Assembly: GCA_038851035.1 (NCBI GenBank)
Contig: JAWCLH010000023.1
Span: forward strand, 1-45,643
Reading direction: 5' to 3'
DNA: 45,643 bases
Origin: Thermoplasmata archaeon
Lineage (GTDB): Archaea; Thermoplasmatota; DTKX01; VGTL01
The notes under the pieces were generated by a model. It had not been told where the DNA came from. It saw only the letters and a program-made list of their open reading frames with translations, and ran no database searches. Within the stretch, counting starts at the first letter, position 1. Every line of letters starts with the position of its first letter. The translations under genes were made by a program, and so were the position numbers. Shown here piece after piece: positions 1 to 45,643 of this stretch.

Positions 1-150
1 TCCTCCTCACCCTCTTCTTCCGCCTCCTCTTCCTCCTCACCCTCTTCTTCCGCCTCCTCTTCCTCCTCACCCTCTTCTTCCGCCTCCTCTTCCTCCTCAC
101 CCTCTTCTTCCGCCTCCTCTTCCTCCTCACCCTCTTCTTCCGCCTCCTCT
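1..150. repeat. 30-bp tandem repeat, five perfect copies
   Basis: Five identical head-to-tail copies of a 30-bp unit fill positions 1-150 and may continue beyond the window. The unit is exactly ten codons and, on the minus strand, adds a decapeptide made of Glu with one Ala and one Gly to the acidic tail of the zinc-ribbon protein. Perfect identity suggests recent expansion by slippage or unequal exchange. There are no spacers, so this is not a CRISPR array. Confidence 0.97.
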
Positions 151-272
151 TCCTCCTTCTCAGCTCCTTCTTCCTCCGTGGCGAACTCGACGCCGCATTT
201 GGGGCATTTCGTGTCCTCCTCGCCAACAGTCGCTCCACATTCAGGGCACTCAAATTCATCTTCCTCAGCCAT
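1..272 (-). CDS. Acidic zinc-ribbon protein (C-terminus outside window)
   Basis: The ATG at 272-270 opens a frame that runs off the left edge. Residues 9-27 form a short zinc ribbon with two CPxCG-type knuckles (CPECG, then CPKCG), enough to bind one zinc ion. After about residue 33 the protein is almost pure Glu/Ala/Gly, built from 30-bp DNA repeats. Such a tail should be disordered and very acidic. Function is unknown; a zinc ribbon with an acidic tail could be a nucleic-acid-mimicking or protein-binding adaptor, but that is inference. A TATA-like box at 298-311 gives a leader of only a few bases. The gene is last in the minus-strand run that starts near 6.2 kb but seems to have its own promoter. 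Confidence 0.85.
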   Translation of the reverse strand, partial: MAEEDEFECPECGATVGEEDTKCPKCGVEFATEEEGAEKEEEEAEEEGEEEEEAEEEGEEEEEAEEEGEEEEEAEEEGEEEEEAEEEGEE

Positions 273-297
273 CGTTATCTTTTATGGAATGACATTG

Positions 298-311
298 CTA
301 TAATATAAAAG
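298..311 (-). promoter_or_regulatory. TATA-box-like promoter for the zinc-ribbon gene
   Basis: On the minus strand this reads CTTTTATATTATAG in an AT-rich island within GC-rich DNA. Its centre lies about 30 bp upstream of the ATG at 272, which predicts a transcript start within a few bases of the start codon. Confidence 0.6.
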
Positions 312-358
312 TTACTTAAATTGACAATTTTCGCCCGACTGAGAGGAAAAAACTGGCT

Positions 359-1345
359 TCAGACCTTCATGGAGTCACCAGCGGCCTCACCAGTCGGTGG
401 GTGGAGCAGCTCGCGCCTCAGCACCCCTCCCTCAAGGGCGTCAAGGACAATAGCTCCATCGCTCCCCTCGATGCACCAAACCGGGAGGTAGAGTAGGCCC
501 CTGAACTCTAGCCGCACAGCCTCCGGCGAGGGCCTAACCGTTTTCTTCTCGTAAATCGTCACATTCTTCTTCTCTCTTTTCGTATGGATGACCCGAGTCG
601 AGAGCTCGACCACGCGGTCCCGCGCTCTATCCTCTGCACGCGATTGCTCAATTGCGGGCTCGAGCCGGGGCACATCCTCGCTCATCGGGCTCAGGGGCTC
701 CCGCCCCCTCCACTCGGATGCCTCTCCACTCATTCCGTTGACGAGAACCACGCCCGCGCTCCGGTGGCCCGGGAGGTCGGAGTTCTTTGCATCAACGGAG
801 TAGCTGAAGCAGTAGTACGGCATGAAGCGGAGGTCGAATCGAAAAGCGCAGTCTAGAAGCTCTCCGGCCAGCCGCCGCGCCTCCTCGAGCGTGACCCTCG
901 GCCTGACCATCGCCTCCCCCCCCGCCATCGTTATTGGAGGGGTCTCTGGAGAGGGTTCCCGGAATTCCTCCTCTCTCGCCCCTCTCCGCCCGAGAAGCGC
1001 TTCGAGCAGGCTGTCCTCGGGCAGCCTCGCCCTGCGGGTGTCGAGCTCCGCCACGATCACGCGCCCTGCCTCCTCTTCGACCCGGCCCCTGTCCCAGAGC
1101 TGGACACCCCTCTCCTCGGCCAGCCGCCGGGCGCCGGCGGAGAAGCAGCCAAGCGATATGACCACTGTCTTGCCCGGGCCGGTCTTTCCAGATATCAGCC
1201 GAGACAGCTCCTCCTCCCCGACCTCGCCCCCACTCTCGACAAGCTCCAGCCGGACCTCCATCCCGCCCCGGCATGCCCTCAGGGCCCGGAGCCCATTCTC
1301 GGCCTCAACATCGAAGCCGTGGTAGACGAATATCCGTCTCACCAC
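359..1345 (-). CDS. Mrr/restriction-endonuclease-like fold protein, probably catalytically degenerate
   Basis: 328 residues. Residues about 55-95 (VVISLGCFSAGARRLAEERG followed by a WDR motif) resemble the last strand-helix-strand of Mrr-type nuclease domains, where a Phe-x-x-x-Ala motif precedes 'A..AG/ERGI.L.D'. The expected D...ExK catalytic set is not evident in residues 1-55, so nuclease activity is doubtful. The middle (about 150-190) has a 'TLEEARRLAGELLD...PYYCF' segment, and the C-terminus ends in a small beta-rich region. There is no signal peptide, so it is cytosolic. The start is a GTG pair (1345 or 1342) just behind GGAGG. The gene lies 83 bp downstream of the PKD protein on the same strand and is probably cotranscribed. 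The nuclease relationship is by pattern only. Confidence 0.6.
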   Translation of the reverse strand: MVRRIFVYHGFDVEAENGLRALRACRGGMEVRLELVESGGEVGEEELSRLISGKTGPGKTVVISLGCFSAGARRLAEERGVQLWDRGRVEEEAGRVIVAELDTRRARLPEDSLLEALLGRRGAREEEFREPSPETPPITMAGGEAMVRPRVTLEEARRLAGELLDCAFRFDLRFMPYYCFSYSVDAKNSDLPGHRSAGVVLVNGMSGEASEWRGREPLSPMSEDVPRLEPAIEQSRAEDRARDRVVELSTRVIHTKREKKNVTIYEKKTVRPSPEAVRLEFRGLLYLPVWCIEGSDGAIVLDALEGGVLRRELLHPPTGEAAGDSMKV

Positions 1346-1428
1346 CTCCGCGAGCTCGTGCGTTGAATCCCCCCTCCATCCTCCGCCGGAGCCTCCCCCA
1401 AGAGGGGCTCCGGCCTAGTGGCGCTGCC

Positions 1429-3678
1429 TCAGTCCTCCCTCACCCGCTCGAGTCTCATGGTCATCTCATTAGTCTCCGTCGCAATCTCGCCCATCCAGCT
1501 CTTCCTTTCTAAGGACTCGACAACGAGCCCCGTAAGGTTCCCCTCCGACACCACCCAGCTCGTCGCCGTGCCCGTGGCGTTGCCCGAGGCCGAGGAGTAG
1601 ACCGTCACAATCTTCACCACCCCGCACTCGGAGCCCTCCACCACTCTCACCCCCTCCTCGGTCACCTCGAGCTGTAGACGGACACCGTACTTATTCACGC
1701 CCACGATTCTGTCTCCGACGGCGAGCTCCCGGGGCATCGGCCCGTGGAAGGTGAAGGCCTCGTCAAGATCCAGCGGCACCGGGTCGGGGTTGTAGACACC
1801 GTCGCCGTTCGAGTCCTCGTAGCGCTCTCCGGAAACGCTCTCATCGTCGAGCCACGTCCACTCGCCAGATGTGTCGTTCACGAGATACATATTCTGCTCG
1901 AACTGGATGTATATCGTGGTGTTGCTGTAGCGCTCCTCACACACCTGCCACGCGATGGTCTCGTTGAAGACCATCAGATGCACAACCCCGAAACCAGTGT
2001 CTAAGAAGCCATCCCCGGATACATTTGTTCTGGTCTTTATACAACGGTAGATTCTGCCGTTCCCGTTGGCGTGGTCCTCGATGCCGAGGGTCTCGACCGT
2101 GCATGTCAGATTGAAGAAGCCCTGATTGCCCCTCATTGACTGGTATATATAGGTCCGGTTGTCGTTGACCGTCCTCATCACCGATTCTCCGTAGAGGCGG
2201 GCCCTCTCGACCCCCGTCGAGTTCCACGAACTCATGTTCCCGCTGCCGGCCATCTCCATACTCGAGTTGAGCTCGGTCCCCCAGAAGAGGCTCCGGTCCA
2301 TCCAGCCCACAATCACGCTCTCCCCCAACATAACGTTGCCTTCCTCGTCCACCTCCCTCGCCCACTGGGTCCCGTTGACGATCAACACCCTATACTTTGC
2401 CGAGGGGCCCCGGACCTGAATCTCGGCCCGGCTGGTAAGGTTCAGACACTCCTCATTCATCTCGCCAGTGGTCCTGTAACGGAGTTCCATTGTGTACTCG
2501 GCCGTGAGGTCCCGGCCCGGGAATGGGGAGTTCTCGTAGATGTGCAGTACCCGGCTCCCGACCGGCCTATCGAGATAAAGGACGGTGATGGTCAGTGTCC
2601 TCCCGACAACCGGCGCAACTGAGGGCCTTACCCTGTACTCAGTCGCTGAGATTGCGGTCACGTTCGGAGAAGCGTCGCGCTCGCCGGAATCATCGACGAC
2701 CATGAATGAGAGATTGGTTGAATCGACAGGGGCCTCCAGCCTCACGATGTACCCGTAGTCGCTCTGGTTCCAGTCGATAAGGATGGAGGCCCTCGGCAGC
2801 GCGGCAACAGAGAGTGTCCCGTTTCGCGAGAGCTTTCCATCGCTCACGGTCGCGGTCACGTTGAACTCGCCCGGGGAGGAGAACGCATGCCTGACCACCA
2901 TGCCCTCGGCCGAGCTCCCGTCGCCGAAGTCCCAGTGGACCGAGAGCGTGTCTCCGTCCTCGTCCGTGGAGGCGGAGGCGTTGAACTCGAGCTCATCGCC
3001 CAGAAAAGCGGCGGGGGCGGAGACCGTGAGCACGGGCATGGGGGGCCGGTTGGCCTGATAGACGATGATGGCCGCGACGCCGCTCGCCTGAGTCTTCCCG
3101 TCCGAGACCGTCAGGGTCACGTTGTAAATGCCGACCTTTGTGAAGATGTGCCTGACTACGGCCCCCTCCGCCTTGGAGTTGTCGCCGAAATCCCATCTGA
3201 AAACCATCGCGTCTCCGTCCGGGTCGCGGGTTTCGGTCGCATTGAACTCCACCTCCTCCTCGTTCGAAGCCGTGGAGGTGCTAGTCCTAAAGCTGACCAC
3301 CGGCGGCCGGTTGGCCTGGGCCACGTGAATCGTGACCCTGTCGATTCCCCTTTTCCTCCCGTCGCTCACCTCGAGCGTTACAACGTACTTCCCCGGGAGA
3401 GCGTAGGCATGCCTTGTGAGGTTTCCGGAGGCGGTGGTGTTGTCGCCGAAGTCCCACTTGAATGTGAGTGGCTTTTTCTCGGGGTCGTAGCTTCCGCTCC
3501 CGTCGAAGACGACTTCCTGACCAGTCTCGTAGCTACCGTTCTCGACCGGCGAGCCGATTCTAGCGACGGGGGGCTTGTTCAGTGGCTGGGGCGGGCTCTC
3601 TAGACAAGCCGCCGATGCCGTGAGAATCAGCGCGGCGCTCATCAATGCTATCAGAATTCTGCGGCTTCCGGTGACCAT
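1429..3678 (-). CDS. Secreted PKD-repeat surface protein
   Basis: 749 residues from the ATG at 3678, chosen because GGAGGAG lies just upstream and a hydrophobic signal peptide follows at once (residues 1-25, ending ASAAC). The Cys could make it a lipoprotein, though the -3 residue (Ser) is atypical for a lipobox. Three consecutive PKD domains occupy about residues 30-290, each with the WDFGDN/WDFGDG signature and a closing VTLxVSDG strand. The remaining ~450 residues are rich in Asn-Xaa-Thr/Ser sequons and beta-strand-like; I recognise no catalytic domain. There is no C-terminal membrane helix, so if retained it must be held by the N-terminus or by partners. It lies 85 bp downstream of the coiled-coil KaiC-like gene and probably belongs to the same transcript. 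Confidence 0.88.
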   Translation of the reverse strand: MVTGSRRILIALMSAALILTASAACLESPPQPLNKPPVARIGSPVENGSYETGQEVVFDGSGSYDPEKKPLTFKWDFGDNTTASGNLTRHAYALPGKYVVTLEVSDGRKRGIDRVTIHVAQANRPPVVSFRTSTSTASNEEEVEFNATETRDPDGDAMVFRWDFGDNSKAEGAVVRHIFTKVGIYNVTLTVSDGKTQASGVAAIIVYQANRPPMPVLTVSAPAAFLGDELEFNASASTDEDGDTLSVHWDFGDGSSAEGMVVRHAFSSPGEFNVTATVSDGKLSRNGTLSVAALPRASILIDWNQSDYGYIVRLEAPVDSTNLSFMVVDDSGERDASPNVTAISATEYRVRPSVAPVVGRTLTITVLYLDRPVGSRVLHIYENSPFPGRDLTAEYTMELRYRTTGEMNEECLNLTSRAEIQVRGPSAKYRVLIVNGTQWAREVDEEGNVMLGESVIVGWMDRSLFWGTELNSSMEMAGSGNMSSWNSTGVERARLYGESVMRTVNDNRTYIYQSMRGNQGFFNLTCTVETLGIEDHANGNGRIYRCIKTRTNVSGDGFLDTGFGVVHLMVFNETIAWQVCEERYSNTTIYIQFEQNMYLVNDTSGEWTWLDDESVSGERYEDSNGDGVYNPDPVPLDLDEAFTFHGPMPRELAVGDRIVGVNKYGVRLQLEVTEEGVRVVEGSECGVVKIVTVYSSASGNATGTATSWVVSEGNLTGLVVESLERKSWMGEIATETNEMTMRLERVRED

Positions 3679-3763
3679 TTTTACTCCTCCTCGTATTGAC
3701 GTGAATCGGAGTGCTGTCTTAAAACCATTCCTGAACCATTCCTGAGCCGCCGCCCTCTGCACA

Positions 3764-6241
3764 TCACCTGATGTGGTCCAGGGCAAAGGAGCCGATATTC
3801 AGCCCCTTCTTGGTGTAGGTGTATTGAATCCAAGCGCGGGACTGGACGTCTGTCAGGCCCTGCACGCTGAGGTAGGTCTTGACACCGTCTGTCTTGAATT
3901 CGATCGAGCCGTCCATCAGGTGGGCGAGGGTCTGTATCTCGGTCTCGCTGTGCATTCCTCTGTCCATCGTGTACATCGCCACGACCTTGGCGCGCTTCAC
4001 CCGGCCCGTGGTCATCTGCAGGAATTTATAGGTCGAGGTTGGGTCGGAGTAGGTGACCAGTGTCGATATCGACCTCACCGCCATCCTGTAGGTCGTACTC
4101 TTCTCCCTGAACTGCTTCGAAAGCATCTCTATCGCCCGTGTTATCCCGGCGTAATCGGTCGGGGAGTCCACGTATATCGTGGCGGGGTCCTCCTCAGCGA
4201 GACCCATGCTCTTCGAGTAGACGTCTATATACCTGAGCAGGCCGAGCTTCTCGAACTCTTGGGTTCCGGGAACGATGGCGTTGAGCTCCTCCCTTATCTC
4301 CTGTGGGGAGATGTCGGTCGTCACGACGATCGCCGGAATCCCCTTCTGGAGGCCCTCGAGGAGGAATCGCGCAACGAGCACCTCCTTGCCGATGAACGGC
4401 GGCCCTATGCAGAGCACGTTCGACCCGAACGGAATTCCGCCCATTAGGAGGTCGTCGAGGCGGCTATTGCCCGTCTTGGCCTTCTCCGACGAGACCTCTA
4501 GCCTGAGGTCTTCCTCCCTAGCCTGAATCTCCTTCGATATCACTCTCGACTCCCTGAGGCGGAGCTCTTCCTCCTTCTTCCTTAGGTAGCTCTCCCTGCT
4601 CTTTATCTCCTCCTCCTTGTGCTTTATCTGCTCCTCCAGCGCCTCCAGCCTCTTCTTCAGCTCGCTCTCCTCGATGGTCGCCTGCTGCTTACGGGCCTCC
4701 TCGAGCTTCAGCATTTCTCTCTTCAGCAGCTCCTCCCTGTATCGGAGGTCCTCCTCTCTCCTGAGGAACTCCTGCTCCTTGTACTTGATGGGCTCGGTGA
4801 GCCTCTTGAGCTCCGCCTCCTTCGATGCAAGCTCATCTCTGAGGCGCTTGAGCTCGGCCTCGACGTTCTTTGGCACCCCGGCCGGGGGCGGGGCTCGTGC
4901 GTTCAGGGCCCTCTCGCGCGCCTGAAGCTCCTCCTCCTTCTGCTTGAGCTCCATCCTAAGCAAGTTGAGCTCCTCGGCCTTTAGCGCGAACTCCCTCTTG
5001 ATGTCCGCCAGCATTCTTCCATCGCGAATCTTCTTCTGAATTTCGCCCTCCAGACCCTTGATTCTCTCGACCAGCGCCTTTTCCTTCTGCGTCAGTGCCT
5101 CCTCCTTGCGCCTGACCTCCTCCTCCCTCATCCGGAGCTCGGCCTCTAGCCTGCGCACAGCCTCTAGGTCCACATTACTTGTGGAGGCAACGCGCTCTAT
5201 CTCCGCCCCAAGCGCCCTCTGGCGCGCCGCCAAGCTCTCCTCCTTCTTCCTCAGCTCCTCCTCTATCTGCAGCCTCTTTTGAATCTCATTCTCGAGCGCC
5301 TTCCGAATCGCCTTGAACTCCTCCTCCTGCTTCTTCTGCTGGAGGCTGGTGATGTACTTCATCATGGCGATGGAGCCCTTCTTCACATTTTCGAGCTCGG
5401 CCTTCAAGTCGTTCTGTTTGAGCTGCTCCTCCATCTTGGCCATGTAGTCCTTGAACTCAGCCTCCTTGGCCGCAAGCTGCTCCTCGGCTCGCTTGAGGGC
5501 CTCGGTCTTGACCTCGAGGCTCGTTTTGTAGCGGAGGACCTCGTTCTCTAGGTTTCGAATTCTCTCCTCGAGCTCCGGGGAGGGCTTCGCTAGGGCTGCG
5601 CTGGCCTTCCTGAGCTGCTCGGCATCAGCCTCGAGCTTCCTCCGCTGCTCGTTCAGCTCCATTATCTGGTGCTTGAGCCGGTTCTCCCTCTCGGTCAGCT
5701 CCTGTTCCCTCTTTGAGAGCTCCTCTGTGACCTCGTCGCGCCCCATCGTGAGCTTGCGGAGCTCCTTCCGGAGGGCATCGATCTCTCGCTCGTACTTGAT
5801 TCTCTGGAGCGCGAGGGAGTTCTTCATCTTTGTCGCATAGTCACTCTTGATTCTGTTGAGCTCCTCTTCCTTCGCCTTGAGCTCCTCCTCCAGCGTGAGG
5901 CCATTCGCTCCGCCTCCCCGGTCCGTTCTCTGCCTGAGCTGCTGGAGCTCGTCCTCCGCCCTCTTCAGAGAGGCCGCGAGCTCCTGCCTCTGGCGGGTCT
6001 CGCTGTCCAGCGCGTGCTGGAGCTCCTCCACTCTGCCGTCCCTCTCAGTCCTGCCGGCCTGCAAAGACCTGCGCGACGCCGTGGCACGGATAAGAGACCC
6101 ATGGCTATGCAGCACTGCTATATAGCGGCCGATTCCGTTGTGGTCGGGGGGGATTCCTGGAGCGTGGCCCTTCGTCCGAATTCGGGTGACTTTTCCGACC
6201 AACTTCCTCCCCTCGGGCCCGGGTTCCGCGCCGCCGGGCAC
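3764..6241 (-). CDS. Long coiled-coil protein with C-terminal KaiC-like domain (P-loop altered)
   Basis: 825 residues if started at the GTG at 6241. Residues about 70-585 are almost continuous charged heptads (Glu/Lys/Arg/Leu, repeated LRKKEEEL-type motifs), a very long parallel coiled coil. Residues about 590-825 are a KaiC/RecA-superfamily domain: it opens with the usual 'SRLDDLLMGGIP' entry, followed by the Walker A position GPPFIGKE, where the Ser/Thr that contacts Mg-ATP is Glu, then IPAIVVTTD and a late Walker-B-like region. ATP hydrolysis is therefore doubtful. The family includes Rad55/KaiC-type regulators; a filament-like spacer with a regulatory head is inference. The TATA box at 6267-6280 suggests a leaderless transcript. 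The first ~65 residues look less protein-like, so a start further in, such as GTG near residue 70, is possible. Confidence 0.85.
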   Translation of the reverse strand: MPGGAEPGPEGRKLVGKVTRIRTKGHAPGIPPDHNGIGRYIAVLHSHGSLIRATASRRSLQAGRTERDGRVEELQHALDSETRQRQELAASLKRAEDELQQLRQRTDRGGGANGLTLEEELKAKEEELNRIKSDYATKMKNSLALQRIKYEREIDALRKELRKLTMGRDEVTEELSKREQELTERENRLKHQIMELNEQRRKLEADAEQLRKASAALAKPSPELEERIRNLENEVLRYKTSLEVKTEALKRAEEQLAAKEAEFKDYMAKMEEQLKQNDLKAELENVKKGSIAMMKYITSLQQKKQEEEFKAIRKALENEIQKRLQIEEELRKKEESLAARQRALGAEIERVASTSNVDLEAVRRLEAELRMREEEVRRKEEALTQKEKALVERIKGLEGEIQKKIRDGRMLADIKREFALKAEELNLLRMELKQKEEELQARERALNARAPPPAGVPKNVEAELKRLRDELASKEAELKRLTEPIKYKEQEFLRREEDLRYREELLKREMLKLEEARKQQATIEESELKKRLEALEEQIKHKEEEIKSRESYLRKKEEELRLRESRVISKEIQAREEDLRLEVSSEKAKTGNSRLDDLLMGGIPFGSNVLCIGPPFIGKEVLVARFLLEGLQKGIPAIVVTTDISPQEIREELNAIVPGTQEFEKLGLLRYIDVYSKSMGLAEEDPATIYVDSPTDYAGITRAIEMLSKQFREKSTTYRMAVRSISTLVTYSDPTSTYKFLQMTTGRVKRAKVVAMYTMDRGMHSETEIQTLAHLMDGSIEFKTDGVKTYLSVQGLTDVQSRAWIQYTYTKKGLNIGSFALDHIR

Positions 6242-6266
6242 GGCATCTCGATGTTTATTTTATGTA

Positions 6267-6280
6267 CTATTTATAAATTT
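6267..6280 (-). promoter_or_regulatory. TATA-box-like promoter for the coiled-coil KaiC-like gene
   Basis: The minus strand reads AAATTTATAAATAG, a near-consensus archaeal TATA box. Its centre is about 32 bp upstream of the GTG start at 6241, compatible with a transcript beginning almost at the start codon. Confidence 0.65.
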
Positions 6281-6357
6281 CGATTGGTGGCGGTGGCTGT
6301 CGAATCCCGAAATAACTTCCTCTCGGCAAATAAAGAGCCCTAAAACCATATCAATAC

Positions 6358-6474
6358 ATGCGGAAGCTCACAAAGAGAAAGTTCAGATGGCTCATCAGGG
6401 AGATGGAAAAGGGTAAGGCATCTACATATCAACTTACAAGAAAATTCAAGGTGCATAGGAAGCCCTGGGCATGA
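6358..6474 (+). pseudogene. Transposase N-terminal fragment (helix-turn-helix)
   Basis: A 38-codon frame starting MRKLTKRKFRWLIREMEKGK resembles the opening helix-turn-helix of archaeal IS481/IS630-type transposases, which usually continue for 250-350 residues. Here the frame ends in TGA at 6472-6474 and nothing downstream looks like a DDE catalytic core, so only the left end of an insertion sequence survives. The upstream CTAAAACCA...ATGCG...GGAAGCTCA pattern recurs near 37746-37796, suggesting two decayed copies of one element. Confidence 0.55.
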
Positions 6475-6573
6475 ACTCAAATCAACGAGAGGGATTTAAT
6501 TCAGGACTCCACAATTTGGGGCGAGCGGGGAGGGCGACCAGACTTCGCCCAGCGGCGCGGCCTGCCTCCCCTC

Positions 6574-7464
6574 TCAACTCCAGGTGTCTATTCCCTTGAG
6601 GGTCATGAATCTGCCACCCCGCAGCGCGTACATGCAGCGCGTTTTCTTCGAGCCTACACTCCCCCACAGCTCGAGCTGGCCAAGGAACTCATCGCCCTGG
6701 CTGACGTCCTTCAGCCTCACCACGGCGTCGGCGAGGCCTTCAAGCTCGCTGCCCGTCTTCTCTGGGACAACAATGAGATGAATTCTGCGGCGGCCCACGA
6801 TCTCCTCCTTTAGAGCCCTGCAGAGCCCGGCCGGGCTCGTTCCGTATTTCTCCGCCAGCCTATCGATTCTGTCGACGATGGCCACGCCCCGCCTCCCTCC
6901 AGAAGCGTCGATGGAGCGGAAGAGGCGCTCGAGCTCCGGAACCTCTTTCTCGCCGAGCACCTTTTTCACGCCGCTCATGTCCGGCGGGGGGCTGGCCGGG
7001 CTTCTAGCGCGTTCTGCACCGGGGGTCGCGATTTCGCCTTCTCCGACCGCTTTTTCCAGGGCGGTATCGAGCTGAGACCCCGCGGAGAGCTCCTCAAGAA
7101 TCTTGTCCAAGAGCTCTCTCGCGCTCTTCATCCTCGGCGGCTCCCCCACATCCTCCGGAGTCCCATTGGGCATTGAACCCGCGACGGCTGTAGCGCGCGC
7201 CTCCCCGGTCTCCTCCCGCTCGAGTGCATCCCTGACCCAGGGATGGGCCTCGAGCACCTCCTGCTCCAGCCTCTTTGTCAAAAGGATATGGCGCTCGCGT
7301 GGGGGCGCGATGCAGCCAGCGAGTCCGAGGACAAATATCGTTTTTCCAACCCGCGGCCTCCCTGACACGACTAGTAGCCTCGGCTCGCCGGATGAGAAAA
7401 AATCAAGAACGGCCTTCGGAAGCTCAGCGGCTTGTTCAGGAGGTTCGCCCCTCTCCCCTTCCAT
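6574..7464 (-). CDS. GvpD/KaiC-like P-loop ATPase
   Basis: 296 residues. A complete Walker A motif, GRPRVGKT, lies at residues 35-42, and a Walker-B-like strand VAIVDRID at about 194-201, followed by a C-terminal region (GGRFMTLKGID) that matches the end of the first domain of the protein at 29917-31449. Length and order fit a single KaiC/GvpD-type domain. GvpD regulates gas-vesicle genes in haloarchaea, but no gas-vesicle genes are present here, so that role is not implied. Residues about 90-165 form a Pro/Ala/Glu-rich linker inserted in the domain. The ATG at 7464 sits about 28 bp behind a TATA-like box and is probably leaderless. It is separated from the downstream KaiC-like gene by a transposase scrap. 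Confidence 0.75.
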   Translation of the reverse strand: MEGERGEPPEQAAELPKAVLDFFSSGEPRLLVVSGRPRVGKTIFVLGLAGCIAPPRERHILLTKRLEQEVLEAHPWVRDALEREETGEARATAVAGSMPNGTPEDVGEPPRMKSARELLDKILEELSAGSQLDTALEKAVGEGEIATPGAERARSPASPPPDMSGVKKVLGEKEVPELERLFRSIDASGGRRGVAIVDRIDRLAEKYGTSPAGLCRALKEEIVGRRRIHLIVVPEKTGSELEGLADAVVRLKDVSQGDEFLGQLELWGSVGSKKTRCMYALRGGRFMTLKGIDTWS

Positions 7465-7487
7465 AAACGTCTCAATACCGAGAGGAC

Positions 7488-7498
7488 GATATTAATTT
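7488..7498 (-). promoter_or_regulatory. TATA-box-like promoter for the GvpD-like gene
   Basis: AAATTAATATC on the minus strand, about 28 bp before the ATG at 7464. The spacing predicts a leaderless mRNA. Confidence 0.5.
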
Positions 7499-7766
7499 TT
7501 GTGCGGCGTGAGTTCCAACATTGGTACCTCCATTTCCTATGGAAACGACAGCACTCGGCCTTCAGAGCAGATTCACTCCATAATTTACCGCATCAACCCT
7601 GCTTTATTGGAAGAGGCCGTTATGGGCTATAAAAAGGCGCGCAGGGGGGGACGGCACCATGCTTTGCGATGTCGTCCATCACCACAAACGTGAATGTGTC
7701 CAACCGTTTCCCGCCGGAATTGCGGGTTGTCCACTCCTCGGCCCACCATGAGACCACACGGATAGC
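7499..7766. other. Intergenic stretch, no supported gene
   Basis: Between the end of the giant membrane-protein gene and the GvpD-like gene. Short frames exist on both strands (for example one on the plus strand around 7499-7693), but none has a family match, a good ribosome site or a sensible length. It may hold decayed coding sequence; nothing can be asserted. Confidence 0.4.
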
Positions 7767-10700
7767 TCACTTCTGCACTGGTCTGGCCACTCTCGGCTCC
7801 CCACCGTTCTCTACCGGTCTCGCCACCCTTGGGGCACCTTCGCCCTGCCCGGCTTGGGCGGGGGGCGGCGCGTTCTTGAGGGGGTGGTCACAGAGCGGAC
7901 AGACCACCCAGTCCTCCTCTACTCTCTCGCCGCATTCCGGACAGAGTGCTGGGGCAGGGGGCGGCGCTGGCGCCCGCGCCTCGGCAGGCGCTGCCGTTTT
8001 CTCCTCCGGGACGGCCTCGGCCCCGGCCCTCTCCTCCATGTCCCTGACCAGCTTCTCGGCCTTGCGGAGGTACTGGGTCGCGATCTCCATGTTGCCGGAC
8101 ATCGCAAATGACTCTGAGAACTTCAGCATTTTCTGCGGCTCGGAGACCTTGAGCCCCTCCCCCCTGAGCTCCTCCAGCCTTGCCCTCAGGGCCCTGAGCC
8201 TCTCCTTCCACTCCTGCGGACTCAGGGGCCTGCCACCCTCTTTCAGGGCCTTCGCCGCTCCCCTAGCCTTCGACGCCGCCTCCATCGCCGGCTCCAGGTC
8301 CCCCTCCTCCAAGAACATCCGGGAGAGCTCGATGCTCTCCCTCACCCTCTCAAGCTCTGGCCACTCCTCCTCCCCCACCTCTTTTTCCAGTAGCGCGAGG
8401 AGTCTCCCGGCCTCCGCCTGCTCCTTCTCGACCGCTTCCCTCGTGAGCGTCACGGCCTTCCTTTCCCTCAGCTCCGCCAGAATCTTCCGAACCTTTTTCG
8501 AGTACTGCATGCCCGTGACGTAGTTCCCCTCTGCTAGGAAGGACATGGAGAGGCCGAAGAGCTTCTTGGCCTCCCTGACCTCGAGCCCGGCCTCCTCGGC
8601 GTCCTCGAGCATTCGCTGGGTTAGATTGATGAACTGGCGGGCCGTGTCCTCGTCCACCTCCGACTCCTTCCTCTCCTTCTGGTCCCTCGCAAGCCTCATC
8701 GTCTTTCTGGCGTACTGGGCCGCCATGTCTGGGTTCCCATCAGAGAGGAAGGACTCCGCTAGAGCGAGCATCCTGCTCGCACGGACCGTGTCCACCCCAA
8801 CCTCCTCGAGCTCCTTTATCGCGTTCCTCGCCGCCGCGATCTCCGCCTCCGCTTCCTCTCTCGTTGCGGGAGGCGGCGGGGGGACATACTCCGTTCCCGG
8901 CACAACCGTTGGGGCCTGAGCGCGCGCCCTAGATCTTCTCGAGACCACCGCATATACCAGAAAGCCCGCGAGCGCGGCCGCTATGGCGACCACCGGGAGC
9001 GCGATGTAGAGGGCATTGACACCTGATGGCGGGGCCTCGACCCTCACGGTGAGCGCGGTGGTTGAGTTTTCAACCCCGTCGTCGGCGTAAAGGGTAACCG
9101 TGTACCTCCCCGGCTTTTTGTAGGAATGCTTGACCTCCGCCCCGTAGCCCCACGCCCCGTCGCCGAAGTCCCATGTGAACCGCATCGGGTCGCCGTCCTC
9201 GTCGCTGGAGCCCGCGGCCGTGAAAGCGATTTTCTGCCCCACCTCCGCGCGGCTCTTCGCACCGATTTGGGGCTGTGGCGCGCGGTTGATTCTGACAAAG
9301 ACCCCCGGCTCAGTGTAGTCCGAGAAGGTCCCGGCGGCGTCTTTTGTCCTGTACCTGAACCTGTAGAACCTCCCCGGCTCTCCCTCGAACTCTAGCGGTG
9401 CCACTTGGCTAGGTGGCTCACCCCAGTCCCCCTGGCCGAACTCGGTCCAGGAAGTCCACTCGCCTGGGGCCCTCCCGATTACGGGCGCCGAGCGGAACTC
9501 GAGGTCCCCGTCGAGAATTCCGACGAGGTTTGGGTCGGAGGATGCGAGATTGAGGTGGATAAGGCGCTCGGCCTGCACCCCGCCCGTGTAGGTCACGGAG
9601 GCTGCGGGCGCTCTCAGACGGACGAGAATTCCGTCGGAGCTCTGGGGCTGCGACCAGAGACCCGCGCCGTTGAGCGCGCGGACCGTGAAATAGTATCTGG
9701 TTCCATTGAAAAGAAAGAGGCTGGTGGCGGTGACCTCGCTGCTCTCGGTCACCGTGGGAGGCAGGGTCAGGTTCTCGGAACTCCCCGGCGCGGTCCCTAT
9801 CCAGTACTCGTACCTGACTATCCCGCTCTCCACGTCCGAGAAAGAAAATATCGCGTGGAGCCGTGTGTGCTCCTGGGTCACGTCGCCGTCGTCAACCACG
9901 CTCCCGGATGGGGGGGTCGCGTCAACCATTGTCTGCGTGTCCCCATTGCCCATCGGGAAGGTGCCCGTGTTCCCGGCCGCGTCCCTCGCCCTTACCTGGA
10001 AGTAGTAGGTCCTCCCCTGCGCGCCGGGGAACTCGGCCGAGGTGAGATTCGTGCCCGTGAGCCAGTCCTGCCACGGTGCGCTCTCCCGGTCCTTGAACTG
10101 AACGTCGAACGTGCCGGTGGGTGCGAGGCCGGAGCCGGGTTCCGGGTCGCTCCCGCTCCATCTGACTGTGAATCTGGTGGTGTTCTGGTATGAGGAGAGC
10201 TGCTCCACCCTCGCAACCGGAGGCCTTGTGTCAACGCGGAAAAAGCCCGGCTCCGATGGCGGGGACCAGACGCTCCCGTCCCACACATATGCCCTCCAGC
10301 TGTAGGGTCCATCGGACTGGAGCCTGTCGAAGTGGCTCAGCTGGAATGTGGCGGGCTCCCCCGGCCTGTAGGCGCTCTTGTCCCACCCATCGTTTGTCAC
10401 CACCTGGCTGTGGACCTTGAATGTGGTGAAATTGTCCGTGGAAATCTCGATCTTGAATTGGAGCTCGGTCGTGTCGCTGTCGTTGGCCAGGAGGCGGAAG
10501 GCGGGGGTGAGGGTGGTTACGAATTCTCCCCCGACGGGGCCCAGGAGCACCGGCCTCTCAGGAGCCAAGTCGTAACTCACGCTTAGGTTCGTGAGGCGGA
10601 GGGTACCTAGAGAGCCCGAGCGCACCACAATCGGAATTCTCACGAGCCCGTCCCCGCCCGGGGAGACGGTGTGGAGGGTGGCGTTGACCCTCTCGGTGAA

Positions 10701-13520
10701 GTCGATGATCGCGGGGCGCGGGTCCGGGCCGAAGGGCCCAGACCAGCTCCATATCGGCCGGCCCACATCGCCGATGTCCAGCGATGGGTCCACGGGATAA
10801 CTAGACATAATGTAATGGATAGTCATGTTCTCTAGGCGTGGACTCCGATCTAGAAATATCGTGCTCATCGCCACCTTGTAGCCCAGAATGTGCCCTGGCT
10901 CCGCAAATGTCGCGGGGTGGCCGTTCACGGCTCGTGTCCAGCTCATTCCGCCGTCGTTCGTCACCTCGACCGAGAGGCTCTGGTTTGTGCCCGTGAGGGT
11001 GGCGAGCCAAGAGGGCGTGAGTTCGGAGACCTCGTAGGGGAGCTCGACGGTTCTAGATACATAGATGCCGTTCGTGTCAGCAGAGAATTGCTGAGTGAAG
11101 ACGCCGATGTTCCCACTGATTTGGTTGGCGACGCCGAGGTCGAGCTTCCCATCTCCGTCCAAGTCCCCCGACGCGATCATCGCAGGTCGGTTGCCAGTGG
11201 AGAGGCTCGTCGGGCCCAGAAACGCCCCCTCCCTCGTCTGGTTCAGGAGGCTGAGGGTGCTCGAGCCGGAGTAGTGGCTCACGGCTAGATCCCTCAGGCC
11301 ATCGCTGTCGTAGTCCCCAACCTCGACGTCCACTCCAAGGCTGGAGACGGAGAGCACCTTCCTCGGAGCGAGCTCTCCGGAGGCAGTCTGATAGAATATA
11401 TTGAGGGAGTTGGCGTTCCAGCACGCCACAACGACATCATTTCTTCCGTCGTGGTTGATGTCCGCGACCCTGAGACCGTGGGGGTAGGAATCGGTGGAAT
11501 AGCGCACGGGCGTTGCGCGCAAGGTTCCGTCGGGCTGCTGGAGGTGGATATGGAGCTCCGTGTCCGTGGAGGCGACGCAGCAGAGGTCGTTCCTGCCGTC
11601 GTGGTTCACATCGCCGATCGCAACCCCTCTGGCGCCTGCGCAGGTGAGGTTTAGCTGTGTGTCGAACTCCCCCGTCGACGGGTTCTGCATCAGGACGACC
11701 ACAACATTGGGCTCGTCGAGGTTCGTGACCACGCCGGAGACGGCGATGTCGGGACGGCCGTCCGAGTTCAGGTCGCCAGCGTCCACGATGTATAGGCCCC
11801 CAGTCGAGAGGTTCACGGGGCACCTGACCGGCGATCCGGTGAAGTCGCCGTTCGATGTCTGGTAGAGAATCACAATCTCGTTGGAGCCCTGGCTCGCTCC
11901 TATGATGTCGGTCCTCCCGTCCAAGTTGAGATCGCATGTGGTCAGGCCGAGCGGGGTGGACAGGGAGTAGCTCCTCTGCGCCTGGAGCCTGCCATCCTGC
12001 CCCTGCAAGAAGACGCCGACTGTGTTGCTCCCGGCATTTCCGACAACAGCGTCCTCGAGCCCGTCGGCGTTGAGGTCGGCGATGTCGAGTCCGATGGGGG
12101 CGGAGCTGGCCGCGTAGGAGACCATTTGGTTGAGCTTCGCGGGGGGCGTGGGCCTCATCAGCAGCACGCCTAGGGTTCCGTCGCCGGAGCTCGCGACCGC
12201 GATATCGCACTTCCCGTCCAGGTTGAGGTCCGCGATTGTTGAGAAGGAGGGGGAGCTGCCTGTTCTGTAGTCGTCAGGAGGCGCTAGCAGGCCCTCGCTC
12301 TGCTGGAGGAGAACGACGGTGCGGTTGGAGGCTGGGCATGCAGCCACGACGTCGCTCCTCCCATCATAGCTAACATCGCCGCACGCGACGGAAGCGGGTG
12401 CGCTATCCAGAGGTACCGCGGTTCTCGGGCCTAAGCTGCCGTTGGAGGACTGGAGCAGGAGGCCGATGGAGCTCGAGTTCTGCTCGGCCACTACCACGTC
12501 CTTTCTGCTATCCCGGTTCAGGTCCCCAATCGCGATGCAGACCGGCCCCGCGCCGACCTCGTATATTGAATCCCTAACAAGGAACTCGGATGGGTCCTGC
12601 CTGAAAACGACCAATGTGCTATCGCCCCTGCAGACAACAACCGCTTCGTCCTTGCCGTCGAGGTTCACATCGCCGGCCGCAACCGCCCATGGCGCAGAGC
12701 CGGCCTGGATCACGGCCTTTCTCTCGAGCAGCCCCGGGGGGCTCTGGAGGAAGAGCGAGATGGTCCCGTCGTTCGAGTTCACGACCACGACGTCCTTTCT
12801 CCCGTCCCGGTTGAAGTCGCCGATAGCGAGGCCCCGGGCGCCGCCGCCGGAAACATACCTCGTCGCTGAGCCCAGGGAGCCGTCGCTGGCCTGATAGAGA
12901 ACCTCGAGGGTCCCAGAACCCGCGCAGGCGACGGCAAGGTCCTCCCTGCTATCGCCGTTGAGATCCCCGATGGCCGCGGCCGCGAGTCCTGGACCGAAAT
13001 TATAGGTGAGCTGGGCCTCCAGAGTCCGAAAGGTCCTATTCTGCCGCAAGACGCTGACTGTGTCCGAGCCCGAGTTGACGACGGCAACATCGGTCAGGCC
13101 ATCGGAGTTGAGGTCCCCGGTGGCGATATAAGAGGGCCTGCTGCCCGTGTTGTACCATTTGGTGGATAAGAATGGCCTGAGGAGAAGGCTGCCGTTGTGG
13201 ACCGTGATGTTCGTCGCGTTGCCGGCAAGGAAGTCCTCCGTGGTGTCGTCAACAAAGCAGCCCATTGTCCCTAGCATGTGGCCCCAGAGCTGGACTGTCG
13301 CTCGCTTCATTATGGCCCTAGCGGGGATGGAGATGGAAGCGCTGGCGTTGCTGCCGGCTTCATAGAAGTGCATCACCACCTCCGTGCTGCCGTCATCGAA
13401 GCTTGTGAGGGTTGTGTAAAGAGCCCTGCCTCCAGTCCCGCTGGAGATGCCCACCGGAGGCAGTGTGGGAGCACAGAGGAGGAGTGCAAGCGCCGCACAG
13501 AGAAAGAGCCGTAGGCTCAT
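7767..13520 (-). CDS. Giant integrin-like membrane protein: 14 FG-GAP repeats, FN3/PKD, TM helix, helical-repeat tail, zinc ribbon
   Basis: 1917 residues from the ATG at 13520 (a TTG 24 bp upstream is possible). Signal peptide at residues 1-22. Residues about 130-840 hold 14 FG-GAP/VCBS repeats of ~50 residues, each with a Ca-binding loop such as GDLNSDGLTD or ADINHDGRND; 14 is two times seven, fitting two beta-propellers as in integrin alpha chains. Residues about 900-1400 are FN3-like and beta-sandwich modules, then a PKD domain (WDFGDG) at about 1410-1495. One membrane helix at about 1500-1522 is followed by a basic stop-transfer (SRRSRARA). The cytoplasmic part has four helical-hairpin repeats (near 1563, 1633, 1704 and 1779) with 'A..FL..GN...A..Y..K' cores, and ends in a CPECG...CPLCD zinc ribbon near 1858-1881. 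Adhesion or sensing is inferred. Its own TATA box lies at 13550-13562. Confidence 0.9.
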   Translation of the reverse strand: MSLRLFLCAALALLLCAPTLPPVGISSGTGGRALYTTLTSFDDGSTEVVMHFYEAGSNASASISIPARAIMKRATVQLWGHMLGTMGCFVDDTTEDFLAGNATNITVHNGSLLLRPFLSTKWYNTGSRPSYIATGDLNSDGLTDVAVVNSGSDTVSVLRQNRTFRTLEAQLTYNFGPGLAAAAIGDLNGDSREDLAVACAGSGTLEVLYQASDGSLGSATRYVSGGGARGLAIGDFNRDGRKDVVVVNSNDGTISLFLQSPPGLLERKAVIQAGSAPWAVAAGDVNLDGKDEAVVVCRGDSTLVVFRQDPSEFLVRDSIYEVGAGPVCIAIGDLNRDSRKDVVVAEQNSSSIGLLLQSSNGSLGPRTAVPLDSAPASVACGDVSYDGRSDVVAACPASNRTVVLLQQSEGLLAPPDDYRTGSSPSFSTIADLNLDGKCDIAVASSGDGTLGVLLMRPTPPAKLNQMVSYAASSAPIGLDIADLNADGLEDAVVGNAGSNTVGVFLQGQDGRLQAQRSYSLSTPLGLTTCDLNLDGRTDIIGASQGSNEIVILYQTSNGDFTGSPVRCPVNLSTGGLYIVDAGDLNSDGRPDIAVSGVVTNLDEPNVVVVLMQNPSTGEFDTQLNLTCAGARGVAIGDVNHDGRNDLCCVASTDTELHIHLQQPDGTLRATPVRYSTDSYPHGLRVADINHDGRNDVVVACWNANSLNIFYQTASGELAPRKVLSVSSLGVDVEVGDYDSDGLRDLAVSHYSGSSTLSLLNQTREGAFLGPTSLSTGNRPAMIASGDLDGDGKLDLGVANQISGNIGVFTQQFSADTNGIYVSRTVELPYEVSELTPSWLATLTGTNQSLSVEVTNDGGMSWTRAVNGHPATFAEPGHILGYKVAMSTIFLDRSPRLENMTIHYIMSSYPVDPSLDIGDVGRPIWSWSGPFGPDPRPAIIDFTERVNATLHTVSPGGDGLVRIPIVVRSGSLGTLRLTNLSVSYDLAPERPVLLGPVGGEFVTTLTPAFRLLANDSDTTELQFKIEISTDNFTTFKVHSQVVTNDGWDKSAYRPGEPATFQLSHFDRLQSDGPYSWRAYVWDGSVWSPPSEPGFFRVDTRPPVARVEQLSSYQNTTRFTVRWSGSDPEPGSGLAPTGTFDVQFKDRESAPWQDWLTGTNLTSAEFPGAQGRTYYFQVRARDAAGNTGTFPMGNGDTQTMVDATPPSGSVVDDGDVTQEHTRLHAIFSFSDVESGIVRYEYWIGTAPGSSENLTLPPTVTESSEVTATSLFLFNGTRYYFTVRALNGAGLWSQPQSSDGILVRLRAPAASVTYTGGVQAERLIHLNLASSDPNLVGILDGDLEFRSAPVIGRAPGEWTSWTEFGQGDWGEPPSQVAPLEFEGEPGRFYRFRYRTKDAAGTFSDYTEPGVFVRINRAPQPQIGAKSRAEVGQKIAFTAAGSSDEDGDPMRFTWDFGDGAWGYGAEVKHSYKKPGRYTVTLYADDGVENSTTALTVRVEAPPSGVNALYIALPVVAIAAALAGFLVYAVVSRRSRARAQAPTVVPGTEYVPPPPPATREEAEAEIAAARNAIKELEEVGVDTVRASRMLALAESFLSDGNPDMAAQYARKTMRLARDQKERKESEVDEDTARQFINLTQRMLEDAEEAGLEVREAKKLFGLSMSFLAEGNYVTGMQYSKKVRKILAELRERKAVTLTREAVEKEQAEAGRLLALLEKEVGEEEWPELERVRESIELSRMFLEEGDLEPAMEAASKARGAAKALKEGGRPLSPQEWKERLRALRARLEELRGEGLKVSEPQKMLKFSESFAMSGNMEIATQYLRKAEKLVRDMEERAGAEAVPEEKTAAPAEARAPAPPPAPALCPECGERVEEDWVVCPLCDHPLKNAPPPAQAGQGEGAPRVARPVENGGEPRVARPVQK

Positions 13521-13549
13521 TCCATCAACCCGTATAATTATCAATTGTG

Positions 13550-13562
13550 TAATATATATACA
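13550..13562 (-). promoter_or_regulatory. TATA-box-like promoter for the giant membrane protein
   Basis: The minus strand reads ATGTATATATATT, about 36 bp before the ATG at 13520, leaving a short leader of roughly ten bases with GGTTGATGG just before the start. Confidence 0.6.
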
Positions 13563-13926
13563 TTATCGGAACCGGCAAGAGTTAATATAAGAATTCCAAC
13601 GAGTCACTGCCCTCCCGCTGGCTTCTTTATTCCCCGAAGTTGGGAAGAGAAAATTGGATGAAAATGGCTAAGCGTGCTTGCCAGACTCCGTTCGGCTCGC
13701 AGCCTCGGCCGTATCCGGCCTCGGCTGTTGTGCCCGACGCTCGTCCTCGCGGTCTGTCCGCTCGGTCAGGCACATTGACCGATAACGAATAACCCTGCTC
13801 CGAACACGAGTCTTTCCTGCCCATCAGTTTCATTTCGAGCCTCTTCATCACCCATCTTCATCCGAAAGAAATTTGAACAGGCAGATTATTATGGCGCGCT
13901 GCAGCGGCGGTGACCCGTAGACCCGT
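13563..13926. other. Intergenic stretch upstream of tRNA-Val, no supported gene
   Basis: About 360 bp. A minus-strand frame at 13627-13851 exists but has an Arg/Gly/Ala-rich composition, no ribosome site and no family likeness. An AT-rich patch near 13885-13892 (GATTATTA) could be the tRNA promoter. Nothing else is visible. Confidence 0.4.
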
Positions 13927-13999
13927 GGGCTCATGGTCTAGTTGGTATGACACCTCCCTGACACGGAGGAGATCTCCGGTTCAAATCCGGATGGGCCCA
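13927..13999 (+). tRNA. tRNA-Val (GAC anticodon)
   Basis: A 73-nt cloverleaf. Acceptor stem GGGCTCA pairs with TGGGCCC, followed by discriminator A; the 3' CCA is not encoded. The anticodon stem CCTCC/GGAGG encloses loop CTGACAC, giving anticodon GAC. The T stem-loop is TCCGG-TTCAAAT-CCGGA, and the D-arm has GTTGGTA. There is no intron. The last 19 nt recur at 14126-14144, which is unusual and discussed separately. Confidence 0.97.
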
Positions 14000-14024
14000 C
14001 TATCCCATTTTACCGACTCACGAA

Positions 14025-14135
14025 ATCCGGATTTGAACCCCGGTTCATCGAGGATTTGGTGGCTGGATTGGGAAGACCAAATCCGAGAGAGGGAGACATG
14101 TGCGGCGTGGGCAGATGTCTCCCGGAAATCCGGAT
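14025..14135. other. Compact fold: 10-bp closing helix around three hairpins
   Basis: The sequence can form a four-way junction with perfect helices: closing helix 14025-14034 with 14126-14135 (10 bp); hairpin 1 at 14035-14038/14043-14046 (4 bp); hairpin 2 at 14052-14060/14076-14084 (9 bp, 15-nt loop); hairpin 3 at 14091-14099/14115-14123 (9 bp, 15-nt loop). Hairpins 2 and 3 are both 33 nt and share loop bases (9 of 15, including a TGGG run), yet their stems differ in sequence while pairing is kept. The outer strands resemble the T arm and 3' end of the adjacent tRNA-Val. It could be a structured RNA processed from the tRNA transcript or the folded end of a mobile element. I cannot assign a known RNA family, and the strand is undetermined. 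Confidence 0.55.
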
Positions 14136-14144
14136 GGGCCAACT
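14126..14144 (+). repeat. Partial direct repeat of the tRNA-Val 3' end
   Basis: Matches 13983-14001 (end of tRNA-Val and two flanking bases) at 18 of 19 positions, 143 bp downstream in the same orientation. An inverted partial T-arm copy lies at 14023-14037. Duplicated tRNA 3' ends are typical attachment-site scars of integrated elements; no integrase gene is present between the copies, so any element would be lost or very small. Confidence 0.75.
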
Positions 14145-14154
14145 CACACTTGTC

Positions 14155-14265
14155 TCAGCACCACCAGAAGCCCCCGCCCTTCCGGCACAGGTTTATCAGG
14201 TCGGGGAAGTCAATATGCGGCTCCCAGTAAGGGTCGGAGATGACCCCCACCATCTCGTCCCTCAG
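14155..14265 (-). other. In-frame extension behind the amber codon of the 108-residue gene
   Basis: After the TAG at 14268-14266 the same frame continues for 36 sense codons to a TGA at 14157-14155. The encoded segment (…VGVISDPYWEPHIDF… ending GGGFWWC) looks protein-like rather than random. It may be a readthrough extension, the C-terminus cut off by a nonsense mutation, or a separate 32-residue product starting at the ATG at 14253. TAG is used as an ordinary stop by the peroxiredoxin and the double KaiC-like gene here. Confidence 0.4.
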
Positions 14266-14592
14266 CTACTTCGGCGGCTTCGGGAGACCGATATCCCTCG
14301 CAATGGACAGGACCAACGCCTCCAGCTTCTTTTTCGAAACCGGGGCTCTGTGCTCAATGTAAGGGCGCAGGTCGTCTTTCCTGAGACGCTCATAGAGACT
14401 CTCAAGTCTATCAGCCAGCCGAAGGGCGTCAGCTTTTTTCACGTATCCGTAATTCTTTTCAATCGCTTCCAGAACGCTCCCGCCGGCGCCCGTGAACAGC
14501 ATAAAGCACGCGATCATGTCCCCACCTCCAGCGGTAAAGTGAATGCCGTAACGCCTCATCTTCTTCAATCTCGGTACAAGGTCAACGCCCAT
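14266..14592 (-). CDS. Hypothetical protein, 108 residues
   Basis: The ATG at 14592 is preceded by GGGTGG at a good distance. A TATA-like AAAAAATATATC at about 14628-14640 would drive it. I do not recognise the family. The protein starts hydrophobic (GDMIACFMLFTGAGG at about residues 24-38, possibly a buried helix) and becomes basic and helical, with a repeated Arg/Leu/Glu pattern. The stop is TAG, with a plausible in-frame continuation to 14155. The frame upstream is also open to 14796 apart from one TGA, but that part contains a perfect inverted repeat and looks non-coding. It may be a decayed gene. Confidence 0.5.
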   Translation of the reverse strand: MGVDLVPRLKKMRRYGIHFTAGGGDMIACFMLFTGAGGSVLEAIEKNYGYVKKADALRLADRLESLYERLRKDDLRPYIEHRAPVSKKKLEALVLSIARDIGLPKPPK

Positions 14593-15004
14593 AATTGCCA
14601 CCCTTTTTCAATGATTAAATTCTGCTGATATATTTTTTTGAAGTCTTTTCTTGCCGGGTACATTTAAAAGACTTAAGCGGTCGAAGAGAGCGCGGTTGGC
14701 ATGGCCCCCATCCTGCGGGCGTTCTGTTAGAAGACTTCGTCCCAGTTGGCCCTGCACAAAGGGCCTGTCCAACGCCTTCTCCTTCCTCTCACTCATTCTG
14801 TCACCCCAGATTGCCCGGGATGCTGACGATGCCCAGGGCTTTTTCAAAATAATATTTGTACCAACACACCTATTTAACTTATATAACGTTATGAAAGTTA
14901 TTGTTTTTTTTAATATTAAAATATTTCTTTTTTTATTTGCGCGATTCATAGTCTCTTTTTATGCTATGACTGCCAGCACCGCCGATTCCACTGTGCCTGA
15001 GAAT
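14593..15004. other. AT-rich intergenic stretch with a 9-bp inverted repeat
   Basis: About 410 bp between the 108-residue gene and the C11 protease stop. It contains a perfect inverted repeat, AAGTCTTTT at 14641-14649 with AAAAGACTT at 14666-14674, a T-rich run at 14630-14639, and a strongly AT-rich block at 14846-14945 with TATA-like minus-strand sequence near 14877-14887. A weak 62-codon minus-strand frame (14608-14796) overlaps the inverted repeat and is not accepted as a gene. The inverted repeat next to T-rich DNA could be a terminator. Confidence 0.4.
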
Positions 15005-18000
15005 TCAATCTCTACCAATCCGGAAGGGATTTGTTCGAAAGTTCGCCGGACCACCCAACCAGAAATTCCACACGCGCCGGTAGAGACCGGCCGGGGCTTG
15101 GTCTGTTGCATCAGGAGAGAGCTTCCGGCGGCGAGCCCGTATCGCGGTTACCATGGTGATGGCGAGGGAGGCTGCGGCCGCGCCCGGGCCCGGAATGAAT
15201 TTTCCGGGGGCGCCGGTCCCGGGCGCCGGCCTGACAAAGATGGTGGTGGTGTTTCCGGCTGTCAGGTTTCCGGCGTCCCGGACGCTCAGCGTGACATTGT
15301 AGCTCCCGGGCCTCGCGTATGCGTGGCTGGCTGTCATCGAGGGCGACCAGTCCGTGGCGTTTCCGTCGCCCCAGTCGAACCTGTACTCAAGTGTCTCGCC
15401 GTCGGGGTCCGAGGAGCCCGAGGCGTCGGCCGTGACGGCCTGACCGGCCCTCACTCTCACTGCGGAGAGCGAGAGGGAGGCGACGGGCGCCCGGTTCCCG
15501 GGCCGGGGGGGCCCGCCGGTGATATTGAACGCAACAGCGGCGCAGGCCCCGCCGTACTCCGCTCTGTCGCGCACCATCACGACGCACTCATAACTCCCTT
15601 TTTCGTAGATGTGGGTGGCGAGGGGCGAGGAGGTCCAGCCCCATGAGCTCCCGTCGCCGAAGAGGAAGAAAAACTCGAGCGGGTCTCCGTCCGGGTCCGA
15701 GGAGCCGGAGGCGTTGAAGAGCACCGTGGAGGCGTCAACGAGCTCAAAGCTCAGGACGGCCGACGGGGGGCGATTGGACGGGTCGGGGCTCACGCTCAGC
15801 TCGAGCTGGCGGACGACCGTCCAGTTTCCGTCGGAGGCGATGCAGGTCACGGTCCGGTTCCACGCGCCCCTGAATGAGGCCGTGACCGACAGGCCGGAGG
15901 CGTCGAGGCCCACCCCGTCCCGCAGGTCGAGGTCCCACCACACGTCGACGCGGTCCCCATTCGGGTCGGTGGCGGCGGCGCTCAGCGAGACACTCTCGCC
16001 CTCGAGCAGCGCGATTCTGGACGCATTTATGACCAGCCCAGGCGGGCTCCCGCTGCGCGGAGTGGAGCGCATCATGAGCCTTCCGAGCTCCTGCTGATGG
16101 AAGACCGTGCCGTCCTCCGCAACGAGGGAGAGAATTGTGAGGACCATGTCATCGGATGGGACCGTCAGGTCCATTACTTTTTTCGTTCCCCCTCTTTCTC
16201 CCGGCGCCACCGGAATCACCTTTCTCAGCACAATGCTGGACGGAAATGTTGAGAGGGTGCCGTTCAGGGACACCAGGTCCACGACGATGCTGAAGCCCGC
16301 GCTGTTCCCGCTGTTGTTGACGTCGATGCCGACGCTGATGTTCCCCGTCAGGCTCTCCCCGTCTGTTCCGATACCCGTCAGTGAAACATTCACAAGAGGG
16401 AAATGGACGATTCCCCTGACGGGGGGCCATACTGTATAGTCATGTGATTGTGATTCTTCAGGGGCCGGAGGGAACAGGAGCTCAAAAAGCCTCACCCAGC
16501 CGTAGTCGTGAGGAAATGTGGTCCTCAGGTACTCATCCCTCAGCTTCTGATAGGTCGAGTTGCGTATGGCCAGAAAGATGTTCACGCAGCCGAACCCCAG
16601 CTGTTTATAATCCCCCTCGAGATGCCTGTCGAGGAACATCGCATCCATTGCCGAAACCGTATCATCAATCGAGGCCACAACGCTCGCGTACCTGCCCGCA
16701 TCCGGGAGGGAAAGAATATCTCTCCGGATCTGCGTCAACAGGGATCTCAGGTCTGCGGCGTAATAATCCACCTTCCACGCGAGGGTGACCCTCTGGAACA
16801 ATATGCCCCCCAGCGCGTCCCAGTTCTCAATAAACCTGTCGCAGAATCTGTTCAGGGCGGCCAGAAACGGAACCGCCATTTCTGTCCTGACAGTGCCCAT
16901 CGGATAGTTGAGATGGTCGCTCTCCCTGAAGCCGTTCATGACATCCCTGCAGGCCTGCTCCGGAGTCGGGGGGTAGTGCGAGAAGAAGCGCCTCAGGCCC
17001 TCCGGGGTGAGAATCTCGGAGCTGGCGTAGATCACCGTCTCGCTCCCCACGACGTAGTTCACATCGTCCAGAATTCTCCAGTAGACCTCCGCCGACGACA
17101 TCAGGCACGCGTCGAAGAGAAGAATCTGCGGCTTCCGGGCGTGGCTCCTGAACTCCCTGAGGCACTGCTCGAGCTCGAGGGGGTCAATGTGGCTGTCGAG
17201 GGGGCCCTCCCAGCACACGCCCCTCCAGTCGCCCCCGTGGTCCCAGATGACGATAAAGTAGTTCTCGGCGGGCGCGTAGTCAGCGCCCCACTTCAGGAAG
17301 TCCAGGAGCGTCTCCGGTGAGCTCATGTCAAGCTCCGGGAGCGTGGCCAGCAGCTGCAGATTGAGGTTGCGCTCGTCCGTGTCCCTTCTGAGTCTGTACC
17401 GGTAGGTTTCGCCCCACACACCACTTTTTTCCACCAGATACTGGCACTGGCCATCGGGCCCGCCCGTCTCCAGTCTGTTCAGGGACCGGTTGGCGCAGCC
17501 CCTGAGGTCGTTGTCATCGGCCATATAATGCAGAAAGGTCCAGCCCCCGCGCTGTGTTATCACACGGATAACGACCGGTCCGGCGAACTCGTGATATATG
17601 TAACCTCCATACTCCGAGTAGACTGTGGCCTGAAGATAGTACCGTGATACGGTCGGCGGGTCCGGAATCGTCAGGAGCTCAATCGGCCCGGAACTCCAGT
17701 CGAGCCCGGGAAGAATCGAGAGCCCTTGCCCGACGGTGCGGTTGTGAATCACCGAGCCCCCCTCCGTCCAGAGCCTCAACCGCACCGACACGGGGGTAAT
17801 GAACTCCCAGGACCTGCTCGGCGGGAGACGCAGGCTCAGGTTGACCACGAGCCTCTCCCCGGGCACGAGCTGTGACCCCTCGGAGGAATAGACCAGCTCG
17901 GCCGTCCAACCGACGGCGTATGGGGCAACCTGAAAGGTCAGGTTGGCCCGGGCGCTCTCGGAACCGTATGTCGCCGTGACGGAGACCGTCACCGGACCCG

Positions 18001-18910
18001 CCCAGAGCGAGCCGCTGGAGTTGGAGGCCGTGTAATGTATCCTGGCGCGGCCGTCGGAATCCGTCACAGTGCTGGATGCCGACCTCCACCCCTGCGACGC
18101 AAGCCACGTCACGGTGGCGTTCGGGACCGGCTGGCCGCCCCTGCGCACCGTGGCGGTGAGGTTCGAGCTCCCCCAGCAGGGCAGGGGGTCCCTGTCCGTC
18201 TCGATGGACACGGTCAATTGGGCGATCTCCGCGACCACCTGTATGGTTTTGGAACCGGTCACAGGCGGGCCGGTCTCGGGCTGGACCCTCACCCGGAGCA
18301 CCACCTCGCCCGTCTGGGACGCCGGCGGGCGATAGTCGAACCACCCCGTCCCGGCGTCATTTGTAATCCTCTGCTGGTCCACGACCTCGCCGAGAGCGGG
18401 CGCCTCCACGAATATCGATGCGCCGGCGATTGGCGAAGACCCGTTTGTTGCGCGGATGGTGTAGCGGACCGCCGGGCCGCCGGACCGGACCTGGTCCGGG
18501 CCGTCAATTCCCACCCGCGCCACCGTCCTCACCCAGACCATTGCGAAGCCGCTCGTGTAGGGGGGGAGGTCGTAGATCGCGGTGGCGTTGATTCTGACCG
18601 ACCTCGCCTCGGAAATGCCGAGCGGGGCGGTGTAGACGAAGTTGGCCACGCCCTGCGAGCCTGTCTGTGCGCTGGTGCGGTCGAAGGTGCCCAGCTCGGC
18701 CTCGACGTTCACCGTGGCCCCGGCGACCCTCACGCCTGAATCGTTGTAGACGGTCACATAAACGACCGTCGAGGCGCCCTCGTCGAGATTTGTGCTGCCG
18801 ACGTCGACCACAACCCTCGGGCCCAGATAGACCCCGCCGGATGGCGGGCCAATGGCCGGCGCGAGCATGAGCAGGGCCGCGACCATTACCTCCACCAAGC
18901 GCCTTCGCAT
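15005..18910 (-). CDS. Secreted C11 (clostripain-like) cysteine protease with Ig-like and PKD domains
   Basis: 1301 residues from the ATG at 18910, preceded by AGGGTGA; a signal peptide follows (about residues 1-24). Residues about 30-430 are several invasin-type Ig-like beta domains. The peptidase domain (about 450-800) begins GGWTFLHYMADDNDL and has the C11 dyad: His558 in WDHGGDW and Cys602 in LLFDACLMSS, with the usual SSAEVYW continuation. Residues about 1010-1130 are Ig-like, then two PKD modules (about 1045-1240). The C-terminus has a KFIPGPGAAAAS-hydrophobic-RARRR segment like an archaeal sorting signal, but about 37 residues follow the basic cluster, which is atypical. It should degrade external protein, cleaving after Arg/Lys as in known clostripains (family knowledge). 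No partner gene is adjacent; the peroxiredoxin lies upstream. Confidence 0.92.
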   Translation of the reverse strand: MRRRLVEVMVAALLMLAPAIGPPSGGVYLGPRVVVDVGSTNLDEGASTVVYVTVYNDSGVRVAGATVNVEAELGTFDRTSAQTGSQGVANFVYTAPLGISEARSVRINATAIYDLPPYTSGFAMVWVRTVARVGIDGPDQVRSGGPAVRYTIRATNGSSPIAGASIFVEAPALGEVVDQQRITNDAGTGWFDYRPPASQTGEVVLRVRVQPETGPPVTGSKTIQVVAEIAQLTVSIETDRDPLPCWGSSNLTATVRRGGQPVPNATVTWLASQGWRSASSTVTDSDGRARIHYTASNSSGSLWAGPVTVSVTATYGSESARANLTFQVAPYAVGWTAELVYSSEGSQLVPGERLVVNLSLRLPPSRSWEFITPVSVRLRLWTEGGSVIHNRTVGQGLSILPGLDWSSGPIELLTIPDPPTVSRYYLQATVYSEYGGYIYHEFAGPVVIRVITQRGGWTFLHYMADDNDLRGCANRSLNRLETGGPDGQCQYLVEKSGVWGETYRYRLRRDTDERNLNLQLLATLPELDMSSPETLLDFLKWGADYAPAENYFIVIWDHGGDWRGVCWEGPLDSHIDPLELEQCLREFRSHARKPQILLFDACLMSSAEVYWRILDDVNYVVGSETVIYASSEILTPEGLRRFFSHYPPTPEQACRDVMNGFRESDHLNYPMGTVRTEMAVPFLAALNRFCDRFIENWDALGGILFQRVTLAWKVDYYAADLRSLLTQIRRDILSLPDAGRYASVVASIDDTVSAMDAMFLDRHLEGDYKQLGFGCVNIFLAIRNSTYQKLRDEYLRTTFPHDYGWVRLFELLFPPAPEESQSHDYTVWPPVRGIVHFPLVNVSLTGIGTDGESLTGNISVGIDVNNSGNSAGFSIVVDLVSLNGTLSTFPSSIVLRKVIPVAPGERGGTKKVMDLTVPSDDMVLTILSLVAEDGTVFHQQELGRLMMRSTPRSGSPPGLVINASRIALLEGESVSLSAAATDPNGDRVDVWWDLDLRDGVGLDASGLSVTASFRGAWNRTVTCIASDGNWTVVRQLELSVSPDPSNRPPSAVLSFELVDASTVLFNASGSSDPDGDPLEFFFLFGDGSSWGWTSSPLATHIYEKGSYECVVMVRDRAEYGGACAAVAFNITGGPPRPGNRAPVASLSLSAVRVRAGQAVTADASGSSDPDGETLEYRFDWGDGNATDWSPSMTASHAYARPGSYNVTLSVRDAGNLTAGNTTTIFVRPAPGTGAPGKFIPGPGAAAASLAITMVTAIRARRRKLSPDATDQAPAGLYRRVWNFWLGGPANFRTNPFRIGRD

Positions 18911-19040
18911 CCATTTCACCCTTTGGCCTGTCAATATGTCGTGTAGGCTCTTAACGATTGCCCCGGACCGCTTCACAGCCTCAGTGCCCTCGCTGGCTCG
19001 TCCCGCAGCTCGGAGGGGCGGGGTCTGGGTAAAAAGCCGG

Positions 19041-19691
19041 CTAGAGCTTTTTGTGGCAGAACCACCAGTCGTAGCACTTGTATTTCTTGGGCCTCTCCTC
19101 CGCGTCCTTGACGTTGTTCGCCGGAGGGACAATGACCTCGTCGCCTATGAGCTCGTTGTTCGGCCAGTTCGCAGGCATTGCCACGCCGTACTTATCAGAA
19201 ATTGCGAAGGCCTTCATTATGCGCAGAATCTCGTCGAAGTTCCGGCCGATCTCCGCCGGGTAGTAGAGCATCAGGCGAATCGTGCCCTCGGGGTCCACGA
19301 AGAAGACCGCGCGCACGGTGGCGGTCCTGTTCGGGTTGAACATCCCGAGCGCCTCCGAGACCTTTCCGGCGGAGTCGGCTATCACCGGGAATGGTATCTC
19401 CACCTTCAGGTTCTCCTTTATCCACTCGACCCACTTTATGTGCGAGAATACCTGGTCCACCGAGAGTCCGAGGAGCTCGCAGTTGAGCTTCTTGAACTCC
19501 TCGAAGCGCTTCGCGAAGGCCACGAACTCAGTGGTGCACACGGGCGTGAAGTCCGCGGGGTGGCTGAAGAGTATCAGCCACTTCCCCTTGTAGTCGTCAG
19601 GTATGGTCTTCCTGCCCATGGTCGTGTGCACCTCAAGCCTCGGCATCTTGTCCCCGATGAGAGGCATTCCCCTCTTTCCCTCTTCCGTCAT
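19041..19691 (-). CDS. Peroxiredoxin, Prx6-like archaeal type
   Basis: 216 residues from the ATG at 19691, behind GGTGA. The peroxidatic motif [12 protein letters not shown] places the active Cys at 52 with Thr49. The conserved [10 protein letters not shown] strand follows, and the C-terminus (CYDWWFC) carries Cys206 and Cys212. This matches the archaeal Prx6 group exemplified by the Aeropyrum pernix enzyme, where two C-terminal cysteines act in resolution. It reduces hydrogen peroxide and alkyl hydroperoxides in the cytosol with thiol donors. Length is typical. The stop is TAG. It stands divergent from the MFS gene with about 236 bp between starts; a minus-strand TTCAAATAG near 19784 may be its promoter. 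Confidence 0.95.
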
Positions 19692-19927
19692 CTTTTCACC
19701 ACCAGAGAAAGGACTGGACGACTCTGCAGGCCACAACGCTGGCCCCCCATCCCTATCTTCCGTGGTCCCAATCGCCCTTACCCTATTTGAACTCTTACCA
19801 GCTGGTGCCCATGCTCCTTCCAATCCTCCTTCTGGCCCTTCCTCCCTCCTGTGCCGTCTCCTACCATGTGAAGCATTATTGTGCCGCTCCAAAAGTTAAT
19901 CCCACCGGAGGCGATGCCCGGTCCGCA

Positions 19928-21148
19928 ATGGACCGGCACCTCAGAATGGTCGCGACGCTCTCGGCCTTCGTCTTTCTGGTGATGATGGGCTACACCCTGA
20001 TATCGCCTATCCTGCCTCTCTACGCCCTGGAGTTCGGCGCGAGCGTCACGGGCGTGAGCCTCCTGATATCCGCCTTCGCCGTCGCCCGGCTCAGCCTTGA
20101 CATCCCGGCCGGCCTCCTCGGCTCGCGCTACCACCCCAAGTCCCTGATGCTGTTCGGTCTCGCCCTCATCAGCGCATCATCCGTCGTCTGCGCCCTCGCG
20201 CCGAACTATCTAATCCTTCTCGCGGGAAGAATTCTCGAGGGGGCCGGCTCGGCCTTCTACACCACCATGTCCACAACCCTCCTCGCCATGTCCGTGCCTC
20301 AGGAGAGCCGGGGGAGGTACATGAGCGTCTTCACCGCCATGCTGCTCCTCGGCGGAATCACGGGGCCGGGCGTCGGAGGCCTGACCGCGGCCGCCCTCGG
20401 CCTGAGGGCTCCGTTCCTGCTCTACGCTCTGGTCACCGCCGTCGGTTTCCTCCTCGTGCTCCTCCTCGTCGAGAGGACGGAGGTGCCCCGGGCGAGGGAG
20501 GCCCTAGCCCTCGCCGACATAAGAAATGTGATGGGGGACCGCTCCGTGCTGCTGGTCAATCTCGCGACCTTCTCCCTCTTCTTCACGCGGGCGGGCGTCA
20601 CCAGCACCCTCGTCCCCCTCTTCGCCTACAAGAACCTCGGAATGAGCGAGGCTGCCCTCGGCGGCGTTCTCACCCTGACCGCGCTCGCGACCTTCACCAC
20701 CATGACCCCGTCCGGAACCTACACCGACAGGCACGGCCGGAAGCCCTCGATGATGGCCTGCCTTCTTCTGACGGCACTGCTGGGGGCGATGATTCCTTTC
20801 ACGAGGGGAGTGGGCTCCTTCGCACTGGTGATGCTCGGCTATGGCCTGACGCTGGGCCTCTCCGGGCCCATGGCCGCCTGGATTACGGACCTCGTTCCTC
20901 GTGAGAGGCTGCCTGCGGCGATGGGCTTCTTCAGGACCTTCAACGACGCGGGCTTCGTCGCCGGGCCGCTGGTTCTAGGCGCCGCGGCAGAGCTTTCAGA
21001 CGGGCCGGAAATCGGACCCCTGCCCTTCGCCGTGGCGGCGGTTTATCTCGTTCTCGTGGCCCTACTCCTCACGCGCGCCCGGGACCCCGCGCGTGATGGG
21101 GGCCGGAGCCGCGCCCCCGTTCCCGCCCACCCCACCCTCCACCAATAA
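19928..21148 (+). CDS. MFS transporter
   Basis: 406 residues from the ATG at 19928; an in-frame start at 19787 is possible but the added residues do not look like transporter sequence. There are about twelve hydrophobic segments. The MFS loop between helices 2 and 3 is replaced by LLGSRYHPKSL, and the equivalent loop after helix 8 is the clear signature DRHGRKPSM. RILEGAGSAFYTTM in helix 4 and GPGVGG in helix 5 fit drug:H+ antiporter-like efflux members. Substrate cannot be told. It acts in the cytoplasmic membrane. It is divergent from the peroxiredoxin and 98 bp upstream of uvdE on the same strand. Confidence 0.9.
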   Translation: MDRHLRMVATLSAFVFLVMMGYTLISPILPLYALEFGASVTGVSLLISAFAVARLSLDIPAGLLGSRYHPKSLMLFGLALISASSVVCALAPNYLILLAGRILEGAGSAFYTTMSTTLLAMSVPQESRGRYMSVFTAMLLLGGITGPGVGGLTAAALGLRAPFLLYALVTAVGFLLVLLLVERTEVPRAREALALADIRNVMGDRSVLLVNLATFSLFFTRAGVTSTLVPLFAYKNLGMSEAALGGVLTLTALATFTTMTPSGTYTDRHGRKPSMMACLLLTALLGAMIPFTRGVGSFALVMLGYGLTLGLSGPMAAWITDLVPRERLPAAMGFFRTFNDAGFVAGPLVLGAAAELSDGPEIGPLPFAVAAVYLVLVALLLTRARDPARDGGRSRAPVPAHPTLHQ

Positions 21149-21246
21149 GTTAATTTCCTTCACGGCTCTGGGCTGGACCCGTGAGACTGAAGGCGCCTGA
21201 AACTGAGGGCACACCCCGACCTCACAGGCATCGCCGGTGGGGGAGG

Positions 21247-22236
21247 ATGAGAATCGGATACCCCTGCATCAACCTCTCCATCGGCTGCACACCAGCCTCT
21301 GGCTTCAGGCTGGCGCACTACTCGGAGCGGAGGCTCCTGAGCACCGTCGCCTCCAACCTCTCCTGCCTTCGAAAAATCCTCGTGTGGAACGCCGAGCGCG
21401 GCCTCCTGTTCTTCAGGATAAGCTCCGACACCGTCCCCTTCGCCTCCCACAAAGTGTGCGACGTGAGGTGGTGGAGGGTCTTCGGGAGCGAGCTGCGCGA
21501 GCTGGGCGACTTCATCCGGAAAAAATGTATGCGCATCTCCATGCACCCCGACCAGTTCGTGCTCTTGAACTCCCCGAGGCCGTCGGTCGTGAGAAGCAGC
21601 GTCGCGGAGCTCGTTTACCACGCCCGGCTTCTTGACGCGATGGGACTCGGTGAGGACGCAAAGGTCCAGATTCACGCCGGCGGTCTCTACGGCGACAGGG
21701 AGGGAGCGCTGCGGAGGTTTGCGGAGGTCCACCTCGGGCTCCCGGAGGAGGTCAGGCGCAGACTCGCCGTCGAGAACGACGACAGGCTCTTCGGAATTCA
21801 GGATGTCATGGAGCTGCACAGGAGAACGGGGGCCCCGGTGGTCTTCGACGCCCTCCACCACGAGACGATGGAGAGAAGGAGGGGACGAGATGGGGAGCCG
21901 CGCGCGGCGCTAGCGCTCGCCACCGCGACATGGACGGGGGCCGACGGGCCGCCGATGGTTGACTACAGCAGCCAGGAGCCGGGGGCGCGGCCCGGCGCGC
22001 ACGCCCGGACCCTTGACGCAGCGCACTTCTCCGCTTTTCTCAGGAGCACAGTGGGCATGGGGTATGACCTGATGCTCGAGATAAAGGACAAGGAGAGGAG
22101 CGCGTTCAGGGCGCTCGGGCTGCTCGGGGCCCGGCGCCGTAACCTGCCCTTGAGGTCTACACTGTCCACCGCGCTCACGCGCGGAGCCTCCCATCCCCTT
22201 CTCAAAAACATTAAATCAACACACGATGTTATGTGA
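21247..22236 (+). CDS. uvsE: UV damage endonuclease UvdE
   Basis: 329 residues from the ATG at 21247, directly behind GGGGGAGG; the family normally begins MRIGYPCINL, as here. The TIM-barrel metal-site motifs are visible in order: SMHPDQFVLLNS (about residue 98), IHAGGLYGDREGAL (about 141), VENDDRLF (about 176), VFDALHHE (about 200) and MLEIKDKE (about 277). The enzyme cuts DNA 5' of cyclobutane dimers and 6-4 products as an alternative to nucleotide excision repair. UvdE is best known from bacteria and fungi and is scattered in archaea, so transfer is possible, but base composition matches the neighbours. It ends 24 bp before iorA and may be cotranscribed with it. Confidence 0.95.
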   Translation: MRIGYPCINLSIGCTPASGFRLAHYSERRLLSTVASNLSCLRKILVWNAERGLLFFRISSDTVPFASHKVCDVRWWRVFGSELRELGDFIRKKCMRISMHPDQFVLLNSPRPSVVRSSVAELVYHARLLDAMGLGEDAKVQIHAGGLYGDREGALRRFAEVHLGLPEEVRRRLAVENDDRLFGIQDVMELHRRTGAPVVFDALHHETMERRRGRDGEPRAALALATATWTGADGPPMVDYSSQEPGARPGAHARTLDAAHFSAFLRSTVGMGYDLMLEIKDKERSAFRALGLLGARRRNLPLRSTLSTALTRGASHPLLKNIKSTHDVM

Positions 22237-22260
22237 GCATCTTCATAACGGGGTGGCGAT

Positions 22261-24300
22261 TTGAGCGAGCGGGACGTGGTCTCGAGGGAACCGGGCAGGG
22301 CGTTCATGATGGCGAACGAGGCGATGGTGCGCGGCGCGCTGGAGGCCGACGTGAAGCTCTACGCCGGCTACCCCGGCTCTCCGACGAGCGAGATTCTCGA
22401 CACCTTCGCGTCAGTGGCAAAGGAGATGGACATGGTCGCCGAGATATCCGCGAACGAGAAGGTCGCGCTAGAGACCGCCGCCGGGGCCGCGATGGCCGGC
22501 CTTCGCTCGATGACTTCGATGAAGAGCGTGGGGATGAACGTCGCCTCGGACTCGTTCTTCTCCCTCTCGTACACAGGTGTCAAGGGCGGGATGGTCATCG
22601 TCATGGCCGACGACCCCCACGCCCACTCGTCCCAGTCCGAGCAGGACGGGCGCTTCTTCGCCCCCGCGGCCTATGTTCCGATGCTGGAGCCCTCCGACCC
22701 GCAGGAGGCGAAGGAGATGGTCAGGGAGGCCTTCGCGCTCTCCGAGAAATTTGCCGTGCCATTCCTGATAAGAACGGTGACCCGGGTGAACCACCAGAGC
22801 GGTATCGTCGAGCTCGATGAGCTGAAGCGGACCCCGTTCAAAAAAGTGAGCTGGCCCCACGGGCCCGCGCGCTTCGTTACCGTCGCAGACAGGGCGAGGG
22901 CCTTCAAGCAGAACATGCTCCGGAGGACGGAGGAGGTCCGGAAGGAGTTCGAGGCCTCCGGGCTGAACAGCGTCTGGGTCGGGCTGGGCAGGGGCGAGAC
23001 GGGCGTGGACGCGGGCGTGCAGGAGGCCGGGGAGGCGAGGGGGACGGGTGTTCTGGCCTCCAGCGCCGGATTCAACTACGCCGCGGAGGCCTGCCGAATT
23101 CTAGGGCTATCGATACCAATCCTCAAGCTCGGAACCACATTTCCCCTTCCGTGGGGGCTCCTCTCCAGTTTCATCAGGCCCCTGAAGAGGCTGGTCGTCG
23201 TGGAGGAACTCGCGCCCTATCTCGAGAACAGCGTGAGGGCGCTGGCGAAGGAAGCCAACCCGTCGCTGGAGATAATCGGCAAGGCGAGCGGGCATTTCTC
23301 CGAGGCACTCGAGCTCAACCCGAACATCGTCGCTTCCGCGCTGGCTCGGGTCCTCGGTCTCAAGACACCCGTGGACTACGAGGCGGTTCTGGCGAGGGCC
23401 GAGAGGCTGAAGGAGGGCCTCCCCTCCCGCCCCCCGACCTTCTGCCCCGGCTGCCCGCACCGCGGCACAATATATGCTCTCAGGAAGGCTCTGAGGGGTA
23501 TGAAGCACGTCCAGCCCACGGACATCGGCTGCTATTCCATGGCCCCTCTCGCGCCCCTCAACTACGGTGACACGCTCCTGAGCATGGGAGCGTCGCTAGG
23601 CGTCGCCGAGGGCCTCCAGCACTCTGTAGAGGAGCCCGTGGTTGCGATGATCGGCGACTCGACCTTCCTGCACGCAGGCCTCCCCGGCCTCGTCAACGCC
23701 GTTCATCAGAGGGCGAATTTCAAGCTCGTGATTCTGGACAACTCGGTCACGGCAATGACGGGCCAGCAGCACAACCCCGCCAGCCCCCACGAGGAGGGCG
23801 AGGAGGGGGAGCAGAGAGTAGACCTCGAGGCCCTTGTGAGGGGAATCGGCGTGAGGGACGTCACCGTCATAGACCCGTATGATATCAAGAACACCCCCGG
23901 AAAAATCAAGGAGGCCCTCGCGAGGCCGGGACTGGGCGTGATAATCTCGCGAAGGGAGTGCGCCCTGTATGGGGACAGGAACAAGCGCCGGAAGGGTGTG
24001 GCAATTACTCCAAACGAGGTCGATAAAAAACTGTGTAAAAGAATCTACGCCTGCGTCCGCGACTTCAACTGCCCCGCGATATCCCTGGACGCTGATGGAC
24101 AGGCCGCAATATCGCGCGAGCTCTGCGATGGATGCATGATGTGCGCCCGCCTCTGCCCCATCGGGGCCATCAGGCCTGTCGGGAGCGGGGGGGATACGAG
24201 AGGGGGCCCGGGAGGAGGGGCGGGTCGGGAGAAATTGGTTGAAGGGGGGGCGAGGGAGGAGAGGACTGAGGCTCCGGAGCCGCGGGGAGGTGGTGGCTGA
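22261..24300 (+). CDS. iorA: Indolepyruvate:ferredoxin oxidoreductase, alpha subunit
   Basis: 679 residues from a TTG at 22261 with GGGGTGG at proper spacing. The N-terminal pyrimidine-type domain (about 1-180) begins with GRAFMMANEA and LYAGYPGSPTSEI. The TPP-binding domain (about 390-590) has FCPGCPHRGT and GDSTFLHAGLPGLVNA followed by NSVTAMTGQQ. The C-terminal ferredoxin region has CxxCxxCxxxCP intact (about 622-632), but the first cluster motif has only three cysteines (C-x5-C-x5-CP). A Gly-rich tail follows. With IorB it oxidises aryl-2-oxo acids (indolepyruvate, phenylpyruvate) to aryl-acyl-CoA, CO2 and reduced ferredoxin in aromatic amino-acid fermentation. The stop overlaps the iorB start (TGATG). 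Confidence 0.97.
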   Translation: MSERDVVSREPGRAFMMANEAMVRGALEADVKLYAGYPGSPTSEILDTFASVAKEMDMVAEISANEKVALETAAGAAMAGLRSMTSMKSVGMNVASDSFFSLSYTGVKGGMVIVMADDPHAHSSQSEQDGRFFAPAAYVPMLEPSDPQEAKEMVREAFALSEKFAVPFLIRTVTRVNHQSGIVELDELKRTPFKKVSWPHGPARFVTVADRARAFKQNMLRRTEEVRKEFEASGLNSVWVGLGRGETGVDAGVQEAGEARGTGVLASSAGFNYAAEACRILGLSIPILKLGTTFPLPWGLLSSFIRPLKRLVVVEELAPYLENSVRALAKEANPSLEIIGKASGHFSEALELNPNIVASALARVLGLKTPVDYEAVLARAERLKEGLPSRPPTFCPGCPHRGTIYALRKALRGMKHVQPTDIGCYSMAPLAPLNYGDTLLSMGASLGVAEGLQHSVEEPVVAMIGDSTFLHAGLPGLVNAVHQRANFKLVILDNSVTAMTGQQHNPASPHEEGEEGEQRVDLEALVRGIGVRDVTVIDPYDIKNTPGKIKEALARPGLGVIISRRECALYGDRNKRRKGVAITPNEVDKKLCKRIYACVRDFNCPAISLDADGQAAISRELCDGCMMCARLCPIGAIRPVGSGGDTRGGPGGGAGREKLVEGGAREERTEAPEPRGGGG

Positions 24301-25019
24301 TGCCGGAGGGCGAAACCGGACCGCAGGCGGCCGGATCACAGCTCCCGAAGCGCCCCGGCCCCTCATCCCAGAAGGGGGAGTTCAGCCTGATGATGGCCGG
24401 GGTCGGAGGTCAGGGGCTCGTGCTCCTGTCCAGCATCATAGGTAGCGCGGGCGCTCTCTCGAACATGCGCGTCGTCACGGGCGAGCAGCACGGCCTCTCC
24501 CAGCGCTCGGGCTCGATACAGGTCCATCTCAGGATAGGGCCTGGAGTTCGCTCCCCGCTGATTCCCGTGGGCAGCGCCGACGCCCTCCTCTCGCTCGAGG
24601 CACTCGAGACCCTGAGGTATATAGAGTACCTGAGGGACGGGGGCGTGGCCATCATCAACTCCCGGGTCATGCACCCCGTCACGGAAACCTCGGAGCTTGT
24701 CAGGGACAGGAAGGCTCCGCAGAAGTACCTGGGCCTGGAGGAGGTCGTGAGGCGTCTCGAGACCGTCACGCCCCACGTGCTCACCCTCGACGCTCTCGAG
24801 CTCGCGAACCGGGCCGGGAACCCGCTGACTGAGAATGTTGTCCTGCTCGGCGCGATGTGCGTCCTCGAGGCCTTCCCGATTCCTCCCGAGCCGCTGCGCG
24901 ATGCCATCCGAAGAATGGTGCCGGCAAAGGCCGTGGAGGCGAATCTGAGGGCCTTCGAGCTGGGGGCGAGGGCGGCCCGGGAGAGGTTCTGCAGGGCGCT
25001 GGCGTGCAGGGCACTATAA
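24300..25019 (+). CDS. iorB: Indolepyruvate:ferredoxin oxidoreductase, beta subunit
   Basis: 239 residues; its ATG overlaps the iorA stop by one base, so translation is coupled. After a ~28-residue Pro/Gln/Gly-rich extension the pyruvate-ferredoxin-oxidoreductase gamma-type domain begins (MMAGVGGQGLVLLSSIIGSA, about residues 31-50), with the family motif TGEQHGLSQRSGSIQVHLR (about 60-78) and the later NVVLLGAMC helix. It forms the heteromeric enzyme with IorA. Length is a little above the usual ~200 because of the N-terminal extension. Confidence 0.96.
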   Translation: MPEGETGPQAAGSQLPKRPGPSSQKGEFSLMMAGVGGQGLVLLSSIIGSAGALSNMRVVTGEQHGLSQRSGSIQVHLRIGPGVRSPLIPVGSADALLSLEALETLRYIEYLRDGGVAIINSRVMHPVTETSELVRDRKAPQKYLGLEEVVRRLETVTPHVLTLDALELANRAGNPLTENVVLLGAMCVLEAFPIPPEPLRDAIRRMVPAKAVEANLRAFELGARAARERFCRALACRAL

Positions 25020-25219
25020 GGCGAGCCCACTGGCCTGATACTAACGGGGTGATGGAAAAGCAGACGTCTCAGCCCCCTGCCATGCTTTGCCATGTCAATG
25101 CAGTTCCATGATAAACAATTGCAATGCTATATTTATATTTCATGAATTTTATTTTCACAGGGCCGCTAACGGGGATTAAACCAAAATAATCAGAAAAATT
25201 TGAATTGTATATTGGGTAA

Positions 25220-25233
25220 AATTTATATTTATG
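25220..25233 (+). promoter_or_regulatory. TATA-box-like promoter for the DUF5678-like gene
   Basis: AATTTATATTTATG, about 27 bp upstream of the ATG at 25253, in an AT-rich block (25110-25250). A second TATA-like run lies at 25126-25140. Confidence 0.6.
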
Positions 25234-25252
25234 AAATGCAATAGAGGTCTTG

Positions 25253-25453
25253 ATGGATGTAACGAACTTCAAAGAAATGCAGAAGCACTTCGGGGGCAAG
25301 TTCGTCGCCCTGCTGAATGATGAGAAGGTCGTGGCCTCGGGAAAGACCTTCAACGAGACCCTTCACAAGCTCCAAGAGTTGAAGCTCGTGAACAAGGCCG
25401 GCCTTTCGATTCGGTTCATTCGGCCGGTTTCGAATAAGAACCCTTTCAACTGA
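25253..25453 (+). CDS. Small DUF5678-like protein
   Basis: 66 residues from the ATG at 25253, with GAGGT five bases upstream. The pattern 'F..GKFVALLNDEKVVASGKTFNETLHKL' followed by a short beta strand (IRFIRPV) fits DUF5678, a family of small archaeal and bacterial proteins of unknown role often found near toxin-antitoxin or regulatory genes. No partner toxin is adjacent. It is cytosolic, transcribed alone from its own promoter. Confidence 0.65.
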   Translation: MDVTNFKEMQKHFGGKFVALLNDEKVVASGKTFNETLHKLQELKLVNKAGLSIRFIRPVSNKNPFN

Positions 25454-25687
25454 GCTTCCTGCTTTCTTCTCTCAAATGGGGCTCCGGCCTCTCGCGAGTG
25501 CCCAATTTCTTACTTCCGAGTTCTTTCTGTAGGTGCAAGGGCCCCTAGACGGCCCGGACATGTGGTGTGTCTCCTCCAACCGCCTAAGCCTCCCGTACCA
25601 TTGTAGACTGACTGGGCAAGTCGCGGCTGAGACGAACGAGAATTATCTCGTGCTGCTCACGCGCCGTTTACGTGATACCCGCACCGC

Positions 25688-25700
25688 ATAAATTATATAG
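25688..25700 (+). promoter_or_regulatory. TATA-box-like promoter for the subtilase
   Basis: ATAAATTATATAG centred about 28 bp before the GTG at 25722, predicting a leaderless transcript. The 230 bp before it (25454-25687) show no gene. Confidence 0.65.
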
Positions 25701-25721
25701 AAAGACCGCAATCTTTTCAGC

Positions 25722-28700
25722 GTGGCTGCTGTCCTCCCCTCCCTTCTCCTCCTTGCGTTAATACTAGCCCCCGCCCCGCCCTCCCTCGCCACTCATTCTG
25801 CACCCTCGTCTTCCCAGCCCGTTATCATTCTGGAGCTCGCGGGGCCGCTCCCCCCAGACTGCGCGCGTATTATCGAAGGGCTAGGGGCAGAGGTCATCGG
25901 CTACCTACCTCCCTATTCATTCTTATTGCTCCTGCCCCGAGGACCCGGTCCCCTCTCCTCCTCCCCCCTGCTCCACATCGAATCCCTGCGCCACCTGCTT
26001 CTCGAAGAAAAGCTCTCTCCCCCTCTGCGGGAGCTCCCGGAGGGTTATGAGAGGTTGAAGGTCCTCTTCGCCGGGGAGAGGGCTGCAATCGAGCCCCGAA
26101 TTCGTGAGCTTGGCGTCGAGGTGCTTCTCTGGGGGGATGGATACTTCGTTTCGAGGGGTGGGGAGGACAAGGTTCTAGCGCTCGCCAGCCTCGGACAGGT
26201 ATACTGGCTCGAGCCAGCCCCTGCCCCCGAGTTCCTGAACGACCTCGCGACGCGTACCCTGGGCGCCCGCCAGAGAAACGACGGCCCTTATGAGAACAAC
26301 GGCCTGTCGCTCTGGAGCTACAACAGCGGCTCTTTCGAGGGAACGACGGGAGCCGGGGTGAATGTCTCGATAGTTGACACAGGCATCGACGGCTCCCATC
26401 CTGCCTTCGAGGGAAGGAAGGTCGCCTACAAAGACTACAGCGGCTACACCGCGTGGACCGACGAGTATTCCTCTGCGAGGGGGCACGGAACGATGTGCGC
26501 CGGCATCGTGGCGGGCAGCGGCGCCTGGCGCCCCTCGGACCCGTCGGGCCAGCCGGGTAAGTACGCCGGCATCGCGCCCGGCGCGGGCCTCATCGGTCAG
26601 GCGATACCAAACTGGACCTACAGCGTCGAGAGGCTCTGCCGCGACGCCCACTCGCTGGGGGCCTTCATCTCTAGCAATAGCTGGGGCTTGAACTACTTTA
26701 CAGGGGACTACATCAGCGACTGCGCGGACTATGATAGATACGTCCGCGACTCGGACCCGAACACGCCCGGAGACCAGCCCCTCGTCGTGGTTTTCTCTGC
26801 GGGCAACTCCGGCCCGACGAGCATAACCGTCTGCCCGCCCTCGACGGCGAAGAACGTTATCTCGGTGGGCGCGACCGGCAACGACCGCACCGGGAGCTAT
26901 GGATACGTCTCCTCCGGCACCATCGTTACATTCAGCAGCCGCGGCCCCTGCGACGACGGAAGAATCAAGCCCGACGTCGTGGCCCCGGGCGTGGACACCT
27001 ACACCACCAGTGCCTTGTACAACGCATACAAGGGCTATTTAGGCACGGTCCCGGACGACCCCGACTCCTCCTCCTATTTCGTCGGGGGAGGGACGAGCGC
27101 CTCCTGCCCCTACGTCGCGGGCGCCTGTGCCCTCGTCACCTCCTTCTGGAGGCAGCACCACGGCGTGGACCCCACTCCGGCACTTATCAAGGCTCTCCTG
27201 ATAAATGGGGCCGAGCCTCTTCCCGGCTATGCCTACCCAGGGCCGGACCAGGGCTGGGGGAGGGTAAACGTCACCCGCTCAATCGTTCCGTATGGGGGCC
27301 GTAGCATCCTCGCCTTTGACCAGACTTCTCCTCTCAACCAAGGCGGGACGTCGTCGAAGATGCTCAGGGTCCACAACGAGCGCGAGCTCAAGGTCACTCT
27401 AGTCTGGACGGACAGGCCTGGGACGCCCTACGCGAGTAAGGCGCTTGTCAACGACCTCGACCTCGTCGTCACGGACCCCGACGGAAATGTCTACTACGGA
27501 AACAATTTCGCCGGTGGCCATTCCGTTCCCGGGGGGTCCCCAGACGAGAGGAACAACGTCGAGGGCCTACTGCTCCCGTTCCCCAAGAATGGGAAGTGGT
27601 GGGTGAATGTGAGCGCGCGCAGTGTTCCCTACGGCCCCCAGGACTTCGCCCTCGTGATATCCGGAGCTGTCACAGAGATATCGGCGGACCCGGCGGCGGA
27701 GTCGGTCTCGGTCTCGCCGGCGACGCTAATAGAGGGGGAGAAAGCCACGCTATCATTCACCGTCCGCAACCTGGGCCACGGGACGGCCTCGGCCTTCCCC
27801 TACAAGATATACATCGATGGGCAGCCGCTCGCAACCGGGGACCTACCCTCCCTCCCTCCGGGCGAGACGGTGGAGGTGGGGGCGGAGTGGACGGCTCTCA
27901 GGGGGGCTCACGCGTTCTCGCTCTCGGTGGACCCGGATGGATTGGTCGACGAACTCGACGAGGGGAATAATCATATAGAAATCGCCCGGACGGTCCTCCA
28001 CTACGGCGTCGGGGCCTCGGTCTCGCCGCCAGAGATTCTCCTCGACCCAGGGGGGAGCTATGTTCTGGAGGGGGTTGTGGAGAACACCGGCACCGCGCCG
28101 GACACGGTCCAGCTCGGCGCCTCCTCCTCGTCCCCTGGGTGGAGCGCCTCGGTGGAGAGGACATCGCTGAGCATCGGGCCGGGCGAGAAGGCAAAGGTCG
28201 GCCTGGTCGTCGTCTGCCCCGAGGCGGCACTCGCGGGCGAGGACTGCGTTCTCACGCTGGCCGCGGTCTCCACGGGCAACTCGAGCTACCGCGCCGAGGC
28301 TTCAGCGAGGGCTGTTACGAGACAGGTCTATGGCATCTCCATTCCTTCTTCTCCCCCGTCGGTCGAGATTCTCCCCTGGGAAACCGCCTCCTTCAACATC
28401 ACCATCTCGAACACCGGCAACGGTCCCGACGTCGTGAACGTCGAAGCGTTTGGGGACCGCTCCGACTGGTCTGTCGAGCAGAGCGCCCAGACGCTCTCGA
28501 TTCCAGCCCGGAGCTGGGAGACGCTGGAGGTCAGGGTCACGCCCCACCCCGCGAGCCTCGCGGGCAACTCCTCGACCACTATCCTCACCGCCACCAGCTC
28601 CGGAGCCCTCGCGGCGAGTGTGGAGCTGAGGGTCTCGGTTGCGCAGTTCTATAACATCACCCTTGCCCTCCTGCCGCTCGAGGTGTCCGCGCCCCCCGGT

Positions 28701-29453
28701 GGGAGCGTGTCCGCTCTGTTCTTCGTCACCAATGGAGGCAACGGGCCAGACAATGTGAGCGTCGAACTCGAGCTACCTCCGGGCTGGGAATCGCCGCTCG
28801 AGCCCTCGCTCCCACTAGGGGGATATGAGAGCTTCAACGGGAGCGTGAGCGTGCGCGTCCCGCCGTCCGAGCTCGCCGGCGATTTCCGGGTCTCCCTCAC
28901 GGTGCGCTCAGAGAGCGGCATTGAGCGTAGGGAGGGCTTCGAAGTCCATGTCCAGCAGGTTTACGCCTCCGCCTCCAGACCCTCGCCCAGGAAGGAAGTG
29001 GTCTACCCAGGCGAGGCCGCCTTCTTCTATATATCGGTGACCAATTTGGGCAACGGGAGGGACGCGTTCGACGTTTTCCCCTCCGGACTCCCGGAGGGAG
29101 TGACGGTGGCGAGGCTCACGGGTCCAGTTCCTCTGGGGCATGGAGAGACCGCTGCAGTCGCGGTCACCCTGACAGTTTCCGAGCGCGCACCAGCCGGAGA
29201 GATGGGGCTGGTATTCAGGGCGACATCGAGGGGGGAGCCCCGGGCCGTCAGCACGAGCGAGGTGGTCCTTGTCGTCCTCCCGCTTCCAGAGCCACCATCC
29301 CCCCCGGCTCCTCCTGCGTCACCGTTGAGGGAAGTGACGCTCGGTGGCTGGGAGCTCTGCACCATTCCCGTTCTTCTAGCCGCCGCCTTCACCGTCCTGT
29401 TAGTGGCTGTGGAGCGCAAGGCCCCTCACACCCCGCCCAGTGCCAATTTTTAA
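25722..29453 (+). CDS. Large secreted subtilisin-family (S8) protease, membrane-anchored
   Basis: 1243 residues from a GTG at 25722 that directly starts a signal peptide (about residues 1-24). Residues 30-170 look like a propeptide. The S8 domain (about 195-525) has the full triad: Asp219 in SIVDTGIDGSHP, His255 in GHGTMCAGI and Ser459 in GGGTSASCPYVAG, plus oxyanion Asn362 in SAGNSGP. A jelly-roll domain follows (about 525-650), then a CARDB-type module (about 665-760) and four or so NEW3/NPCBM-type beta repeats (about 765-1190). The end has a membrane helix (about 1212-1232) and a short basic tail. It probably degrades external protein at the cell surface. There is no PG-type sorting motif, so anchoring is by a plain C-terminal helix. 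Confidence 0.95.
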   Translation: MAAVLPSLLLLALILAPAPPSLATHSAPSSSQPVIILELAGPLPPDCARIIEGLGAEVIGYLPPYSFLLLLPRGPGPLSSSPLLHIESLRHLLLEEKLSPPLRELPEGYERLKVLFAGERAAIEPRIRELGVEVLLWGDGYFVSRGGEDKVLALASLGQVYWLEPAPAPEFLNDLATRTLGARQRNDGPYENNGLSLWSYNSGSFEGTTGAGVNVSIVDTGIDGSHPAFEGRKVAYKDYSGYTAWTDEYSSARGHGTMCAGIVAGSGAWRPSDPSGQPGKYAGIAPGAGLIGQAIPNWTYSVERLCRDAHSLGAFISSNSWGLNYFTGDYISDCADYDRYVRDSDPNTPGDQPLVVVFSAGNSGPTSITVCPPSTAKNVISVGATGNDRTGSYGYVSSGTIVTFSSRGPCDDGRIKPDVVAPGVDTYTTSALYNAYKGYLGTVPDDPDSSSYFVGGGTSASCPYVAGACALVTSFWRQHHGVDPTPALIKALLINGAEPLPGYAYPGPDQGWGRVNVTRSIVPYGGRSILAFDQTSPLNQGGTSSKMLRVHNERELKVTLVWTDRPGTPYASKALVNDLDLVVTDPDGNVYYGNNFAGGHSVPGGSPDERNNVEGLLLPFPKNGKWWVNVSARSVPYGPQDFALVISGAVTEISADPAAESVSVSPATLIEGEKATLSFTVRNLGHGTASAFPYKIYIDGQPLATGDLPSLPPGETVEVGAEWTALRGAHAFSLSVDPDGLVDELDEGNNHIEIARTVLHYGVGASVSPPEILLDPGGSYVLEGVVENTGTAPDTVQLGASSSSPGWSASVERTSLSIGPGEKAKVGLVVVCPEAALAGEDCVLTLAAVSTGNSSYRAEASARAVTRQVYGISIPSSPPSVEILPWETASFNITISNTGNGPDVVNVEAFGDRSDWSVEQSAQTLSIPARSWETLEVRVTPHPASLAGNSSTTILTATSSGALAASVELRVSVAQFYNITLALLPLEVSAPPGGSVSALFFVTNGGNGPDNVSVELELPPGWESPLEPSLPLGGYESFNGSVSVRVPPSELAGDFRVSLTVRSESGIERREGFEVHVQQVYASASRPSPRKEVVYPGEAAFFYISVTNLGNGRDAFDVFPSGLPEGVTVARLTGPVPLGHGETAAVAVTLTVSERAPAGEMGLVFRATSRGEPRAVSTSEVVLVVLPLPEPPSPPAPPASPLREVTLGGWELCTIPVLLAAAFTVLLVAVERKAPHTPPSANF

Positions 29454-29489
29454 GTATCTCGATTGTGTTGCCAGCGGCGGAGGAGCACG

Positions 29490-29804
29490 GTGGACGTCTA
29501 CCTCAACGACCTGCTGTTGGCGGGCTTCGTGGTCGAGATGAGGAAGGACTACAGGATAGGCCGGAGAATCGAGCAGGGCGCGGACGGCGACGACATCATT
29601 CTCGAGGGCAGGAAGTCGGCGGAGTTCTCTCTTACCGGAAGAATGACTCTCGAGCAGCTGAGAGCACTCGAGAGGGAGCTGGCGAAGGGGGAGCCGCTGT
29701 TCAGGTCGGAGTTCGGCGAGTACAGGGTGGCGGTGAAGTCACTCCACTACCGTAGCGACACCTCCGAGGTGGCGCTGGAGCTCATCGAGGACGTTCATTT
29801 CTGA
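29490..29804 (+). CDS. Small protein resembling phage-tail/baseplate gpU-like modules
   Basis: 104 residues from a GTG at 29490 with GGAGGAG seven bases upstream; it begins 36 bp after the subtilase stop. The order 'YLNDLLLAGFVVEMRKDYRIG', 'ILEGRKSAEFSLTGRMTLEQ', 'LERELAKGEPLFRSEFGEYRV' and a final beta strand pair resembles small tail-tube or baseplate proteins (gpU/circularisation-type), which have an 'L.GRk..isl.G' strand and a 'GeP..f.s.fGe..V' strand. No other tail genes are nearby. The likeness is by pattern and could be chance; the protein is otherwise unassigned. Confidence 0.6.
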   Translation: MDVYLNDLLLAGFVVEMRKDYRIGRRIEQGADGDDIILEGRKSAEFSLTGRMTLEQLRALERELAKGEPLFRSEFGEYRVAVKSLHYRSDTSEVALELIEDVHF

Positions 29805-29916
29805 TTGTTTTTGACTGTCCGTGACTGCGCCCCGCGGGGTCGAGGCGCGAGGCGAGCGGCGCCGTTTCGGGGTCCTGAGGGCTCGTTCGGACGCACCATC
29901 GCGTGCCCCGTGGGGG

Positions 29917-31449
29917 CTACACAACGGGGCTCAGCCTGACGCTGGGCGGGCCCCTCTCCGGGTCCGGGGTGATCACGAAAACGTTCGTCCTCGGGCTGAC
30001 CCCGTACATGCAGACCGAGTTGTTGATGTCAAGAATTCTGATGTATGTGTCGGCCATGTTCATGATCTCCTGCGTGAGCTTCAGGCCCGGCTTGAGGATG
30101 CCGACGCCCACGTCCTCGGATATCTTGATTCTGCCAACGGTGTTGAAGAGGTCCCTTATCGCGATGTCGTTACCGCGCAGGTACTCCAAGGTGTCGAAGG
30201 CGGCGAAGTCCATTATCGGTCTGTTCTCCGGGCCCCTGAGGCTCTGGAGGACGTTCCTCCAGTTGCGCAGCGCCTCCTCCTTGTTTCTGGTCCCGAGGGC
30301 GAGGATGTAGGGCTTCCGGGTCTCCTGGATGAAGTAGTCCGCGATCTGGACGAATCTGTCGAATAGGGAGGGGTCCAGGAAGCGGGTTAGGTCGTCTCGC
30401 AGAGTGTCGGCTTGGTCGCCGCCCGGCAAGACCACGATGGCACCCCTCTGCTGGGATATAAAGTTGAGCAGGATCGGCCTGACGAGCGAATAGTACTCCT
30501 CCGTGGAAACGTTCCCTGCGACCTCGATGACGTTGTAGCTGCCCTTCCTGAAGCCACCACCGAGAAGGGCGTCGAGGTCGGGCGTGCCTGTGCTGTAGTG
30601 GCCCGGGCCGTCGGGAATCGGTTCCCAGCGCTTTGGCTCGCCAATGGCCCTGAAGGGCTCGAAGGTCCTGAACCTACCCCCGTGAAGGCTGATGAGGTAC
30701 CGGGGGCGCTGAATCTCCGTCGCCCTGAGCTTCTCGATGCGCATCTCCCTGACCCGCCTCCCCTCGACCTCCATCATGTCCAGAACAACGACGCCATCGG
30801 CGAGATAGTCTATCGAGGTCGCGACGCCCTTCTCAAGAATGACCAGCATGTCGACGTTGGAGTGCTCGACCAAGTCCTTCTGGAGCGCGTGGACCAGCTC
30901 CTCGGGCGGTAGGCCGTAGCGCGTCGTGATGCCCTCGACGCTGTCAATAGCGAAGAAGCTCTTCCGGGGGAGGCACGCCTCGACCCTGTCGTAGATTCTG
31001 GATATCTCGGGAATCGTGTAGCGCTCGAGAAGCTTGGAGAGACAGGTCCTGTCCACCTCCTCGGGCGCCTCCTCTCTGGGGCCATGGAGGGACCGGAGGA
31101 ACTCCTGCGCCCCCTTTATCCTGACTGCCTTCTCTTTCTGCACCTTAGTCTCCGCTTTCTCCTCCCTGTATATCGTGGCAAGGAACTCCCTGCTCGCATC
31201 CACGATTCTGGCCCTCATGTCCTTCTCCCTGAGCCAGGGGAATTGGACATAGAGCGAGGCGTCAGATACTCGCGTTGACAGGTAGAAGCTCGCCTCCGGG
31301 TCGGCGATCTCCTCGAGAATCTGGAGGGCGAGCGTGGTCTTTCCCGTGCCGGCCAGCCCCTTTATGATGAGCGATTTTCCTCCTGGCCTGCTGAAGAACT
31401 CGGACAGCTCCCCCGGAACTCCAAGCGCGACGCCCTCCCTTTTTCTCAC
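29917..31449 (-). CDS. Double KaiC/GvpD-like ATPase (first P-loop intact, second lost)
   Basis: 510 residues from a GTG at 31449 with GGGGGAGGA four bases before it (a TTG at 31470 is an alternative). The first domain has Walker A GLAGTGKT at residues 31-38, a Walker-B-like FFAIDSVEGI (about 164-173) and ends with GGRFRTFEPF. The second (about 280-510) begins with TGTPDLDALLGGGF, the standard KaiC entry, but has AGNVSTEEYY where the P-loop should be, so it should not bind ATP in the normal way. The first half is a longer relative of the protein at 6574-7464. This is the last gene of the run with artA. A regulatory role is inferred from the family only. The stop is TAG. Confidence 0.85.
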   Translation of the reverse strand: MRKREGVALGVPGELSEFFSRPGGKSLIIKGLAGTGKTTLALQILEEIADPEASFYLSTRVSDASLYVQFPWLREKDMRARIVDASREFLATIYREEKAETKVQKEKAVRIKGAQEFLRSLHGPREEAPEEVDRTCLSKLLERYTIPEISRIYDRVEACLPRKSFFAIDSVEGITTRYGLPPEELVHALQKDLVEHSNVDMLVILEKGVATSIDYLADGVVVLDMMEVEGRRVREMRIEKLRATEIQRPRYLISLHGGRFRTFEPFRAIGEPKRWEPIPDGPGHYSTGTPDLDALLGGGFRKGSYNVIEVAGNVSTEEYYSLVRPILLNFISQQRGAIVVLPGGDQADTLRDDLTRFLDPSLFDRFVQIADYFIQETRKPYILALGTRNKEEALRNWRNVLQSLRGPENRPIMDFAAFDTLEYLRGNDIAIRDLFNTVGRIKISEDVGVGILKPGLKLTQEIMNMADTYIRILDINNSVCMYGVSPRTNVFVITPDPERGPPSVRLSPVV

Positions 31450-31500
31450 GATTCCTCCCCCGAATTCCAATTTCTGAGCTCGATATGTGCATCGGGTTAT

Positions 31501-31995
31501 TTACCTTTTAGCCCATTCCCGGGGTGCTCCCCGCACCGCGCCGCCGGCCCCCGGAGTCTCTCGGCTTGCACGCCCGTCCCCTCTCGCCACGTGGCTCCTT
31601 ACGCGTTTCACGTACATCAAGGGATAGCTCATCTCCCTCACGAAGTGCATGCAGCAGTGGGCCTCCGCGCTGCCGTAGCGCGTGACCACCTCGACCCGGA
31701 GCATGGAGCCGTCGAGGGTCTTGTACCTGTACCTGCCGGCAAGCCCCCTAAGGGCGGCTCTATCTATTTTTGCGCTCGCCCTGACCACCCAGGGCTGGAT
31801 TTTCACAGCTTCCACAATCGCCTTCTCGAGGGAGCCGGCGCTGGCCATCGTCACGGGAACTCCCACGAACTGGTGGTAGACCATCGCGAGCTTGATTCCG
31901 CCCTCGAAGACGGCCCTCTCCGCGTCGGTGCAGTGAAAGTACTTCCTCGCCCTATCCAAGGGAACACCCCGCGAGAGCCGCTCAACGCCCCACAT
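31501..31995 (-). CDS. mptD: Archaeal dihydroneopterin aldolase (MptD type)
   Basis: 164 residues. The family core is clear: ERAVFEGGIKLAMVYHQF (about 25-42), the 'LEKAIVEAVKIQPWVV' helix, YRYKTLDGSMLRVEV and the closing SYPLMYVKRVR. MptD cleaves dihydroneopterin to hydroxymethyl-dihydropterin and glycolaldehyde in tetrahydromethanopterin/folate-type cofactor synthesis. The usual length is ~120 residues; here a ~30-residue Arg/Gly/Ala-rich tail is added. It is cytosolic. It follows pssA by 42 bp and precedes the KaiC-like gene by 51 bp, so it is probably in the same operon although its pathway is unrelated. Confidence 0.92.
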   Translation of the reverse strand: MWGVERLSRGVPLDRARKYFHCTDAERAVFEGGIKLAMVYHQFVGVPVTMASAGSLEKAIVEAVKIQPWVVRASAKIDRAALRGLAGRYRYKTLDGSMLRVEVVTRYGSAEAHCCMHFVREMSYPLMYVKRVRSHVARGDGRASRETPGAGGAVRGAPREWAKR

Positions 31996-32037
31996 ATCTA
32001 TGAACCTTGCGTCGCGTCGGTCCTCGACCCCTCCCCC

Positions 32038-32784
32038 TCAGCCGTTCCTTGCGGCTGGGGCACGGGCCCCGGGCCTCCGACCCGTCGCGAATGGGCCAAA
32101 GGTCACATAGGCGACTGAGAGAAGCAGGGCGAGGTCGAGGAGGAATTCGAATAGGGGCGCCCCCGCCCCCGCTCTCTCGGTGACGATGACAAGGAATATC
32201 ACCACACCAGAGGAGACGGCATAGGTCCCTCGCACCTTCGGGTACCGGAGGTCGCTGATCATCAGCAGCCCAAGTAGCGCGAGAGCGAGGGGCCTCAGAA
32301 TTCCGGGCAATGGTGTCTCGCTCAGCTCACCCTGCAGTGAGAGCAGCGCCACCACGAGGGCGCTTGCGGGCGAGGGGAGGCCGGTGAAGACGGAGGAGTG
32401 GCCACCGCCCATGTAGCAGAACCGCGCCAGCCTGAGGAGGCCGCAGACCACGGAGGTTGCGCATGCAGCGAATAGGACGATATCCGAATGGGCGCCGGCG
32501 AGCTCGCGCATCGCACCTCGGGAGGTGACGAAGACCACCACCGCGGGCGCCACGCAGAAAGAGGTGGTGTCGGCCATCAAGTCGAGGTAGTCTCCGAAGT
32601 ACCACTTACGGCTGAACCTTCGGGCGAGGAGGCCGTCGAGACCATCGCAGAGAATTCCAAGGAGAATCGTATAAATGGCGAAGAGCACCTCTCCCTCCAG
32701 CACTAAAAGAATGGCGAGAAAGCCGAGAAGAGCGTTGGTCAAGGTGAAGAGGTCCGCGATCGAGACCATGCGCAGAATTCTCAA
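32038..32784 (-). CDS. pssA: CDP-archaeol serine transferase (archaetidylserine synthase)
   Basis: 248 residues from a TTG at 32784 overlapping the pssD stop (TTGA), or the ATG at 32769. The CDP-alcohol phosphatidyltransferase motif is complete: D-G-x2-A-R-x8-G-x3-D-x3-D in DGLLARRFSRKWYFGDYLD followed by LMAD. There are about seven hydrophobic segments. It transfers serine to CDP-archaeol in the membrane. In haloarchaea PssA and PssD make archaetidylethanolamine and are needed for lipid anchoring of ArtA substrates; the same trio is adjacent here. The C-terminus is a short Arg/Ala-rich tail. Confidence 0.93.
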   Translation of the reverse strand: MRILRMVSIADLFTLTNALLGFLAILLVLEGEVLFAIYTILLGILCDGLDGLLARRFSRKWYFGDYLDLMADTTSFCVAPAVVVFVTSRGAMRELAGAHSDIVLFAACATSVVCGLLRLARFCYMGGGHSSVFTGLPSPASALVVALLSLQGELSETPLPGILRPLALALLGLLMISDLRYPKVRGTYAVSSGVVIFLVIVTERAGAGAPLFEFLLDLALLLSVAYVTFGPFATGRRPGARAPAARNG

Positions 32785-33419
32785 CGGCTCCCCCTCCCCT
32801 CCCCCCTTCCGGGGGCCTCCGCCAGAGTCGTGCTTCCCGCCTTCACTCTCTCTCCCCTTCGCGCCCTGAGCTTGAGCCAGCCGGCGGGGACGAAGAGATC
32901 CACACGGGACCCGAACCGTATGATGCCGATTCTATCCCCCTTCGAGAGCTCCTGCCCCGCCCTCACATACGTCACGATGCGCCTCGCAAAGACCCCGGCG
33001 ATCTGCGTGATGAGAATTCTACCGAGGCTGCTCTCGAGCGTGATGACCACTCTCTCGTTCCTGTCCGCCTTCTTCCTGTAAGCGGGGGCGTGGCCGCCGG
33101 GCACCCGCCTCACCTCCACCACCCTCCCGGGCCATGGCGCTCTGTTAACATGGACGTCGTGTATGTTCATGAATATCGAGAAGTACGCTCCGGCCTCCGT
33201 AGCCTCGGCGCGTGTGAGGAGGCCGTCCGCGGGCGAGACGATGCCCTGGCCAATTTTTCTCTCCGGATCCCGGAAGAAAATGGCGAATACCACTGAGATT
33301 CCAGTAAACACGGCAAAGAGGATGATCGCGGGGATAGCGCTCCAGATGGCGATGAGCAGGGAAACCAGCGCTAACACCGCGGGAACGGCCACAATACGGA
33401 GGCACCCCTTCGCCAGCAC
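32781..33419 (-). CDS. pssD: Archaetidylserine decarboxylase proenzyme
   Basis: 212 residues from a GTG at 33419. Two hydrophobic segments (about 8-48) precede the decarboxylase core. Visible motifs: VSPADG with Asp65, FMNIHDVHVNRAP with His87/His90, and the self-cleavage site IRFGSRVDLF, where Ser171 should become the pyruvoyl group. The protein is the short archaeal type. It converts archaetidylserine to archaetidylethanolamine at the membrane. It overlaps pssA by 4 bp and follows artA by 39 bp. Confidence 0.94.
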   Translation of the reverse strand: MLAKGCLRIVAVPAVLALVSLLIAIWSAIPAIILFAVFTGISVVFAIFFRDPERKIGQGIVSPADGLLTRAEATEAGAYFSIFMNIHDVHVNRAPWPGRVVEVRRVPGGHAPAYRKKADRNERVVITLESSLGRILITQIAGVFARRIVTYVRAGQELSKGDRIGIIRFGSRVDLFVPAGWLKLRARRGERVKAGSTTLAEAPGRGEGRGSR

Positions 33420-33458
33420 CCTTACCCCGCTCCGCAGTGCAACTGGATTTTGTGTTTA

Positions 33459-34775
33459 TTACTCTTCCTCTCTCTCTCCTGTACGACTCGCCTCTCCACC
33501 TCCGACCCCGCCCGACACAGACACACCGTCCTCAACTCCCTCCCCCTCCCCCATTCTCCTCGTGCCTCCAGTCCCTCGGCCGCGGCCGGTGGTGCCCCCG
33601 TCCGATTCCACGCCCTCCACCCCGCCGCCCGCTCTCTCTACCACCGCGCTTTCCCCCTTGGCCCCAGCTACCCGCTCAACCGGTTTCCCACCATCCTCAG
33701 GCATCCCGTCGGTCGTCCGGGGCTCCTCAGCCCTCCCGAGCCGGTAAAGCTCGAGCAGATCGTCGTATATTTCCGGCACAAGGTCGAACACTATCATTGC
33801 GAGCGCGAGAAGGACGAGGAAGCTGAATAGCTTTCCCAGATACCCGTGGGCGACGTCGAAGCTCGTTGTCCCGCTGTTCACCAGCCAGATGATGCTTATG
33901 TTGCGCACCAGGTTGAGAACCCATATTGGTGGAATCGTGTAGAGCAGGGCCCGGGCGCGCCTCTCGGGCCAGCTCATCTTCATGTACTTCTTGATGCGCT
34001 TTCCGATTCTTTTGTAGCCGCTCCACGGGTTCTCGCGGGGCTCGATGCAGAGGAAGGCCCCTAGGAAAATCACAATCGCCTCGATGCCAGTGCAGGCAAG
34101 GATTATCGAGATGCCCGAGCCGATGACGGGCACGGATATCTCGCCCGTGGCGGCGTCTACGACCGGACCCCCGACCACCGTGCTTGCGCCGAGGAGGTTG
34201 TAGAGCCAGGAAGTCTGGGCGGCGGTGGCCCATATCAGCGCGCTCGATAGGGCGGGCACCTTCGCAAATAGGAAGTAGGTCCCAGCGGCCACGAAGGTCA
34301 TTCCCGTGATGAACCTCAGCGCCCTACGGTCCCCACCGCTCTTCCAAGCCCTCCACTCGTATATCGAGAAGACAGTGAAGAGCGCGAGGGCGGGCGCGTA
34401 CAGAAGCACGTTTATCGGGTCGTCGGGGTGGAGACTTACGTAGTTCGGAACCTCGAGCATCCAGTAGATACCGAAGGCCTGCCAGCCCACGATTGACGTG
34501 AGGTGGCCCTCGGCCTTGTTATGCATCAGGTATCCCACGCCCAACATAACCAGTCCCGTGAGCAGGGAAACGCTCATCAGGGCCGACGCAACGCGGTCGC
34601 CGCGGCCGGGGCTCCAGAGCATCACTGCAATCAGGAGGCCCATGCACCAAATATAAACGGCTGCGAAGAGACGAGGCTCTCTCCTTAGATAGTGGGCGCA
34701 AACCCCCGTGATTCCGATCGCGCCGACAAGAAAAGGAGTCGCGAGGTCCATCCTGCGCCAGCCCCTATACCGCAT
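33459..34775 (-). CDS. artA: Archaeosortase (ArtA-like)
   Basis: 438 residues from the ATG at 34775, whose first base is the last base of the upstream stop (TGATG); the ATG at 34751 is an alternative. Eight or more hydrophobic segments. The exosortase/archaeosortase catalytic set is present: Cys228 in ILACTGIEAI, Arg291 in LNLVRNISI and His310 in FDVAHGYLGKL. ArtA cuts C-terminal sorting signals and enables lipid attachment of surface proteins. The ACTGI motif and the adjacent pssD/pssA match the haloarchaeal ArtA system. A ~90-residue Gly/Glu/Arg-rich tail after the last helix is unusual. Candidate substrates in the window are the beta-helix/PKD protein (37891-40344) and perhaps the C11 protease. 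Confidence 0.93.
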   Translation of the reverse strand: MRYRGWRRMDLATPFLVGAIGITGVCAHYLRREPRLFAAVYIWCMGLLIAVMLWSPGRGDRVASALMSVSLLTGLVMLGVGYLMHNKAEGHLTSIVGWQAFGIYWMLEVPNYVSLHPDDPINVLLYAPALALFTVFSIYEWRAWKSGGDRRALRFITGMTFVAAGTYFLFAKVPALSSALIWATAAQTSWLYNLLGASTVVGGPVVDAATGEISVPVIGSGISIILACTGIEAIVIFLGAFLCIEPRENPWSGYKRIGKRIKKYMKMSWPERRARALLYTIPPIWVLNLVRNISIIWLVNSGTTSFDVAHGYLGKLFSFLVLLALAMIVFDLVPEIYDDLLELYRLGRAEEPRTTDGMPEDGGKPVERVAGAKGESAVVERAGGGVEGVESDGGTTGRGRGTGGTRRMGEGEGVEDGVSVSGGVGGGEASRTGEREEE

Positions 34776-37558
34776 CAGATACCGGTTATCAGCGTGTCCA
34801 CCAGCTTCTTCGCTCCCCAGAGCTTGCTGGTGTCCCCGTCCCACTTTTCCAGCATGGAGCCGTACCTCTCCTCGAGCTCCTGAATCACCCTCCTCATCTC
34901 CCTCCTCTTCTCCTCCGGCTCCCTCCCCGTGACCACGAGCGCCACATAGACATACTTCCCGCTCTCGAGCAGAATTCTCGTCTTGCCGTACCTGAGCTCG
35001 TTCAGGACCTCCGCGTCCCTCAGCCGGAAGGACTCGCCGATGAAGTTCTGAATCGCCACGAGCATCCCGCCGAGGAGCTGGTTGTCGACCTCGGGCCTGA
35101 GCCTCCGGGTGTTGTGGTGAATCAGCCTCCCGTCCCTATATATCAGGAACAGTTCCTCGATTGTGTACTCAGGGACCCTCTTGTCCGAGACGGCCTCTAT
35201 CCTCTTCATCCTCTCGACCAGAAGCGTGACGATCTGGTCGAGCTCGCCTATCCTGAAGTAGGTGTTGACCGCTTTCTGGTATAGCATCTTGGAGTAGGGG
35301 AGCTTGCCTAACCTTTCCTCGAGGTAACCGAGCCTCTCGTAGGCCTCCGCGAGTCTGCGGAGCTCCCCCGACTTCTCGAAGAAGTGAATCGCAGCCTGGA
35401 GGGCCCGCCTGGTCTTGTCCGATTCCTCCGGGGTCAATGTCGGCTGCTCCAGACTCTTGAGCGCGGCCCGGAACCCCTCCTCGATTCTCGCGGGCAGTTT
35501 CTCCTTCTCCTCCCTCACCTCCGCCTCGAGCTGCCTGAGCAGCTGCATCGCCCGCTCGTGCTCCCCGGCGTCGGCGGCTGATATGGCTCTCTGGAGCAGC
35601 TGCTCGGCCTTTCCAGGGTCCATTCCAAGCTCGACCGCCTCGTCCGTGGCGTCCATCGCCTCCTTGATCGCCTCACGCGTCCGTCTCGCCTTCGCCTCCG
35701 CTTCCGCCCTCAGCACACCCTCCCTCACCCTGCGGGCTATCTCCGCCTCCTCCCTCGCCTGCCCAAGGAGGAGAATTCCTCTCTCGAATTGCCCCCTTGC
35801 CAGAGCCTCCCTCACTGCCGAGAGAATTCCCTCGCTCTTCGAAGTGTCGGCGCCCATTCCCCTCGCGTTGGCAATCATCTGCTCGACCGCGCTCACGAGC
35901 GCCGCCGCCCTTTCGCTCCTCGCGGCCTCGACTATCTCGAGCGCCTTCGAGGTGAGCTCCGTCCCTCTATCATAGTCGCCGCCATCGAATGCGGTCCTCG
36001 CCTTTTCGAACAGCGAGGCGGCCCTCGAGACCTCCGCCCCCAGCTTCTGTGCGTTCTCGATTATCACAGAAGAGCGCTCCGCGAGCATCCTGAGAATCTC
36101 TCGGTTGCGGATCAGCTCGAGCTTGTCGCGCAGGCCGACAGCGAGGAGTTCCCCAGTCGCGCTCGAGGCCATCGAGAGCATCGGGTCCCGGCCTGAGTAC
36201 CTGAATAGTAGCCTCCCCGCGCGATCGTAGGAGTAGAGGTGCCGGCCATCCGCGGCATACACCGCACTCCCGTCCGCCGAGATGGCCAGATGGGTTATCG
36301 AGTCCTCCGTTCTGGACTTCCAGCTCACCGCCCCAATCTTGGAGAAGACAACAAGGTCGTTTCCCTGCGAGCCCGCCGCGAGAGTCTCGCCGTCCCGCGA
36401 AATCGCCACGGCGCTCCAGATGCCCCCCATGTGCTTCCACCTGAGGAACACGTTTCTATCGTAGCAGTAGACGTTGTGGTCCTTGAATGTCACCAGAAGG
36501 AGGTCCCCATCGCCAGAGACCGCGAGCCGCCAGCCCGGCCTCTCGGTCCAGTGCTTCCCGGTGAGGTTCCCCTCCCTGCTGACGACGTATATGTTGTTGT
36601 CGCTAGCGGAGCAGAGTACCGTGCCATCCTCTGTGACGTCGAGTGAGACCGCCGCTCCCCCCATCCTAAACGCCCAGAGTCTCCTCCCCACGGCGTCGAA
36701 GCAAACCAAGCTTCCGTCGCCGCAGCCCGCCACAACCGTTTTCCCATCATGGGACACTTTCAGAGCAACCCCACGCTCGGGGAGGGGCTGGGACCATAGA
36801 GGCTTTCCCGTTCGCTCGAATGCGTGGAGCCTCCCGTCGCCCGCCGCAGCGCAGGCGAAGCCGCCGTCCGGCGCGATTGCAACCGCCCTCACCTCTGGCA
36901 AGGGCACCCTCCACAGCCTGACCATCTTCCGCCCGGTGTTGGCAAACTCACGCGCTAGCTCGAGGTTCTTATCCACCTCGTCGTAGAACCCCCTTTCCAT
37001 GCTCGTCCGTGCCGCCCGGACCAGGTACTCCGCCTTATCCACCCTCGCCCCGCAGCGCGCCGCCTCTTCGATGATGAGCTTCGTCTCAGCGATTCCGGCA
37101 GCGTACCTGCGCGCCGGCACCCCGAGCTCCTCAAGCACCATCGCCGCGGCCTCGCGCGTGTCGCTCTTCTCGCTCTCCAGAAGCCCCACCAGCTCCGGCA
37201 TGCGCTCCTCAACGACCTCGCTCGCGGAGGAGGCGTGCTTGCGCAGCAGGGTCAGTGCTTCGGCGGGGTTTTCCCTGAAGCGGGCCAGTCCATCCAGCAC
37301 CGCCGCAACGATTTCCCTCCGGAGGTTCGAGCGGCTCTTGGCAAGCGAATTCAGCAGGTTGAGGGAGGCAACGCGTACCTCCCCCGACTGATCCCCGAGA
37401 GCCTCGACGATGCGCGGAACCGCCGCCACGAGGGCCTTCGGGTCCTCGTCCGCAAGCGCCGAGAGCTCCCTGATGAGCTTGAGCTTCCGCTCCGTCCCGG
37501 CCGGGCCGAGCTCGCGCGATAGCCTCTCGGCCTTCTTCGTCAAGTCGCCGAATATCAT
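34775..37558 (-). CDS. Cytosolic scaffold: HEAT repeats, beta-propeller, helical-hairpin repeats, longin/roadblock-like end
   Basis: 927 residues; no signal peptide or membrane span. Residues about 1-150 are HEAT-like helices (VEALGDQSGEVRVASLNLL). A helical hairpin lies at about 155-215, then a seven-bladed WD40/PQQ-type propeller at about 215-490 with repeated 'SxDGxxxxAGxxDGxLxxFD' blades. Three more hairpins follow (about 495-550, 550-610 and 628-685) with A..ll..A...l..G....A spacing, then a TPR-like stretch (about 700-770). The last ~155 residues (LFLIYRDGRLIHHNTRRL … QNFIGESF … ILLESGKYVYVALVV) have the pattern of longin/roadblock-like response modules. The gene is translationally coupled to artA (TGATG) and heads the operon from a TATA box at 37584-37597. 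Function unknown; a scaffold is inferred from the repeats. Confidence 0.88.
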   Translation of the reverse strand: MIFGDLTKKAERLSRELGPAGTERKLKLIRELSALADEDPKALVAAVPRIVEALGDQSGEVRVASLNLLNSLAKSRSNLRREIVAAVLDGLARFRENPAEALTLLRKHASSASEVVEERMPELVGLLESEKSDTREAAAMVLEELGVPARRYAAGIAETKLIIEEAARCGARVDKAEYLVRAARTSMERGFYDEVDKNLELAREFANTGRKMVRLWRVPLPEVRAVAIAPDGGFACAAAGDGRLHAFERTGKPLWSQPLPERGVALKVSHDGKTVVAGCGDGSLVCFDAVGRRLWAFRMGGAAVSLDVTEDGTVLCSASDNNIYVVSREGNLTGKHWTERPGWRLAVSGDGDLLLVTFKDHNVYCYDRNVFLRWKHMGGIWSAVAISRDGETLAAGSQGNDLVVFSKIGAVSWKSRTEDSITHLAISADGSAVYAADGRHLYSYDRAGRLLFRYSGRDPMLSMASSATGELLAVGLRDKLELIRNREILRMLAERSSVIIENAQKLGAEVSRAASLFEKARTAFDGGDYDRGTELTSKALEIVEAARSERAAALVSAVEQMIANARGMGADTSKSEGILSAVREALARGQFERGILLLGQAREEAEIARRVREGVLRAEAEAKARRTREAIKEAMDATDEAVELGMDPGKAEQLLQRAISAADAGEHERAMQLLRQLEAEVREEKEKLPARIEEGFRAALKSLEQPTLTPEESDKTRRALQAAIHFFEKSGELRRLAEAYERLGYLEERLGKLPYSKMLYQKAVNTYFRIGELDQIVTLLVERMKRIEAVSDKRVPEYTIEELFLIYRDGRLIHHNTRRLRPEVDNQLLGGMLVAIQNFIGESFRLRDAEVLNELRYGKTRILLESGKYVYVALVVTGREPEEKRREMRRVIQELEERYGSMLEKWDGDTSKLWGAKKLVDTLITGI

Positions 37559-37583
37559 AGTTGGGCTATGATACCATTAATCC

Positions 37584-37597
37584 TGATAATATAGATG
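37584..37597 (-). promoter_or_regulatory. TATA-box-like promoter of the scaffold-artA-pssD-pssA run
   Basis: The minus strand reads ACATCTATATTATC, about 32 bp before the ATG at 37558, predicting a near-leaderless mRNA. No other TATA-like box is obvious between the later genes, whose gaps are at most 51 bp. Confidence 0.55.
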
Positions 37598-37603
37598 TTG
37601 GTC

Positions 37604-37679
37604 GGGCGCCCGGCGCCCGCCCTAGACACCTGACGCAGCCACCCGAGCCAACTTACCACCCGATGGGCGCAAGCCCATC
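37604..37679. other. Two palindromes in the divergent intergenic region, one with a GCAA tetraloop
   Basis: GGGCGCC at 37604-37610 mirrors GGCGCCC at 37612-37618. Further along, GATGGGC at 37662-37668 and GCCCATC at 37673-37679 form a perfect 7-bp stem closed by GCAA, a GNRA tetraloop. The 332-bp region 37559-37890 between the divergent scaffold and beta-helix genes holds these, an AT-rich block at 37728-37770 and a transposase scrap, but no gene. The tetraloop hairpin may be part of a 5' leader of the plus-strand gene. Confidence 0.5.
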
Positions 37680-37781
37680 ATCGAAACTGAAGCCAAAAAG
37701 CTCGCTGGCCGACGGTCCGGAGTTGAGAATGAAAAATTAAATATTCTAAAACCAATTAAACCCTATCTTCCTAAGCTCACT

Positions 37782-37835
37782 ATGCGTAGGAAGCTCATCA
37801 GTAGGAGGCTGCGTCCGGATAGGCCGGCGCAGTAA
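37782..37835 (+). pseudogene. Possible left-end scrap of the same insertion sequence as at 6358
   Basis: A 17-codon frame beginning MRRKLISRRLRP, preceded by CTAAAACCA at 37746-37754. Both the CTAAAACCA and the ATGCG…GGAAGCTCA pattern recur at 6340-6368. The likeness covers only some 25-30 bases and could be partly chance, so this is a weak call. Confidence 0.3.
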
Positions 37836-37890
37836 TGAGCCACTCTGCGACGCCCCCCGCCCGCGGCCCCGACGGTGAAGAGGTGAGAGG

Positions 37891-40344
37891 ATGGAAGGGA
37901 AGGCTCACAGAGAGGGCTCCAGAATGGGATTTCTGAGTATGCTGGTTGTGCTATTTATGATGGTTCCGGCCCCACCGTCCGTGGCGATGGAGCCGGCCGG
38001 TGAGGGACCGGCAGGCGCGCGGGCCTACACGCCGCGCGCGCCGATAAAAATAGAGGGCTCCGAGGGGTTCACTCCGGAGAACGGCGTCACCGGGGGCTCG
38101 GGCCATGAGGACGACCCGTACGTGATAAGCGGCTGGGAGATAACACCGGCATCGAGCCACGGAATCGAGATCTATTTCGTAACCACCTACCTGACCATAC
38201 GGAACTGCAGGATAAAGAACACCCCCGCCGGTTTCGCCGGTCTATCTATCAATTTCACGGATGCCATCATATCCGTGGAGCACTGCGTCTTCGAAGGGAA
38301 CGACGTCGGGGTCCAGCTGAATGGCATGTATTATCCAGCCACAATCTCCAACTGCTCCTTCACCGGGAACAGAATAGGCGTCAGGTGCGGAACATCCCTT
38401 CAGGTGCAGGACTGCACCTTCTCCGGCGGGACGGGCGTCACGCTCGAGGAACATCCGTCCGGTAAAATCAAGTTCAGCACCTTCAAGGACCAGATCGCAG
38501 GTGTAAAGGTCACAGGGTCTCTGGAGAAGCTTTATGTCATGAACAACAGTTTCTCCGGTGTCCAGACCGCCCTCAGCATGGATAACTGCAAGGGCGACTA
38601 TAATAAAGGAAAGTGGGGGCATGTCACCGGCAACGTCTTCTCTGGAGGGACGGTCGGCGTCTCCGTGAACGGCAGCGGATTCTGTTCCATCTACAGAAAC
38701 ACGTTCGAGGATGTCCCGACCGGTGTCTCCATGTCGAACGTCCCCTCCTCCGTACCGGTCTATAACAACGATTTCCTGCGCGGAACCACAGGAATCGAGC
38801 TCGCGTATTGTACCAACGGCACGATAAACAACAACAACTTCACAGGCGCCTCGTCCTACGCGGTGAGCCTCAAAGGAAGCCGCTACAATACGATAATTGA
38901 CAATCACTTTAAGGACAACAATGCGGGCGGCCGCCAGGCCTACTGCGACAAGAGCGAGAACATATGGAACCTCTCCGGTGAAAAAGAGTGGGACAGGGAG
39001 AAAAACTGGTGGAACGGTCTGTCGAGCGCCCACGGCAACCACTGGAGCGACCTCAGCAGGCCCGACTCGGACAGGGATGGCTTCGTGGACACCGGCTACG
39101 AGCTCGGGGGCGGCATGGCCGCCGACATGAGACCCATGAGCACCCCGCCGCCGAGGTGCGGGAACGTCCCCGACGGGACCCTCTTCTGCTCCGTGGACGC
39201 GGACAGGACGACCGGCGCCGCTCCCCTGACCGTGGAGTTCAGGGGGCTGGTCGTGTGCGACGACAGGACGCCCTACCCCTTCAGATACGAGTGGGACTTC
39301 GGCGACGGGGCGACCGCGGAGGGCTTCTGCGCGCTCCACACCTACAGCACCCCGGGCACCTACACCGCCCGCCTGACGGTGACGGACCAGGATGAGAGGG
39401 AGTGCTCGGCCACGAAGACAATAACGCCGGGCGCCGCGCCGGCTCCGCTGGAGGCCTCCGCGTCCGCGGACAAAACGAGCGGCGAGGCCCCCCTCACGGT
39501 CTCCTTCACGGCCTCCGCGACCGGAGGCACCCCGCCCTATACCTACGCGTGGGAATTCGGCGACGGGGAGACGGGCGCGGGCGCCTCCGTGAGCCACACC
39601 TACGCCGCCGCTGGCACGTACTCCGCGGTCCTGACCGTCACGGACTCCGAGAGCCAGACGAAGAAAGCCGCGGCGCTCACCATCACCGTGACCTCCGGCG
39701 GAGCGGCGCCCCTCTCCGCCTCCGCCTCGGCCGATAGGACCTCGGGCCCGGCGCCCCTCTCCGTCCAGTTCACGGGCGTCGCGAGCGGCGGCACCCCGCC
39801 CTACACATTCAGCTGGAGCTTCGGCGATGGAGCCACGGGCTCGGGCTCGCCCGTCAGCCACACCTACACATCAGACGGCATTTACGACGTCGTCCTGACG
39901 GTGACCGACTCGAAGTCCGTGACGAAGACCGCCCCGGTAATCACCATCACGGTCGGCGGGGGCGGGGGCTCGCAGCTGGTGGTTGCGGCCTCGGCCAGCC
40001 CGACCTCCGGCCCCGCGCCGCTCAGGGTCCAGTTCACGGCCTCCGCGTCCGGCGGGACCGAGCCCTACACATTCGAGTGGAGCTTCGGCGACGGGACGAA
40101 CGGCACCGGTGCCAGCGTCACGCACAGGTATGAGAAGAAGGGCACCTACACCGTTCTCGTGACGGTGAAGGACCGGGAGGGCCAACAGCGCTCCTCCACA
40201 GTGACAATCGAGGTGAAGGAGAAGCCCAAGGAGATCCGGAGCCAGCCGGGGCTCGGGGCGCTGGCGGTGGCCGCGGCCCTCGCGACAGTTGTGGTGCTCC
40301 GGGCGCGGAGGAGGGGAGGACCGGACGGGGGAGGGGGGCAGTGA
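37891..40344 (+). CDS. NosD-like beta-helix/PKD surface protein with sorting-type C-terminus
   Basis: 817 residues; AGGTGAGAGG precedes the ATG at 37891. Signal peptide about 1-32. The entry motif GFTPENGVTGGSGHEDDPYV with VISGWEI is typical of archaeal NosD/right-handed beta-helix proteins, and the helix runs to about residue 370 with repeated 'N.F.G….V….' coils. Four PKD domains follow (about 430-780), each with WDFGDG, WEFGDG or WSFGDG. The end is PGLGALAVAAALATVVVLRA, then RRR and a short Gly-rich tail: a motif, a hydrophobic span and a basic cluster, as in PGF-CTERM archaeosortase substrates but with Leu for Phe. It is probably processed by the ArtA encoded nearby. It is 332 bp divergent from the artA operon and overlaps the next gene. 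Confidence 0.92.
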   Translation: MEGKAHREGSRMGFLSMLVVLFMMVPAPPSVAMEPAGEGPAGARAYTPRAPIKIEGSEGFTPENGVTGGSGHEDDPYVISGWEITPASSHGIEIYFVTTYLTIRNCRIKNTPAGFAGLSINFTDAIISVEHCVFEGNDVGVQLNGMYYPATISNCSFTGNRIGVRCGTSLQVQDCTFSGGTGVTLEEHPSGKIKFSTFKDQIAGVKVTGSLEKLYVMNNSFSGVQTALSMDNCKGDYNKGKWGHVTGNVFSGGTVGVSVNGSGFCSIYRNTFEDVPTGVSMSNVPSSVPVYNNDFLRGTTGIELAYCTNGTINNNNFTGASSYAVSLKGSRYNTIIDNHFKDNNAGGRQAYCDKSENIWNLSGEKEWDREKNWWNGLSSAHGNHWSDLSRPDSDRDGFVDTGYELGGGMAADMRPMSTPPPRCGNVPDGTLFCSVDADRTTGAAPLTVEFRGLVVCDDRTPYPFRYEWDFGDGATAEGFCALHTYSTPGTYTARLTVTDQDERECSATKTITPGAAPAPLEASASADKTSGEAPLTVSFTASATGGTPPYTYAWEFGDGETGAGASVSHTYAAAGTYSAVLTVTDSESQTKKAAALTITVTSGGAAPLSASASADRTSGPAPLSVQFTGVASGGTPPYTFSWSFGDGATGSGSPVSHTYTSDGIYDVVLTVTDSKSVTKTAPVITITVGGGGGSQLVVAASASPTSGPAPLRVQFTASASGGTEPYTFEWSFGDGTNGTGASVTHRYEKKGTYTVLVTVKDREGQQRSSTVTIEVKEKPKEIRSQPGLGALAVAAALATVVVLRARRRGGPDGGGGQ

Positions 40345-40988
40345 CCATGGCGGCCCCGCCACCACCATCTGTCCGGCAGCAGCCGTCCCCCCAGTACCCC
40401 GCGTACGGCCAGACCACTTATCCCGGTTATTACCCGCCCGCTCAGCCTCCGGCGGCTCAGCCCCAGCCGGCGCCGCAGTATTACCCCCCGGCGGCTCAGG
40501 GCCAGCAAGGCCAGCCCGCGGCGCAGTACTACCCCCCACCGGCGCAGCCCCAGCAGCCTCCGCAGGGCTACGCCCCGGCGGCGCAGTCTCCGCCGCCGTA
40601 CGGATATTACCAGCCCCCCCAGTACCAGTACCCCGCGCCCCAGTACCCCGGCTCCCCCCCTCCCCCCGCATATTACCCGGGCCAGCAGCCGGGCGCGCCG
40701 CAGGCCGGACAATCCACCGGGATGATCGCGGTGGCCCTTGTGGGAGCGGTCTTCGGTGCAATAGGAATGATAATGCCCTCCATCGGCTATCTCCTCTTCT
40801 CGATAATTCCCCTCGAGCTCCTTGTTCTGGGCATGATATTCGGCATTATCGCCTGCGTTTGCGGAGCCGTCACCCGGAGCGGAAATCCCGCCAGGGGCAA
40901 CAGGATAATCTCCTTCGGGGCGGCCGTCGTCCTCATCAACCTGATATGCGCGCTGATTCTGGGAATAGGGCTGGCGTCGATCGAGTAG
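40341..40988 (+). CDS. Pro/Gln/Tyr-rich membrane protein
   Basis: 215 residues from the GTG at 40341, which overlaps the upstream stop (GTGA) and has GAGG six bases before it; the ATG at 40347 is an alternative. Residues 1-125 are low-complexity Pro/Gln/Tyr/Ala with repeated QYYPP and QYP motifs, presumably disordered and cytoplasmic or extracellular. Residues about 128-213 hold three hydrophobic segments with small-residue packing (GAVFGAIGMI, LGMIFGIIACVCGAV, VVLINLICALILGIG). This resembles DUF4190-type small membrane proteins with Pro-rich N-termini. Function unknown. It is probably cotranslated with the beta-helix protein. Confidence 0.82.
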   Translation: MTMAAPPPPSVRQQPSPQYPAYGQTTYPGYYPPAQPPAAQPQPAPQYYPPAAQGQQGQPAAQYYPPPAQPQQPPQGYAPAAQSPPPYGYYQPPQYQYPAPQYPGSPPPPAYYPGQQPGAPQAGQSTGMIAVALVGAVFGAIGMIMPSIGYLLFSIIPLELLVLGMIFGIIACVCGAVTRSGNPARGNRIISFGAAVVLINLICALILGIGLASIE

Positions 40989-41302
40989 CTCCGGAAGGGC
41001 CGGGCGATGCAGCCGCCGCCCAGCCCGCGCTCGGTCCCGCGCCGCATCCGGGCCCTGCTGTCCTGCGGACCATCAGACTCCGTCCGGCTGCTCAATCCTC
41101 CCGACGCCCGCGCGTCGCAAATGGCCTGTACGGCCCCCGAACTCTCTATCCGCCGATAGCCGTCCTCCCCGTCCAGCCTGAGCCGGGGCTCAGGGAGCTC
41201 TTTCCAACCCCTCCGGCGAGGCCGCACTAGTTTCCATCTCCAACTCTACCAATCCTTAACACCACATCCAGAACCGGCCCATCGTTCCCCAGCAACGCCC
41301 CC
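40989..41302. other. Convergent intergenic stretch, no supported gene
   Basis: About 314 bp between two convergent genes. Pro/Arg-rich frames exist, as expected in GC-rich DNA, without a ribosome site or family likeness. No terminator-like T-run with a strong stem was seen. Confidence 0.4.
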
Positions 41303-42433
41303 TCACCACCCTTCGAACCTCCCGGCCCGGAATCCCTCCGTCGCCGCGGCCATCAGGCCCCGGTCCCTCGCGAGCCACCTGAGCGAGCGGAGGCATCTGG
41401 CGCGCATCGCCCTCGCCTCGTACGGGTCCAGCTCGCCGTCGAGGAAGAGGGCGTCGAGGCCCAGAACGCCGACGAAGGCGGGCCCGATTCTTTCCGCCAT
41501 CGGCCCCAGCCTCTCCACAATGAGCGACTCGAGCTGGTGCGCGGTGAAGGCGCGCGCGACATAAATGCTCCGCAGGACCTCTTCGACAACCTCCCGGCTC
41601 CTGCCCGCCAGAATTCCATACCCCCCCGCGCCCTCCCCCCCGCGGCCTTCCCCGCCCCGTTCCCCATCCTCTCCCTCTCGCGCTCTGCGGTCCCCTCCAC
41701 ACCACTCCCCATCCCGCCCCCCGAACGCTCCACCCGCCCCTCCGTGCGTCGCATCACCCCCGTCTTCCAGCGCTCCGCCCCCACCTCCGCCCCGACCTCC
41801 CTCCCCGGCCCCCAGCGCTCTCCCGCCCCCTGCGCCCGTTTCCCTTTCCACCACTCCAGCCCTCTCCGCTCCCCCCATTTTCGCTCTCCCCTCCTCACCC
41901 GCCCCGTCGCCGCCTCCGCCCCTCCACCCACCCCCTCCACCCGCGCCGCCCGGAAAAGATTCGCCGCTCTCTTCCCGGCCTAGCCTCCCCGCCAGCCCGC
42001 GCGCGAGCTCGGCGACCTCGTAGGGGTCGGCCGCGCAGCTCCCGTCCACGATAATCGAGGGCCTCCCGAGGCCGAGGAAGCAGCGCACCGCCATCTCGTA
42101 GATGAGCTCCGGTCCGGCGCCCCTGAGAATCGCCAGCTCGCCGCGGCGAACTCTGAACTCCCTGAAAGGGGCGCCCGTACCGGCGGAGGGGGCCGCGGAC
42201 CCCGCCCCTCCCCCCCTCTCTCCCGCCGCCCTGACCCCCTCGCGATGTAGAGGGCGGATTGGGTGCCCCGGAGAGGGCGTGCGCTCGCTCTCGATTTCCA
42301 CGGCCACGGCAATCACTCTGGTTCCGGGGCTATATATCCCGCGCGGGGGGGTGGGTGAAAGGGGGGATGCCGCATCGCTCGGCGGGTGCTCCCCGGCGGG
42401 AGACATTGTCTCCAGTCCCCCCGCAAGTCCCAT
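41303..42433 (-). CDS. RadA/KaiC-like protein without a P-loop, with a long Gly/Glu-rich insert
   Basis: 376 residues from the ATG at 42433. The segment FREFRVRRGELAILRGAGPE sits where Rad51/RadA-like proteins have strand 1 and Walker A, but GAGPELIY replaces GxxxxGKT. Later, VLRSIYVARAFTAHQLESLI matches the 'IYVARAYNSDHQ' region of RadA, VGVLGLDALFLDGELDPYEA matches the Walker B strand and loop, and SLRWLARDRGLMAAATEG the next strand (ATNQV in RadA). Between, about 115 residues are almost only Gly, Glu, Arg and Ala (about 155-270). ATP hydrolysis is unlikely. It may be a structural paralogue of recombinase. The start is uncertain. Its neighbour is a decayed insertion sequence. Confidence 0.7.
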   Translation of the reverse strand: MGLAGGLETMSPAGEHPPSDAASPLSPTPPRGIYSPGTRVIAVAVEIESERTPSPGHPIRPLHREGVRAAGERGGGAGSAAPSAGTGAPFREFRVRRGELAILRGAGPELIYEMAVRCFLGLGRPSIIVDGSCAADPYEVAELARGLAGRLGREESGESFPGGAGGGGGWRGGGGDGAGEEGRAKMGGAERAGVVERETGAGGGRALGAGEGGRGGGGGGALEDGGDATHGGAGGAFGGRDGEWCGGDRRAREGEDGERGGEGRGGEGAGGYGILAGRSREVVEEVLRSIYVARAFTAHQLESLIVERLGPMAERIGPAFVGVLGLDALFLDGELDPYEARAMRARCLRSLRWLARDRGLMAAATEGFRAGRFEGW

Positions 42434-42517
42434 TCCAGTAAAAATGCGTTGAATGCGTTGAATGCCAAAGTTGGGGTACGCGAATTGCCGATAGTAGAAC
42501 CGAAAGGAATTCAAGGT

Positions 42518-42562
42518 GGGACGCTGTTGACTATGTTGGCAAAACTATAACAACAGCGTCCC
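42518..42562. repeat. 12-bp perfect inverted repeat with a 21-bp centre, at the head of a decayed transposase
   Basis: GGGACGCTGTTG at 42518-42529 is mirrored by CAACAGCGTCCC at 42551-42562. It sits three bases before the first transposase codon at 42565. It may be a hairpin in the transposase leader that limits translation, or a folded insertion-sequence end. Confidence 0.75.
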
Positions 42563-42564
42563 GG

Positions 42565-43578
42565 ATGAAGAATGGCCCGTGGATTGTTAACCTTTTCGCT
42601 TCCTTCATTTCCCGGTTACTGGGGAGCCGCAGCTCCCCCCATTTCATTTACGGCCTCGAGGACATCGTTGAGACGCTGCTTTTCTCCGCCGCTCAAAGAA
42701 CCTCAGTAGAGGCAGGTACAAGTGGATTAGGGGAGTTGTGGGGGGTAGAACCACCTCACAGGACGCAGTATTCCACTGGTTAGAAAAGCTTGATAGAGAG
42801 CAGGTCTTCGAGATGTTCGATGCTTTTGTCGTCCATACCGTTGCCAGAGCCGAGCTCAAAGCAAAGGTCTGCTGGGAAAGCCCATCCTTGCGGCAATTGA
42901 CTGCCACGACCAGCCTTACTATGGAAACGAAAGGCCTCCGGAGGTAAAGGGGAGTAAAAAATGCCGTGGCACCAACTATGCTTATCAGCATCCCGTCCTC
43001 GACGTTGTGGTTCAGGGTCAGAGGTTCACCCTGGCGATACTCCCGGTCCCGTCCCTTGCGGATGCCAATGAGCCGGTCAAGCCCGTTCTGAAGATGATGA
43101 TGCCGCTGGTCGACATTGGGGCTGTGTTGCTGACAGTGGCTTCTATTCCGTTGAGGTGATAACGGACATTCTGGAGCTGAGACTCGTGTTCGAGATGACC
43201 GCTCCCCGGAACGAGCGGGTCAAAAAAATACCTCGCTCTCCAGAGGGGCTTCCGCTACTCGATAGGCCCTTTCCCAGTCGGGGGAGGACAGAGGTCGGTA
43301 CCGCTCACGATGGCGATGGCCCCCCAACCAGAAAAAAAAAAGCGGGGCTTTCCGAGAGGGACGAGCTGTTCGTCTTTCTCACAACCGGAAATGTCTCCGA
43401 AGGGCTGATTCCGAGGATGATTGAGAACTGCGACCATCACTGGGGGATGGAGATGGGGGTCCGGATGAGGAACGATTTCGTGATTCCAACAACCACGAGA
43501 AAGCCGGTTCTGACGTATTTCTTCTTCATTTTTGCAATAATGCTCTATGACCAATGGCTTTTTTCAATATCCTTATAG
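42565..43578 (+). pseudogene. ISH3-like DDE transposase, broken by at least three frameshifts
   Basis: Fragments in different frames give a collinear transposase. Frame 1 (42565-about 42715): start through DIVETLLFSAAQRTSVEA. Frame 2 (about 42720-42860): TTSQDAVFHWLEKLDREQVF. Frame 3 (about 42861-43130): GKPILAAIDCHDQPYYGN, with the first catalytic Asp, then GTNYAYQHPVLDVV. Frame 4 (about 43132-43578): DSGFYSVEVITDILEL, APRNERVKK, and a C-terminal HHWGMEMGVRMRNDF with the catalytic Glu, then IPTTTRKPV and a final hydrophobic helix. This is the layout of ISH3-like (IS4-superfamily) archaeal transposases. The element should be immobile on its own. I could not define terminal inverted repeats or target duplications. 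Confidence 0.85.
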
Positions 43579-43867
43579 AGGGGCCTGGATTCCCCATTAT
43601 GACTATCCTATCCCGGCGAGAGCATCGATGGTGGGTTGAGTTGCATGCAGTGCTCCGGCGCTGGATAGCTCGATAGCGCCTGTTTTGAGGAGGTTAATGA
43701 GACGTGTCTAGTTTAAATTGCCCCCGGGGATGGATTTTTCGTTTGCTATGAGAGGATTTCTATGGGGAATAGAGGTGGATAATTAGTGGAGAGGTGCTGA
43801 TATGTGCTCTTCGGGCTGGTCTGGTGGATTTTTTATGCCAAGTTGCAGAGCGAGTAGGCGGGCGAGA
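43579..43867. other. Intergenic stretch, no supported gene
   Basis: Between the decayed transposase and the promoter of the DUF2341 gene. It includes several short purine-rich motifs and small minus-strand frames, none convincing. The right end of the insertion sequence probably lies at its start. Confidence 0.4.
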
Positions 43868-43883
43868 ATATTTATATATATAG
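43868..43883 (+). promoter_or_regulatory. TATA-box-like promoter of the DUF2341 gene
   Basis: ATATTTATATATATAG, centred about 26 bp upstream of the ATG at 43901; predicts a leaderless transcript. Confidence 0.65.
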
Positions 43884-43900
43884 AGTTAAATTCATCCATT

Positions 43901-45643
43901 ATGAGATTAGTAAAAGTGTTCCATATCATCCCCTGTCCCCATTCCACGATTGCTATTGCTCTACTCATCACCGGACATTTGATTTTTTCTCAGGCGGCTT
44001 CCCCACACGACTTCATAACTTCCTCGCGAAGCGATACGAGCGGAAGAAATGGCGAGTTCGTCCCATGGTGGGATGCGGCTTGGATCGCCCGCAAGCCAAT
44101 CACCGTCAGCCTAGTCGGCGGTGGACAGGCCCTTTACGAGTATCAGATTCAATTAAAAATATTCTACGAAAGCAAGATGAAAACGGACTTCTCTGACTTG
44201 CGCTTTATCTTCTACAATCGGTCATCTGGCGCGAACGTAGAGCTGCCTTATTTCGTAGAAAAGAAAAACGATGGGGTGGAGGCTAGTGTCTGGGTGAGGG
44301 TTCCCATCATCCAGCCCGGTCCTGGGACGGTTTTTCATATGTACTATGCCAATCCCGCGGCCACCTCAACCTCAAGCGGTGACAGGACATTCGATTTCTA
44401 TGATGACTTTGAAAGCAGCTCACTGAAAAATGGGTGGGTGTTCTGGAACCCTGGCGGAGACGACTCTTACTCGCTCACTGAGAGACCCGGGTGGTTGAGA
44501 ATCAAGGTCGTGGGGACTAGCGATACCTGGGAAAGCGTGAATGTAGCGCCATTTATGTACTGGACCCATCCATCCCCAAATTCCAATTTCGTTGTCCAAA
44601 CCAAAGAAGATGGGAGCGGAGTTGGCGCAAATTCCAGACACTCACTATTGGCATATATACGAGATTTCAGCCTTGGAAGGGAGAACAAGGGATATTGGGG
44701 AGCCTACACCTCCACTACTTCCTGTAAATTTGAGGCGGATGGCTTCAGAGGCAACGTTGGCGATACGGGCGCAACGGTGCATTATTTAAGGTTCAGAAAG
44801 AGCTCTTCAACCCTTTATTATGATTGGTCCATTGATATGACAAATTGGACCAATACCGGTTCCTATAGCCTCCCATCCATGCCTGCCTACTGGGGTCTGG
44901 GGGGTAAATCCTGGTCCTCGGGGGGTAGCTTCAACGCAGACTTCGACTACTTCCTAGTTCGTAAATATGCCTTACAGGAGCCGCAGGTGAGCATCGGGCA
45001 GGAAGAGAGACCCTTCAGATTCGTCTCTTTCTCGGTCACGCCCGAGCTCATTGATGAAGGAGAGAGTGTCTGGTTGAATGCTACTTTCGAGAATCTTATA
45101 TCAGAGATAATCGGAATCAATGTTTCCTTCCGTGAGGGGGATGATTTCCATAGCTCGGACCTGATCTGGTCGAGGGAAGTGGACCTGAGCCCCTCTGAAG
45201 AGACCTGTGTCTCCTATCTTTGGACACCGGCCGGCGGCCCGCACACGATCTGGCTTGCTGTTTCAGAAAGACCCGTTGGCTCACGGGACATATACGTAAA
45301 TCGATATCCCCTCCTCAGCCCGATAATGGATCAGGTTGTCAGCCAGGGGAAGAACTTCAAGCTGCTCATCTTCGCAGAGGACGCTGACGGCGACAGGCTC
45401 AACTGGAGTGAGGACTGCCCCCTCTTCAACATCACCCCGCGCGGTCCCCAGAGCGCCGAAATCAACTTCACACCGACAAATGACGATGTCGGGAACTACA
45501 CCGTCAACATCACAGTCTCCGACCCGCGGGGTTGCAAGGGCAGCACGCGCTTCAAACTGACAGTGAAGAATGTAAATGATTATCCTGTCATCGAGCCTAT
45601 TAAGGACCAGAGCGTTGCGCAGGACACGGAGTTCAGGTACAAA
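43901..45643 (+). CDS. DUF2341 surface protein, C-terminus outside window
   Basis: 581 codons are open to the window edge with no stop. Residues about 1-33 are a signal peptide ending near SQAAS. The DUF2341 domain (about 56-165) starts WWDAAWIARKPITV and continues with LRFIFYN, LPYFVEKK and TVFHMYYANPAA, followed by a FYDDFES box and a concanavalin-like beta region (about 165-365). An Ig-like region follows (about 370-470), then cadherin-like repeats (about 475-581) with 'DADGDRLNWS' and a second 'P.I..I.DQ.V' start. It is likely a cell-surface binding or adhesion protein. Its codons are visibly less GC-rich than those of the genes at 15-37 kb, and it lies just beyond a decayed insertion sequence. 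Confidence 0.88.
   Translation, partial: MRLVKVFHIIPCPHSTIAIALLITGHLIFSQAASPHDFITSSRSDTSGRNGEFVPWWDAAWIARKPITVSLVGGGQALYEYQIQLKIFYESKMKTDFSDLRFIFYNRSSGANVELPYFVEKKNDGVEASVWVRVPIIQPGPGTVFHMYYANPAATSTSSGDRTFDFYDDFESSSLKNGWVFWNPGGDDSYSLTERPGWLRIKVVGTSDTWESVNVAPFMYWTHPSPNSNFVVQTKEDGSGVGANSRHSLLAYIRDFSLGRENKGYWGAYTSTTSCKFEADGFRGNVGDTGATVHYLRFRKSSSTLYYDWSIDMTNWTNTGSYSLPSMPAYWGLGGKSWSSGGSFNADFDYFLVRKYALQEPQVSIGQEERPFRFVSFSVTPELIDEGESVWLNATFENLISEIIGINVSFREGDDFHSSDLIWSREVDLSPSEETCVSYLWTPAGGPHTIWLAVSERPVGSRDIYVNRYPLLSPIMDQVVSQGKNFKLLIFAEDADGDRLNWSEDCPLFNITPRGPQSAEINFTPTNDDVGNYTVNITVSDPRGCKGSTRFKLTVKNVNDYPVIEPIKDQSVAQDTEFRYK

Follow-up and report, generated by a model that had tools for sequence, protein, structure and literature searches.

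The lipid-anchoring cassette of one family of Thermoplasmatota appears to have been extended by a gene for a large cytosolic scaffold, which directly precedes the archaeosortase gene artA and ends in a roadblock-like C-terminal domain (CTD) of a family described here for the first time. Genomes of the phylum that encode this domain nearly always encode one family of Ras/Rab-like GTPases as well. We tentatively propose, at somewhat less than an even chance, that the scaffold serves a GTPase network as a soluble adaptor and is made together with ArtA so as to position or gate the lipidation of surface proteins. The window in which the scaffold was found (the whole stretch analyzed, 45,643 nucleotides) is one entire contig of a genome, G000, that measures 2.69 Mb and is 99% complete.

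Organization of the Run

Six genes, all on the minus strand, occupy positions 29917-37558 in the order scaffold, artA, pssD, pssA, mptD and an ATPase gene at the end (Table 1), which confirms the layout given in a preliminary description of this DNA. The stop codon of the scaffold gene and the ATG of artA (34775) have one base in common (TGATG). Downstream, 39 bp separate artA from pssD, which in turn shares 4 bp with pssA, and 42 bp lie between pssA and mptD; the last gap measures 30 bp from the TTG start of the end gene, or 51 bp from a GTG at 31449. AT-rich promoter-like elements were seen upstream of the scaffold gene and of pssD, and no such signal precedes artA, pssA or mptD in either G000 or its relative G001. 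Single-site chance levels for these elements are 0.01-0.05, and the promoter evidence is therefore weak. Since the signals stand before both scaffold and pssD in both genomes, two transcripts are possible, and the earlier view of a single six-gene unit is not supported. From this layout, the scaffold gene and artA are likely to form one transcription unit, and pssD onwards may form a second; it is plausible that scaffold and sortase are made in a fixed ratio.

Table 1. Features of the run and of the scaffold protein, with positions in the window.
Feature	Coordinates	Strand	Evidence
AT-rich promoter-like element upstream of scaffold	37588..37599	-	similar element in G001
Scaffold gene, 927 aa	34775..37558	-	ORF and domain matches; ortholog in G001
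HEAT-type alpha-solenoid, residues 4-211	36926..37549	-	Pfam HEAT_EZ/HEAT; AF2 helices, pLDDT mostly 65-85
Seven-bladed WD40/PQQ-type propeller, residues 223-475	36134..36892	-	Pfam; AF2; Foldseek; phmmer PDB
Helical hairpin repeats, residues 479-685	35504..36124	-	AF2; repeat also in other large G000 proteins
TPR-like region, residues 688-790	35189..35497	-	AF2; clear match in the family's two scaffolds only
CTD, roadblock/longin-superfamily domain, residues 797-925	34784..35170	-	profile-profile and fold comparisons
artA, archaeosortase A, 438 aa	33459..34775	-	TIGR04125, 109 bits vs cut-off 75
Possible internal promoter, an AT-rich promoter-like element before pssD	33455..33466	-	present in both genomes
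pssD-like archaetidylserine decarboxylase	32781..33419	-	PF02666; NF003685 over cut-off (PSD family)
pssA-like archaetidylserine synthase	32038..32784	-	PF01066 clear; NF038087/NF038086 below cut-off
mptD-like dihydroneopterin aldolase	31501..31995	-	PF04038, 6.6e-36
GvpD-family/KaiC-like ATPase	29917..31470	-	PF07088, PF20440, PF06745

The Scaffold and its C-Terminal Domain

The scaffold had been characterized as a cytosolic protein with HEAT, propeller, helical-repeat and longin-like parts in that order, and this architecture is supported by Pfam, AlphaFold2 (AF2), Foldseek and profile evidence and by a protein sequence in which no transmembrane (TM) segment was found. In the AF2 model, which was built from two sequences, the HEAT, propeller and helical-repeat portions (the last spanning residues 479-790) mostly reach a pLDDT of 65-85, and the final 138 residues are without a confident model. 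Foldseek matched the propeller to WD40 propellers, with a TMt of up to 0.79. Eukaryotic coat and adaptor complexes, which are recruited by GTPases, employ HEAT, propeller, solenoid and longin subunits, fold types that are united here in one chain; beyond folds there is no sequence relation, and the idea of a coat protein is retained only as a resemblance of fold types.

The CTD, of approximately 130 residues, occurs about 12 times in G000, and in most of these proteins TM segments are present and the CTD follows the last of them as a cytosolic tail. It is found behind PKD/cadherin-like surface domains and a TM helix, behind a 7-8-TM region and, in tandem, behind a multi-TM region; one AAA-type ATPase contains it internally, and a soluble propeller protein other than the scaffold carries it too. 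The ATPase case (L083:5300-8014, on C32 of G000) is unusual: the protein, of AAA/STAND type and with TPR-like repeats, has its Walker A region split off from the rest by the inserted CTD. Each of the five genomes compared within the class encodes a conserved multi-TM protein that carries two CTDs in tandem (L080:6743-8467, L097, L098, L095 and L100), and in two of these genomes, G003 and G004, its gene adjoins that of a Ras-like GTPase.

Neither Pfam nor NCBIfam holds a model for the CTD. When an alignment of 46 members was compared with Pfam, weak Robl_LC7 matches appeared in 5 of the 46 (best E 0.005), together with one Fuz_longin match, and the Pfam gathering cut-off of Roadblock/LC7 (PF03259) was not reached. 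In profile-profile comparison with 21 archaeal roadblock proteins (Robl_LC7), hhalign returned a probability of 90% with a score of 39.7 over 97 columns, far above the maximum of 17.9 among 59 column-shuffled controls and the 17.0 of a reversed one. The top Foldseek matches of the CTD model (pLDDT 42) were largely longin or roadblock proteins, namely MglB many times, Sec22b, VAMP7, TRAPP, AP sigma and LAMTOR, although the model is of low confidence and the matches, with E values of at least 0.9, are not individually significant. A PDB sequence search returned no credible relative, and no relative was found in the viral contigs searched. On the profile evidence, membership of the CTD in the roadblock/longin superfamily is well supported. 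The CTD defines an undescribed family of roadblock-like domains, and many receptor-like proteins end in a member of it.

Association with Ras/Rab-Like GTPases

Roadblock proteins are known partners of Ras-like GTPases (PMC4316618). Eight members of one Ras/Rab-like GTPase family are encoded in G000, and among 145 Thermoplasmatota genomes this family is present in 16 of the 17 with a CTD as opposed to 3 of the 128 without (neither is present in 126). The three exceptions all have weaker GTPase matches. This co-occurrence spans nine families and gives a Fisher probability of 2e-17, a value uncorrected for shared ancestry. The canonical Robl_LC7 family is associated with the GTPase far more loosely (11 of 34 genomes, p 0.012). 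Proximity points in the same direction: six GTPase genes have a CTD no more than 1.5 kb away, where 1.25 would be expected (p 0.002), and the cases in G003 and G004 represent one genus. In G000, the 3 kb on either side of each CTD gene contain no GTPase gene, and none was found near the artA operon.

The CTD resembles the roadblock partner of MglA/MglB-type pairs in that it co-occurs with, and sometimes adjoins, a Ras-like GTPase (PMC4316618). It differs from MglB-type proteins in being divergent, with no Pfam or NCBIfam model of its own, and in forming part of large scaffolds, of membrane receptors and of an AAA-type ATPase; its functional tie to the GTPases is suggested by the co-occurrence and proximity of genes. 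Similarly, Streptomyces conservons combine a membrane sensor, a roadblock protein and a small GTPase in one system (PMC4316618); there the components are separate genes at one locus, whereas here sensor-like and roadblock-like parts share one polypeptide and the GTPases are mostly encoded elsewhere.

These associations bear on a rival account of the CTD, in which no GTPase takes part and the domain is a dimerization or tethering module only, pairing the soluble scaffold with membrane proteins through their CTD tails. Roadblock and longin domains commonly dimerize, and most CTD proteins of G000 are membrane-bound, some with tandem CTDs. Against this account stand the near-perfect co-occurrence of the CTD with a single Ras-like GTPase family, much tighter than that of Robl_LC7, and the adjacency of their genes in several genomes; we regard it as less likely than not, if by no means negligible.

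Conservation of the Scaffold-artA Coupling

Two of the five genomes compared within the class, G000 and G001 (a MAG, record VGTL01000070.1), belong to one family. G001 retains all six genes in the same order, with identities of 57% for the scaffold (residues 1-925), about 60% for ArtA, 61% for PssD, 66% for PssA and 67% for MptD, and with a gap of 3 nt between scaffold and artA. The genes flanking the run are not conserved in G001, save for a weak match to a large surface protein. In G002, from another family of the class, artA-pssD-pssA-mptD is kept, divergent surface-protein-like genes precede artA, and the GvpD ortholog lies elsewhere; G003 and G004 possess artA without its neighbors in the run. 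A HEAT-propeller protein of G002 (C50) was considered as a scaffold ortholog and rejected, having 24% identity and no CTD match on its contig.

Across the phylum, 40 artA neighborhoods were compared. In over half of them the gene for PssD lies beside artA or close by, which bears out the tie between artA and the lipid-anchoring enzymes that had been drawn earlier; pssA is found in roughly a third. Two neighborhoods include mptD and a single one, that of G001, the scaffold, and the gene preceding artA varies by lineage. Of 390 Thermoplasmatota genomes searched, only G000 and G001 yielded matches to the HEAT part of the scaffold, and the same two alone gave strong matches to its TPR part, with weak TPR matches in three more. 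A scan of genome contigs with only two N-terminal scaffold peptides had the G001 contig as its sole match and says little on absence. The comparison of artA neighborhoods that the preliminary description had called for therefore has two sides: the coupling of scaffold and artA is kept in the only other member of the family, and a general artA-scaffold partnership must be rejected, with the scaffold at 1 of 40 neighborhoods and in 2 of 390 genomes. Because its HEAT module is confined to the family's two genomes and it stands beside artA so rarely, the scaffold is, on the genomes searched, a family-specific rather than a general partner of the ArtA gene. The run is therefore a familiar core to which one family has added genes at either end: scaffold and end gene are later additions, whereas mptD is also attached to the core in a second family of this class.

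A scaffold found in only two genomes affords few independent observations of its link to artA, and this invites the suggestion that the two are neighbors only: the scaffold would be an ordinary member of a lineage-expanded CTD signaling family that happens to share a promoter with artA and acts on another target. The second soluble propeller-CTD protein of G000, which has no sortase nearby, is consistent with this, as are the restriction of the link to two genomes and the lineage-dependence of the gene before artA. What argues against it is the stop-start overlap in the window, and the adjacency of the genes, which is kept across genera despite differing flanks. We consider it somewhat unlikely.

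The Lipid-Anchoring Core

The artA-pssD-pssA core of the run is an already known lipid-anchoring cassette. Cys228, Arg291 and His310 of ArtA are invariant in an alignment of nine sequences, and we take the first two to be the catalytic residues of the archaeosortase family. The loop between Cys and Arg is longer (approximately 30 residues) in this class than elsewhere in the phylum, including in genomes that lack the scaffold. Homologs of pssA and pssD adjoin artA both in the window and in G001. The artA, pssA and pssD genes are likewise clustered in Methanosarcina, and the run has the three enzymes and archaeosortase-dependent lipid anchoring in common with that cluster and with the Haloferax volcanii pathway (PMC7157517). 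Unlike the Methanosarcina cluster, the run adds mptD, a GvpD-type gene and the scaffold, and unlike the run, Haloferax volcanii has its artA, pssA and pssD unclustered. Several lineages of the phylum have, directly behind artA-pssD-pssA or pssA-mptD, a gene that by appearance encodes a THEP1-like NTPase (L040:12860-13408, L051, L058, L060 and L072); the window has none there.

With regard to substrates, two PGF-CTERM tails of G000 exceed the cut-off and others fall below it, and the model also gives weak signals in control genomes. A divergent PKD/beta-helix surface protein is encoded beside the sortase operon (37891-40344, plus strand); its tail, QPGLGALAVAAALATVVVLRARRR, is PGF-CTERM-like but has PGL, and was not detected by TIGR04126. 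Judging from its position and tail, this protein is possibly a variant ArtA substrate.

In Haloferax, ArtA, PssA and PssD are found at midcell (PMC7157517). Together with the fact that PssA and PssD make headgroup lipids, this localization would also fit a broader role for the scaffold, as an organizer of the division site or of membrane lipid synthesis as a whole, with the sortase as one of several clients. The tightest coupling of the scaffold gene is nonetheless to artA, and pssD seems to have a promoter-like element of its own; we hold so general a role to be distinctly unlikely.

The End Gene

The protein at the far end of the run had been called a double KaiC-like protein, a label that does not hold. 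It belongs to the GvpD family, with both PF07088 (GvpD P-loop; 62 vs 24 bits) and PF20440 (bR2; 47 vs 28 bits) above their Pfam cut-offs, and no NCBIfam KaiC model reaches its own cut-off on this protein. It has one P-loop only, and the latter of its RecA-like halves is degenerate and without a Walker A motif (G-x4-GK[ST]). Orthologs in G001 (about 70-72% identity) and G002 (56%) show homology beginning near residue 17, and the true start is probably at about 31449. The P-loop and bR2 domains are common to the GvpD regulators of gas vesicles, but unlike the setting of those regulators, the run contains no gas-vesicle genes. In G002 the ortholog (L217, on C24) precedes genes that by appearance encode the folate enzymes formiminotransferase, cyclodeaminase and FTHFS; in the window, the gene comes after mptD, which encodes a pterin enzyme.

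A Proposed GTPase-Linked Adaptor for Surface-Protein Anchoring

We envisage that the ArtA-PssD-PssA cassette of this family gained a translationally coupled cytosolic adaptor, whose solenoid and propeller modules would serve as protein-binding platforms. The CTD would most likely bind or act on Ras/Rab-like GTPases, or pair with the CTD tails of membrane receptors, and the adaptor would most likely recruit or gate ArtA and the enzymes of lipid synthesis at certain sites, or in certain states, of the membrane. The link between scaffold and ArtA is suggested by gene coupling alone, that is, by the stop/start overlap in G000, the 3-nt gap in G001, a promoter-like signal before the scaffold with none before artA, and the retention of the run in G001 (57-72% identity) while its flanks differ. 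The adaptor role draws further on the superfamily match of the CTD, its co-occurrence with and proximity to GTPase genes, the cytosolic CTD tails on membrane proteins and the midcell gathering of the three enzymes in Haloferax (PMC7157517). Against it we count the presence of the scaffold in only two genomes, the lack of a GTPase gene near the operon, a co-occurrence value uncorrected for ancestry and the low pLDDT of the CTD model.

On the gene evidence, the arrangement suggests that the anchoring of surface proteins is under switch-like (Ras-like) control. In a broader form of this idea, which we deem unlikely as it stands, a Ras/Rab-like GTPase network with roadblock/longin-like regulators on surface receptors and on cytosolic HEAT-propeller-solenoid scaffolds, one of them made with archaeosortase, would decide where or when surface proteins become lipid-anchored. 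If true, this would amount to a prokaryotic counterpart, at the cell surface, of the adaptor proteins that GTPases recruit. What is new lies in the combination of a scaffold with a sortase cassette and in the undescribed domain family. A sortase-coupled adaptor bearing a GTPase-tracking domain would offer a testable link between small-GTPase signaling and envelope building outside the Asgard archaea.
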